Positions 1 through 49,169 of a stretch of DNA of 49,169 nucleotides are shown here, piece by piece. Below the pieces are notes generated by a model. That model made no database searches. It saw nothing but the letters and a program-made list of their open reading frames with translations, and was not told the origin of the DNA. Made by a program: the position numbers and the translations under genes. The number at the start of each line of letters is the position of its first letter. The first letter of the stretch is position 1. This DNA comes from an uncultured Spartobacteria bacterium (GTDB lineage Bacteria; Verrucomicrobiota; Verrucomicrobiia; Chthoniobacterales; Terrimicrobiaceae): positions 1-49,169 of the forward strand of contig CALAPX010000129.1 in assembly GCA_937888355.1 (NCBI GenBank), read 5' to 3'.

Positions 1-88
1 GAAAAAAGCCGCCGATAAAAAGCCTGCTGTTAAAAAAGCAGTAGCCAAACCGGCCGCCAAGAAAGCCGCGCCGAAAAAGAAAAAATAA
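1..88 (+). CDS. C-terminal tail of a Lys/Ala/Pro-rich protein (partial)
   Basis: An open frame enters from the left edge (codons in phase from base 2) and ends at TAA 86-88. It encodes 28 residues made almost only of Lys, Ala, Pro and Val, with KKA and PKK units. Such tails occur on bacterial histone H1-like proteins, on HU proteins with basic extensions and on some topoisomerase I proteins, so the parent gene cannot be named. Such a basic tail is not expected on IlvB, so the gene before ilvN is probably not the acetolactate synthase large subunit. A terminator follows 29 bases later. Confidence 0.6.
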   Translation, partial: KKAADKKPAVKKAVAKPAAKKAAPKKKK

Positions 89-117
89 GCCCCCCTGTTA
101 GCGAACAGGTTTGAACT

Positions 118-157
118 AAATTGGGAGAAGCCGGAAGGCTTCTCCCAATTTGTTTTT
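118..157 (+). terminator. Rho-independent terminator after the Lys-rich gene
   Basis: A perfect 12-base inverted repeat (121-132 with 137-148, GGAA loop) is followed by a T-rich run (TTTGTTTTT, 149-157). The AAA at 118-120 can extend the stem by pairing with the first Ts. This is the clearest intrinsic terminator in the window. It separates the upstream gene from ilvN. Confidence 0.9.
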
Positions 158-209
158 ACACCCACCTCCCATTATTTCGTTCGCATATGTTCTTCGTTTC
201 ATCGCCAAC

Positions 210-244
210 AACAGGGAAAGGATTGACGGACTCCCTGCCCTGTT
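210..244 (+). promoter_or_regulatory. Two competing hairpins in the ilvN leader
   Basis: The arm AACAGGGA (210-217) can pair either with TCCCTG (232-237) or with CCCTGTT (238-244), because the 3' side carries CCCTG twice in a row. The two stems exclude each other. The element lies 28-62 bases upstream of the ilvN start. Alternative stems in a branched-chain amino acid leader suggest attenuation-like control, but no leader peptide rich in Ile, Leu or Val was seen, so this is inference. Confidence 0.25.
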
Positions 245-271
245 GCAGTCTCACCGTCCTTTTTGATCCTC

Positions 272-748
272 ATGCGTCATACCATTTCAATCCTCGTGGA
301 GAATAAATTCGGCGTGCTGACCCGTGTCGCGGGCATGTTCAGCGGCCGTGGATTCAATATCGATTCGCTGAATGTCGGACCCACGCTCGATCCGTCAGCC
401 TCCCGCATGACAATTGTTGTTCGCGGGGACGATGCCGTTTTGGAGCAGGTCACCAAGCAACTCGTGAAACTTGTCGACGTAATCGATGTGCAGGATTTCC
501 GAGACGAAGAGTACGTCGACCGCGAACTTGTCCTTCTACGGGTGGCCGCCACTTCAAAGACTCGCGCCGAAGTCATGCAAATATGTGATATTTTCCGAGC
601 CAAGATTATCGATGTTCAACCCTCAAAGCTGGCTATTGAAATCACCGGAACGGAAGCCAAGATCCGTAAATTTTTAAGCCTTATGGAAACATTCGGCGTC
701 AGCGAACTCACTCGCACCGGGAAGGTAGCCCTCGCTCGCGCCAATTGA
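272..748 (+). CDS. ilvN: Acetolactate synthase small (regulatory) subunit
   Basis: This 158-residue protein matches the regulatory subunit of acetohydroxyacid synthase, which binds valine and stimulates the catalytic IlvB subunit in Ile/Val/Leu synthesis. The N-terminal ACT domain (about residues 1-75) starts with the strand HTISILVENKFGVLTRVAG and the following GRGFNIDSLNVGPT segment, both typical. The C-terminal half carries the conserved RELVLLRV stretch. The ATG at 272 fits the family; a TTG three codons upstream is less likely. ilvC follows after 40 bases. The usual partner ilvB is not directly upstream, so the catalytic subunit must be elsewhere. Confidence 0.95.
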   Translation: MRHTISILVENKFGVLTRVAGMFSGRGFNIDSLNVGPTLDPSASRMTIVVRGDDAVLEQVTKQLVKLVDVIDVQDFRDEEYVDRELVLLRVAATSKTRAEVMQICDIFRAKIIDVQPSKLAIEITGTEAKIRKFLSLMETFGVSELTRTGKVALARAN

Positions 749-773
749 TTCTTGCCTAGTTTCTCATACCTAA

Positions 774-1820
<1,047 letters not shown>

Positions 1821-1841
1821 GATTCCTTTCGTCCCCAGCAC

Positions 1842-2792
<951 letters not shown>

Positions 2793-2851
2793 GCATTGAC
2801 GCGCTGCAGGTATGTGCCATGGTCGGTTTCCATTAAACTCAACCTCCATCC

Positions 2852-3496
2852 ATGAAACCCTATTCCACCCTAGGAACTCCCATTGCCGTCATTTTTTTGA
2901 TTGCTGCATTTACCGCGATTGTCTGTGCCGAAGACACCTCGACCTACAAGATCAATAAAATTGAGCCTGCCTTCCTTGATAGTCCTGAAATCTCCGCTAG
3001 TAACTACCGGAAGCAAGTAAAGACCAAAGCGAAGTGGTTGGAAGTCGATCTCTCACTCGAACGTGTTGACCGCGACGAGAAGTCTTTTTCCGGAGATGTG
3101 GTGATTAATTACTACATTCTATTGAATAATGCGAAACACCAAACTGATGGGAAGCCGGTCTTGCTAACGGGTTCGATTACTCTCAGCGATATCCCTGTTG
3201 GCCGACAATTGCATGCAGCGGCATTTGTGAGTCCGCAAGCTCTGCTCAAATTATTTGGCGGAAAAATTCCCGCAACCCTTTCTCAAGCAATAACCGACCT
3301 TGGAATCACCATCACGGCAAATGATCAATTAGCTTCTATTGACACACTGAAAGGAACGGTGGTTGGAGAGAAGGGTTGGTGGGACTCTGGAGCCGATGAG
3401 ATGACAAACGTCACTGGCCTAGTTCTACAAAAAGAGAAAACGCCATTTGCCAACCTCTCTTGGGACTACTACCTGCCCGCCAAAATTTCGCCTTAG
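2852..3496 (+). CDS. Exported Amuc_1102-like protein of the secretin operon
   Basis: This 214-residue protein starts with a signal peptide: a hydrophobic core at about residues 10-24 and a likely cleavage after IVCA. The mature part looks beta-rich, with a WLEVDLSLER strand near residue 65, a YYILLN strand, and a WWDSGADE motif near residue 175. It has no enzyme motif. By position (first in the operon, just before pilM), size and export signal it corresponds to Amuc_1102 of Akkermansia muciniphila. That match is from memory of the locus and was not aligned. The gap to pilM is 17 bases. It is probably a periplasmic or surface part of the machine; its role is unknown. Confidence 0.75.
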   Translation: MKPYSTLGTPIAVIFLIAAFTAIVCAEDTSTYKINKIEPAFLDSPEISASNYRKQVKTKAKWLEVDLSLERVDRDEKSFSGDVVINYYILLNNAKHQTDGKPVLLTGSITLSDIPVGRQLHAAAFVSPQALLKLFGGKIPATLSQAITDLGITITANDQLASIDTLKGTVVGEKGWWDSGADEMTNVTGLVLQKEKTPFANLSWDYYLPAKISP

Positions 3497-3513
3497 CTAT
3501 TTTCTCTCAGTTC

Positions 3514-5262
3514 ATGGCCAAGCCGTCACACATTCTTACTCTTAACCTAGGCATGCAAACTGTCAGCATGGCCGAGTTTGAGGCTTTGCCTGGAGATGGC
3601 TTGAGACTTATTGGGTTCCAGGAAGCTGAAATGATTTTGGATCCCGGGGCCGATGCCACCCGACCGGATCAATTGAAGTCATTGATCCAAGAGATGCTCG
3701 CCTCGTTGTCTCCAAAGTCATCGATTCCCATTTACGCATGCCTTCCCTCGCAATCAGTTTTCTCCCGCTTCGTGCAACTGCCCGGGGAAACAGCCGAGGA
3801 TGTCGAATCAATCATTCCCTTTGAGGCCCAACAAAACGTCCCCTACCCCATCGACGAAGTTGTTTGGGACCATCAACTCATGGGGCAGAAGCAAGGAGAT
3901 ACATGGGATGTGGGCTTGGTTGCAATCAAGGCAGACCAACTGGATGACCTTGTAGCCGCCATCAAGCAAGGTGGACTGCAAGTGCAGGCGCTGGATTTGG
4001 CTCCCATGGCCCTCTATAACGCGCTTCGCTACAACCAGCCCGACCTCCCCGGTTGCACACTTGTGATTGATATCGGCGCACGTTCTACAAACCTTGTTTT
4101 TTCCGAAGGAGACCGTGTGTTTTGCCGCAACATTCCGATCGCCGGCTTTACCATTACTGCTGCAATTGCCAAAGAGTTCGAGCAGGATCTTGTTCTGGCC
4201 GAAAAACTCAAAATCGAAAAGGGCCAAGTCGGCCTCGGGGGCGCTTATGCTGAGCCAGCTGATCCCACCGAAGCGCGCATAGCCAAAGTTGTTCGCAATA
4301 CTCTCACGCGACTCCATGCGGAAATTTCGCGATCGATCAACTTTTATAGGACTAACCACAACGGAAACGCCCCCGTCCGCGTCTTTTTAGCTGGCGGCAC
4401 CGCCAAACTTCCCTTCGCCACGGATTTCTTCTCCGAGAAACTCAAAGCGCCTGTGGAGTTCTTCAACCCACTCCAAAATGTCGAAATCCAACCCGGTTCC
4501 ATTCCCGGAGCCACAGCAGCTTGCGCCTCCGGGATTGGGGAACTAGTCGGTTTGGCCCTGAGATCCCTCAAGGACTGCCCTGTTGAGCTTAACCTCACCC
4601 CTCCCTCTGTGGTCAAAGCGATCGACCTCAAGCGTCGTATTCCCTCATTCGCTCTGGCGGCTGTACTCTTAATTTTTTCTTCCGCCCTATGGTTTGGCTA
4701 CTTTGCTACCCGCGAACGATCCATTCGGCACAAATTCAACACGATAGAGAAGGAGACCGCCTCACTGAAGAATCTTTCTGCAGACATAGAACAGGCGTTG
4801 GATAAGCAAAAAAAACTCGAAGCCAATGCTCTTCCATTTCTCTCCGCTGTTGCCGAGCGTACTATTTGGCCGGATCTACTTGAAGAACTGGGCGCTAAGA
4901 TGCCTTCTCGTTTTCTCTGGATCACCAAACTCAGCCCAATCGAAGGGACGCTTCCAGGCGCTGCACGGCCTGTTGCTCAAAAAAAATCAGTAGACCGCCG
5001 CGAACAGAAACCCCCAATTCCCGTCCTGCAGCCGGCCATTGTGGCGCTTCATGTCGAGGGGCTGTATTTGGACAATCCCCCTAATAAGGAAGCGGCTGGT
5101 ATTGTTGATGAATTTGTTAATCGCCTAGATGCCTCCACCCTCTTTGACACCTCTGGCGATCGCACCCAAATTATCACCCAGCGCACCACACCCACCGGCG
5201 AAACATGGGCTTATGGCTTCACTCTACGATTGCCATTAAAAACCCCTATCCCCCTCCCATGA
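3514..5262 (+). CDS. pilM: PilM-PilN fusion protein (Amuc_1101-like)
   Basis: The 582-residue protein starts at ATG 3514; an upstream in-frame start would overlap the previous gene. Residues 1 to about 350 form an actin-like PilM domain, with an N-terminal HILTLNLG strand, the PilM segment IIPFEAQQNVPYPIDEVVWD, the phosphate-binding VIDIGARSTNLVF and a later VFLAGGTAKLP. After a linker a single membrane helix (about 390-410) is followed by a coiled-coil-like stretch and a globular end, the layout of PilN. Pilus systems usually encode PilM and PilN separately, so this is a natural fusion tying the cytoplasmic ring to the inner membrane. Its stop overlaps the next start (ATGA). Confidence 0.88.
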   Translation: MAKPSHILTLNLGMQTVSMAEFEALPGDGLRLIGFQEAEMILDPGADATRPDQLKSLIQEMLASLSPKSSIPIYACLPSQSVFSRFVQLPGETAEDVESIIPFEAQQNVPYPIDEVVWDHQLMGQKQGDTWDVGLVAIKADQLDDLVAAIKQGGLQVQALDLAPMALYNALRYNQPDLPGCTLVIDIGARSTNLVFSEGDRVFCRNIPIAGFTITAAIAKEFEQDLVLAEKLKIEKGQVGLGGAYAEPADPTEARIAKVVRNTLTRLHAEISRSINFYRTNHNGNAPVRVFLAGGTAKLPFATDFFSEKLKAPVEFFNPLQNVEIQPGSIPGATAACASGIGELVGLALRSLKDCPVELNLTPPSVVKAIDLKRRIPSFALAAVLLIFSSALWFGYFATRERSIRHKFNTIEKETASLKNLSADIEQALDKQKKLEANALPFLSAVAERTIWPDLLEELGAKMPSRFLWITKLSPIEGTLPGAARPVAQKKSVDRREQKPPIPVLQPAIVALHVEGLYLDNPPNKEAAGIVDEFVNRLDASTLFDTSGDRTQIITQRTTPTGETWAYGFTLRLPLKTPIPLP

Positions 5263-6164
5263 ATTGGCTTAAAGACAACAAATTCCTCGTTGCCGCCGGT
5301 GTAGCTGTATTGATAGCCGTTGTATCGCTTGCCTTTTTTGCCGGAGTTGCGGCTCATTCGCATGATGAGGCTCTTGCCACTTACAATGCTGAAGTCCAAC
5401 AACTGGATGCCCTGAAAAAGCAAATTCCCTACCCAAGCAAGGGCAATTTGAAAGCTATTAATAAACAATCGGCATCATACAACGACGCCTTCAGCGTCCT
5501 TCAATCCACCTTAACCGACTTGGATGCGCCTGTGGACAACACCATCACCCCACAGGTTTTTCAAGATGAACTCCGCAAATCGGTGGATTCACTGGTCTCA
5601 AAAGCAAATAAAAACACCGTCGCCCTTCCAGAGACTTTCTATTTGGGTTTCGATGAGTTTCGCACACGCCTTCCCTCTAAAGATGAAGCCGTTACACTCA
5701 ACCCTGAATTCAAGGTTCTTAATACACTTTTAAATCAACTGGTCGACCTTAAGTTGCTCAGCATCGACTCACTATTGCGTCTTCCTCAACCCCCATCACC
5801 TGAGGGTGATAATTCCTCGATTTTGAAGAGACGGTTCAGCATTTCCTTCACCGCGCCACAGGACAAATTGATTGCGGCTTTCAATGAGGTCTCCAACTCA
5901 AAATATTTCCTCATCATTCGCTCAGCCTCATTTGAAAACTCGAATCCAGATCCCCCACAGAAGATATTTTCCGATAAAATAATGCAACCGGCCACTCCTC
6001 CAAGGCCCCTGCGCCCAATACAACAGATCAATCAAAAAGATGCGGTTGATACCCACCTCCATGTTGTTGTCGGTAATGAGATTGTTACTTCTACGCTCCT
6101 TGTCGAAATTCCAACCTTCCCAGAGCTAGCCAAGGAATCCACAACCTTCAAGCCTAAGCCATGA
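5259..6164 (+). CDS. Amuc_1100-like PilO-type inner-membrane protein
   Basis: This 301-residue protein has a short cytoplasmic start (MNWLKDNKF), one membrane helix (about residues 10-30), a coiled-coil-like region and a periplasmic alpha/beta domain. From memory it resembles Akkermansia Amuc_1100 in several places: the W-x-x-DNK start, the TPQVFQDELRKSVDSLVSKA helix, the YLGFDEF segment and the LNTLLNQLVDL helix. Amuc_1100 is reported to act on host TLR2 and is thought to belong to a pilus-like complex. A Pro-rich linker precedes the C-terminal strand. The start follows the ATGA overlap with pilM; a longer in-frame start at 5205 is less likely. Confidence 0.85.
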   Translation: MNWLKDNKFLVAAGVAVLIAVVSLAFFAGVAAHSHDEALATYNAEVQQLDALKKQIPYPSKGNLKAINKQSASYNDAFSVLQSTLTDLDAPVDNTITPQVFQDELRKSVDSLVSKANKNTVALPETFYLGFDEFRTRLPSKDEAVTLNPEFKVLNTLLNQLVDLKLLSIDSLLRLPQPPSPEGDNSSILKRRFSISFTAPQDKLIAAFNEVSNSKYFLIIRSASFENSNPDPPQKIFSDKIMQPATPPRPLRPIQQINQKDAVDTHLHVVVGNEIVTSTLLVEIPTFPELAKESTTFKPKP

Positions 6165-7132
6165 TGGATTGGATCAAAAAGCACTACGATCTCTCGGTTC
6201 TCGCTATTGCATTATTCATGTTGGTTGCAAGTACGGGCCTTGTCTTTTGGACTGCTAAATCATCGGATCAAGAATTATTGGAACCCGCATCCATTCCCGC
6301 GAATGATGAAATCCCCGATTTTAATGTCTCGTCTGTTTCTAGTGCGCAGCAAAAGGCATCACATCCCACCAAATGGATTTACTCCGGCAACGATTCCTCC
6401 CGAGCCTCTCTTCTTGTCTCCCGAGCCTATCTGCTGAAAGACGGTAAGCTTTTCGATCCAATTGAGGGAAATGAAAACCTTCACCATCCCATCACCAACG
6501 CTTGGTTGATTCAGCACGGGTTGGACTATACCGCCAAAGACATCAAATCCAGAGATTCTGATGGTGATGGATTCTCAAACCTTGAGGAATTCCTCGCCGG
6601 AAAAAGCCCCGTTGATCGCACATCAAAGCCGGCTGCTTATAATAAGCTAAAGCTCATCGCCTTTAAATCCCTGCCCTTCCGCATCATTTTTAAAGGCGAC
6701 CCCTCTGGTTCCGCCAAAGAATTTCAGCTCAACTTTCTCGAACTCCAAGGAGCCGCACGCACGCAGTATAAAAAGCTAAATGACGTCATCGAAGGTGCCC
6801 CCTATAAAATCGGGCGTTACGAGGAAAAAAAATCTATTGATGCTCGAGGCATTCCTGTGGATGCATCAGAATTGACGTTGGAAAATATCGAAAATGGCCA
6901 CACCATTATTCTAGTGAAGGACAAACAAACGGATGACCCACGATCCGAGGGGACATTTTTGAATCAAATCACAGCTGAGACCTTTATCCAAAAAAAGGGT
7001 GAGACTTTCCTACTGAAGCCCGACCAGATCGAATTCAAAATCATTGACATCAACCCCGACTCCGCGCAGATACAGGACACTAAAACTGGGCAAACTTATC
7101 GGATTACCAAGGATTCTAAAAACCCCCAATGA
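6161..7132 (+). CDS. Amuc_1099-like periplasmic protein with a TSP3-type calcium loop
   Basis: This 323-residue protein has an N-terminal membrane anchor (about residues 9-31) and a periplasmic body. Around residues 130-145 it holds DSDGDGFSNLEEF, a full DxDxDGxxxxxE loop followed by LAGKSPVD. That is the pattern of bacterial thrombospondin type 3 repeats and EF-like calcium loops. The C-terminal part contains beta-rich segments ending in DPDSAQIQDT-like sequence and resembles periplasmic adaptor domains of the PilP type, but I cannot show homology by eye. It lies at the Amuc_1099 position and overlaps both neighbours by 4 bases. It probably links the inner-membrane complex to the secretin. 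Confidence 0.75.
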   Translation: MMDWIKKHYDLSVLAIALFMLVASTGLVFWTAKSSDQELLEPASIPANDEIPDFNVSSVSSAQQKASHPTKWIYSGNDSSRASLLVSRAYLLKDGKLFDPIEGNENLHHPITNAWLIQHGLDYTAKDIKSRDSDGDGFSNLEEFLAGKSPVDRTSKPAAYNKLKLIAFKSLPFRIIFKGDPSGSAKEFQLNFLELQGAARTQYKKLNDVIEGAPYKIGRYEEKKSIDARGIPVDASELTLENIENGHTIILVKDKQTDDPRSEGTFLNQITAETFIQKKGETFLLKPDQIEFKIIDINPDSAQIQDTKTGQTYRITKDSKNPQ

Positions 7133-9648
7133 GATTTTCTTCCCGTTTCTTTATGTTTTGCTTGATAGGGATTGTTGTTATTGTCGGACTGCCTGTTGTA
7201 TCCGCGCAATATCCTGGCGTCCAAGGCGCTGTAGAACGCCAGATTCAAGAACTTGAACAGAAGAAGCTCTACTCAGCTGCGTTAGTTCAAAAAGGCGATT
7301 TGGCGACTGCCTCAATGGATTACGAAGAGGCTTACTCTTTCTATAAGAGCGCTGTTGACACCTTGCCGCTGGCGGGAGCTGCCTCAGCGGATGTACGCCA
7401 GCAAGCTTTAGAGGGTTTTTGCAAAGCCGCCCACAAACTTGCTCAGCTCCGGGTTTCACAAGGCCGCTACGCGGATGCCAAAACCACTATTGAGGTCATT
7501 CTTGAAGAACGTTATAATCCTAGTTACGGACCAGCACTTTCACTCCGCTCCCAACTTGTCGACCCGAAGGCATTTGTTGATCGCGGCACACTGACTCCTC
7601 AACATGTCGCGCGAACGGAGGAGGTGAAGCGCCTTCTTCAAGAGGCTAAGGGCTTCGAGGCTTCTGGTCGATTCGATCTTGCCTTTAAGCGCTGTGAGCA
7701 AGCGCTCAACCTCGATAAATACAATATCGCCGCCAGGCGTTTCATGGAAAAAATAAACGTGGCAAGATCAACCTATGCCACAGCAGCCTACAATGAAACA
7801 CGCACCGCCGTCCTTGCAGAAGTTTCAAAAGCATGGGAGCTCCCTGTAACAAAATTCACTGATGCGCCTACGTCCCTCATCGAGCAACCAGAAATAGCCG
7901 GGCGCACGACACAAGGGATCCACGAAAAACTCGATGCCATTATTATCCCATCAATTGAGTTTAATGACGCTTCGCTCCGCGTGGCGCTAGACAACCTGTG
8001 CCGTCGAGCTGCTGAACTCGATACTATTGAGCCAGACCCAGCGAAAAAAGGGATTAATATTCTCGTTAAGAAATCTCCAGGTGAAACCGACTACCCAATC
8101 ACCTTTGACGCCACAAATCTCCCGCTTCGTGCGGTATTAGATTACATCGCGAGTTCCGCTGGCATGAAGGTTAAAGTCGACCCACATGCAGTCGTGTTCG
8201 TACCCATGTCCGAAAATACGGACATTCTTTTAACAAAAGAATACAAGGTCCCACCCAGCTTTATGCAAGGAGCCCCTTCCGGAGCCAGCCAGCCTTCGAT
8301 TGGCTTGTCCTCCGCATCCCAGCCTGCGATCGAAGCCCGATCATTCAATGCCAAGAATTTCCTTGAATCGCAGGGGATCACTTTTCCAGAGGGCGCAAGC
8401 GCTAACTACCTTCCAAGCTCAAGCCGACTGATTGTGAAAAACACAATATCTAGTCTAGAGAGCGTGGATGCCCTTGTGGAGGCATCAATTGCTGAGCGTC
8501 CAACCCAAGTCGAGATTGAAACTAAATTCCTCGAAGTGACACAAAACAATCTTAATGAACTAGGATTCGATTGGCTTCTCGGCCAGTTTTCACTCCCTGC
8601 TGGCTCTGGAATTTATGGTGGTGGTGGTACCGAAGGGTTCGCTCGCACCATCTCCGCCCCTTCATATCCGATGATCAACCCAGCCACCGGTCTTCCAGTT
8701 GGAGCCTCTTCTGGGACCTCAGGCCCAATCACTGCAGGGAACCGCAGCGGAGCTGGAAGCCGCTTTGGCACAGCTATTCAACTCAACGCAGTTGACGCCC
8801 TTCTACTAGGGGGGGCAGGGCTATCTGGCGCCGCTCCTGGCATCCTGTCTCTCGCCGGTGTCTTTACCAACCCACAATTCCAAGTTGTGCTCAGGGCTCT
8901 CAGCCAGAGCAAAGGAATCGATCTAGTTAGTGCCCCTAAAGTTACTACCAAAAGTGGGATGAATGCGAAAATCGAAATCGTTCGAGAGTTTAGATATCCT
9001 ACTAATTTTGATCCGCCTCAACTATCAAAAAGTCAAGGCACCACCTACTCTCCAGTAGTTCCCAACACACCTTCTTCGTGGGATGTAAAAAATACCGGCA
9101 TTACCTTGGAAGTTGTTCCTACAGTAGGCCCCGATCTTTACACGATTGACCTTCAATTGGTTCCAAGAGTAATTGAGTTTGATGGGTTTATAAATTACGG
9201 AAGCCCAATTTACGCCACTGTGGAAAATGCTACTGGTGCGCTTGATCTTATAGGAATTGCTCGCCCTTCCTTCACTTTTGAAGCTACCTCAAATAATATA
9301 AACATGCCCGTGTTTTCAACCCGTGAGGTTGAAACCACGGTTTCTGTCTATGATGGAGAAACTGTTGTGATGGGTGGCCTCATGCGTGAAGATGTTCAAA
9401 AAGTTCAAGATAAGGTCCCTATTCTGGGCGACATCCCCCTCGCTGGGCGGCTTTTTCGCTCAAATGTAGATCAACACGTGAAACGCAATCTAATCATGTT
9501 TGTCACAGCTAGGCTTATGGATCCTGCAGGCCAGCCAATCATGGAGGAACTGGATAACTCTTTAGTATTGAGCCTTGATCCCGATATTGCGGCCCCCATG
9601 GATGACTTGATTCCAGAAGATCCAGACTCCCTCCCACTTTCGCAATGA
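7129..9648 (+). CDS. Outer-membrane secretin, first copy (Amuc_1098-like)
   Basis: The 839-residue protein has a signal peptide ending near VVSAQ (residue 27) and a helical TPR-like region (about 30-220, with YEEAYSFYKSA and FDLAFKRCEQAL). Ring-building N domains (about 270-480) include NLPLRAVLDYIASSAGMKV. The secretin core (about 490-810) opens with VEIETKFLEVTQNNLNELGFDW. The C-terminal end carries the hallmark secretin block VVMGGLMREDVQKVQDKVPILGDIPLAGRLF. Secretins form gated outer-membrane pores for pili or type II secretion. The TPR region in front of the N domains is unlike classical PilQ or GspD. It overlaps its paralogue by ATGA. Confidence 0.93.
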   Translation: MRFSSRFFMFCLIGIVVIVGLPVVSAQYPGVQGAVERQIQELEQKKLYSAALVQKGDLATASMDYEEAYSFYKSAVDTLPLAGAASADVRQQALEGFCKAAHKLAQLRVSQGRYADAKTTIEVILEERYNPSYGPALSLRSQLVDPKAFVDRGTLTPQHVARTEEVKRLLQEAKGFEASGRFDLAFKRCEQALNLDKYNIAARRFMEKINVARSTYATAAYNETRTAVLAEVSKAWELPVTKFTDAPTSLIEQPEIAGRTTQGIHEKLDAIIIPSIEFNDASLRVALDNLCRRAAELDTIEPDPAKKGINILVKKSPGETDYPITFDATNLPLRAVLDYIASSAGMKVKVDPHAVVFVPMSENTDILLTKEYKVPPSFMQGAPSGASQPSIGLSSASQPAIEARSFNAKNFLESQGITFPEGASANYLPSSSRLIVKNTISSLESVDALVEASIAERPTQVEIETKFLEVTQNNLNELGFDWLLGQFSLPAGSGIYGGGGTEGFARTISAPSYPMINPATGLPVGASSGTSGPITAGNRSGAGSRFGTAIQLNAVDALLLGGAGLSGAAPGILSLAGVFTNPQFQVVLRALSQSKGIDLVSAPKVTTKSGMNAKIEIVREFRYPTNFDPPQLSKSQGTTYSPVVPNTPSSWDVKNTGITLEVVPTVGPDLYTIDLQLVPRVIEFDGFINYGSPIYATVENATGALDLIGIARPSFTFEATSNNINMPVFSTREVETTVSVYDGETVVMGGLMREDVQKVQDKVPILGDIPLAGRLFRSNVDQHVKRNLIMFVTARLMDPAGQPIMEELDNSLVLSLDPDIAAPMDDLIPEDPDSLPLSQ

Positions 9649-12254
9649 CACCACACGTTTTCCTATTTGCCGCACGCCGCTCTTGCATGTCCCATGCGCT
9701 TTCATGGATTTTCCCCGCTTTTATTTCCCTGATGTTGCTGCCCCCGCTCTTTGGTCAATCCCCTCCAACCATCGTGACGACCTCGGAAAATGAGATCGCC
9801 CGACGTCAAGCGCGCGTCATGGAAGCGGAGAAACTTCTTGAAAAATCCCACCGGGAAACTTCTGATAAAAATTGGGCTTCCGCTTATGATATTGCCTTTC
9901 AAGCTGTTGAATTAATTCCTTCCGGCCAGGCTACTGAAGCCATGCGTAAAACGACCATTTCAATATTTTCCAATTGTGCCATGGATTTTGCAAATTGGCT
10001 CATCGGACAAGGCCGCTACAATGAGGCTGAACGCGTTGCCAAATCTGTCCTTGCCCCATCAATAAATCCCAACTTTAAACCAGCCGCTAAGTTATTAGCA
10101 AATCTCGAGCAACAAGATTATTACAATAAAACTATCGATCCTCCTTTTGCCGTGCGACGCGATGACACCCAGAAGTTGCTTGATCAAGCGGAAGGGTTCT
10201 CCGCCACCGGTCGATACGATCTCGCCCAGAAGCGTTATGAGGAGGTTTTAAATCTCGATTCCTATAATATTGCCGCCCGCCAAGGCTTGGAGTCTTTAAA
10301 TAATAGAAGAACAAAGTATTACGAGACATCATATAATGAAACGCGTAGCCGTTTGCTCTGGCTTGTTGAACAGTCGTGGAATAGGTCTGTGCCAAAGCGC
10401 ACTGAGGCTACTCGATCAACCGCGATGTCAACATATCAAGTTGCACAAGAATCCAAAGCCTCCATCACTAGTAAACTTAACAAGATCGTCTTAGATAAAA
10501 TCTATTTTCCTGAGGTTACTGTTCGTGAGTTTGTTGATTTTCTAAAGTTTGAAAGCCGCAAACTGGATCCGGATAAACAAGGGGTTAATATCGTTCTCAA
10601 GCTTGGCAAAGACCCCCAAATTGGTAGCTCTGATTCTGAAGTCTCCACTTCAACCCAAACCACTCCATCCACAAAAATTTCAATCTCTCCAGCTATCACA
10701 AATATCCCTCTGATAGAGGCGATTCGCTACCTCACTGAGTTATCTGATCTAAAATATAAAATTGATCCTTTTGCGGTGGAAATTCTTTCTCCTTCTGCTT
10801 CCACCGAGGATCTTGTGACTAAAGAATACCGTGTCTCCCCCGGCTTTATTCCTGTCTCCGCCAGCGAGGGATCCAGCCCCGCTATGGGGTCTCGCTCTTC
10901 AGATGATAATACACGACTGTCCGATCGACGTGATGCTAAGATATTTCTGGAAGAACAAGGTGTCCCTTTTGCCAATCCCGATGCCTTTGCCCGCTATATT
11001 CCTTCAGGTAGCCGCCTTATCGTTAGGAACACTCAGTCTGCTATCGACACTATCGATACTATTATTGAGGGAGAAATGGGCGTTGCCCCAAATCAGGTCG
11101 AAATCGAGTCGAAATTTGTCGAAATTTCTCAAAACAATTTGAATGAGTTAGGGTTTGATTGGCTTCTCGGTCCATTATCCATAGGAGGAGGAATGTATGG
11201 GAACGGCGGAACAATGGGCCTGGGCCAAGAAACCTCTGGCGACTACTATAGTAATTACCCATTCAATCAAGTGGGTGGAAATCCTGTTACAGCAGGCACG
11301 CGATCAGGTATCGGCACTGGATTAAATTCTGCAATAACCGCTAACAGTATTGACGCTTTAATTGCTCAAGTCCCACAAGGTTTTAATGTGGCTAGCCCTA
11401 GTATTTTCGGTATTGCCGGTGTATTCTCCAACCCCCAGTTCCAAATGGTGATCCGTGCCCTAAGCCAGCAAAAAGGTGTTGATCTCATGTCGGCCCCTAA
11501 AGTCACCACAAAGAGCGGCAGCAAAGCAACCGTCAAAATTGTACATGACTTTCCATATCCTGAAAGCTTTGAGCCCCCTGAGGTTCCGGAGTCATCGGCT
11601 GGTGGTGGTGGAAATAATAATAATGGTGGTGGTGGTGGTGGTGGTGCTAGAGAAGGCATTGTTGTTACGTCGTCTATCATTACACCCGCCAATCCGACAG
11701 ATTTTACTAACCGAGAGCTTGGCGTGACATTAGAAGTCGAGCCTGTGGTTGGCGCGGATAATTATACTATCGACCTTTATCTTTCTCCGCGCGTCGTCAA
11801 TTTTGATGGATTTGTGAACTATGGCTCTCCTGTTATTGGCCCCCGCTTCAACCCAGCTTCTATCCTTGTTGGAAACCCATCAGGCATTGAGACCTACGTC
11901 ATCACTCCCAACACAATGAACCAGCCGATCTTTTCTGTTAGATCCGTTGATACGAATGTCACCGTTTGGGATGGTCAAACAGTTGCTCTCGGTGGACTTA
12001 TCCGTGAAGATGTGCAAAAAGTCCAAGATAAGGTTCCTCTTCTTGGCGATATCCCACTTGCAGGAAGATTGTTTCGCTCAAATGTGGATCAGACTATAAA
12101 GAAAAACTTGATCATTTTTGTTACCGCACGCTTGATGGACGCCCAAGGTCAACCACTAATCCAACAAAACATTGAAGAAGAGTTTGTTGATTTGCTCGGT
12201 TTGCCTGAAGATTTACCTCAGCCTGCCTTCCAATCCGCAAAATTCGGGAAGTGA
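9645..12254 (+). CDS. Outer-membrane secretin, second copy (tandem paralogue)
   Basis: The 869-residue protein has the same architecture as the gene before it: signal peptide (ending near LFGQ), TPR-like helices with YDLAQKRYEEVLNLDSYNIAAR, N domains and a secretin core with VEIESKFVEISQNNLNELGFDWL. The last about 70 residues are nearly identical to copy one over LIREDVQKVQDKVPLLGDIP. The N domains have diverged more, and a Gly/Asn run (residues 653-667) is found only here. The start at 9645 keeps the 4-base overlap used throughout the operon; an ATG at 9687 would give a tidier signal peptide. Two secretins in a row suggest either a mixed ring or two machines sharing one inner-membrane platform. 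Confidence 0.92.
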   Translation: MTPHVFLFAARRSCMSHALSWIFPAFISLMLLPPLFGQSPPTIVTTSENEIARRQARVMEAEKLLEKSHRETSDKNWASAYDIAFQAVELIPSGQATEAMRKTTISIFSNCAMDFANWLIGQGRYNEAERVAKSVLAPSINPNFKPAAKLLANLEQQDYYNKTIDPPFAVRRDDTQKLLDQAEGFSATGRYDLAQKRYEEVLNLDSYNIAARQGLESLNNRRTKYYETSYNETRSRLLWLVEQSWNRSVPKRTEATRSTAMSTYQVAQESKASITSKLNKIVLDKIYFPEVTVREFVDFLKFESRKLDPDKQGVNIVLKLGKDPQIGSSDSEVSTSTQTTPSTKISISPAITNIPLIEAIRYLTELSDLKYKIDPFAVEILSPSASTEDLVTKEYRVSPGFIPVSASEGSSPAMGSRSSDDNTRLSDRRDAKIFLEEQGVPFANPDAFARYIPSGSRLIVRNTQSAIDTIDTIIEGEMGVAPNQVEIESKFVEISQNNLNELGFDWLLGPLSIGGGMYGNGGTMGLGQETSGDYYSNYPFNQVGGNPVTAGTRSGIGTGLNSAITANSIDALIAQVPQGFNVASPSIFGIAGVFSNPQFQMVIRALSQQKGVDLMSAPKVTTKSGSKATVKIVHDFPYPESFEPPEVPESSAGGGGNNNNGGGGGGGAREGIVVTSSIITPANPTDFTNRELGVTLEVEPVVGADNYTIDLYLSPRVVNFDGFVNYGSPVIGPRFNPASILVGNPSGIETYVITPNTMNQPIFSVRSVDTNVTVWDGQTVALGGLIREDVQKVQDKVPLLGDIPLAGRLFRSNVDQTIKKNLIIFVTARLMDAQGQPLIQQNIEEEFVDLLGLPEDLPQPAFQSAKFGK
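11601..11645 (+). repeat. In-frame GGT/AAT triplet repeat in the second secretin
   Basis: The stretch reads three GGT and one GGA, four AAT, then seven GGT, in the reading frame, giving G4-N4-G7. It sits in a loop of the secretin core between the EPPEVPES segment and the next strand. The first secretin has an unrelated sequence there. Slipped-strand changes would lengthen or shorten the loop without a frameshift. Confidence 0.9.
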
Positions 12255-12289
12255 TTTAGCGCCCTATTAAACTACTTTAAGCTTTTCGC

Positions 12290-13141
12290 TTATCTTTCTT
12301 GGCTCAGCCATTTACTAATATCTTCTCCCACCAAGTTTTTATCCCAATCATGCCATAGTAAATGGTATGCATCTGGGTAAACCCTCAGTGTTTTGTTTTC
12401 CGATGTGATTTGGTGAAACCATGACTCCACTTGATCAATCCGCACATAACAATCCTGACCAGCCGCCAGAACTAAGGTGGGTAGCTTTATTTTTTTTGCT
12501 ATCGCTTTGCTGCCATCAATCAACGCTCCCAACTCCACCAGAAATCCGAGGCTGAAATTCGAAATGTAGTGTGTTTTTTCTTTGAGCGAATCCTGATAAG
12601 CTCTGTCTCGCGTAATCGGAGGAGCCGTCGTATTTCCGTTTACAAATCTATTCGGCGAAAGCCTATAATTTGGGAACATTTTACCAAGCGTCCTTAATAT
12701 CAACCGGACCGGCTTGGGAACCGCCCGTATCAGTGCAACAACCGGCGCTGATAGAATCACTCCACTTAGCCCTAGTTCTGCTCCCCTGTCGCCACCTGCA
12801 GCATACGAGGCGACTAACAATGATCCCATACTCTCCCCCATCAAATACAGCGGTTCATCGGGATGAGCTTGTCTCACAGCTTTCAAAAAAGCGGCTATAT
12901 CCCTCATCTGCCACTCCACATTCAGCGCCAATCCCCGTCTAGAGACAACAGGGTCTCTCCCTTGCCCCCTTAAATCCAATGCATAGAAGGAAAAACCCTT
13001 CACCATTTCTGGTAGCGGGGCGAACTGCTCCCCTGCCCCACCCATCCCATGCACACAAGCGACGACTCCAATCGCCCCCTCTGCCCTCCATGTATTGGCG
13101 CACCGCTTTTCTCCATCTTCTGTAAACCATAGAAAACTCAT
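12290..13141 (-). CDS. Alpha/beta hydrolase, monoacylglycerol-lipase-like (serine aminopeptidase S33 type)
   Basis: This 283-residue protein has the alpha/beta-hydrolase layout. An HGMGG oxyanion strand is at residues 31-35, the nucleophile elbow GESMGS has Ser104, the likely acid is Asp230 in AAGQDCYV, and the likely base is His260 in DAYHLLWHD. The pattern fits lysophospholipases and monoacylglycerol lipases; the substrate is unknown. No signal peptide is seen, so it is probably cytoplasmic. It runs convergent to the secretin operon, 35 bases away. The region from here to about 14000 is AT-richer than the flanks. Confidence 0.85.
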   Translation of the reverse strand: MSFLWFTEDGEKRCANTWRAEGAIGVVACVHGMGGAGEQFAPLPEMVKGFSFYALDLRGQGRDPVVSRRGLALNVEWQMRDIAAFLKAVRQAHPDEPLYLMGESMGSLLVASYAAGGDRGAELGLSGVILSAPVVALIRAVPKPVRLILRTLGKMFPNYRLSPNRFVNGNTTAPPITRDRAYQDSLKEKTHYISNFSLGFLVELGALIDGSKAIAKKIKLPTLVLAAGQDCYVRIDQVESWFHQITSENKTLRVYPDAYHLLWHDWDKNLVGEDISKWLSQER

Positions 13142-13175
13142 TACCTTTTTTTATAATGGCTTGAAGAAGCCAATC

Positions 13176-13657
13176 ATGAAAGTATTTGTTATCCTCCTCT
13201 GTTTATTGATCCTATCCTTCTCCTCTTCTGCAAACCAACTTGATGTGGCAATGATCCGTTTTCCTGAACCAAAAACAGAATCCTCTCTTAACGAATAACT
13301 CTCCGCCACAACCCTCAATAACTCTGACCGTACAAAAACTAAAATTCACACTCTTAAAGGTGATGTTATTTTTTATCAATCTCTTGTGATTTCGCCCTTT
13401 TTTTCTTCATCTACCCGCTTTTCCTTACTTCATTCATCGCTGAAGGGCTCCTGTGATGGTAACGTCCTTTCACTAGATTTAACCCTTTCCGATGGCGTGG
13501 ATGAGGCCCTCCGCCTCTTTTCTTCTCATACATTTAAAGGCTCCCTTCGCGTGGTTTCCTTTCGTACGATCATAAAAAACACACCTTTTCCAAAAAAGGC
13601 CGTGTTGATACAAATGAAACCGCCTACACCTACACCCTCATAGCTCAAATCAATTGA
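13176..13657 (+). pseudogene. Decayed gene for a small exported protein (nonsense plus frameshift)
   Basis: An ATG at 13176 opens a frame with a clear signal peptide (KVFVILLCLLILSFSSSANQ). TAA stops it at 13296-13298 after 40 codons. The same frame is then open from 13299 to 13643 with coding character, including NVLSLDLTLSDGVDEALRLF. Near two A6 runs (13574-13579 and 13592-13597) reading appears to slip. The other frame ends in a much more protein-like tail, KKGRVDTNETAYTYTLIAQIN, with TGA at 13655. So two lesions, one nonsense and one indel, separate an about 160-residue exported protein into pieces. The family was not recognised. Sequencing error in the A runs could explain the frameshift but not the TAA. 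Confidence 0.6.
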
Positions 13658-13967
13658 CTTAGCGGTTGTGCAAAACATGTGAGTTTTTGCGGATAACCAT
13701 TAATAAAATCACTCTCTATTTGATTTATCTTTTTCTTTTCTCTTAAAAACTCCCGTTTTTCACAGGTCTTCTTCCCCGTGGAACGCCTTTCAATGAGACG
13801 AGGAACACAATTCTTCATGATTGTTCACACCCTTAAGAAGAATAAGAATGTAATGATTTTTTAATTCTTCTATAATCTCTGTGAAAAACTTCGCTAAGGC
13901 TTGTATCAAGACTTGGCTCTTCATTGAAATGAGGTAAAATGCCTGATCTAATTTAACAGTTCAAATA
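13658..13967. other. AT-rich intergenic stretch before the DHS-like gene
   Basis: These 310 bases hold no coding frame I can support. They are AT-rich with several short A/T runs. A possible promoter lies near the right end. A single half of the trmL palindrome (GTGGAAC) occurs near 13778, but it is not a full site. Confidence 0.5.
13913..13940 (+). promoter_or_regulatory. Possible sigma-70-type promoter of the DHS-like gene
   Basis: A TTGGCT box (13913-13918) and a TAAAAT box (13935-13940) are 16 bases apart. They end 27 bases before the ATG at 13968. The match is moderate and the region is AT-rich, so chance matches are likely. Confidence 0.3.
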
Positions 13968-14945
13968 ATGTCACTCAGTCCAGTTTCAGATTTCATAGAC
14001 CTTCATTACCGCCACTTCAATGCAGCATCACTGAAAGATGCCGCAGAGGCTTATACAAAGCATTTGGAATCAGGTGGAGTCATGCTCATGACCCTTGCTG
14101 GAGCCATGAGCACAGCGGAACTGGGAATATCTCTCGCTGAAATGATCCGATTAGGAAAAGTTCATGGCATCGTTTGTACTGGAGCAAACCTTGAGGAGGA
14201 CATTTTCAATCTTGTCGCGCATGATTTCTATGAACGGATTCCTCACTATCGGGACCTCACACCCGCAGATGAGCAAGCCCTTTTGAAGCGACATATGAAC
14301 AGAGTGACAGATACCTGCATACCAGAGATGGAAGCGATGCGCAGGATCGAAGATGTAATCCTCAAAGAATGGATGAATGCGGATGCGCAAGGAGAGCAGT
14401 TTTTCCCTCATGAATTCTTCTGGAAGATCCTTGAGTCGCCGGAACTGAAAAAAAATTTCCAGATAGATCCAAAAAACAGCTGGATGATCGCTGCAAAGGA
14501 AAAAAACCTGCCGATCTTTGTCCCTGGTTGGGAGGATTCGACACTCGGAAATATGTATGCTGGTCATTGTATCGAAGGGACTATCAAAAATATTCACACC
14601 GTAAGGTCAGGGATTGAATACATGATTTCACTTGCTGATTGGTATGCGCCTACAAGCCATAAGACCCCCATTGGATTCTTCCAGATCGGCGGCGGGATTG
14701 CTGGGGATTTTCCCATCTGTGTCGTTCCTATGCTTCATCAGGATCTACGCCGCACAGATGTCCCTCTATGGGCGTATTTCTGTCAGATCAGCGACTCCAC
14801 AACCAGCTACGGAAGTTATTCAGGAGCTGTCCCTAATGAAAAAATAACATGGGGGAAGCTTGGAGAGAAAACGCCAAAGTTTATTATTGAGTCAGACGCC
14901 ACTATTGTAGCTCCACTTATCTTCGCCAAAGTTCTCGGATGGTAG
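13968..14945 (+). CDS. Deoxyhypusine-synthase-like protein (possible homospermidine synthase)
   Basis: This 325-residue protein belongs to the deoxyhypusine synthase fold. It has the NAD-binding start TLAGAMSTAELG, the GIVCTGANLEEDIFNLVAHD segment and the C-terminal SGAVPNEKITWGKL. The last holds the lysine (Lys297 here) that forms the imine intermediate in eukaryotic and archaeal enzymes. Bacteria have no eIF5A substrate, and some bacterial members are known to make homospermidine from spermidine or putrescine. A polyamine role is therefore likely but inferred. No other polyamine gene is in the window. The gene stands alone, 70 bases before metF on the same strand. Confidence 0.85.
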   Translation: MSLSPVSDFIDLHYRHFNAASLKDAAEAYTKHLESGGVMLMTLAGAMSTAELGISLAEMIRLGKVHGIVCTGANLEEDIFNLVAHDFYERIPHYRDLTPADEQALLKRHMNRVTDTCIPEMEAMRRIEDVILKEWMNADAQGEQFFPHEFFWKILESPELKKNFQIDPKNSWMIAAKEKNLPIFVPGWEDSTLGNMYAGHCIEGTIKNIHTVRSGIEYMISLADWYAPTSHKTPIGFFQIGGGIAGDFPICVVPMLHQDLRRTDVPLWAYFCQISDSTTSYGSYSGAVPNEKITWGKLGEKTPKFIIESDATIVAPLIFAKVLGW

Positions 14946-15015
14946 AGATGCGCGAATCTGCGTGGACATGCCTCTATGGTAAAGGGAAAAAGCAACCGAT
15001 TTAAGAATCAGAGAA

Positions 15016-15909
15016 ATGCATATTTGCGACATCCTTCAATCCAGCAATCCAACTGTCTCATTTGAGTTCTTTCCGCCAAAAACGGAAGATTCCCAAGAGC
15101 AACTCTACACAACAATACGAGACTTAGAGCAAATAGAGCCGCACTTTGTTAGTGTTACTTACGGTGCCGGGGGATCTACCCGTGAACTCACTCACGATCT
15201 CGTTGTTCGCTTAAAAAAAACAACCACCCTCGACCCGATCCCTCATCTCACCTGCGTCGGACACAATGAGTCAGATATTATTTCTATCCTAGAGCGGTAT
15301 GCCAATGCGGGGGTGAGCAATATTCTTGCCTTGCGCGGTGACCCCCCGCAAAACCAACGTGACTACGATCATTCAAGCGACGTTTTTGCTCATGCTGCTG
15401 ATCTTGTCCGATTTATTAAAAAATTTAGAGGCCATCCTGATCCAAGAGGCTTTGGAATCGGCGTGGCGGGCTTTCCAGAAGGTCACCCTGACACGCCCAA
15501 TCGTCTTTTGGAAATGGAGCACCTGAAAGCAAAAATAGCAGAGGGATCAGATTATATCTGCACACAACTCTTCTTCGATAATCATGATTTCTACGACTTC
15601 CGAGAACGCTGCACACTAGCCGGTATTGATGTACCCATTATCGCGGGGATCATGCCGGTAACGAGCCTCTCTTCAATGAAAAGAATGGCCGAACTTGCCG
15701 GAGGGAGTCGCTTTCCAGCTCGCCTACTCAAAGCGCTCCAACGAGCAACAAGTTCCCCTGAAGCTGTTCGCGAAATAGGTCTTCATTACGCCACCGAACA
15801 GTGCGCCGACCTTTTAGACAATGGTGTTTCAGGCATTCATTTGTACACATTGAATCAGTCCACCGCGACCCGTGAGATCTGTCAACGTCTTGGGCTCGTG
15901 AGCAAATAA
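15016..15909 (+). CDS. metF: 5,10-methylenetetrahydrofolate reductase
   Basis: The 297-residue protein is a flavin-dependent TIM-barrel enzyme that makes 5-methyltetrahydrofolate for methionine synthesis. The N-terminal VSFEFFPPKTED carries the catalytic Glu. SVTYGAGGSTRE, PHLTCVGHNESD, LALRGDPP and the later DYICTQLFFDN are standard MetF segments, and the length is normal for the bacterial form. A likely terminator lies 77 bases after the stop. No Shine-Dalgarno motif precedes the ATG. Confidence 0.96.
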   Translation: MHICDILQSSNPTVSFEFFPPKTEDSQEQLYTTIRDLEQIEPHFVSVTYGAGGSTRELTHDLVVRLKKTTTLDPIPHLTCVGHNESDIISILERYANAGVSNILALRGDPPQNQRDYDHSSDVFAHAADLVRFIKKFRGHPDPRGFGIGVAGFPEGHPDTPNRLLEMEHLKAKIAEGSDYICTQLFFDNHDFYDFRERCTLAGIDVPIIAGIMPVTSLSSMKRMAELAGGSRFPARLLKALQRATSSPEAVREIGLHYATEQCADLLDNGVSGIHLYTLNQSTATREICQRLGLVSK

Positions 15910-15986
15910 ATTATTCTCAGATAACAAAAATACTCCTTGCGCTCTTGAAATTTCGCCCTAAGGTGATCGACGTTCTGGGGGGAACA

Positions 15987-16028
15987 ACAGCCCGTTGCAG
16001 CAATCGCCGCGACGGGCTGTACTTTTTC
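15987..16028 (+). terminator. Likely intrinsic terminator after metF
   Basis: ACAGCCCGT (15987-15995) pairs with ACGGGCTGT (16012-16020), a 9-base GC-rich stem with a 16-base loop that could form a small inner stem. ACTTTTTCT follows. It separates metF from secA. Confidence 0.7.
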
Positions 16029-16125
16029 TGAGGTCCTACGTCCAGCAACCACCTCGCGCCCCTCGGTCACTTACGCCTTTCAAATCCTATTCCATCCGCT
16101 TAGATAAACTTCTACCATTTTTGTT

Positions 16126-19095
16126 ATGTTTGCTTGGATCCTGAAAAAAATAGTCGGCTCGAAAAATCAGCGTGAACTTCGCCAAATGCTGCCGATCGTA
16201 AAAAAAATAAACGATCTGGAAGAGCAGTTGAAATCTCTTCCTGATGACGCTCTTCGCGAGAAGACCCAAGATTGGAAAGATCGTCTTTCAAAAATCTCTG
16301 ATCCCGTGCAATTAGATGAAGAGCTCCAGGGGATCCTTCCGGAAGCTTTTGCGGTTGTAAAAAATGGCGCGCGCCGGCTTTGCGGTCGTTCTTTTGATGT
16401 GTGCGGCCATCCCCTCACATGGAACATGGTTCATTTCGATGTCCAACTTCTCGGCGGGATGGTGCTCCACAAGGGCCGTATCGCTGAGATGGCGACCGGC
16501 GAGGGGAAAACCCTTGTTGCTACGTTGGCTGTCTATCTTAACGCCCTTTCTGGACGCAGTGTTCATGTCGTGACAGTGAACGATTACCTCGCCCAACGTG
16601 ATGCGCAGTGGATGGGCCAACTCTACACATTCCTCGGACTTTCTGTTGGAGTTATTCAAAACGACCAATCGCCCACACTCCGCCGCCAGCAATATCAATG
16701 CGACATTATCTACGGGACGAACAGTGAGTTTGGGTTCGATTACCTCCGCGATAATGGGATGGCCACCAGCCGCGAACAACAAGTTCAACGGGGCCATTTT
16801 TTTGCAATCGTCGATGAAGTGGATTCAATTCTTATCGACGAAGCCCGAACCCCGCTCATTATTTCAGGTCCTGCCACTGTATCTACGCATCAATATGATA
16901 AATTTAAACCGCTTGTAGATCAATTAGTTAAAAAGCAGACAATGCTTTGCAATCGCTTGGCCACTGAAGTCAAAGATTTGATCTCTGCAAATAAAAACGA
17001 TGAGGCAGGCCGCATCCTTTTCAAACTCAAGCTTGGTCAACCGCGCAACAAAGCCTTCCTCCGCCATCTCGAAGACCACGAAATGCGTAAGCTAATGGAT
17101 AGGGCTGAACTCGAATTCTACAAGGATACGGAAGGAAAGGCAGCGCTTGTGGCATTAAAAGAGGAGCTCTTTTTCACTATTGAGGAAAAGTCTCATGAAG
17201 CAGACCTTACGGAACAGGGCCGTAATTACTTGAATCCGGATGATATTAATGCGTTTACTTTGCCCGACTTGCTGACAGAGTATGCTGATATAGAAAACGA
17301 TACAGCGTTATCGGTTGACGAAAAAGTTACAAAGAAATCCGCCCGTCAACAATACTGCGACACGCAAGCAGAGCGGATTCACAATATTACTCAACTCTTA
17401 AAAGCGTACTGCCTCTATGAAAAAGACGTTGAATATGTTGTCGAGGAAAACAAGGTCATCATCGTCGACACCTTTACTGGCCGTAAAATGTCAGGCCGTC
17501 GTTGGTCTGATGGTCTTCACCAAGCCGTTGAAGCCAAAGAAGGGGTTCAGATAGATCGTGAAACCCAAACACTGGCCACGATCACAATCCAAAATTATTT
17601 CCGACTCTATCAAAAGCTGGCTGGCATGACTGGAACAGCGGAGACTGAGGTTAGTGAGTTTCATGACATTTATGGACTGGATGTGAATGTCATGCCTACC
17701 AACCGGCCAGTGAAGCGCTTGGACGAAAATGACCGTATTTACAAGACGCGCCGTGAAAAATACAATTCTTCCATTCAGGCGATCAAGGAAGCTCATGCCA
17801 CCGGTCAGCCGATTCTCGTTGGGACTGGCAGTGTTGAGGCTTCTGAGTTGCTGAGCCGCATGTTAAAATTGCAAAAGATTCCCCACACCGTCCTGAATGC
17901 AAAATATCACTTGCAGGAGGCGGAGATTGTCTCCCGAGCTGGACTTAAGGGCGCGGTTACTATTTCCACCAACATGGCTGGGCGGGGTACTGACATTAAG
18001 CTTGGAGAGGGGGTCGCTGAGATAGGGGGTCTCTTTGTTCTTGGTACAGAACGTCATGAATCCCGCCGCATCGATCGCCAACTCCGTGGTCGTTGCGCTC
18101 GTCAAGGCGACCCTGGGCGTTCCCGATTTTATGTCAGCTTTGAAGATGATCTCATGCGAAACTTTGGAGCCAGCGACCGCATGACGAAGATCATGGAAAC
18201 TTTTGGTCTTCAGGAAGGCGAGGAACTCGAGCACCCTTGGCTCAACAAAAGCGTCGAAACAGCCCAAAAACGCGTCGAACAGCGCAACTACATGATCCGC
18301 AAGCGCACCCTGGAGTTCGACGACGTCATGAACCAGCAGCGCGAGGTCATCTACGGCTACCGCAACGAGGTCATGGATGCTGAAAATCCCCGTGACCTCA
18401 TCCTTGAAGTCATCTCCGAGATCGTCCCTAAGAAGGTCTCCGCCTTCCTCGAAGCCAGCGAAGGCGAGGAGTGCGACTACGACGGACTCCTCCATTGGAT
18501 TAACACCACCTTTCCCCTTGGCCTCACCAAGGAAAAAGCCGCCCTCGACACTCGCACCCCTGAGCAATCCGCTGAATTCATTGTCCAAACCATCACCGAC
18601 GCCTACGAACGCAAGGCTTCCCTGGAACACCCCGACGCCGTCCGCGGCCTCGAGCGCTACATCATCCTCAACGCTATTGACCGACTGTGGCAGGAGCATC
18701 TATACGCTATGGATGGCCTCCGTGAAGCAGTCTATCTTCGTGCATTTGGTCAAAAAGACCCCCTTGTTGAATATAAAAACGATGCTTATGCCATGTTTGT
18801 TGACCTCATGGACACCATCAAGGGTGAGGCGCTTCACAATCTCTTCCGTAGCGCCACTAGTCTACAAGCTTTTGAGCAAATGCTGGAGAATATGCCTCAC
18901 ATCCTTTCGCGCCCAGAGCATCTCCTCAACCCGGAATTGAATGAGGCTGAAGATGATGATTCAACGCCCGACAACCCTCCGCATCCGAAAAAGGAACTCC
19001 CGCTAAAGCGTGAACTACCAAAAGTGGGTCGCAATGACCCCTGCCCTTGTGGTTCTGGCAAAAAATTCAAATCCTGTTGCGGGCGCAATGCTTAA
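16126..19095 (+). CDS. secA: Preprotein translocase ATPase SecA
   Basis: This 989-residue motor drives proteins through SecYEG. Walker A MATGEGKT is near residues 122-129, the DEAD-type motif is IVDEVDSILIDEARTPLI, motif GRKMSGRRWSDGLHQAVEAKEGV is intact, and TNMAGRGTD, ERHESRRIDRQLRGRCARQGDPG and the C-terminal zinc tail VGRNDPCPCGSGKKFKSCC are all present. It is about 90 residues longer than the E. coli protein. The extra part lies in the preprotein cross-linking domain (about residues 265-350) and resembles the insertion seen in Bacteroidetes SecA. A patch near 18240-18675 uses far more C-ending codons than the rest. yajC and secDF, which assist it, lie 25 kb away. Confidence 0.98.
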   Translation: MFAWILKKIVGSKNQRELRQMLPIVKKINDLEEQLKSLPDDALREKTQDWKDRLSKISDPVQLDEELQGILPEAFAVVKNGARRLCGRSFDVCGHPLTWNMVHFDVQLLGGMVLHKGRIAEMATGEGKTLVATLAVYLNALSGRSVHVVTVNDYLAQRDAQWMGQLYTFLGLSVGVIQNDQSPTLRRQQYQCDIIYGTNSEFGFDYLRDNGMATSREQQVQRGHFFAIVDEVDSILIDEARTPLIISGPATVSTHQYDKFKPLVDQLVKKQTMLCNRLATEVKDLISANKNDEAGRILFKLKLGQPRNKAFLRHLEDHEMRKLMDRAELEFYKDTEGKAALVALKEELFFTIEEKSHEADLTEQGRNYLNPDDINAFTLPDLLTEYADIENDTALSVDEKVTKKSARQQYCDTQAERIHNITQLLKAYCLYEKDVEYVVEENKVIIVDTFTGRKMSGRRWSDGLHQAVEAKEGVQIDRETQTLATITIQNYFRLYQKLAGMTGTAETEVSEFHDIYGLDVNVMPTNRPVKRLDENDRIYKTRREKYNSSIQAIKEAHATGQPILVGTGSVEASELLSRMLKLQKIPHTVLNAKYHLQEAEIVSRAGLKGAVTISTNMAGRGTDIKLGEGVAEIGGLFVLGTERHESRRIDRQLRGRCARQGDPGRSRFYVSFEDDLMRNFGASDRMTKIMETFGLQEGEELEHPWLNKSVETAQKRVEQRNYMIRKRTLEFDDVMNQQREVIYGYRNEVMDAENPRDLILEVISEIVPKKVSAFLEASEGEECDYDGLLHWINTTFPLGLTKEKAALDTRTPEQSAEFIVQTITDAYERKASLEHPDAVRGLERYIILNAIDRLWQEHLYAMDGLREAVYLRAFGQKDPLVEYKNDAYAMFVDLMDTIKGEALHNLFRSATSLQAFEQMLENMPHILSRPEHLLNPELNEAEDDDSTPDNPPHPKKELPLKRELPKVGRNDPCPCGSGKKFKSCCGRNA

Positions 19096-19213
19096 AAGTT
19101 GCTTCACTGGGTTCTTCCCCATTCAAGAAGAATAAAGAATGACTAGCTTGCGGAGTCTCTCATGCAACTATGTCGCGCCTTTTTCCGTTGTCTTGTTTTG
19201 AATGTATTTATTT

Positions 19214-19241
19214 TTGATATGTTCCACGTGGAACATATAAT
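19214..19241 (+). promoter_or_regulatory. trmL promoter with a parS-type palindrome filling its spacer
   Basis: The -35 box TTGATA (19214-19219) and a perfect -10 box TATAAT (19236-19241) are exactly 16 bases apart. The whole spacer, 19220-19235, is the perfect palindrome TGTTCCACGTGGAACA. That sequence is, from memory, the parS type bound by ParB in pseudomonads. Transcription would start near 19248 and trmL begins at 19263. Binding here would block RNA polymerase, so the site may serve both as a ParB anchor and as an operator. The promoter match is direct; the binding protein is inferred. Confidence 0.75.
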
Positions 19242-19262
19242 TCCCCTCCCTCAATCAAGATT

Positions 19263-19742
19263 ATGAGAGAACTGTTGAATATCGTTTTGGTTGAGCCTGA
19301 AATCCCACCTAACACAGGCAATATCGCAAGGTTATGTATGGCTGTTGGGTTAAGGCTTCATTTGGTCGGGCCGTTGGGCTTTTCCCTAGATGAAAAAGAA
19401 TTGCGCCGAGCGGGCATGGATTATTGGACAGAGTGCGATGTTCGTGTTTGGGAGAGTTGGAGGGCAATATGCGAGTCGGCAATCAATTGTGAACGCGTCT
19501 GGTTTTTCACCACGAAGGCTTCAAGCGTGTTCTGGGGGGTCAATTACAAGTCTGGGGATTGGTTGGTATTTGGTCGAGAATCACGCGGGTTGCCTGAATC
19601 GCTCCTCCATAAATACCCTGAATCTTGCGTTCGAATCCCTATGCGAAATGGGGCTAGAAGCTTAAACCTTTCAACCTCTGTTGGAATTGGTGCTTTTGAA
19701 GCATTGCGCCAAATCCATCTAGGCGGAGCATGGGAATTATGA
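19263..19742 (+). CDS. trmL: tRNA (cytidine/uridine-34 2'-O)-methyltransferase
   Basis: This 159-residue SPOUT (trefoil-knot) enzyme methylates the wobble ribose of certain tRNA-Leu species. Motif 1 is EPEIPPNTGNIARLC, motif 2 VFGRESRGLP and motif 3 LNLSTSVGIGAFEALRQ. Together these form the S-adenosylmethionine pocket in the C-terminal knot. Length is normal for the minimal TrmL form without an extra domain. It is preceded by the palindrome-bearing promoter and followed by a 611-base stretch with the second palindrome. Confidence 0.93.
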   Translation: MRELLNIVLVEPEIPPNTGNIARLCMAVGLRLHLVGPLGFSLDEKELRRAGMDYWTECDVRVWESWRAICESAINCERVWFFTTKASSVFWGVNYKSGDWLVFGRESRGLPESLLHKYPESCVRIPMRNGARSLNLSTSVGIGAFEALRQIHLGGAWEL

Positions 19743-20353
19743 AAGCCTGATTTGAAAGGCAATCGCCAAAAAAACATGCCCTCAGATTGCCTTCGGTTGA
19801 TCTTTCCAGGCAAGAAGAAGGGGTCTGTCGCCTAAGCGGGCGCAACGGCGCTCTAGGGGCTTTGGCGGCGATTTATGAAGGTGGCGCCACGAATGGGCGG
19901 TTGACAGCGTTCCACGTGGAACAAATGAGCTAACAAAAAGCAAGCGTCCATAAATCCCAATGGCTGGGATCAAATTATGGGGAGGGAAGAAGGAGTGAGA
20001 AAGATTAAGGGAGTTGCCCCAATGTCGAGCAGTATATGATAAACAAGATTATGACAGGTGGGCAAGTGCATGGTTTCGATCAGAAATCACGTTCCGCTGC
20101 TCTTGGCTAAAAAAAGTCCGCCTATGGCAATTAAGGCTGTCTAGCCTAAATTTAGAAAATTAAAGTGATCATAGTGGGGTGGGGGTTAGAATTGATCTCA
20201 GCAAAAACAAATGAAAAGCAGAAGCATGATATAAAATTGCAACATCACCGGAAAATCATTCAAAAGTAAAATAAACAAAAAATGATAATGCAAACGGTGT
20301 TGTCACTACGGCGCGTATTGTGAAAAATTATAAATTTAGATAGTTATCAATAT
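19743..20353. other. Long intergenic region holding the second parS-type site
   Basis: Between trmL and xerD lie 611 bases without a supported gene. The left third (19751-19933) is GC-richer and has an open plus frame ending AFHVEQMS, but no upstream ATG. The right part (about 19980-20350) is AT-rich with scattered A runs and no recognisable RNA gene. No cluster of DnaA boxes was found, so an origin is not supported. Confidence 0.6.
19909..19922. promoter_or_regulatory. Second parS-type palindrome
   Basis: GTTCCACGTGGAAC occurs here as a perfect 14-base palindrome; the outer bases are C and A, so it is one pair shorter than the copy at 19220. A perfect -35 box TTGACA (19901-19906) lies two bases upstream, but the matching -10 position (19924-19929) is poor. 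Two copies about 690 bases apart fit a ParB loading cluster. Confidence 0.7.
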
Positions 20354-21277
20354 GTGAGTGAATCTGAAAACAACAAGGGCAATGCCTTGCAAGGGCCAAT
20401 CGATGAATTTCTCATGTATTTGGCTACCGAGCGTGGGCTATCCGATAGTTATCAAATTCTCATCCAGCGTTCATTAGAGATATTTGCGCGGTGGATTCAA
20501 TCTCTTGGCTCATTGCGTGATTGGGAGTCGATAGAGGCTCGGAATATTACTGAGTTCCTCATATGCCGCAAAAAGGCAGGCCTCCAAGCCGCTTCGATTC
20601 GCATTGAAGCCGTCGCTATCCGCATTTTCTTTCGCTTTTTGGTAGGGCGTAAGGGTTGGAAAATCAATCCAGCCGAGAACCTCGCGCTTCCGCGCGCAGA
20701 CAAGCGTCTGCCTAGGATCTTGCACGAAAAGGAAGTCAGGCGCCTTATTGAGAGTGTTGAAACAACTGATCCGCTGGGCCGCCGCGATCGCGCCATCATT
20801 GAATTGTTGTACTCCAGCGGCCTTCGGGTGTCAGAACTCTGCGACGCGCGCTTGGAGAATGTCGACCTGGAGGCTCAATTCATCCGAATTACCGGTAAGG
20901 GGAGTAAGACGCGCCTGGTTCCCCTTGGAAAACCCGCATGTAAAGCGATCAAATCCTACCTCGATACAGAACGGCCGACGCTTGTATCAAAAAAAACTGG
21001 GGGTGAAATATTTCTCTCTGTACGGGGAAAAAAACTCACAACGCCCCGCATACGCCAATTACTAAATCAATATGCTTCTAGAGCAGGGATCGAATCGCAC
21101 GTGCATCCACATCTCCTGCGCCACAGCTTCGCCACGCACCTCCTGGGCGGCGGCGCCGATCTTCGCGTGATCCAAGAACTCCTTGGCCACGCCGACATCT
21201 CAACAACGCAAATATACACTCATATCGAAAAAAGCGCATTGCACGGCGTCTTAAAAAAATTCCATCCAAGAGCATAG
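20354..21277 (+). CDS. xerD: Tyrosine recombinase of the XerC/XerD type
   Basis: The 307-residue enzyme resolves chromosome dimers at dif. An N-terminal SAM-like core-binding domain (about residues 10-100) contains FLMYLATERGLSDSYQ. The catalytic domain holds Arg in LLYSSGLRVSELC, HPHLLRHSFATHLL (His-x-x-Arg), LLGHADISTTQIYTH and the nucleophile Tyr in that last motif. The start is GTG at 20354; the ATG two bases earlier is out of frame and stops at once. Whether it is XerC or XerD cannot be settled from one copy. ftsK, which activates XerD, lies about 2.2 kb downstream on the other strand. Confidence 0.92.
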   Translation: MSESENNKGNALQGPIDEFLMYLATERGLSDSYQILIQRSLEIFARWIQSLGSLRDWESIEARNITEFLICRKKAGLQAASIRIEAVAIRIFFRFLVGRKGWKINPAENLALPRADKRLPRILHEKEVRRLIESVETTDPLGRRDRAIIELLYSSGLRVSELCDARLENVDLEAQFIRITGKGSKTRLVPLGKPACKAIKSYLDTERPTLVSKKTGGEIFLSVRGKKLTTPRIRQLLNQYASRAGIESHVHPHLLRHSFATHLLGGGADLRVIQELLGHADISTTQIYTHIEKSALHGVLKKFHPRA

Positions 21278-21339
21278 ACAGGATGGGGGGGGATGGAGCG
21301 ATCAATTAAATCGCGCAACGTTATAAATGGATGATTCCA

Positions 21340-22737
21340 CTAACCGATAGGCTCGGCAACAATGTCATAGACTTGGGAGCCTAGGACAACTGCTTGAATG
21401 AAGGCGCCTGGCGTGGCCGGGCGGGTGAGGATAACCCGGCAATCAACTTCGGGGGCATCGTGCTCTGTGCGGGCTATATTAGGAGATTCGACAAGCACTT
21501 TAAGGGTATGACCGGTTTGACTGTCAGCCATCTCCTTGGCGATGCGTTGTTGAAGTTTCATGGCTTCGCGGTGCCGGCGGTTTTTCACGCGGGTGGGAAC
21601 TTGGTTGTCCATCTTGGCCGCGCGTGAGCCGTCCTCCTGGGAGTAGTTGAACACGCCGAGGCGCTCGAAGCGGGTGGTGTCGATAAACTCCAACAGGCTT
21701 TCGAAGTGTTCCTCGGTCTCTCCTGGAAAGCCGACGATGAAGGTTGTGCGCAGCCCGATGCCGGGAATGCCCGCACGGATGCGGCCGATCAATTCCTCGA
21801 TATGCTCGCGAGAGGTCTCGCGGCGCATGAGCTTGAGCATCTCGGGGTGGATGTGCTGGAGCGGCATGTCGACATAGCGGGCGACATGGGGATTCCGCGC
21901 GATGGCGGCGATGAGGTCGTCGCTCCAGTGGGCGGGGTGGGTGTAGAGGAGGCGCACCCAGAAATCGCCGCCGATCTGGCCGATCTCATCGAGGAGGTGG
22001 ATGAGAGACGTGCCGCGGGCGGGGTCGACGGGTTGGCGGGGCCCGGCTTTTTGCTCCCAGAGGTCCATGCCGTAATAGGTGGTGTCTTGACTAATGAGAT
22101 TGATTTCTTTTACCCCCTCAGCAACGAGAGCACGGATTTCGCGGACCACCGAATCAATCTGGCGGCTGCGGTGGCGGCCGCGCATTTGCGGGATCACGCA
22201 GAAGCTGCACGGGTGGTTGCAGCCCTCGGCGATTTTCACGTAAGCCGAGTGGTTCGGGGTGAGGCGGAACCGCGGTGTAGCGAAATCGGGAATGTAGCGC
22301 GATTTGGCGGTGACAAGGTTCAATGGCCCTGCCGGTTGACGCTCAAGCACACGCCGGAAAATTACGCCCGCCTCAGCGACTTGATCTAATCCGATAAAAG
22401 CATCAACCTCAGGCATTTCGCTAGATAGGTCGCTGGAAAAACGCTGCGATAGGCAACCGCTGACAACGACCCGCGCATCAGGGCGATTACCCTCGCCGCG
22501 CTGGCGGTGGGCATCAAGAATTGCATCAATCGATTCCTGCTTCGCGGAATCGATGAAGCCACATGTGTTCACCACGAGCACATCGGCTTCTGCGGGATCG
22601 GCGGTGATGTCAAATCCCTCCGCTTTTGCAGAACCCAGCATGATCTCGGCGTCGACGAGGTTTTTGGCGCAACCAAGACTGATCATGCCTACACGGGGTC
22701 GAGTCATGAGGGCTTGCGGGCCGCTGGTGGTTTTCAT
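21340..22737 (-). CDS. rimO: Ribosomal protein S12 methylthiotransferase
   Basis: This 465-residue radical-SAM enzyme methylthiolates an aspartate of ribosomal protein S12. The N-terminal UPF0004 domain (MISLGCAKNLVDAE, then NTCGFI and VSGCL) binds one iron-sulfur cluster. The radical-SAM triad is CNHPCSFCVIP, followed by RGRHRSR. The C-terminal TRAM domain (about 400-465) binds RNA or protein. Length fits RimO, and the LGCAKNLVDAE start separates it from MiaB. Its ATG overlaps the stop of the RodZ-like gene by 4 bases, so the two are co-translated. Confidence 0.95.
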   Translation of the reverse strand: MKTTSGPQALMTRPRVGMISLGCAKNLVDAEIMLGSAKAEGFDITADPAEADVLVVNTCGFIDSAKQESIDAILDAHRQRGEGNRPDARVVVSGCLSQRFSSDLSSEMPEVDAFIGLDQVAEAGVIFRRVLERQPAGPLNLVTAKSRYIPDFATPRFRLTPNHSAYVKIAEGCNHPCSFCVIPQMRGRHRSRQIDSVVREIRALVAEGVKEINLISQDTTYYGMDLWEQKAGPRQPVDPARGTSLIHLLDEIGQIGGDFWVRLLYTHPAHWSDDLIAAIARNPHVARYVDMPLQHIHPEMLKLMRRETSREHIEELIGRIRAGIPGIGLRTTFIVGFPGETEEHFESLLEFIDTTRFERLGVFNYSQEDGSRAAKMDNQVPTRVKNRRHREAMKLQQRIAKEMADSQTGHTLKVLVESPNIARTEHDAPEVDCRVILTRPATPGAFIQAVVLGSQVYDIVAEPIG

Positions 22738-23447
22738 TGTGGCCGCGGCAGGCGTGGGGCGGGTTCAAATGGCGGCAGAATCATGGTCGAAGGAGTTGGT
22801 TTTTGCGCCGGCGCTGCCGAGGATGCAGGATACTGGTAGGGCTGAGCAAGTTGCGGAGCGGGCGTGGGATCAGGCTCTGGATTCGATGGGAGCGGCGGAT
22901 CGACGGGAGATACAAGAAGCGCGGGATCCATAGAAGAGCTCTCATCATTGATAGGCCCCTCGGTAATGTCAGGCAACGCCAGGGAGGAAGACTCTGCCGC
23001 AGGTTGGACGCGCTCGATCTTTTTCCACCCCCTCCAAAAATAAATCCCGGCGGCGATAACCAATGCCACAGCCACGCCTGCGCCAACAAACTTCAGTAGC
23101 CGCCGGAGAGATTTGAATTGTTCCGACTGCATAAAGTTCTGTTTTGACAACATGACCTCTAAGTAAGCGTTGTCGGAGGTCCCCAGCTTCTGGTTGGAAG
23201 GAAGGAAGTCTTGGATGTCTGCCAAAGGGATATTCAAGTAGTTCGCGTAGTCGATGAGATAAAGGCGGGCATAGGTGGGGTGGGGGAACCCGCTAAAGTC
23301 ATCTGTTTCTAGAGAGCGCAAGCGGCTCAATGGCATTCGGATGTCATGCGCCACTTTTTCAATCGGAATGCCAAGCTTTTGACGTCGGGCGGCAAGCCGC
23401 GCGCCGATGAAAAACTCTCCCTCGTCGGATGGTTGGTTTCTTTTCAA
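22734..23447 (-). CDS. RodZ-like membrane protein with an N-terminal helix-turn-helix
   Basis: The 237-residue protein has a cytoplasmic helix-turn-helix (about residues 15-80: IGARLAARRQKLGIPIEKVAHDIRM, then FPHPTYARLYLIDYANYL) of the RodZ type. One membrane helix follows (about 130-148), then a Pro/Ser-rich periplasmic tail with no folded RodZ beta domain. RodZ ties MreB to the wall machinery. The start is TTG at 23447, which overlaps the ftsK stop (TTGA); the next ATG would remove the first helices of the domain. It lies between ftsK and rimO. Confidence 0.8.
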   Translation of the reverse strand: MKRNQPSDEGEFFIGARLAARRQKLGIPIEKVAHDIRMPLSRLRSLETDDFSGFPHPTYARLYLIDYANYLNIPLADIQDFLPSNQKLGTSDNAYLEVMLSKQNFMQSEQFKSLRRLLKFVGAGVAVALVIAAGIYFWRGWKKIERVQPAAESSSLALPDITEGPINDESSSMDPALLVSPVDPPLPSNPEPDPTPAPQLAQPYQYPASSAAPAQKPTPSTMILPPFEPAPRLPRPQ

Positions 23448-25891
23448 ATTGGCATGTCCTCGTTGAGATCGACCAGAATTTCACGGTCTTTTGCGCCGTC
23501 CTTCGGGCCGACGATCCCGCGGTTTTCGAGAATATCTATGACACGGGCGGCTCGTGTATAGCCTAATTTTAGCCGACGTTGAAGCATGGACGTGGAGGCT
23601 CGGTTTTCTTGACGGATAATCTCAATACATTTCTTGACCAATTCCTCATCCTCATCACTGACTTCTTCTTCGGGCGGTATTGTGCTAGTGAGCTTTTCGT
23701 GAATGCCTGAGTCAAAATTTGGTTCGGATTGGTTTGAAACAAATTCGACGATCCGGTGGATTTCCTCCTCAGTGACAAGAACACCTTGCGAGCGTGTATA
23801 TTTCGAGGTGCCTGGAGGGAGGTAGAGCATGTCGCCCTGGCCTAGAAGCTTCTCAGCGCCATTCTCGTCGAGAATCACGCGGCTATCGATTTTGGAAGCC
23901 ACCTGAAACGCAATGCGGCTTGGGATGTTCGCTTTGATGATGCCAGTGACCACATCGGCGCGCGGCGTCTGCGTAGCCACAATCATGTGGATTCCTGCCG
24001 CACGCGCCATCTGGGTGATCCGCGCAATCGCGCTCTCCACATCCGCTGGAGCGGTCTGCATGAGGTCGGCTAGTTCGTCGATGATCACGACAATAAAAGC
24101 CATGCGGTCAGGAATGATAAGGTCATCAGAGCGCGGCACGCGAACAGGAGGTGCAATAGGAGGCTCATCCTCTTCGCCGGTCGAATCGGTCAGTTCGGCA
24201 TCGATCGCCGATGGCTCTTCTTCGGGTTCCGAAGAGGCTTTTTGCTCAGCCTCCTCGTCTAGTTCCTTCTGCGATTTTGGAAGAGGGCGCTCATTGAAGG
24301 ATGAAATATTTTTCACCTTACACTTTGCAAAAATGCGATAGCGGCGCTCCATTTCATCAACCACCCAGCGCAAGGCCAGGAGGACTTTTTTAGGATCCGT
24401 TACAACGGGAGTGATGAGATGCGGAAGGGTATTGTAAATCTGCATTTCGACCACTTTTGGATCGATCATGATGAAGCGGAGTTGTTCGGGAGAATAGCGG
24501 AAGAGCAGACTGGCGATGATCGAGTTGATACATACACTTTTGCCGCTCCCTGTGGTGCCGGCGACCAGAAGATGCGGCATCTTGGCGAGGTCGCCAATGA
24601 TCGTGTTGCCATAAACATCCATGCCAAGGGCAAGGGGAAGCTGCGCGCTGGATTCGCGCCACACGTCCTTCTCGAACAATTCGCGCAAGGCGACTTTCAC
24701 TTTTTTAGAGTTCGCAATTTCGATGCCCACCGTGTCTTTGCCAGGAATCGGAGCGAGGATATTGATGCGCTCTGCACGAGTGGCGCGGGCAATGTCGCGC
24801 TCGAGAGCGACGATTTTGTCCACCCGCACACCCTTGTCGGGGTAGACTTCATAGCGGGTGATTGTTGGACCTTTGGTGATGGTGCCAGGTTTCGCGCTGA
24901 TGCCGAACTGCGCGAGGGTATCCAAAATAAGAGATTGAATATCGATCAACTCCTGACGGTCGAGGGGTTGGCGCTCTTCTTCATCATGAGGATCCAGCAG
25001 GTCAGTGCCGGGAAGAGTATAGTTTTCTAGGCGTAAATTGTAGAGGCCGGGAGGGAAGGCTTCCTTGGGCTCAGAATTCTGGCGAAGAGAGGAGAGTTTT
25101 GGCTTTAGATTGATTGAGGGGGCCGTGGCATCGATGATGTTTGGTTCGGAAATCTCTCCAGAATCAATTTCGGGCTCATCAAGGGCCACCTCTATGCCTT
25201 TCTTGCGCAGCTTGCGTTCAAGCTTGCCTGCGGTTTTTTCTAGGCTGCGGCGCTGTTCCTCAAGGCGGTTTCCCTCGTTCATGCGCTCCAGCTTCGATGC
25301 GTGTCTAGCAGCGCGCCATGCCTGGATCGACTTCCAGAGAGCGACAAGGTCTCGTAGAGGATGCGAGGAAACAGCAAACAGAAGGCTTACAATATAAAGG
25401 CCGAAGAGGAGTAAAAACGAGGCTGGGCCTAGCAGGGCATGGATGGCCTTCTCGCCAATCCAAAGCCCCAAAAACCCACCAGGGCCATCAATGCGGAGTT
25501 CGTATTTCCAATCTTGGAGGAAAACAGGTTGCAGTTGGAGGAGGCACGCCCCTAGGAGGACCATGAGGACTCCCCAACCCGCCTTGTCGCGCGGATCGAA
25601 TCCGGCCACGAACACTGCGGCAATCCCATAGCCGATGCAAGTGACCGAAACCAAGTAGGCAGCACCGCCAAAAAGAAAAAGCATGTAGCCGGCAAGAAGC
25701 GAACCAATCGGGCCGCCAAGGTTTGAGGGGATGCTGGTCGTGGTCGAAATCGAGCTGATCAATGGAGCCCAACCCGGAACGGATCGCGGGTCAAAGCTGG
25801 CCAGCGAAGCGAAAAGGTAGCTCCCGAACAGGAGAAGGCCCAACCCCGCAATAATCGTGGTTGTCCTAGTGCCAGATGAACGTTTCGCCAT
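23444..25891 (-). CDS. ftsK: DNA translocase FtsK/SpoIIIE
   Basis: The 815-residue protein has four membrane helices (about residues 10-190), a charged linker, and a motor with PGPTITRYEVYP-like alpha-domain segments, Walker A AGTTGSGKS (about 440-452) and Walker B VVIIDELADLM. A C-terminal winged-helix gamma domain (about 745-805) would read KOPS-type sequences and touch XerD. Between the KNISSFNERP segment and Walker B there is an acidic insertion of about 50 residues, rich in Glu, Asp, Ser and Pro, longer than in typical FtsK. It pumps DNA at the division septum during chromosome segregation. Confidence 0.96.
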   Translation of the reverse strand: MAKRSSGTRTTTIIAGLGLLLFGSYLFASLASFDPRSVPGWAPLISSISTTTSIPSNLGGPIGSLLAGYMLFLFGGAAYLVSVTCIGYGIAAVFVAGFDPRDKAGWGVLMVLLGACLLQLQPVFLQDWKYELRIDGPGGFLGLWIGEKAIHALLGPASFLLLFGLYIVSLLFAVSSHPLRDLVALWKSIQAWRAARHASKLERMNEGNRLEEQRRSLEKTAGKLERKLRKKGIEVALDEPEIDSGEISEPNIIDATAPSINLKPKLSSLRQNSEPKEAFPPGLYNLRLENYTLPGTDLLDPHDEEERQPLDRQELIDIQSLILDTLAQFGISAKPGTITKGPTITRYEVYPDKGVRVDKIVALERDIARATRAERINILAPIPGKDTVGIEIANSKKVKVALRELFEKDVWRESSAQLPLALGMDVYGNTIIGDLAKMPHLLVAGTTGSGKSVCINSIIASLLFRYSPEQLRFIMIDPKVVEMQIYNTLPHLITPVVTDPKKVLLALRWVVDEMERRYRIFAKCKVKNISSFNERPLPKSQKELDEEAEQKASSEPEEEPSAIDAELTDSTGEEDEPPIAPPVRVPRSDDLIIPDRMAFIVVIIDELADLMQTAPADVESAIARITQMARAAGIHMIVATQTPRADVVTGIIKANIPSRIAFQVASKIDSRVILDENGAEKLLGQGDMLYLPPGTSKYTRSQGVLVTEEEIHRIVEFVSNQSEPNFDSGIHEKLTSTIPPEEEVSDEDEELVKKCIEIIRQENRASTSMLQRRLKLGYTRAARVIDILENRGIVGPKDGAKDREILVDLNEDMPI

Positions 25892-25953
25892 GGAAAAGTC
25901 TTAGACCATGACGGAGATGGTTACGCTAATCAAGAGTTCAAGCGGCTTGGCGG

Positions 25954-27600
25954 TCAGGCCATACGAGCCAGTTGAGAAGTGAGGTAGGGGAGGAGCTGTT
26001 TTTTGCGTGAGACGATGCCGTCCAGGCGCCAAGAGTGAAGTCCGGCCTCAGGAAAATCGATCAGGCGGGTAAAGCTCTCCGATCCGCGTGCCAGCAGGAT
26101 CGAATTTTGCGTATTAACATCGGTGACAAGCAGGGTGGAAAAGAAATAGCCGTGGGCCTTGCGATATTTTTCGAGTTCAGCGATGAGCTTGTCTTGCTTC
26201 GATGCGAACTGCGCAAAGCTGATTTCCTCGATCTGTGACACACTGAATGTCACTCCATGGTCGGTGTATTCCTTGCAGTCCGTTGTAACGACTTCATTCA
26301 TTGACAGGCTGGTGAGGGGCGAGCCAACCGAGAAAATTTCGGAAGCAAGATCTCGGGGCTTGATGCCGCATGCTTTGGACAATTCAGTCATGATCTCGCG
26401 GTCGATTTGAGTTGTCGTAGGCGAGGTGAGGTTGAGCGTGTCGGAGATGAGTCCGCACATGAGGAGTCCGGCGATGTGTTTTGGAATAGGAATCCGGGCC
26501 TGTCGAAAGATGTCGGCCACGATCGTGCTTGTGGATCCCACCGGCCTGTTCATGAAAAGAATGGGCTGTTGAGTGGGGGCGACAGCAATGCGGTGGTGGT
26601 CAAGAATCTCAAGGATCGGGACCTCCTCTGCGCCCGCCACAGCCTGCTGAAGCTCGTTGTGGTCAACGAGAATGAGTTGGCGTGGCACAGGCTTAAGCAG
26701 GTCGCTTTTGGAAATGATGCCTTGCAGGCGGTTCTGCGGGCCTATCACCGGAAAAGCGACTTGTGAGGCCATAGCTAAATCGATGCGTGCTTGGCGAAGC
26801 GTTGTCTCGGGATTGAGCCCAGTGAACTCAGGCGAAAGCATCTGCCCGGCGGTCACGGCCGCTCGCGCAAGCAAGACCGTTGTCGCTGTGTCGTGGGGCG
26901 ACTGGATCATTGTAGTGCCGTGCTTTTGCGCTAGATCGAGGATATGGTCGGGCGGGTGAAAATTATTGGTGACAACGATCGCTGGAACGCCGGCCTTGAT
27001 GGAGAGTTCATGGATGTTCCACCGGTCGCCGACGATCAGTACACTGGAAGGGATATCAAGTTGTTCGAGGCGCTTTTTGAATGATTCTGTGAGCATCGCC
27101 GCGACAACCAGCGTGCGGGGAAAAACAGTGGTATCCTCTGAGCCAGTAACGAGCATTCCCCGGATGGCATCGCGAATGTGGGTGATTGAGGCCTCTACGA
27201 CACGTGTCGAAGAGAGGTTTTCAAGAGGCGGGAAGAGATATTTGCCCAGCTTGAATGCCGAAAGCAGTCCAATGCACGAGCGGTTATCATTGACCACCGG
27301 AAGGCCCCGGAAACGATCTTCTCCGAAGCGTGTCATCGCCTGATAAATCGGGGCCTCGTTGTGGATACATACCACATTGCGCTCCATAACATCCTCGATC
27401 CGCGGAAATACATCGGCAACAAACATCGGGGCCTCAACGCCGAATTTACCCAAGGCAAAATCAATCCGCTGGTTTGTGTTTCCGCAGCGGGCGGGAAAGA
27501 CATTTCCGACCCCGCTAGCGCGCTTAAATTCAGCATAACCAATCGCGGAAACGATCGCATCCATGTCCGGGTTGCGGTGACCGATAACAAGGGTTTTCAT
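25954..27600 (-). CDS. Manganese-dependent inorganic pyrophosphatase with CBS and DRTGG domains
   Basis: The 548-residue protein is a family II (DHH) pyrophosphatase. The N-terminal GHRNPDMDAI and the later VDHNE and DHH motifs supply metal ligands, and a DHHA2 domain closes the C-terminus. Between the halves of the DHH domain sit CBS domain 1 (about 65-120), a DRTGG domain (about 130-240) and CBS domain 2 (about 245-300). CBS-containing pyrophosphatases are typically controlled by adenine nucleotides. The ATG at 27600 puts GHRNPD at its usual place; a longer upstream frame would run into mlaA and carries low-complexity sequence. It hydrolyses pyrophosphate in the cytoplasm. Confidence 0.92.
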   Translation of the reverse strand: MKTLVIGHRNPDMDAIVSAIGYAEFKRASGVGNVFPARCGNTNQRIDFALGKFGVEAPMFVADVFPRIEDVMERNVVCIHNEAPIYQAMTRFGEDRFRGLPVVNDNRSCIGLLSAFKLGKYLFPPLENLSSTRVVEASITHIRDAIRGMLVTGSEDTTVFPRTLVVAAMLTESFKKRLEQLDIPSSVLIVGDRWNIHELSIKAGVPAIVVTNNFHPPDHILDLAQKHGTTMIQSPHDTATTVLLARAAVTAGQMLSPEFTGLNPETTLRQARIDLAMASQVAFPVIGPQNRLQGIISKSDLLKPVPRQLILVDHNELQQAVAGAEEVPILEILDHHRIAVAPTQQPILFMNRPVGSTSTIVADIFRQARIPIPKHIAGLLMCGLISDTLNLTSPTTTQIDREIMTELSKACGIKPRDLASEIFSVGSPLTSLSMNEVVTTDCKEYTDHGVTFSVSQIEEISFAQFASKQDKLIAELEKYRKAHGYFFSTLLVTDVNTQNSILLARGSESFTRLIDFPEAGLHSWRLDGIVSRKKQLLPYLTSQLARMA

Positions 27601-27679
27601 TGAAGCAAGGAGGCGAGCATGCGGATGCGAAGGGTAAACGGGCGCGGTGGGGCGAGGAAAGCGGGAACTCGACGCCGAA

Positions 27680-28636
27680 TCACTTTTTCTCAGCGGCCTT
27701 GTCGCGGCTTTGGATGTAGGCGTCGCGGAGAGATAGGTAGGGATCAATGGCGTCGCGAGTGGTTGCATCGTAAATTTGAAGTCTCATCTCCATGTTGCGG
27801 GTGGTGTTTGGTGTTGTGATGGCAAGTGAGGCCGCCTCGCCGATCCCTCCAAAAGGAACCCAAGTCACAGGATTCAACGCGATATCACCTGCCAGCCCCA
27901 CAGCGTCCCTCACGCTTCTTGGGCCAATCACAGGCAATACAAGATATGGACCATGGCCAATACCCCATTTGGCAAAGGTCTGACCTGTATCGGTGGATGG
28001 CACATTTGACAACGAGGGGATGTGGTCGGAAAGCCGGAAAATACCGCCTAATCCCCCCACGGAGTTCACCACAAATTTACGCGTTTCCATATCGGCATTC
28101 TTGAAATCAAGCTGCAGGACGCGATTCGTAAAGCGAATTGGATATTCCACGTTATCGTAGACGTTTCTCACCGCAGTCCGCAAGGGTTTGGGAATGATTG
28201 TCGTGTAAACCCTTGTAGCAGGCTTGAGGATATAACTGTAAAGCTGGTGGTTAACCCAAAATAGGCCTCGGTTCACCGGTTGGATGGGATCAAACACATG
28301 GATAGCATCGCCATATTCATCGATGTCATCATATTCGTCGGATTCAGTAGAGGGAGTGGATGAAATTGGCTTTACTGGGCCTTTTCGAATCGTGATTTCT
28401 GCGGGTTTGGCTTTTGGTGTTGGCGTGGGCTTAGGCGCAACAACAACCCTAGCAATTGAATGCGGTTTCGATCCAAGCGCGCTGGATAAATAAAGGGTCT
28501 CGGTAGAGTTTTTTGGGAGTCGTTTGGGGCATTTTCCGTCTGCAAGGACAATAAGATCTTGGCCAAAGGCGGGTAACCCGATGGAGGGAACCAGGAAAAC
28601 GATAGTAACAAATAGACGGACGAGAAAAAAAATCAT
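27680..28636 (-). CDS. mlaA: MlaA (VacJ)-type outer-membrane phospholipid protein
   Basis: The 318-residue protein contains the MlaA core (about residues 90-310): VFDPIQPVNRGLFWVNHQLYSYILKPATRVY, the LGGIFRLSDHIPS stretch and FAKWGIGHGPYLVLPVIGPRSVRDAVG. MlaA removes misplaced phospholipids from the outer leaflet. Its signal peptide ends in LPAFGQD with no lipobox cysteine, unlike the E. coli lipoprotein. A Pro/Lys/Ser-rich spacer of about 40 residues follows. It lies 46 bases after mlaC, so all envelope parts of the system are together. Confidence 0.93.
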   Translation of the reverse strand: MIFFLVRLFVTIVFLVPSIGLPAFGQDLIVLADGKCPKRLPKNSTETLYLSSALGSKPHSIARVVVAPKPTPTPKAKPAEITIRKGPVKPISSTPSTESDEYDDIDEYGDAIHVFDPIQPVNRGLFWVNHQLYSYILKPATRVYTTIIPKPLRTAVRNVYDNVEYPIRFTNRVLQLDFKNADMETRKFVVNSVGGLGGIFRLSDHIPSLSNVPSTDTGQTFAKWGIGHGPYLVLPVIGPRSVRDAVGLAGDIALNPVTWVPFGGIGEAASLAITTPNTTRNMEMRLQIYDATTRDAIDPYLSLRDAYIQSRDKAAEKK

Positions 28637-28682
28637 GGGAAATACCCTTTGATCATGAAATGACAGCGTTTCAATGGGGTTG

Positions 28683-29261
28683 TCACCGGGTGGACTTTTC
28701 TAGGGAACCAATAACGCCCTCGGCTCCGCCCGCCTTAAAGCGGGCATCGAATTGCGAGCGATAATTTGCAACCATGCTAACACCCTCAATCACAATGTCA
28801 GTAATGAGCCACCCTTTTGCGCCCAGCAATTCAAGCCGATATAGAACATCGTAATTGCTTCCTTTATAAATTGTTACTGTATCAACCTCAACTCTGCTTG
28901 GGGCTGGTGACTGGGCGGATTTGAAGTCCACGGAAGGCAGTTCTCCTGGAGTAAATTTCCCCGAGTAGGATCGGATGACAAGCGTTGTAAACAATCGGAT
29001 GGCCTGGACTTGTTGATCATTCGTGAATTGTCTCCACCCGGGCCCCACTGCCCGTCGGGTCATGGCATCGAAGTTGATCGATTTTTCCAGAAGCGGCTTC
29101 AGTTGATTGGCGAGCGAAGCGCCATCAGGAGCGTTTTTTGCAACGGTGACGACTTGACTGACTGCATTTTTCAAAAACGATTCTGCCTCGGCGGTGGAGG
29201 AGGCGATGACGGGGTGGAGGCCAAGCATTAGGAGGGCCAGCAGAAAGGGGCGTGTAATCAT
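28683..29261 (-). CDS. mlaC: MlaC periplasmic phospholipid carrier
   Basis: The 192-residue protein has a signal peptide (cleavage near VIASS) and the MlaC/Ttg2D fold. NFDAMTRRAVGPGWRQFTNDQQ, LFTTLVIRSYSGKF and the C-terminal GAKGWLITDIVIEGVSMVANYRSQF are the standard segments. It ferries phospholipid between MlaA and the MlaFED complex. It overlaps mlaD by 4 bases. Confidence 0.93.
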   Translation of the reverse strand: MITRPFLLALLMLGLHPVIASSTAEAESFLKNAVSQVVTVAKNAPDGASLANQLKPLLEKSINFDAMTRRAVGPGWRQFTNDQQVQAIRLFTTLVIRSYSGKFTPGELPSVDFKSAQSPAPSRVEVDTVTIYKGSNYDVLYRLELLGAKGWLITDIVIEGVSMVANYRSQFDARFKAGGAEGVIGSLEKSTR

Positions 29262-29752
29262 GGGGTTTCGATTTCTTGTGGTGAATCAGAGGGCTCTGAA
29301 TCCTCGGAGACAGAGCCAAAAGCCATTTTGCCAATTAGGGACTCAAGATCCACTGCAGATTCTGTCAGAAGAATCCGCGCGCCAGGCTCAAGATAGGTTT
29401 CATCGGCCCCTGGCGAAAGGGTGACATGTTTGTCTCCAATAAGTCCGGAGGATTTGATCGATGCCATGGAATCCGTAGGAAGGCGGAGTGTGGTGGGGAC
29501 TCGAAGAGAGACGATGGCGCAGTAGTCATCAGGGTCCATGCGTAGGCCCACAACGCGCCCTACAGTGACTCCCGAAACAAGCACGCTGCTGCCTGAGTGA
29601 AGGCCGCCGGCATTGGCAAAACGGGCCTCTATGATGCAGGTATCTCCATCTGTAATCGAGCCAGAGCCGGCGCGGATCGATAGGTGGATAACAGCAGCCA
29701 AGCCTAAGAGCACAAAGATGCCAGCCAGGAATTCCAAGGGATGTTTTTTCAT
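29258..29752 (-). CDS. mlaD: MlaD, MCE-domain substrate-binding subunit
   Basis: The 164-residue protein has one N-terminal membrane helix (about residues 8-28) and one MCE domain (about 38-120) with ARFANAGGLHSGSSVLVSGVTVGRV and the pore-forming tail. MlaD forms a hexamer between MlaE and the periplasm. The C-terminal part after residue 130 is acidic and probably flexible. It overlaps mlaF and mlaC by 4 bases each. Confidence 0.93.
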   Translation of the reverse strand: MKKHPLEFLAGIFVLLGLAAVIHLSIRAGSGSITDGDTCIIEARFANAGGLHSGSSVLVSGVTVGRVVGLRMDPDDYCAIVSLRVPTTLRLPTDSMASIKSSGLIGDKHVTLSPGADETYLEPGARILLTESAVDLESLIGKMAFGSVSEDSEPSDSPQEIETP

Positions 29753-30543
29753 GATGGAAGGGGTTCGGGGGAGCGGATGGATAAAATAGTCGAGCGAAGG
29801 GCGGCTTCGCTATCGCGAAACATGGAGACTACAGGGTGGGAAGAGGAGGTGAAATCGGCCGGGGTGCCTTCAAATCGGATCTGCCCATTTTCCAGAAGGG
29901 CTACGCGGTCGCTTGCCACTATTGCCTCTGGCACATCGTGTGTAACGATAAGCGCCGTGAACCTGGCAAGGCGTTGGTATTTGGCGATCATGGCAAAAAC
30001 GGCATTTCTCCGGAGAGGGTCAAGTCCAGCGGTAGGTTCATCGAAAAGGACCAGCTCAGGTTGTGTAACGATGGCTCTGGCCAAGGCAAGACGCTTTTGC
30101 ATGCCGCCGGAAAGCTCGCCGGGGTGGTGGTGACGGAAGTCTTCCATTTCGAGTTGCCGCAAAGAGTCGAGGCTGCGTGCGCGTATCTCATCCTTGTCAA
30201 GTTGAGTAGTCTGTTCAAGGGGAAGGGACACATTTTCAAGAGCTGTGAGAGAATCAAAGAGAGCATTGCCTTGAAAAAGGACAGCGCTTCGTTTGCGAAA
30301 ATCCCGTCTGGAAAAGTCATTTTCTCCAAGTGCGCTGCCGTCGAACATAATCACGCCGGCATCTGGGGTTATGATTCCAGCCAAGCATTTGAGAAGCACG
30401 GATTTTCCTGCTCCACTTGGTCCAAGGACGGTGAAGATCATTCCGCGCGGAACTGCTAGTTCAATCCCGGTGAGGACCTCGCGCCCACCAAAGTTTTTTT
30501 TCAGGCCACTTATGGTCAAAATGTCGGAAGGCTCGGTGTGCAT
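29749..30543 (-). CDS. mlaF: MlaF ATP-binding subunit
   Basis: The 264-residue ABC ATPase has Walker A GPSGAGKS, the signature LSGGMQKR, Walker B LVLFDEPTAGLDP and a switch His in VTHDV. The AGLDP form and the GGMQKR signature are typical of MlaF. The frame stays open upstream to 30735, but that extension overlaps mlaE and lacks family similarity. The ATG at 30543 lies 2 bases after the mlaE stop and fits the family start. Confidence 0.95.
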   Translation of the reverse strand: MHTEPSDILTISGLKKNFGGREVLTGIELAVPRGMIFTVLGPSGAGKSVLLKCLAGIITPDAGVIMFDGSALGENDFSRRDFRKRSAVLFQGNALFDSLTALENVSLPLEQTTQLDKDEIRARSLDSLRQLEMEDFRHHHPGELSGGMQKRLALARAIVTQPELVLFDEPTAGLDPLRRNAVFAMIAKYQRLARFTALIVTHDVPEAIVASDRVALLENGQIRFEGTPADFTSSSHPVVSMFRDSEAALRSTILSIRSPEPLPS

Positions 30544-30545
30544 GC

Positions 30546-31322
30546 TCAGACAAAAAATGAGCTGATAATGTAATCGCTCATAAGCACCATAATGCTCGAA
30601 AGCACCACGGCGCGGGTGGTGGCGGCACTGACGGCGCGCGCTCCGGAGGTCGCGTGATTCAGCCCAGCGTGAAAGCCTTGGTAGGAGCAAATAGAAGTAG
30701 CCAGGAGGCCAAAGATAGACGCTTTTGAAAAACACTCGATCAGATCGTGGAACTCAATGGCTCGGTCTACCGCGGACCAGTAAACCCCAGAATCTACGCC
30801 CAGAAGCATGGATCCCGATACGCTTCCGCCCCAGAGGCCGACGACAACAAACAAAGCGGCTTGTGCGGGGTAGACGAGTAACGAAGCGAGAAGTCGCGGT
30901 GCGACCAAGTAGCCAATACTGTCGATGCCCATCGTCTCGAGAGCCGCAATTTGTTCGGTGTTTCGTTGGATGCCAAGCTCCGCCGCGAGAGCCGAACCAG
31001 CCTGGCCAACCAGCATCAATGAGGCAAGCACAGGGGCCATCTCTCTCACGAGGCTAAGCGACACCATCGTTCCTAATAGCCCCTCGGAGCCGAAGCGGCT
31101 CAGCACATGGTATCCTTGGAGTCCCAGCACCAGGCCCGTAAAAACTCCAACGACCATAACTACCGGAAGGCATACGGCTCCCTGCTCGTGCACAGCTCTC
31201 ACAAAGCGCTGCCACAACTTGCGGGAACGCGGAAGAGATAAAAACGACTTTCCACAAAAAAGAGAAAAGTCGCCAAGGCCACCGATAACATCCAGAGAAA
31301 TACGGCCGATAGGGCGGATCAT
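30546..31322 (-). CDS. mlaE: MlaE permease subunit
   Basis: The 258-residue permease has five or six membrane helices, with the family segments VFTGLVLGLQGYHVL, LVREMAPVLASLMLVGQAGSALAAELG and the ALETMGIDSIGYLVAPR loop. It forms the membrane core of the Mla transporter with MlaF and MlaD. The start at 31322 (MIRPIGRISL) is chosen because MlaE proteins begin near this point; an ATG at 31376 would add 18 residues. No MlaB (STAS) gene is in the operon. Confidence 0.92.
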   Translation of the reverse strand: MIRPIGRISLDVIGGLGDFSLFCGKSFLSLPRSRKLWQRFVRAVHEQGAVCLPVVMVVGVFTGLVLGLQGYHVLSRFGSEGLLGTMVSLSLVREMAPVLASLMLVGQAGSALAAELGIQRNTEQIAALETMGIDSIGYLVAPRLLASLLVYPAQAALFVVVGLWGGSVSGSMLLGVDSGVYWSAVDRAIEFHDLIECFSKASIFGLLATSICSYQGFHAGLNHATSGARAVSAATTRAVVLSSIMVLMSDYIISSFFV

Positions 31323-31484
31323 TTCCAACTTTAGACTGAGGAATAATGAAATGGCAACTCTCTGCACATGGGACAAAAGGCCTTGCCATTACTTGGCGGG
31401 TATGAATTCTGACCGGCCCGAAGCGCCTAAAAGTGTGGTGATTTGCAAGAAGACCCAGACACAAGATTGCCACGGACATTTATC

Positions 31485-32963
31485 ATGATCAAAAATTTTT
31501 CCAAAGAATGGTTTTCAAATGTACCCAAGGATTTGCTGGCGGGACTGGTTGTGGCGTTGGCGTTGATCCCGGAGGCGATTGCTTTTTCGATCATTGCGGG
31601 CGTTGATCCCAAGGTTGGTCTCTACGCCTCGTTTTGCATCGCGGTGGTTACGGCGTTTGCAGGTGGGCGGCCAGGGATGATCTCGGCGGCTACCGGGGCG
31701 ATGGCATTGTTGATGTTTACACTCGTTAAGGAACACGGCCTCCAATATCTTCTCGCAGCGACATTGCTGACCGGTTTTTTTCAGATCCTCTGCGGATTGC
31801 TGCGACTTGGAGAGGGCTTGAAATTTGTGTCGCGGTCGGTGCTGACCGGATTTGTGAATGCGCTGGCGATCCTTATATTCATGGCTCAGTTGCCGGAGTT
31901 CAAAGGGGCAGGTTGGCAGATGGGAGCGATGGTCGCTGGGGGTCTATGCATTATCTACATCCTGCCGCGATTCACAAAAGCGGTGCCGTCGCCCCTTGTC
32001 TGTATCGTGGTGCTTACGCTCATCGCTGTTTTTACCGGCATAGAACTAAGGACAGTTGGAGACATGGGACAACTTCCCTCGACGCTGCCGGTCTTTCTCC
32101 TGCCTGATGTGCCGTTGAATTGGGAAACGCTCCTGATAATTCTCCCTTATGCAATTCCGCTCACTGTGGTCGGCCTGCTGGAATCTCTGATGACCGCATC
32201 GATCGTCGATGACCTTACAGATACCGATAGTGATAAAAATCGTGAATGCGTGGGTCAGGGCGCGGCGAATCTTGTGGCTGGCTGCTTCGGGGGCATGGCA
32301 GGCTGCGCCATGATCGGGCAGACCGTCATCAACGTAAAATCCGGAGGGCGTGGGCGATTGTCGTGCTTTTCCGCAGGGGTCATTCTTTTGATTCTCATCG
32401 TTCTCTTAGGCAGCTGGGTCAAAATCATCCCCATGGCGGCATTGGTCGCGGTGATGATCATGGTATCGATCGGAACATTCAGTTGGGAATCCATTAAAAA
32501 TCTTCGCTCACACCCCAAAACCTCGAGCTTGGTTATGATCACGACCGTCCTGGTGGTAGTCCTGACACACAACCTTGCAATCGGGGTGATGATCGGCGTG
32601 CTTATGAGTGCGGTATCTTTTGCCCGTAAGGCGGCACGGTTGGTGCGGGTGGGCACGGAATTGTCGGAGGATGGTGAATCGCGCACTTACTTTGTTGAAG
32701 GCAATCTCTTCTTTGTATCTGCCGGACAGTTTGCCCGCTCTTTTAATTACCGCGAAGCCGTGGCTTCCGTGACGATTGATGTCACGCAAGCGCACTTTTG
32801 GGATATCACCTCCGTTGCCGCGCTTGACAAAGTGGTGTTAAAATTCCGTCGCGACGGCGCGCAGGTCGATGTGATCGGGCTCAATGCAGCCAGTGCCACT
32901 CTCATCGATCAGGTGGCTGTCCATGACAAGACGCACACAACCGAAAAACAGCCACTTCACTGA
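31485..32963 (+). CDS. SulP-family anion transporter with STAS domain
   Basis: The 492-residue protein has the SulP signature near the N-terminus ([37 protein letters not shown]), about 12 membrane helices and a C-terminal STAS domain (about residues 390-480, with [26 protein letters not shown]). SulP proteins move sulfate, bicarbonate or related anions; the substrate cannot be read here. It ends 11 bases before a universal stress protein, so the two probably share a transcript. The start at 31485 is preferred over one 42 bases upstream. Confidence 0.92.
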
Positions 32964-32974
32964 AATCACCAGAT

Positions 32975-33829
32975 ATGAAAAGCATCCTCACCTGCATCGA
33001 CGGCTCAGTGTATGCCGCCAGCACTCTCGATCATAGCGCCTGGGCTGCTGGCCGCTGCGGGGCCTCCGTTCGCGTCCTTCACATGCTTGATCCCCAAAGG
33101 GAACGCGCGGAACTTGTCGATATCAGCGGAGCCATGAGTATGGATACAGGAGCCGCTGTCATGGCAGAACTCGCCGCATTGGAGGAAAAGAAAAACCGCC
33201 TAGCCCGGGAGCGCGGCAAAGTGATGTTGTCGCATGCAGCGCAGCGGCTCAAGGAAGCAGGCATAGAAAATGTCGCCACAGTCCAGGAACACGGAGAGTT
33301 GGTCGAATCGGTCATCGCCATGGAGCGAGATGCGGAACTTGTAGTGTTGGGAAAGCGTGGAGAGTCTGCTGATTTTGCAAAGATGCACTTGGGTTCGAAT
33401 CTTGAGCGTGTGATTCGGGGGAGCACCCGTCCGGTGCTGGTCGCATCCCGCGAATTTCACCCGATCGAGACTTTTCTCGTTGCTTATGATGCTGGTGTGA
33501 GCATTGAAACAGCCCTTCGGTTTGTGACTGAAAGCCCCCTTTTGAAAGGCCTCACCTGCCGGTTGATTCATGTCGGACACGCCAATGATAAAGTTGCCGG
33601 ATTGCTTGAAGAAGCTACGGCCACATTGGTGGCCGCTGGCTTTGATGCGACCGCAGAATGCGTGACGGGACATCCCGAGGAAGCGATCTCTGCGGCGGTT
33701 ACAAGATATCGCGCCAACCTCTTGGTCATGGGTGCCTATGGGCACTCCCGCTTACGCCACCTTGTGATCGGAAGCACAACTAGCGCACTGATCAGGACCT
33801 GCAGGATTCCCGTGTTAATGTTCCGTTGA
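32975..33829 (+). CDS. Universal stress protein with two tandem UspA domains
   Basis: The 284-residue protein holds two Usp domains (about residues 1-150 and 160-284). Each ends with the ATP-binding G-x2-G-x(8-9)-G-S pattern: GKRGESADFAKMHLGSN in the first and GAYGHSRLRHLVIGST in the second. Members bind ATP and act in stress survival. Pairing with a SulP transporter suggests a link to anion or bicarbonate uptake. Confidence 0.93.
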   Translation: MKSILTCIDGSVYAASTLDHSAWAAGRCGASVRVLHMLDPQRERAELVDISGAMSMDTGAAVMAELAALEEKKNRLARERGKVMLSHAAQRLKEAGIENVATVQEHGELVESVIAMERDAELVVLGKRGESADFAKMHLGSNLERVIRGSTRPVLVASREFHPIETFLVAYDAGVSIETALRFVTESPLLKGLTCRLIHVGHANDKVAGLLEEATATLVAAGFDATAECVTGHPEEAISAAVTRYRANLLVMGAYGHSRLRHLVIGSTTSALIRTCRIPVLMFR

Positions 33830-33894
33830 GCGGGCATCATATCAGGAAATAGTCTTGCACGCAGGCACGGCCCGATCTTGCATAAGGCCCTTGT

Positions 33895-35211
33895 ATGCCC
33901 GCCAAAATGAACACTCAACCTGCTCTCTTACCCAAGCATCTCCTTCCCTCATTCATTCTAGTCACCACGCTCTTCAGCCTATGGGGATTCGCGAACGATA
34001 TCACGAATCCGATGGTTGCAGCGTTTAAGAATGTCCTTCTGATATCGCACTTCGAAAGCTCCCTGGTACAAGCGGCCTTTTACGGAGGGTATTGTGTCAT
34101 GGCCATTCCAGCCGCTTTGTTTATTAGGCGATTCACCTACAAGAGCGGTATTCTCACGGGCCTCGCATTGTATGCAATCGGCTGCCTGCTATTCATTCCG
34201 GCAGGAAACGTCATGGAGTTCGGGATATTTCTCGCAGCCTATTTCATCATGACCAGTGGGTTGGCATTTTTAGAGACCACAGCAAACCCTTATATCCTTT
34301 CAATGGGCCCGGAGGAAACCGCTGCGCGGCGGTTGAATTTTGCACAGGCATTCAATCCTGTCGGTTCCCTGCTCGGCATGTTTGTGGCGAAGGACTTCAT
34401 TCTGGGACGACTAGATCCCGCCGATGAAGCGACTCGTCGTGAACTCGCACAGATGGATCCGGCGGCATTGGAGAAAATTCAAAGTGCCGATCTCGCGGTG
34501 ATTGTATGGCCTTATGCGATCCTGGGTGGCGTGGTGCTACTAGCTCTAATGGTATTCGCCCTTTCCCGTCTCCCTGATTCAACAACCGAAGACGCCAGAA
34601 ACGGAAGCATTAGTGCCTCGCTCGGTCGCCTTCTGAGGACTCCCGACTACGTGTGGGGCGTTGTAGCGCAAGCATTCTACGTGGGAGTTCAAATCATGGT
34701 CTGGACGTTTATCATCCAATATGCCGTGAACGAACTAGGCCTGCCTGCAAAGGAGGCTCAAGGCTATAATATTCTCGCCATGATCGTCTTTGTCAGTAGT
34801 CGATTTGTTTGCACCTACCTGTTGAAATTCTTCAATCCCGGAATGCTTTTGGCCTCCCTGGCGGTGGGCGGCGGGATCCTGCTTCTTGGGGCGATTTTTA
34901 TCCATGGCATGGCAGGCCTTTATTGCATGGTTGGGGTTTCCGCATGCATGTCGCTCATGTTTCCGACGATCTACGGGATAGCACTCAGCGGTCTTGGGGA
35001 TGATGCTAAGCTCGGATCTGCTGGATTGATCTGCGCGATCGGCGGGGGATGTGTTATGCCGCCGCTGCAAGCCTTGATTATGGATGGCAGCGGAATTGCT
35101 CTTGGAGCCTTCACGCTTTCAGCGACAAGGGCGTCGTTCTTCCTGCCATTATTCTGCTTTTTGGTGATCGCCTTTTTCGGCACGCGATCATTCCTGGCGG
35201 CAAGGCGGTGA
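33895..35211 (+). CDS. FucP-type sugar:proton symporter (MFS, FHS family)
   Basis: The 438-residue protein has about 12 membrane helices. SLWGFANDITN and AFLETTANPYILSMGP match the two regions of E. coli FucP that carry the proton- and sugar-binding Asp and Glu. The RRLNFAQAFNPVGSLLG motif is also family-typical. Fucose is the best-known substrate, but glucose/galactose forms share these motifs. Uptake of a mucin or algal sugar would suit a verrucomicrobial polysaccharide degrader, though no catabolic genes lie nearby. An ATG 12 bases later is an alternative start. It converges on ccsA with a 3-base gap. Confidence 0.9.
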   Translation: MPAKMNTQPALLPKHLLPSFILVTTLFSLWGFANDITNPMVAAFKNVLLISHFESSLVQAAFYGGYCVMAIPAALFIRRFTYKSGILTGLALYAIGCLLFIPAGNVMEFGIFLAAYFIMTSGLAFLETTANPYILSMGPEETAARRLNFAQAFNPVGSLLGMFVAKDFILGRLDPADEATRRELAQMDPAALEKIQSADLAVIVWPYAILGGVVLLALMVFALSRLPDSTTEDARNGSISASLGRLLRTPDYVWGVVAQAFYVGVQIMVWTFIIQYAVNELGLPAKEAQGYNILAMIVFVSSRFVCTYLLKFFNPGMLLASLAVGGGILLLGAIFIHGMAGLYCMVGVSACMSLMFPTIYGIALSGLGDDAKLGSAGLICAIGGGCVMPPLQALIMDGSGIALGAFTLSATRASFFLPLFCFLVIAFFGTRSFLAARR

Positions 35212-35214
35212 GGA

Positions 35215-36813
35215 TTACGCAGTGGCTGCTTTTCGGGCCAGAAATCGGTGCCTGAATACGGCGATGGCAACGAAGAGAAACTCGACGGAAACAAATGCCA
35301 CTGCCCCAGGGAGGCCACCGCTTCCAAACCCATAACTGTGAAGGCCCACGCCGAGAATGAAGTTTACTCCATACCAAGCCATGATGATGGATTGGAAGGC
35401 GAGGACTGCACCCACAGCCATTCCAAACCCGGCCCATTTGCCAGCAATGCGACCATGGAGAAGGAAAAGGTAGACCAATAAGGCGATCAGGGCCCAGGTC
35501 TCCTTTGGGTCCCAATCCCAGAAACGGCCCCAGGAGTAATTTGCCCAGACGCCGCCAAGAAGTGTTCCGACAGCCAGCAATAACACGCCCACCTGGAGAG
35601 TGCGGTAGAGGTAGTTATTCAGCGCAGGCGAGGCTTTTGAGCCAAAGATAGTCTTGCCGAGAATGATATGCCCAACACCCAAGGCGAGGGCAAAGGCACC
35701 GTAACTTAGGGTGATGCTGAGGACATGGGTGGTCAGCCAGAAGTTGTCTGCAAGGACTGGCACAAGCGGATTGATCGCAGAGTTCAGAATCACCGGCTGC
35801 GTATCTGCAAGAATTAAAGACGCAACAGCTACAGGGACGGCACCTAAGAGGAAATAACGGCTTCGATAGATGGCTTCAAAGATCAAAGCGAAGAGAATCG
35901 TTCCAAAAGCAACCCACACAACCGATTCATACATGTTCGTCACCGGCGCGCGGCCCGAGATGAGGATGCGCAAGACAAAGCCCGAGACCTGAAGCAAAAA
36001 CCCTGCGCCACTGAATATCCATCCTAGGATATAGCCTGCGGAGCCAGGAATTGTAATGAGCAAGATGCCTGCAACCAAATAAAGAATCCAAGCCCAGCGA
36101 AAAGGATGGATTTTTTGATAGGCTACTTCGATGGCAATTTTTGCAGGATCAGCCTGAAAGCGCACCTCTTCACTTGCCTGCTCTGAGCGGAGGAGTTCCA
36201 GTCCCCTGTTAAATGCCCCCTGATTGTTTTGCAATAACCCGCGGCGAAGCTCGATCAATGCAGGGTCTTCAGTCGGAAGCGGGCTCCATGCCGCCGCTGC
36301 GGTGGGAAGAAGCGTAACAAGATTGCCAGAGACCAATCCCTCGAAGAGGGCAAGGCGCATGCCTATGTTGGAAACTTCGCGCTGGATGATATCAAGCGAG
36401 GCCCGAGGGTTTTTTGAGCGCAGATTCGACACCTCATTGAGAGCGGTTCGCAGAGCACCACTTTCTGCAAGTTCGCGGTAAGCAAATAGTTTTTTACGTG
36501 GGTTCAAGCCCACCTGGCTTTTGAACTTCTGATTGTTAATTAGAATGAGAGGCTCGTTTTCCCATCCTTTCGGGGCGAGCCAGATTGAAGTCACTGTGAA
36601 GATGGCGTTGAGCGAGCGTCCATCTTTCGAAAAAGAGGATTTTCCAGTCATGCCAAGCAAGGTCTCGTGCGCAAAAACGAGAAAGGGCTTTTTTCGTCCA
36701 CCCTCTTGAATAGCAATATCTTCAATGCCTGAGGTATCGATGGCGAAGAGTGCAGGTGATGTCAAAAACACAACGGCTGCAACAGCAATATATTGAAAGA
36801 AAGAGCGGCTCAT
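35215..36813 (-). CDS. ccsA: Cytochrome c biogenesis protein CcsA/CcmC-type with an N-terminal extracytoplasmic domain
   Basis: The 532-residue protein starts with a signal-like helix and a soluble domain of about 190 residues, then about 8 membrane helices. NMYESVVWVAFG, HVLSITLSYGAFALALG and the WANYSWGRFWDWDPKETWAL heme-handling motif are those of System II CcsA. Histidines flanking the WWD-type motif bind heme. It works with ResB (CcsB), whose stop codon it overlaps by 4 bases. Fusion of a large N-terminal domain to CcsA is seen in some phyla with split ResB-CcsA; its role is not clear. Confidence 0.93.
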   Translation of the reverse strand: MSRSFFQYIAVAAVVFLTSPALFAIDTSGIEDIAIQEGGRKKPFLVFAHETLLGMTGKSSFSKDGRSLNAIFTVTSIWLAPKGWENEPLILINNQKFKSQVGLNPRKKLFAYRELAESGALRTALNEVSNLRSKNPRASLDIIQREVSNIGMRLALFEGLVSGNLVTLLPTAAAAWSPLPTEDPALIELRRGLLQNNQGAFNRGLELLRSEQASEEVRFQADPAKIAIEVAYQKIHPFRWAWILYLVAGILLITIPGSAGYILGWIFSGAGFLLQVSGFVLRILISGRAPVTNMYESVVWVAFGTILFALIFEAIYRSRYFLLGAVPVAVASLILADTQPVILNSAINPLVPVLADNFWLTTHVLSITLSYGAFALALGVGHIILGKTIFGSKASPALNNYLYRTLQVGVLLLAVGTLLGGVWANYSWGRFWDWDPKETWALIALLVYLFLLHGRIAGKWAGFGMAVGAVLAFQSIIMAWYGVNFILGVGLHSYGFGSGGLPGAVAFVSVEFLFVAIAVFRHRFLARKAATA

Positions 36814-38603
36814 GATGGTCGAGGAGTAGATTTAGGTTTCAGATAAAACATGATGGAGATACCGACACAGACGAGGAGAGAGCCTAGCCACTTAAAGAGC
36901 CAGCCTGGATCGTAGAGTACCTGCAGAGTCGTTTCATCTAGGTCGCGTGGGTTCCACTCAGCCTGTGAGAATTTGTAGTTGATGCCAGTGATGTTCGCCA
37001 GAATCGTGCCCGGAAAGCTTGCAGGGTGGTTCATGCGGGCGGTGCCAGTTTTTAACTCGCCTGTAGCAGCGTCTTGGAATTCCACGCTGGCAATGAAGTT
37101 CGAAGGGGTCTCTGTGCCCTCGTAACGCGGCACTTCAAAATCAACGAGGCGGATTGAAAAAGGCACCGGTCGGAGTTCCAGACCATAGCCGATACGGACA
37201 ACATTTTTACCATCTGTCAGGGTAGTAATCTCACCGCTTGGCACCCATCGTGAGGGTACATTGGATGTTTCGTTCGAGGTGAGCTTTGCGCGGAATCCGG
37301 GAATCCCGACCTCGCCTTCAGGTAGTGGCAAGCCAGGCTTCAAGAACGTCGTAATTTCAGCCATAGGCAGACTTTCGATAAGTTCGGCCTCCCAGTCGGC
37401 CCATCCCAGCGCAAAAGAATCTCCCTTTTCAGCGACGCCATTTGCATACGATTTTCCAGAGCGCTGAAGTTGGTAGGAGATGCCATTTCCTTTAGGAGAA
37501 AGAACAAGAGCGGGCTTGCCATCGCCTGAGGACGACTGGATACGCACGAGAGCGGCGGGGTTGTTTGGATCGCCTGACTTTGTTGTTGGGCGGCCATCAC
37601 GCATTTCAAAATCGGGCCAATAGTCTTCAACGGTCACTAGCGAACCTGCAGCTGCAAGCGGCTTTCTCATGATCTCCTCGCGCAAATACGTCGCCGATGT
37701 GGCGTCGGCAGTGGAGATGGTTACTTTGCGGCCGTCCTGTGAGAGTGAAACGGCAACACCAGTGGGAATGTTGGAGCCTTGAACAACTGGAGCGAAGCGG
37801 CCGAAAACCATCTGGGTTTCCGGGGGCGTTGCCTCGGTTTTCATTGGGGGATCGCGCTGGAGCACAATATTCGCAAGACCGAAGAAATCCTTTTCCGTGG
37901 GAGAATCACTCTCTAGCACGAGCGGCATATCAACGATCTGCGCCATGCGGGGACTGGTAAAGCGGAGCAATACTCCCGGGCCTCCCTTGGAGGATTGTGC
38001 AAGTGTTTCCTCTTTACGAAGATTGTCGCTGAAATCATCAGCCACGATTCTTAATTGGGTTCCAGGCACATCGAAAACTCGAGGGCTTTTTATTGAGGGG
38101 CGTGCGACCGAGGCATCAAAGGGCATGACGTAGAGGGCGGTGTCGGTCGGACTTTCAACTTGGATGATGCTGCGATTCACGGTGACTTTACGCAGTGGGG
38201 GCTTGTCTTTGTGGAGCGTAACATTTCCCTCAAAGCCTGTGTGAAGGCCTATCATCGCCCCGACGAGAAGAGTGATTATGCCATAATGTGTGATGATAAA
38301 GCCGACATGTTTTTTTTCCCAAGGCCAGCGGGTCAAAGTGACCGAAAAAAGGTTTATGCAAAGGACACCAAGCCAGACGAGAAACCATGGAGCTTTATAA
38401 ATATAAGTCTGGGCAATTTTTGTGCTGAACTCTGATTCGGCAATTGTGGCGGCGGCGCAGGCGATGGCAATGGTGGAAAGAAGGACGAGTGCAAGCTGGA
38501 GGGAGCCGAGCCAGTGAATGATCCGCCAACCGAGGGAAGCACGTTTACGGGACTCGACCAGGGCGCGTCGAGCGGCGGGTGTAAGGGGGTTATTTTTAGT
38601 CAA
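36810..38603 (-). CDS. resB: ResB (CcsB)-type cytochrome c biogenesis protein
   Basis: This protein of about 597 residues has membrane helices near the N-terminus (SLQLALVLLSTIAIACAAATI and a FLVWLGVLCINLFSVTLTRW stretch), a third helix at HYGIITLLVGAMIG, a long extracytoplasmic domain and a last helix near the C-terminus. That is the ResB layout of System II cytochrome c maturation. The start is uncertain. TTG 38603 has AGGAGG four bases upstream, rare in this window; GTG 38654 gives a 614-residue protein with an unmatched N-terminus. It is co-translated with ccsA. Confidence 0.88.
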   Translation of the reverse strand: MTKNNPLTPAARRALVESRKRASLGWRIIHWLGSLQLALVLLSTIAIACAAATIAESEFSTKIAQTYIYKAPWFLVWLGVLCINLFSVTLTRWPWEKKHVGFIITHYGIITLLVGAMIGLHTGFEGNVTLHKDKPPLRKVTVNRSIIQVESPTDTALYVMPFDASVARPSIKSPRVFDVPGTQLRIVADDFSDNLRKEETLAQSSKGGPGVLLRFTSPRMAQIVDMPLVLESDSPTEKDFFGLANIVLQRDPPMKTEATPPETQMVFGRFAPVVQGSNIPTGVAVSLSQDGRKVTISTADATSATYLREEIMRKPLAAAGSLVTVEDYWPDFEMRDGRPTTKSGDPNNPAALVRIQSSSGDGKPALVLSPKGNGISYQLQRSGKSYANGVAEKGDSFALGWADWEAELIESLPMAEITTFLKPGLPLPEGEVGIPGFRAKLTSNETSNVPSRWVPSGEITTLTDGKNVVRIGYGLELRPVPFSIRLVDFEVPRYEGTETPSNFIASVEFQDAATGELKTGTARMNHPASFPGTILANITGINYKFSQAEWNPRDLDETTLQVLYDPGWLFKWLGSLLVCVGISIMFYLKPKSTPRPS

Positions 38604-38800
38604 GACGCCTCCTTGCTGAGGCAATGCGCTGAGGCGCAAATGGGACCAGGCCACGCCTTAAAGCGCCGTGAGCGGCAAGGATCGGTAGTTTCAAGCAGGC
38701 ACAGCAGGACAACATATTTCATACACGCTAGAGCTGAGCTGGAGATTTTCAAGACCCGCCGGCTTGGAATGTGTGCGATACAAAATAATGGAGGGGGAAC

Positions 38801-39697
38801 CTAAGAAGCTGTGCGGGGGAAGAGCAGCGCCTTGCCAAGGGCGATCCAGACTTTGTAGCGGGAAACTTTGATGTGTTCACCCAAGGGATGAGAGGCAACG
38901 AGGTCAAGCGTTTGACGAGCAAGGTCGAGTGGCAGGAGGCACGATGCACGAAGGTTCCTCGGCCGCATTGCGGCGGCGAACGCATCCCCCGCAGTGAGCA
39001 ACTCACGCACACGCTGCATTTCAATGTAGAAACGCTCGTCGGGAATATAGATTCTACCGGCATCCGCATCTCGCCGCCTGTCGCGGAGAATATTGACGAG
39101 CTGAAGCGCCTCACCAAACTGGCGGGCGATCGGGAGAAGTTCAACAAGCGGCAGAGTTGCACAGTCTGGCAGGCGGTGCAGACACAAGCGCACCCAAAAT
39201 TCGCCAACGCTGCCAGCAACCAACCCGATATAGCGGTTAAGTTCCTCTGGGGTGAGGGGTGGAGACGGAACGCTATCGGGGCCAGTGGCGAAACGTTCCA
39301 CGTCGAAGCGTTGCCCCTCCAGAATGACCCGCCACAAGTCACGGACAGCATCGGCATTTGGAATGGAGTTCAATGCCTCTAAAAGTGATGGCAAACGAGA
39401 AATCAATTCCGCATCAGTGCCATGCAGGCCCAAGTCCGGGATGGTTTCTGGAAATGATTCCGGAAGAGACCTCAGGAGGGCAGTTCTTTGGAAAGCAGGC
39501 GCGACCGAGGCATCGGCAATCGTATCCGATGCGCGTGCAAGCAGGTAGGCCAACGAGAGTGTGGGCCTGATACTTGGAGGGAGGATGCGCAAAGAAAGTT
39601 GAAAGGAGCGGGCCGTTTTTTTCAATAAGGCCTCGAAGGCGTAGGTGTCGAGCATGGCAGGCAGGACGGTGCCTGTATGGTGTTTAGAGTTGGTCAC
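38801..39697 (-). CDS. Squalene/phytoene synthase family protein
   Basis: The 298-residue all-alpha prenyltransferase joins two prenyl diphosphates head to head. The first Asp-rich motif is in LLARASDTIADA and the second in LVNILRDRRRDADAGRIYIP; FQLSLRILPPS and YIGLVAGSVGEFWVRL are also typical. Squalene is the likely product in this group, but phytoene or dehydrosqualene cannot be excluded. No cyclase or desaturase is in the window. The GTG start overlaps the stop of the alpha-E gene (GTGA). A farnesyl-diphosphate-type synthase that could supply the substrate lies at the right edge. Confidence 0.9.
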   Translation of the reverse strand: MTNSKHHTGTVLPAMLDTYAFEALLKKTARSFQLSLRILPPSIRPTLSLAYLLARASDTIADASVAPAFQRTALLRSLPESFPETIPDLGLHGTDAELISRLPSLLEALNSIPNADAVRDLWRVILEGQRFDVERFATGPDSVPSPPLTPEELNRYIGLVAGSVGEFWVRLCLHRLPDCATLPLVELLPIARQFGEALQLVNILRDRRRDADAGRIYIPDERFYIEMQRVRELLTAGDAFAAAMRPRNLRASCLLPLDLARQTLDLVASHPLGEHIKVSRYKVWIALGKALLFPRTAS

Positions 39698-40650
39698 AGG
39701 CTGAAATACTCGTCGGCGAGGGCAAGGGAGATGTCGTTGAGCCGGGCTTGGATTTGGTCGAGGTATTCGTGCAAGCCGGTTTTGAAAATGCTGTCTACGG
39801 TGGTGAAGTCGAGGGTCGATCGGAGCATTCCCGAGAGACGCTCGGCTTCGTTTTTGAAGTGACCTCGGTCGGTCTCGGAGATGCTGTGGAGAGCTTGGTC
39901 GAGAGCATCAACGCAGAAGCGGATCGAGCGAGGGAAAGTATCGTGGAGGATCAAAAACTCAGCCACATTCCAGCTGGTGACGCGCCCATGAAAAATTTTG
40001 AAGTAGGCCTCCATGGCGCTACAGGAGCGAAGGACCGCGTTCCATTGGGTGATGTCCACATGGCCTCCGACTTGTTCGCCGGTGGGCAAAAGAAGATGAT
40101 ATTTGAGGTCGAGGACGCGGGAGGACGAGTCGGCGCGTTCGATAAATTTTCCTGCTTGGAGGAATTGCCAACCCTCACCGTGGGTCATGGTGGCATCGGT
40201 TGTGCCTTGGAACGCGTGCAGGCTGTCGACCAGTGAGCGATAGAAATCGATGGGGCTTTCCTTGTGGGCCGCGCGGGCAGCCTCACTGCGCAGATAAAGG
40301 TAGAGTCGGTTGAGAAGTTCCCACATTTCGCTTGAGATCTGTTCTCGCACAGTGCGTGCGTTTTCACGGACAAGGGTGATGCAAGACAGGATAGAGTTAG
40401 GGTGAGATTTCTCGAACGTGATGAAATCCATCACGGCATCAGCACTGAATGATTTATGGATATGATGGAAAAGTTTCTGGTCGAGAAGTGTAGCAAGTAT
40501 CGGCTCCCATTGCTGGCGGATCCTTCCGCCGAGTTGGTCCTCATTGTCGAGTTCGAGCTGAATGTTCACATCCAGTACGCGGGCGCTGGTCTCGGCCCGC
40601 TCGATATATCGGCTCATCCAGTAGCAGGAATCGGCAACACGGCTTAGCAT
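39694..40650 (-). CDS. Alpha-E domain protein (DUF403)
   Basis: The 318-residue protein is helical throughout. It has the family start [29 protein letters not shown] and the later [18 protein letters not shown] repeat of the RAxxxxRVLD pattern. Function is unknown, but it is found beside circularly permuted ATP-grasp proteins in many bacteria, often with a transglutaminase-like protease, and may act in peptide or amide-bond formation. Here the partner ATP-grasp overlaps upstream (ATGCTAA) and a squalene/phytoene synthase overlaps downstream. Confidence 0.9.
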
Positions 40651-42098
40651 CGGGCCTCCTCATCGTCGAGTACCCAAGTGTCCTTGCTACCACCGCCCTG
40701 AGAGGAATTTACGACCAGAGAGCCCTTGCGCATGGCTACGCGAGTAAGGCCACCAGGAATGATTTTGATGGATTCGCCCATGAGAATATAAGGACGCAGG
40801 TCAACGTGTCGCCCTTCGAGGGATCCATCCACATAGCACGGCGATCTCGAGAGCTTGATGACGGGTTGGGCGATATAGCTTCGGGGATCGGCCTCAATGG
40901 CCGCCCGAAAGCAGGCGATTTCTTTGCGGCTCGCCTGTGGACCAATCATCATGCCATATCCCCCGCTCTCGTTCGCGGCTTTCACAACAAGATTTTCTAG
41001 ATTTTCGAGGATGTATTTCCGGTCGCTATGCACGGCGGATAGATAGGTTTCGACGTTCGGCAGAATCGGATCCTCGCCGAGGTAGAATTTGATCATTGCC
41101 GGCACGAAGTAGTAGATGACCTTGTCGTCTGCCACGCCCGTGCCAAGGGCGTTTGCGAGGTTCACATTTCCTTCGCGGTAGGCATTCACAATGCCCGGCA
41201 CGCCGAGCACTGAGTCTTTGCGAAAGACGGTCGGATCGAGGAAATCGTCATCGACGCGGCGATAAATAACATCAACCTGCTTTAGTCCCTTTGTGGTCTT
41301 CATGTAGACCACCGCATCCTTCACAATAAGATCTTGGCTAACGACAATCTCGATACCCATGGCGCGAGCCAGAAAAGAGTGCTCGAAATAGGCCGAGTTA
41401 TAGATGCCAGGAGTCAGGACCACGACAGTGGGGTCAGGGTTTCCATGCGGCGCGACATGGCGTAGGGCGGCGAGGAGTTCCTGCGGGTAGCTATCGATTG
41501 CCCGGACTGGATGGCGACGGAATAGTTTAGGAAAAACCCGCTTCATGGCTTGGCGGTTTTCCAGCATGTAGGAGACACCAGAGGGGCAGCGGCCGTTGTC
41601 CTCGAGCACAAGGTAGCGGCCGTCACTGTCGCGGATCATGTCTGAGCCGCAAATATGGATATAAATACCATGGGGCACATCCATGCCAACAAGCTCCGGT
41701 CGGTAGTGTTTTGCGGTGCGGATGATTTCCAGCGGGATGAGGCCCTCCTTCACAATTCGTTGATCGTGGTAGATGTCGTGCAAGAAAAGGTTCAACGCCC
41801 GAAGGCGTTGTTCAAGGCCGCGCTCAATGTGCCGCCATTCGTCTGCAGGAATGATCCGCGGAACCAGATCAAACGGCATGATGCGCTCGGTGCCTTCATC
41901 ACCGCTATAGACAGTGAATGTGATCCCTTGATTCAAACAGGTTTGTTCCGCCAGTGTCCGCTTCAGCTCTAACGCTGGGCGATCCATCTTGGAAAAGCGC
42001 TCGAGGAGCGATTTGTAATGCTGGCGGACCGCCCCGTCAGCATGGAACATTTCATCGAAAAAACCGCCTGTTTCGTAGTTCTGGAAAAACCCTTGCAT
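40644..42098 (-). CDS. Circularly permuted ATP-grasp protein (DUF404/DUF407 type)
   Basis: The 484-residue protein has the family landmarks: QGITFTVY near residue 55, [24 protein letters not shown], the [35 protein letters not shown]-like nucleotide region, [15 protein letters not shown] and LRPYILMGE. Members are presumed to join an amine to a carboxylate with ATP; substrates are not established. It is first in an overlapping three-gene set with the alpha-E protein and a squalene/phytoene synthase. The start ATG at 42098 fits the family. Confidence 0.92.
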
Positions 42099-42238
42099 TC
42101 CTATTTAGAGGTTCATCCAAAGCACCCGAGTCTGGAAAGGGAAAAAGGAAACCCGCGTGCTTTTATGATGGGCACAGTTCGACTGGGTGCAGCCGGGAAG
42201 GAGCGATCCGAGGGCGCTCCAACACGGAGATTGCAGAA

Positions 42239-43657
42239 TTAGCTGGGAAGATTTTTCAGCAATTCAGCGTTGGTCGGGTATTTGCGGATAAAGAAGAGGA
42301 GACGCTCGATAGCTTCAAGCGGCTTGTGGCCAGCGAGGCCGCGCCGGATGACGCTGATTTTGTGAAGGTCTTCTTCAGAGATGAGTAGTTCCTCTCGGCG
42401 AGTTCCGGATTGGAAGATATCGACAGCAGGATAGATGCGCTGGTCGCTGATCTTTCGGTCGAGGACGATCTCCATGTTGCCAGTGCCTTTGAACTCTTGG
42501 AAAATTAAGTCATCCATGCGGCTGTTGGTCTCGATGAGAGCGGTAGCCATGATGGTGAGTGAGCCGGCCTCCTCGGTGTTGCGGGCCGCAGCGAAGAGTT
42601 TGCGGGGAATTTCCAGTGCGCGAGCATCAACGCCGCCCGACATGGTGCGCCCTCCGCCTCCTTGCGCATTGTTGAATGCACGGCCGATTCGGGTGAGCGA
42701 ATCCATGAGCACAAAAACATCTTTGCCCATTTCAACAAGTCGCTTGGCGCGCTCAATGGTAAGCTGGGCGATACGCGTGTGGGTTTTTACATCCGAGTCG
42801 TTCGAGCTGGCCATGAGTTCAGCGGTCGGAACGGTCCGTCGGATTTCAGTAACTTCCTCTGGGCGCTCGTCAACGAGCAGGATGATCAATTTGATCTCCG
42901 GGTGGTTCTTGACCACTGCATCGGCAATGTGTTGAAGGAGGGTGGTTTTGCCGGTGCGCGGAGGGGCAACAATGAGGCCACGCTGGCCTTTGCCAACGGG
43001 AGCGACAAGATCGATGACGCGAGTGGTGTAGCGCTCAGGCACTGTCTCGAGTTTGATTCGCTTGTTCGGATTAACAACCATCAACTCCTCAAAGACAGGC
43101 AGGGGCGGAAGCTGCTCTGGATCACCACCTTCGATTTCACACAGCTTATACATTTGAGGCCCGCGATTGCCTCGACGGATTTCACCTTTTATCCACATTC
43201 CATCGCGAAGCCCGTATCTGCGAACAATTTCTGGAGTAACAAAAATATCGTTGTTGGATTGGGTGAAGTTTCTGCGGGATTCACGGAGGAACCCGAAGCC
43301 TTTCCCTGAGACCTCCACAATGCCTTCAGCGTAAACAATTGGGGCCGGTTGTGGCGGCGGAGGAACTTGTTCGCGGGGTGCAGGCACGGGATTTGCGGCA
43401 GGGGGATGCTCTTCGTGTCTAGTTTCAGATAGCTGAACGGGTTCTGTGGCGAGAAGCTCTGCCTCAGGAGCCTCCACGGGAGGAGTTGCAGCCTCTGCAG
43501 ATAGATCAAGCGCTGGAGATTCAGAAGCTTTCGGCTTTCGACGAGCCCTGCCGATTCGTGGCGTGCGCGTTGAGCGCTTGGGGCGCGGTGCTGCTTGGTC
43601 GGTGGCTGCCGGTGTGGCTTGGTCCCCGTTTTCCGAGGTTTGCTGTTCTTCAGTCAT
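42239..43657 (-). CDS. rho: Transcription termination factor Rho
   Basis: The 472-residue RNA helicase ends transcription. The RNA-binding cold-shock-like domain (about residues 110-185, with GFGFLRESRRN), Walker A APPRTGKTTL, Walker B LIILLVDERPEEV and the Q/R-loop region are intact. The first about 105 residues are rich in Pro, Ala and Glu with a basic RIGRARRKPK patch. This low-complexity part takes the place of the usual helical Rho N domain and may modulate RNA binding. It diverges from yajC with 339 bases between them. Confidence 0.96.
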   Translation of the reverse strand: MTEEQQTSENGDQATPAATDQAAPRPKRSTRTPRIGRARRKPKASESPALDLSAEAATPPVEAPEAELLATEPVQLSETRHEEHPPAANPVPAPREQVPPPPQPAPIVYAEGIVEVSGKGFGFLRESRRNFTQSNNDIFVTPEIVRRYGLRDGMWIKGEIRRGNRGPQMYKLCEIEGGDPEQLPPLPVFEELMVVNPNKRIKLETVPERYTTRVIDLVAPVGKGQRGLIVAPPRTGKTTLLQHIADAVVKNHPEIKLIILLVDERPEEVTEIRRTVPTAELMASSNDSDVKTHTRIAQLTIERAKRLVEMGKDVFVLMDSLTRIGRAFNNAQGGGGRTMSGGVDARALEIPRKLFAAARNTEEAGSLTIMATALIETNSRMDDLIFQEFKGTGNMEIVLDRKISDQRIYPAVDIFQSGTRREELLISEEDLHKISVIRRGLAGHKPLEAIERLLFFIRKYPTNAELLKNLPS

Positions 43658-43996
43658 GGATTAGATATCTCAAGGGACTTCTGCTGTCTTGCAGGACTCA
43701 TTAAGTGAATCCAGACCCGCTAAAATCCCATTAGGAGGTGTGTCGGGGAATTTCGTGTGATACTCCCAAGTGGGTTGGAGATAGATCGACGAAACCTGCG
43801 ACGGTGTGTCAGTCGGGGAGACGCCGCGTCAGGTTAAACAGTGCCAAGGCGAACCCCAAGAATGCAGGCACTTAAGCCGCTCCTTCAGCACATGTCAATG
43901 CCATAATATTCAAGGCGGCGGGAATATTTGATTTTGGTGGGCAACCTGATCTGTCTTGCAAAGAAGGCGGGCACTTATAACCTACGCCGCTCACTT
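43658..43996. other. Divergent intergenic region between rho and yajC
   Basis: These 339 bases hold no supported gene and must carry the rho leader and the yajC promoter. The middle (43800-43900) is GC-rich with several short inverted repeats. A CATAATATT stretch at about 43908 and a TTATAAC near 43975 are possible -10 boxes without good -35 partners. A plus-strand open frame joins yajC from 43928 but adds no family sequence. A long rho leader would fit known rho autoregulation. Confidence 0.5.
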
Positions 43997-44338
43997 ATGA
44001 AACTCGTAGACATTCTCCTACTTGCCCAAGCCGCGCCTGCAACCCCGCAGACACCAAACCTCTTCATGTCGATGATGCCGCTGATCTTCATCTTCATTAT
44101 TTTCTACTTCCTGCTTATCAGGCCTCAGCAAAAAAAGGCCAAGGAACACTCGAAGCTTGTCGAGGGAATCAAGACGGGCGATGCCGTTGTTACGAATGCC
44201 GGCATCCATGGCGTGGTAACGAATGTAAAAGACAAGACGGTATTAATCAAAATCGCTGACAACGTGAAGGTCGAATTCGACCGCGCCGCAGTGGTCACGG
44301 TCATTAAGTCCCCTGACACTGAAGCGAGTGCCGCCTAA
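43997..44338 (+). CDS. yajC: Sec translocon accessory subunit YajC
   Basis: The 113-residue protein has one membrane helix (about residues 24-44: MPLIFIFIIFYFLLIRPQQKK) followed by the YajC cytoplasmic domain with GDAVVTNAGIHGVV and DNVKVEFDRAAV. It joins SecDF at the translocon. The ATG at 43997 is chosen; an in-frame upstream start would add 23 residues of no family similarity. secDF follows 48 bases later. Confidence 0.95.
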   Translation: MKLVDILLLAQAAPATPQTPNLFMSMMPLIFIFIIFYFLLIRPQQKKAKEHSKLVEGIKTGDAVVTNAGIHGVVTNVKDKTVLIKIADNVKVEFDRAAVVTVIKSPDTEASAA

Positions 44339-44386
44339 AAAAGTTGCATCCCCGGGCGGTGATCGCCCTTCTAAAATATTCTTCAC

Positions 44387-46693
44387 ATGACTCCCGCGCT
44401 GACTTTCGCCTTCGGGCTTCTGCTATTGATCCTGTTCGGTTGGTATTTTGCCAGTGACCTGCCTTCTAGAAAACGCTGGTTGGGCTTAGTGCTGACGGTG
44501 CTGCTCGCGGTGTTTTGCATTGAGCAGGTCGTGCCGCCGGCGCAAAAAATTCGCCTAGGGCTCGACTTGCAGGGCGGGACCTCCTTTTTGATCCGCCTAG
44601 TGCCCCAAAGCGAAAACGGCATCACGCCGGATTTGCTGGACCAAGCAGTGGAAGTGATCAGGAAGCGGGTTGATCAATATGGCGTCAGCGAGCCGGTGAT
44701 CACGCCGCAGGGCAGGGATCGGATCTTGGTACAAATCGCAGGGCTCGATACAAAGCAAATCGAGGACGCAAAATCCCAACTCCAGCGTGTGGCCAAGCTT
44801 GAGTTCGCGATTGTTGCAGAGGGAGGGCAGGCGAGGATAGCCCGCATCGAAGCCGGGGAGGAGGTCATGGACCCCTCGCTAGTGATTAAATCATTCCGCC
44901 CCGAAGAAGAAGGCGACGAGCCTGAGCGGATTCTTGTTAAGCGTCGCCCCGCACTGACCGGTGAAGCCGTGAGCCGTGCATTCGCTTTTTTCGACCAGCA
45001 GGGCTATGGGGTGTCGCTTGAACTTGATAGCGATGGAGCCCGACAGTTCGACGAGGTTGCTCGTGAAAACAGGGGACGTCAAATGGCGATCATTCTTGAC
45101 GGAGAGGTTATTTCGGCGCCGGTTCTCCAAAGCGATCATTACGGTGGCCGCGCACAGATTACAGGCAACTTCGACGATAAGGAGGCCCGCGATCTTTCAA
45201 GCGCATTGGAAAATCCACTGCGCGTTCCGGTTCAAATCGAGGAGACGCGCAGTGTCTCCCCCACGCTGGGCTTGGACTCGATCCGCAGCGGCATCATGGC
45301 GGCTGTGGCCGGGCTCGCTTTGGTGGTTTTGTTCACTCTTTTCTATTACCGCTTCATCGGCCTTGTTGCGATTACCGGCCTTGTGTTGAACCTGGTAATC
45401 CTTTTTGGAGCCATGGCGATGTTCCATTTCACCCTTACCCTGCCCGGTATCGCAGGCATTATTCTTACGATCGGTATGGCGGTAGATGCAAATGTTCTGA
45501 TTTATGAACGGCTCCGGGAGGAGTTGGCGGCAGGCAAGTCCCTCACCGCTGCAATAAATGGCGCCTACGAAAAAGCTTTCAGTGCGATTTTTGATGCGAA
45601 TGTCACCACGTTGATCACCTCAATGATTCTCTTCTGGCAGGCAACAGGGTCGGTGAAGGGCTTTGCTGTCACACTCACCCTCGGCATCATTGCCTCGATG
45701 TTCTCCGCTCTGCTCTACACGCGCACGGCCTTTCGGTGGATGATCGAAAAGTTCGGGCTCTCCAAAGTCGGCATGCTTAATCTGGCGCCTCACAAGACAT
45801 TCGACTTCCTAGGCAAGCGCCGAATTGCTGCTGTCCTCTCTGTGCTTATGCTCGGAGGCTCGATCGGTGTGTTTGTTTTCAAGGGAGAGAAAAATTTTGG
45901 AATCGATTTCAGGGGTGGCGATTTACTTGTGGTTGATACCACCAAGCCGTTGACGGTCGCCCAAGCTCGCTCGGCCATTGAGGATAATGCCGTAGTCATT
46001 CAACTCGAGCGTGAGGGCACCAAGGAAATGCTCACATTTCGGACCCCGCAAGGCACATCAGAGACCATCCTTAGAAAACTCAATGCGGCATATCCAGACC
46101 ATGGAGCCACTCCTGTCGCTCAGGATACGGTCGGTCCACAAATCGGAATGGAATTCGCTAAAAACTCTCTTATCGCACTGGGGCTTGGCATGATGGGTAT
46201 ACTATTATATGTCACCTTGCGGTTTGAATTCTCCTTCGCTCTAGGCGCGGTCGTTGCCTTACTTCACGATGTGATCATTTCTCTCGGACTCTTCTCACTA
46301 GTTGGGGGTGAACTGTCGCTTGTCATGGTCGGAGCGATCCTCACCATTGCAGGTTATTCCATCAATGACACGATCGTGGTCTTTGACCGGATTCGTGAAG
46401 GACTACGCACTGGAGAACGCGGAAATATCCAGCAACTCATGAACGCCAGCATCAACCAAACTCTCGGCCGCACGATTCTGACGAGCGGCACGACGTTGCT
46501 TTCGGTTGGGGCACTGTACTTCTACGGCGGCGTTGTGTTGCAGGACTTCTCGTTCGCAATCATTGTCGGCATTGTGATTGGCACCTATTCATCGATCTTC
46601 GTAGCTTCGCCAGTGGTTCTTTGGACCTCCAGACTGCGCGGCAGAAGCGTCCGTCGTGAAGTACTAGAGACAGAAGCGTTGCGTAATGCCTGA
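44387..46693 (+). CDS. secDF: Fused protein-export membrane protein SecDF
   Basis: The 768-residue fusion holds SecD (about residues 1-450) and SecF (about 460-768), each with six membrane helices. SecD has GLDLQGGTSFLIRLVP, the P1 periplasmic domain and NVTTLITSMILFW. SecF starts at NFGIDFRGGDLLVVDTT and carries GYSINDTIVVFDRIREGLR. SecDF uses the proton gradient to pull proteins out of SecYEG on the periplasmic side. Fusion occurs in many bacteria, including Verrucomicrobiota. A short AAGCG-GCAA-CGCTT hairpin lies just after the stop. Confidence 0.97.
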   Translation: MTPALTFAFGLLLLILFGWYFASDLPSRKRWLGLVLTVLLAVFCIEQVVPPAQKIRLGLDLQGGTSFLIRLVPQSENGITPDLLDQAVEVIRKRVDQYGVSEPVITPQGRDRILVQIAGLDTKQIEDAKSQLQRVAKLEFAIVAEGGQARIARIEAGEEVMDPSLVIKSFRPEEEGDEPERILVKRRPALTGEAVSRAFAFFDQQGYGVSLELDSDGARQFDEVARENRGRQMAIILDGEVISAPVLQSDHYGGRAQITGNFDDKEARDLSSALENPLRVPVQIEETRSVSPTLGLDSIRSGIMAAVAGLALVVLFTLFYYRFIGLVAITGLVLNLVILFGAMAMFHFTLTLPGIAGIILTIGMAVDANVLIYERLREELAAGKSLTAAINGAYEKAFSAIFDANVTTLITSMILFWQATGSVKGFAVTLTLGIIASMFSALLYTRTAFRWMIEKFGLSKVGMLNLAPHKTFDFLGKRRIAAVLSVLMLGGSIGVFVFKGEKNFGIDFRGGDLLVVDTTKPLTVAQARSAIEDNAVVIQLEREGTKEMLTFRTPQGTSETILRKLNAAYPDHGATPVAQDTVGPQIGMEFAKNSLIALGLGMMGILLYVTLRFEFSFALGAVVALLHDVIISLGLFSLVGGELSLVMVGAILTIAGYSINDTIVVFDRIREGLRTGERGNIQQLMNASINQTLGRTILTSGTTLLSVGALYFYGGVVLQDFSFAIIVGIVIGTYSSIFVASPVVLWTSRLRGRSVRREVLETEALRNA

Positions 46694-46758
46694 AAAATTC
46701 CAGAAAAGCGGCAACGCTTCCAAGAATGGCAGCCGATAGATCGCTACAGAGGAAAATT

Positions 46759-47580
46759 TCACGTTAAAGCGTGGACAACTAACGCTGTTGCGTTGTCACG
46801 GCCGGAAGCTGCGAGGGCAGCTTGTACGATGCGCTTGGCTATTGCCCCATTATCATCGCGGAGTGCATCGTCGAGGCGTGCATCGTAAAGACCATCGGTG
46901 ACCCCGTCTGTACAGAGGAGAAAGCGGGAGCCAGGCTCTAGGCTGATGGCGCCAATTTGGGGTTCGACGTAGCGATGTCCAGCACCAAGGGCCTTTTGGA
47001 GGACATTCCGGCGAGGGTGGGTTTTCGCCTCGCGTTCGTTTAGATCCCCCTTGCGGTAGAGCCATCCGACATGCGTGTCATCATGAGTGACTTGTTTGAT
47101 GACGCCTTCGGGGGGAAGGAAATAAATCCGACTATCGCCAACGTGCCCAAAATACATCCAGCCTGGAGTGAACCAGCAGAGGCTGAGTGTCGCTCCCATA
47201 CCTGCACATTCCTCATAGCTTGAGCCAAGATAGAGTAGAGCACGGTGAATTTCAGCGAAGAGTTCCAGAAGGACATCACCGAAACCGCTAGTGATGCCGG
47301 CTGCGCGTTGGCGAAAAAGGGGAGGAATGATGCGGGTGACTTTCTCAACGGCTATGCGGCTGGCAAACTCGCCTGCCATGGCTCCGCCCATACCATCACT
47401 AACGGCAAACACAAAATCGTTCTCAAGGAGGTTCGCCTCGCCAATCGTTCCAAGGTATTGCGCCCCAGTTGCATCGATGGCAAGTCCGAGAAATGAATCC
47501 TCGTTGTTCTTTCGCACCGGACCGCAGTCCGTTTGGCCGGACCATGCCAGCGTACGAACAGTTAATGGACTGGAATTCAT
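46759..47580 (-). CDS. PP2C-family serine/threonine protein phosphatase
   Basis: The 273-residue phosphatase has the PP2C motifs in order: QTDCGPVRKNNEDSF, FAVSDGMGGAMAGEFAS, HVGDSRIYF and LLCTDGVTDGL. The aspartates bind the two metals. It is of the soluble Stp1 type without a membrane helix. Its start overlaps the stop of the kinase-like gene by 4 bases, so both are translated together and may act on the same target. Confidence 0.93.
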   Translation of the reverse strand: MNSSPLTVRTLAWSGQTDCGPVRKNNEDSFLGLAIDATGAQYLGTIGEANLLENDFVFAVSDGMGGAMAGEFASRIAVEKVTRIIPPLFRQRAAGITSGFGDVLLELFAEIHRALLYLGSSYEECAGMGATLSLCWFTPGWMYFGHVGDSRIYFLPPEGVIKQVTHDDTHVGWLYRKGDLNEREAKTHPRRNVLQKALGAGHRYVEPQIGAISLEPGSRFLLCTDGVTDGLYDARLDDALRDDNGAIAKRIVQAALAASGRDNATALVVHALT

Positions 47581-47960
47581 GAAGCTGGTTCTAGGATGGT
47601 GGCAAACTCAAAATCGATGAGGCAAAAGCGGCCATCAGTCTGACGGTAGGTAACGTTGCGCATTTCGGCGTCATCATGCCGCACGCCGTAGCGCTCAAGT
47701 TCCGCGAACAGTTCACGGAGGCGTTCGTCATCCAAGTGGTCGACGCGGGTGCCACAGCTTGAGGTGGTGATTTTTAACTCGGAGGGATCACTATCAAGAA
47801 GGCGGGGAACAAACGGGCAGTCGCGCTGTTCCAGATATTTGAGCACGCAGACCTCGTTCTCGAAGCGTTCTTTGGCTTTCGGTCCACGGAATTGCTTATG
47901 GACACGGCCGTCATAGCCAATTCGTACCAAGGCACGGAGAGTATCTTTGACCTGGTTCAT
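47577..47960 (-). CDS. Very small kinase-like protein (127 residues)
   Basis: The protein keeps the kinase-fold landmarks in a minimal frame: candidate beta3 Lys22 (RVHKQF), a Glu at 34 or 36 (FENEV), the catalytic loop H95-D96-D97-A-E-M-R-N102 (HxDxxxxN spacing) and D116-F-E in place of DFG. The N102-D116 spacing of 14 is close to that of classical kinases. It lacks a clear Gly-rich loop and the whole C-lobe after DFG, and is much shorter than Bud32 or RIO kinases. It may be a phosphotransferase on a small molecule or a pseudokinase. Overlap with the PP2C gene supports a signalling role. Confidence 0.65.
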   Translation of the reverse strand: MNQVKDTLRALVRIGYDGRVHKQFRGPKAKERFENEVCVLKYLEQRDCPFVPRLLDSDPSELKITTSSCGTRVDHLDDERLRELFAELERYGVRHDDAEMRNVTYRQTDGRFCLIDFEFATILEPAS

Positions 47961-47991
47961 AAAACTATCTTTCCATCAGCTTACAAGGCAT

Positions 47992-48630
47992 TCAAGGAAT
48001 CTCCCGGTGGGGGAAAACGGCTTCACAATGCACGCTTTGAAGAATGGAGGTAAGGCGTGCTTCGAATGCCCTGCGGGATTCTTGCGGAATGCGCCTCTCT
48101 TCAATGAGGCGCTTCGCTGCACGTTCCAAGGCGCGCACGGCGCGGAGCCTTGTCTTCTCGGGAAGGGACTCCCAGGGCATGCCGTGGGGCTGCAGAACCT
48201 TTGGATCGATCAACTCAAGGGAGATAATCCGTGGAGTCGGAATATTGCAATCTGCCATGAGACCTCCGGAGCGCACGTCGATGCGGAATGTTTCACGCGA
48301 ACGGATGCCAGTCTTGGCGGTGAAGGCGCTCTCGATCGTTAACCCAACGGCTTGAGGCAGGAGACCATCCAGCGTTTCGCGAACAGTGCTATTGGTTTCA
48401 AGTAGCACTAATTCTTCTGAGCGATTAGAAGGGGCGAATAATGCACACGCATTTGCATAGATGCTCGGAGAGACAGGAAATTCATTAATTATGCGTTCGT
48501 GGAGACGGGTGGCGGTCTTCACCGCTGCGGCGGTAGGGTTCAACATGAAGGCCCAAACGGCCCAGCATGCAAAAGTTGTGCCAATCATGGCTGCCAGAAA
48601 AACGGAAAATGTAACGGACCAGAATTTCAT
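47992..48630 (-). CDS. Membrane-anchored DUF4230-like protein
   Basis: The 212-residue protein has one N-terminal membrane helix (about residues 5-28) and a soluble domain. An RETFRIDV strand, then ADCNIPTPRIISLELIDPKVL, then a long helical end (RAVRALERAAKRLIEERRIPQESR) follow the pattern I associate with DUF4230. This assignment is tentative. The ATG at 48630 avoids overlap with the next gene; an upstream start at 48705 would add 25 residues overlapping it. The function is unknown. Confidence 0.6.
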   Translation of the reverse strand: MKFWSVTFSVFLAAMIGTTFACWAVWAFMLNPTAAAVKTATRLHERIINEFPVSPSIYANACALFAPSNRSEELVLLETNSTVRETLDGLLPQAVGLTIESAFTAKTGIRSRETFRIDVRSGGLMADCNIPTPRIISLELIDPKVLQPHGMPWESLPEKTRLRAVRALERAAKRLIEERRIPQESRRAFEARLTSILQSVHCEAVFPHREIP

Positions 48631-48673
48631 GGTAAAGGGCAGTGGGTTGCCTTGGCGCGGCGGTGCGTGAGAG

Positions 48674-49169
48674 TCAACATTGGCGTTCCAGCATTTGATC
48701 GGCAAGAGCGTGGAGAAAAGCCGCCTTGCCGCCTAATGGTTCAAGCGCCTTGCGAGCAGTCTTGGTGAGCCGGGCGGCTTCCTTGCGTGATTTTTCGAGC
48801 CCTAGAATGGCAGGGTATGTGATTTTACCCGCCGCAAGATCCTTGCCCGCACTTTTGCCGAGGGTTTCGGTTGATTGGGTAACATCCAGAATGTCATCCA
48901 CGATTTGAAATGCGAGCCCCAGAGATTCACCAAATTTTCCCAGAGCACGCACCTCCTTGGGCAAGGCATTAGCAGTCATAGCACCAAGGCGGAGGCTCGA
49001 AGAAATCATTGCTGCGGTCTTTCCTCGATGGATGAATAATAGATCTTCATGTGTGGAGGGTCTATTTTCGGCTTCGATATCGGCTACTTGCCCACCAATT
49101 AAATGTAAACTTCCTGAAGCCGAGGTGAGTTCGAGGAAAAAATCCTGCAACGTGTAACGGGTAGTTGCC
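48674..49169 (-). CDS. Farnesyl-diphosphate-type polyprenyl synthase (5' end cut by the window)
   Basis: The last 164 residues of an isoprenyl diphosphate synthase are present; the frame runs open to the right edge. The second Asp-rich motif is LGLAFQIVDDILDV, followed by GKSAGKDLAAGKITYPAILG, both typical of IspA-type (C15) synthases. Before it, FIHRGKTAAMI matches the KT motif. The first DDxxD motif would lie outside the window. It could supply the substrate for the squalene/phytoene synthase at 38801. Confidence 0.9.
   Translation of the reverse strand, partial: ATTRYTLQDFFLELTSASGSLHLIGGQVADIEAENRPSTHEDLLFIHRGKTAAMISSSLRLGAMTANALPKEVRALGKFGESLGLAFQIVDDILDVTQSTETLGKSAGKDLAAGKITYPAILGLEKSRKEAARLTKTARKALEPLGGKAAFLHALADQMLERQC

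Follow-up and report, generated by a model that had tools for sequence, protein, structure and literature searches.

A tandem pair of Amuc_1098-family secretins in a MUL2-type, probably pilus-related operon of Chthoniobacterales

The locus Amuc_1098-1102 of Akkermansia muciniphila has been named MUL2. In Verrucomicrobiales it is often conserved, in Chthoniobacterales less so, and Methylacidiphilales lack it (PMC13174399). The MUL genes of Akkermansia were tied to the uptake of mucin products (PMC12418764, PMC13174399). The five-gene core operon is not new: it is already known, as MUL2, and its families are curated. Here we describe a locus from an uncultured Spartobacteria bacterium that has the same five families in the same order, and a shared TPR-like secretin N-terminus (PMC5332112, PMC4960237, PMC13174399). 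It carries a second secretin directly downstream of the first, whereas the typical MUL2 operon has one. Such a tandem secretin pair appears to be undescribed in the papers searched, with subscription literature outside the search.

The window, that is the whole stretch of DNA analysed, is 49,169 nucleotides long and lies on contig C129 of a 2.62 Mb assembly (404 contigs, 91% complete). The interval 2852-12254 on its plus strand holds six genes, encoding 1102-, 1101-, 1100- and 1099-like proteins and then two 1098-family secretins, A and B. All six products matched the corresponding Amuc families in curated NCBIfam models: 1102 with 95 bits (NF042424, E 4e-27), 1101 with 597 bits (NF045709, 5e-179), 1100 with 150 bits (NF038287, 1.2e-43), 1099 with 163 bits (NF042425, 1e-47), and secretins A and B with 798 and 766 bits (NF042912, 7e-240 and 5e-230). 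Curated cut-offs were exceeded by 1102 (55 bits), 1099 (50 bits) and both secretins (750 bits). The 1101 score was below its cut-off of 650 bits at full-length coverage, as in many relatives, and the 1100 score, covering the N-terminal 236 residues, was below 180 bits. Judged by these scores, the matches at the locus are not chance.

The genes are tightly packed, with 4-base ATGA stop-start overlaps at four junctions (5259-5262, 6161-6164, 7129-7132 and 9645-9648). An ATGATG at 6161 permits another start of the 1099-like gene 3 bases downstream, giving an overlap of 1, and secretin B has an alternative start at 9687. The overlaps from pilM on had been recorded correctly in the first-pass annotation, made from the sequence alone, which also reported five genes in a row in full synteny with Akkermansia. 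Its gene order (exported protein, PilM, 1100-like, 1099-like, secretin) and its homology to the Akkermansia genes were borne out by the NCBIfam models and the solved structures 7dsz and 6lad/6kny/6laf. The count was one short, as the second secretin had been missed, and the synteny extends neither to this gene nor to the flanking ones. Promoter and terminator scans gave chance-level results only, and Rfam had zero matches in the window. Downstream of the operon, about 830 bases (13142-13967) were without a listed ORF of at least 100 aa and without an Rfam match. They are followed by a deoxyhypusine synthase-like or homospermidine-biosynthesis-like gene (13968-14945; 126 bits, under the curated cut-offs), a member of a family that is better known in archaea and eukaryotes.

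The first gene (2852..3496) encodes a 214 aa protein with an ordinary Sec-type signal peptide. It had no Pfam match, and its profile matched the solved Amuc_1102 (7dsz) with an E-value of 1e-49. We also considered it as a prepilin and rejected this, as the class III signal motif is absent and its contig has no N_methyl match.

The 582 aa product of the second gene (3514..5262) has an actin-like PilM domain at residues ~1-352, a membrane helix at ~375-400 and then a periplasmic PilN-like part. Pfam placed a PilM_2 domain (PF11104) in it at 7e-31. A profile of 34 relatives matched Myxococcus PilM (3jc8_M) at 2.8e-66 across the first 351 positions, and Myxococcus PilN at 2.2e-9 in the stretch after the PilM part. 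The C-terminal part by itself matched Myxococcus PilN at 1.2e-10. Because a PilM match and a PilN match flank a membrane helix, the protein is, on sequence grounds, a PilM-PilN fusion.

The third gene (5259..6164) encodes a 301 aa protein anchored in the inner membrane. Its sequence profile matched the solved Amuc_1100 (6lad/6kny) at 1e-65. In its predicted fold (mean pLDDT 87), the top PDB match was again Amuc_1100 (6laf, E 1.8e-13). The next-best matches were PilO of Myxococcus and Pseudomonas; 2rjz (Pseudomonas) and 5uvr reached a probability of 1.00 with E-values of only 0.0036-0.027. The modelled fold is thus PilO-like.

The fourth gene (6161..7132; 323 aa) stands in the PilP position. 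Alignment and model indicated an N-terminal membrane anchor, a calcium-loop-like DxDxDGF motif (residues 132-138) and two beta-rich C-terminal domains, between which homology was not detectable. Searches with Pfam, PDB profiles and the fold, also domain by domain, gave no usable match to PilP, and the protein is at most a putative PilP homologue. Its operon place alone suggests a PilP role. Comparison with the Amuc structures, the check proposed in the first-pass annotation, gave matches for the 1102 and 1100 proteins, whereas 1099 matched the NCBIfam model only; there is no solved 1099 counterpart, and its predicted model had no structural match. Residues 132-143 (window 6554-6589) read as an EF-hand/TSP3-like calcium loop, DSDGDGFSNLEEF, which is conserved in many classes. 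In the distant 1099 relatives L139, L141, L142 and L146, a zinc-ribbon-like CxxC pair lies immediately N-terminal to the calcium-like loop.

Pilin and assembly ATPase genes were absent from the locus, as the first-pass annotation had stated, and on this ground it had suggested a possible envelope machine of its own, not a standard type IV pilus. Elsewhere in the same genome such genes were found. Two PilB-type ATPase genes lie on contig C142, whose end truncates the first of them; with 587 bits against a cut-off of 676, PilB was assigned by family resemblance and pairing only. PilT/PilU genes lie on C391 (439 and 424 bits, above the curated cut-off of 319), and prepilin-type genes are present as well (7 N-terminal motifs). 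PilC was not found in the 91% complete assembly, where the sole PF00482 gene is the GspF of a type II secretion system (T2SS). A complete relative (G125) has PilB-PilB, a separate PilC and PilT-PilT, plus a GspE/GspF pair. In the complete Akkermansiaceae-like genomes G113/G021, a single PilB-PilB-PilC cluster precedes a prepilin-like gene, and PilT-PilT is encoded as well. The pilMNOPQ genes of model type IVa pilus bacteria likewise stand apart from those for pilin and motor ATPases, so the lack of both at the locus says little.

The distribution of PilC was compared with that of the 1098 family. PF00482 (PilC/GspF) was missing in 7 of 9 sampled genomes without a 1098 match and in G057, whose 1098 match was spurious. 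It was present in all 17 other genomes compared. The co-losses represent two independent clades, and one clade without a 1098 match (G108, G146) keeps PF00482. This co-loss is supportive, though not strong, evidence for a link to pili. Together with the PilM-PilN-PilO-PilQ make-up and the PilB and PilT genes elsewhere, the partial co-loss makes a stand-alone machine very improbable, and that part of the earlier annotation is not supported: the genes line up with pilM-N-O-(P)-Q.

Most probably, the operon encodes the alignment and secretin (gate) part of a type IVa-like pilus. In such a module, cytoplasmic PilM fused to membrane-bound PilN (1101) and the PilO-like 1100 would form the inner-membrane complex, which 1099, in the PilP place, would join to the secretin. 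The PilQ-type 1098 secretins would be the outer-membrane gate, with 1102 as an accessory protein that is exported. PilB/PilC would power the pilus and PilT/PilU retract it, all of them encoded away from the operon. By analogy with Akkermansia MUL2, the system may help cells to attach to glycan-rich particles and to capture them. On this reading the Amuc_1098-1102 cluster, which has attracted medical discussion, is a module of the pilMNOPQ type that occurs across the phylum, with Amuc_1101 as a PilM-PilN fusion and Amuc_1100 as PilO-like. It would also account for pilin and motors being encoded elsewhere.

The last two genes encode secretin A (7129..9648; 839 aa) and secretin B (9645..12254; 869 aa). 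Both are complete and separate, each with a signal peptide and a full secretin domain (PF00263), and A has a TPR-like N-terminus. In some genomes, frames of ~1720-1770 aa over both copies had raised the possibility of a fused double secretin; it was rejected, as a stop codon separates two ORFs in the DNA. The two secretins of the window are 41% identical, and A and B are 40-53% identical within genomes. The A stop and B start overlap by an ATGA at 9645..9648, and the same -4 junction occurs in the nearest relative (L113) and in several other families. With few exceptions the A-B junction measures between -4 and +26 bases, including at loci with a gap of ~100 bases upstream of A.

Adjacent A and B genes were found, by reading the DNA, in 34 Chthoniobacterales genomes from six families (f1, f3, f5, f6, f85 and f86). 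A single secretin was present in the inspected operons of f2, f81, f83 and f84. One secretin per operon was also the rule in a wider sample of the phylum, the exceptions being G078, from another order, and an unplaced named locus (L239). One assembly (G482) contained two differing tandem pairs (L115, L116), one of them nearly identical to that of G125; it is probably a mixed bin.

In a tree of 48 secretins, the A copies formed one clade (100/99) and the B copies another (100/100), and A and B together stood apart from the single-copy Chthoniobacterales secretins (96/91). A wider quick tree of 112 proteins agreed, except for the long-branched G281. The alternative topology joining A with the single-copy secretins had a p-AU of 0.157, and a duplication predating the split from the single-copy families was therefore not rejected. 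The PilM tree would allow the tandem families to form a single lineage, without resolving the point. Fixed differences between A and B occur at only a few aligned positions (L/Y, R/L, A/S and P/A); there A agrees with the single-copy relatives, and B has changed. These results fit a single ancient duplication in a common ancestor of at least six Chthoniobacterales families. The wider secretin tree ruled out copy B as an orthologue of the unlinked second secretin of Verrucomicrobiales.

Each tandem genome has one full-length PilM-PilN (Amuc_1101) gene, apart from the divergent G281 with fragmentary matches only. If a single ancestral duplication left both copies side by side next to one PilM-PilN gene, two distinct secretins would therefore serve one inner-membrane complex, and we infer that A and B work together on one pilus. 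How they might do so can be read in different ways. Both could be subunits of a single hetero-oligomeric channel in the outer membrane, making it a two-component pilus secretin. Retention of both copies in six families, their constant adjacency with frequent 4-base overlap, and the single PilM-PilN per two secretins speak for such a mixed ring, and persistent adjacency favours co-operation of A and B in general. The literature search, however, gave no mixed secretin ring for comparison, and we regard this arrangement as possible but rather unlikely.

Alternatively, A and B could form separate rings that share PilMNO and are used at different times, on different surfaces or for different substrates. 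Both copies are equipped for this, with their own signal peptide and full secretin domain, and to our knowledge all model secretins are homo-oligomers. Verrucomicrobiales, moreover, independently keep a second secretin off the operon, indicating that unlinked extra channels are tolerated. These last two points favour separate channels, yet some lineages would then be expected to have separated the genes, and in 34 genomes A and B lie directly next to each other, in most cases closely joined. We hold two homomeric channels to be a serious candidate, at somewhat below even chances. Finally, two near-equivalent secretins could just be a means of producing more of an outer-membrane protein that is very abundant. 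The small number of positions fixed differently between A and B would fit such a dosage effect, but redundancy alone predicts neither an identity of just 40-53% per genome nor two clades with full support, of which B has fixed changes of its own, and we consider it improbable. The conserved tandem secretins thus offer a natural case for asking whether a secretin ring can have two kinds of subunit, or why one pilus machine would have two gates. A mixed ring, if true, would differ from the homo-oligomeric secretin rings known so far.

The closest named relative of the window is Terrimicrobiaceae bacterium M30B24, with a secretin A that is 81% identical; the nearest named records are Spartobacteria, Terrimicrobiaceae and Chthoniobacterales. 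Across the order, 120 of 213 genomes gave a 1098-family match that exceeded the curated cut-off; in most inspectable loci the remaining operon genes lay alongside it. The whole operon is evolving very fast in two lineages (L037 in G281 and L124 in G589). Two genomes of 0.9 Mb from the genus of G589 (G057, G036) are without the 1098 system, PilC and prepilins. A 4.8 Mb genome of the same family as the window's genome (G471, with locus L101) has 102 prepilin-type N-terminal motifs, against 7 in the latter.

Compared with the pilMNOPQ genes of type IVa pili in Myxococcus and Pseudomonas, the locus shares the order PilM, PilN, PilO, (PilP position), PilQ, with motors and pilin elsewhere. It differs in having PilM and PilN as one protein, an extra exported protein (1102) and two PilQ-type secretins, and its 1099 corresponds to PilP in position only. 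The T2SS of the same genome also comprises a secretin, GspE and GspF, but these form a separate cluster on C315 with its own GspD-type secretin, and pseudopilin-like genes lie on C388. GspE, GspF and the pseudopilins thus accompany the GspD-type secretin, not the twin secretins. In G078, from another order, two adjacent 1098 secretins also follow the same operon. Its A and B pair together on long branches, unlike those of the window, consistent with an independent duplication. In Akkermansia-type loci (L043/L045), gaps of 29-73 bases are found where the window has overlapping genes, and the genes flanking the operon in the window differ from those described for Akkermansia. The second Amuc_1098 paralogue of the Akkermansia type has a distant chromosomal location, and the tree does not pair it with copy B as its counterpart. 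The window locus is a variant of the MUL2 system, distinguished by its two secretins.
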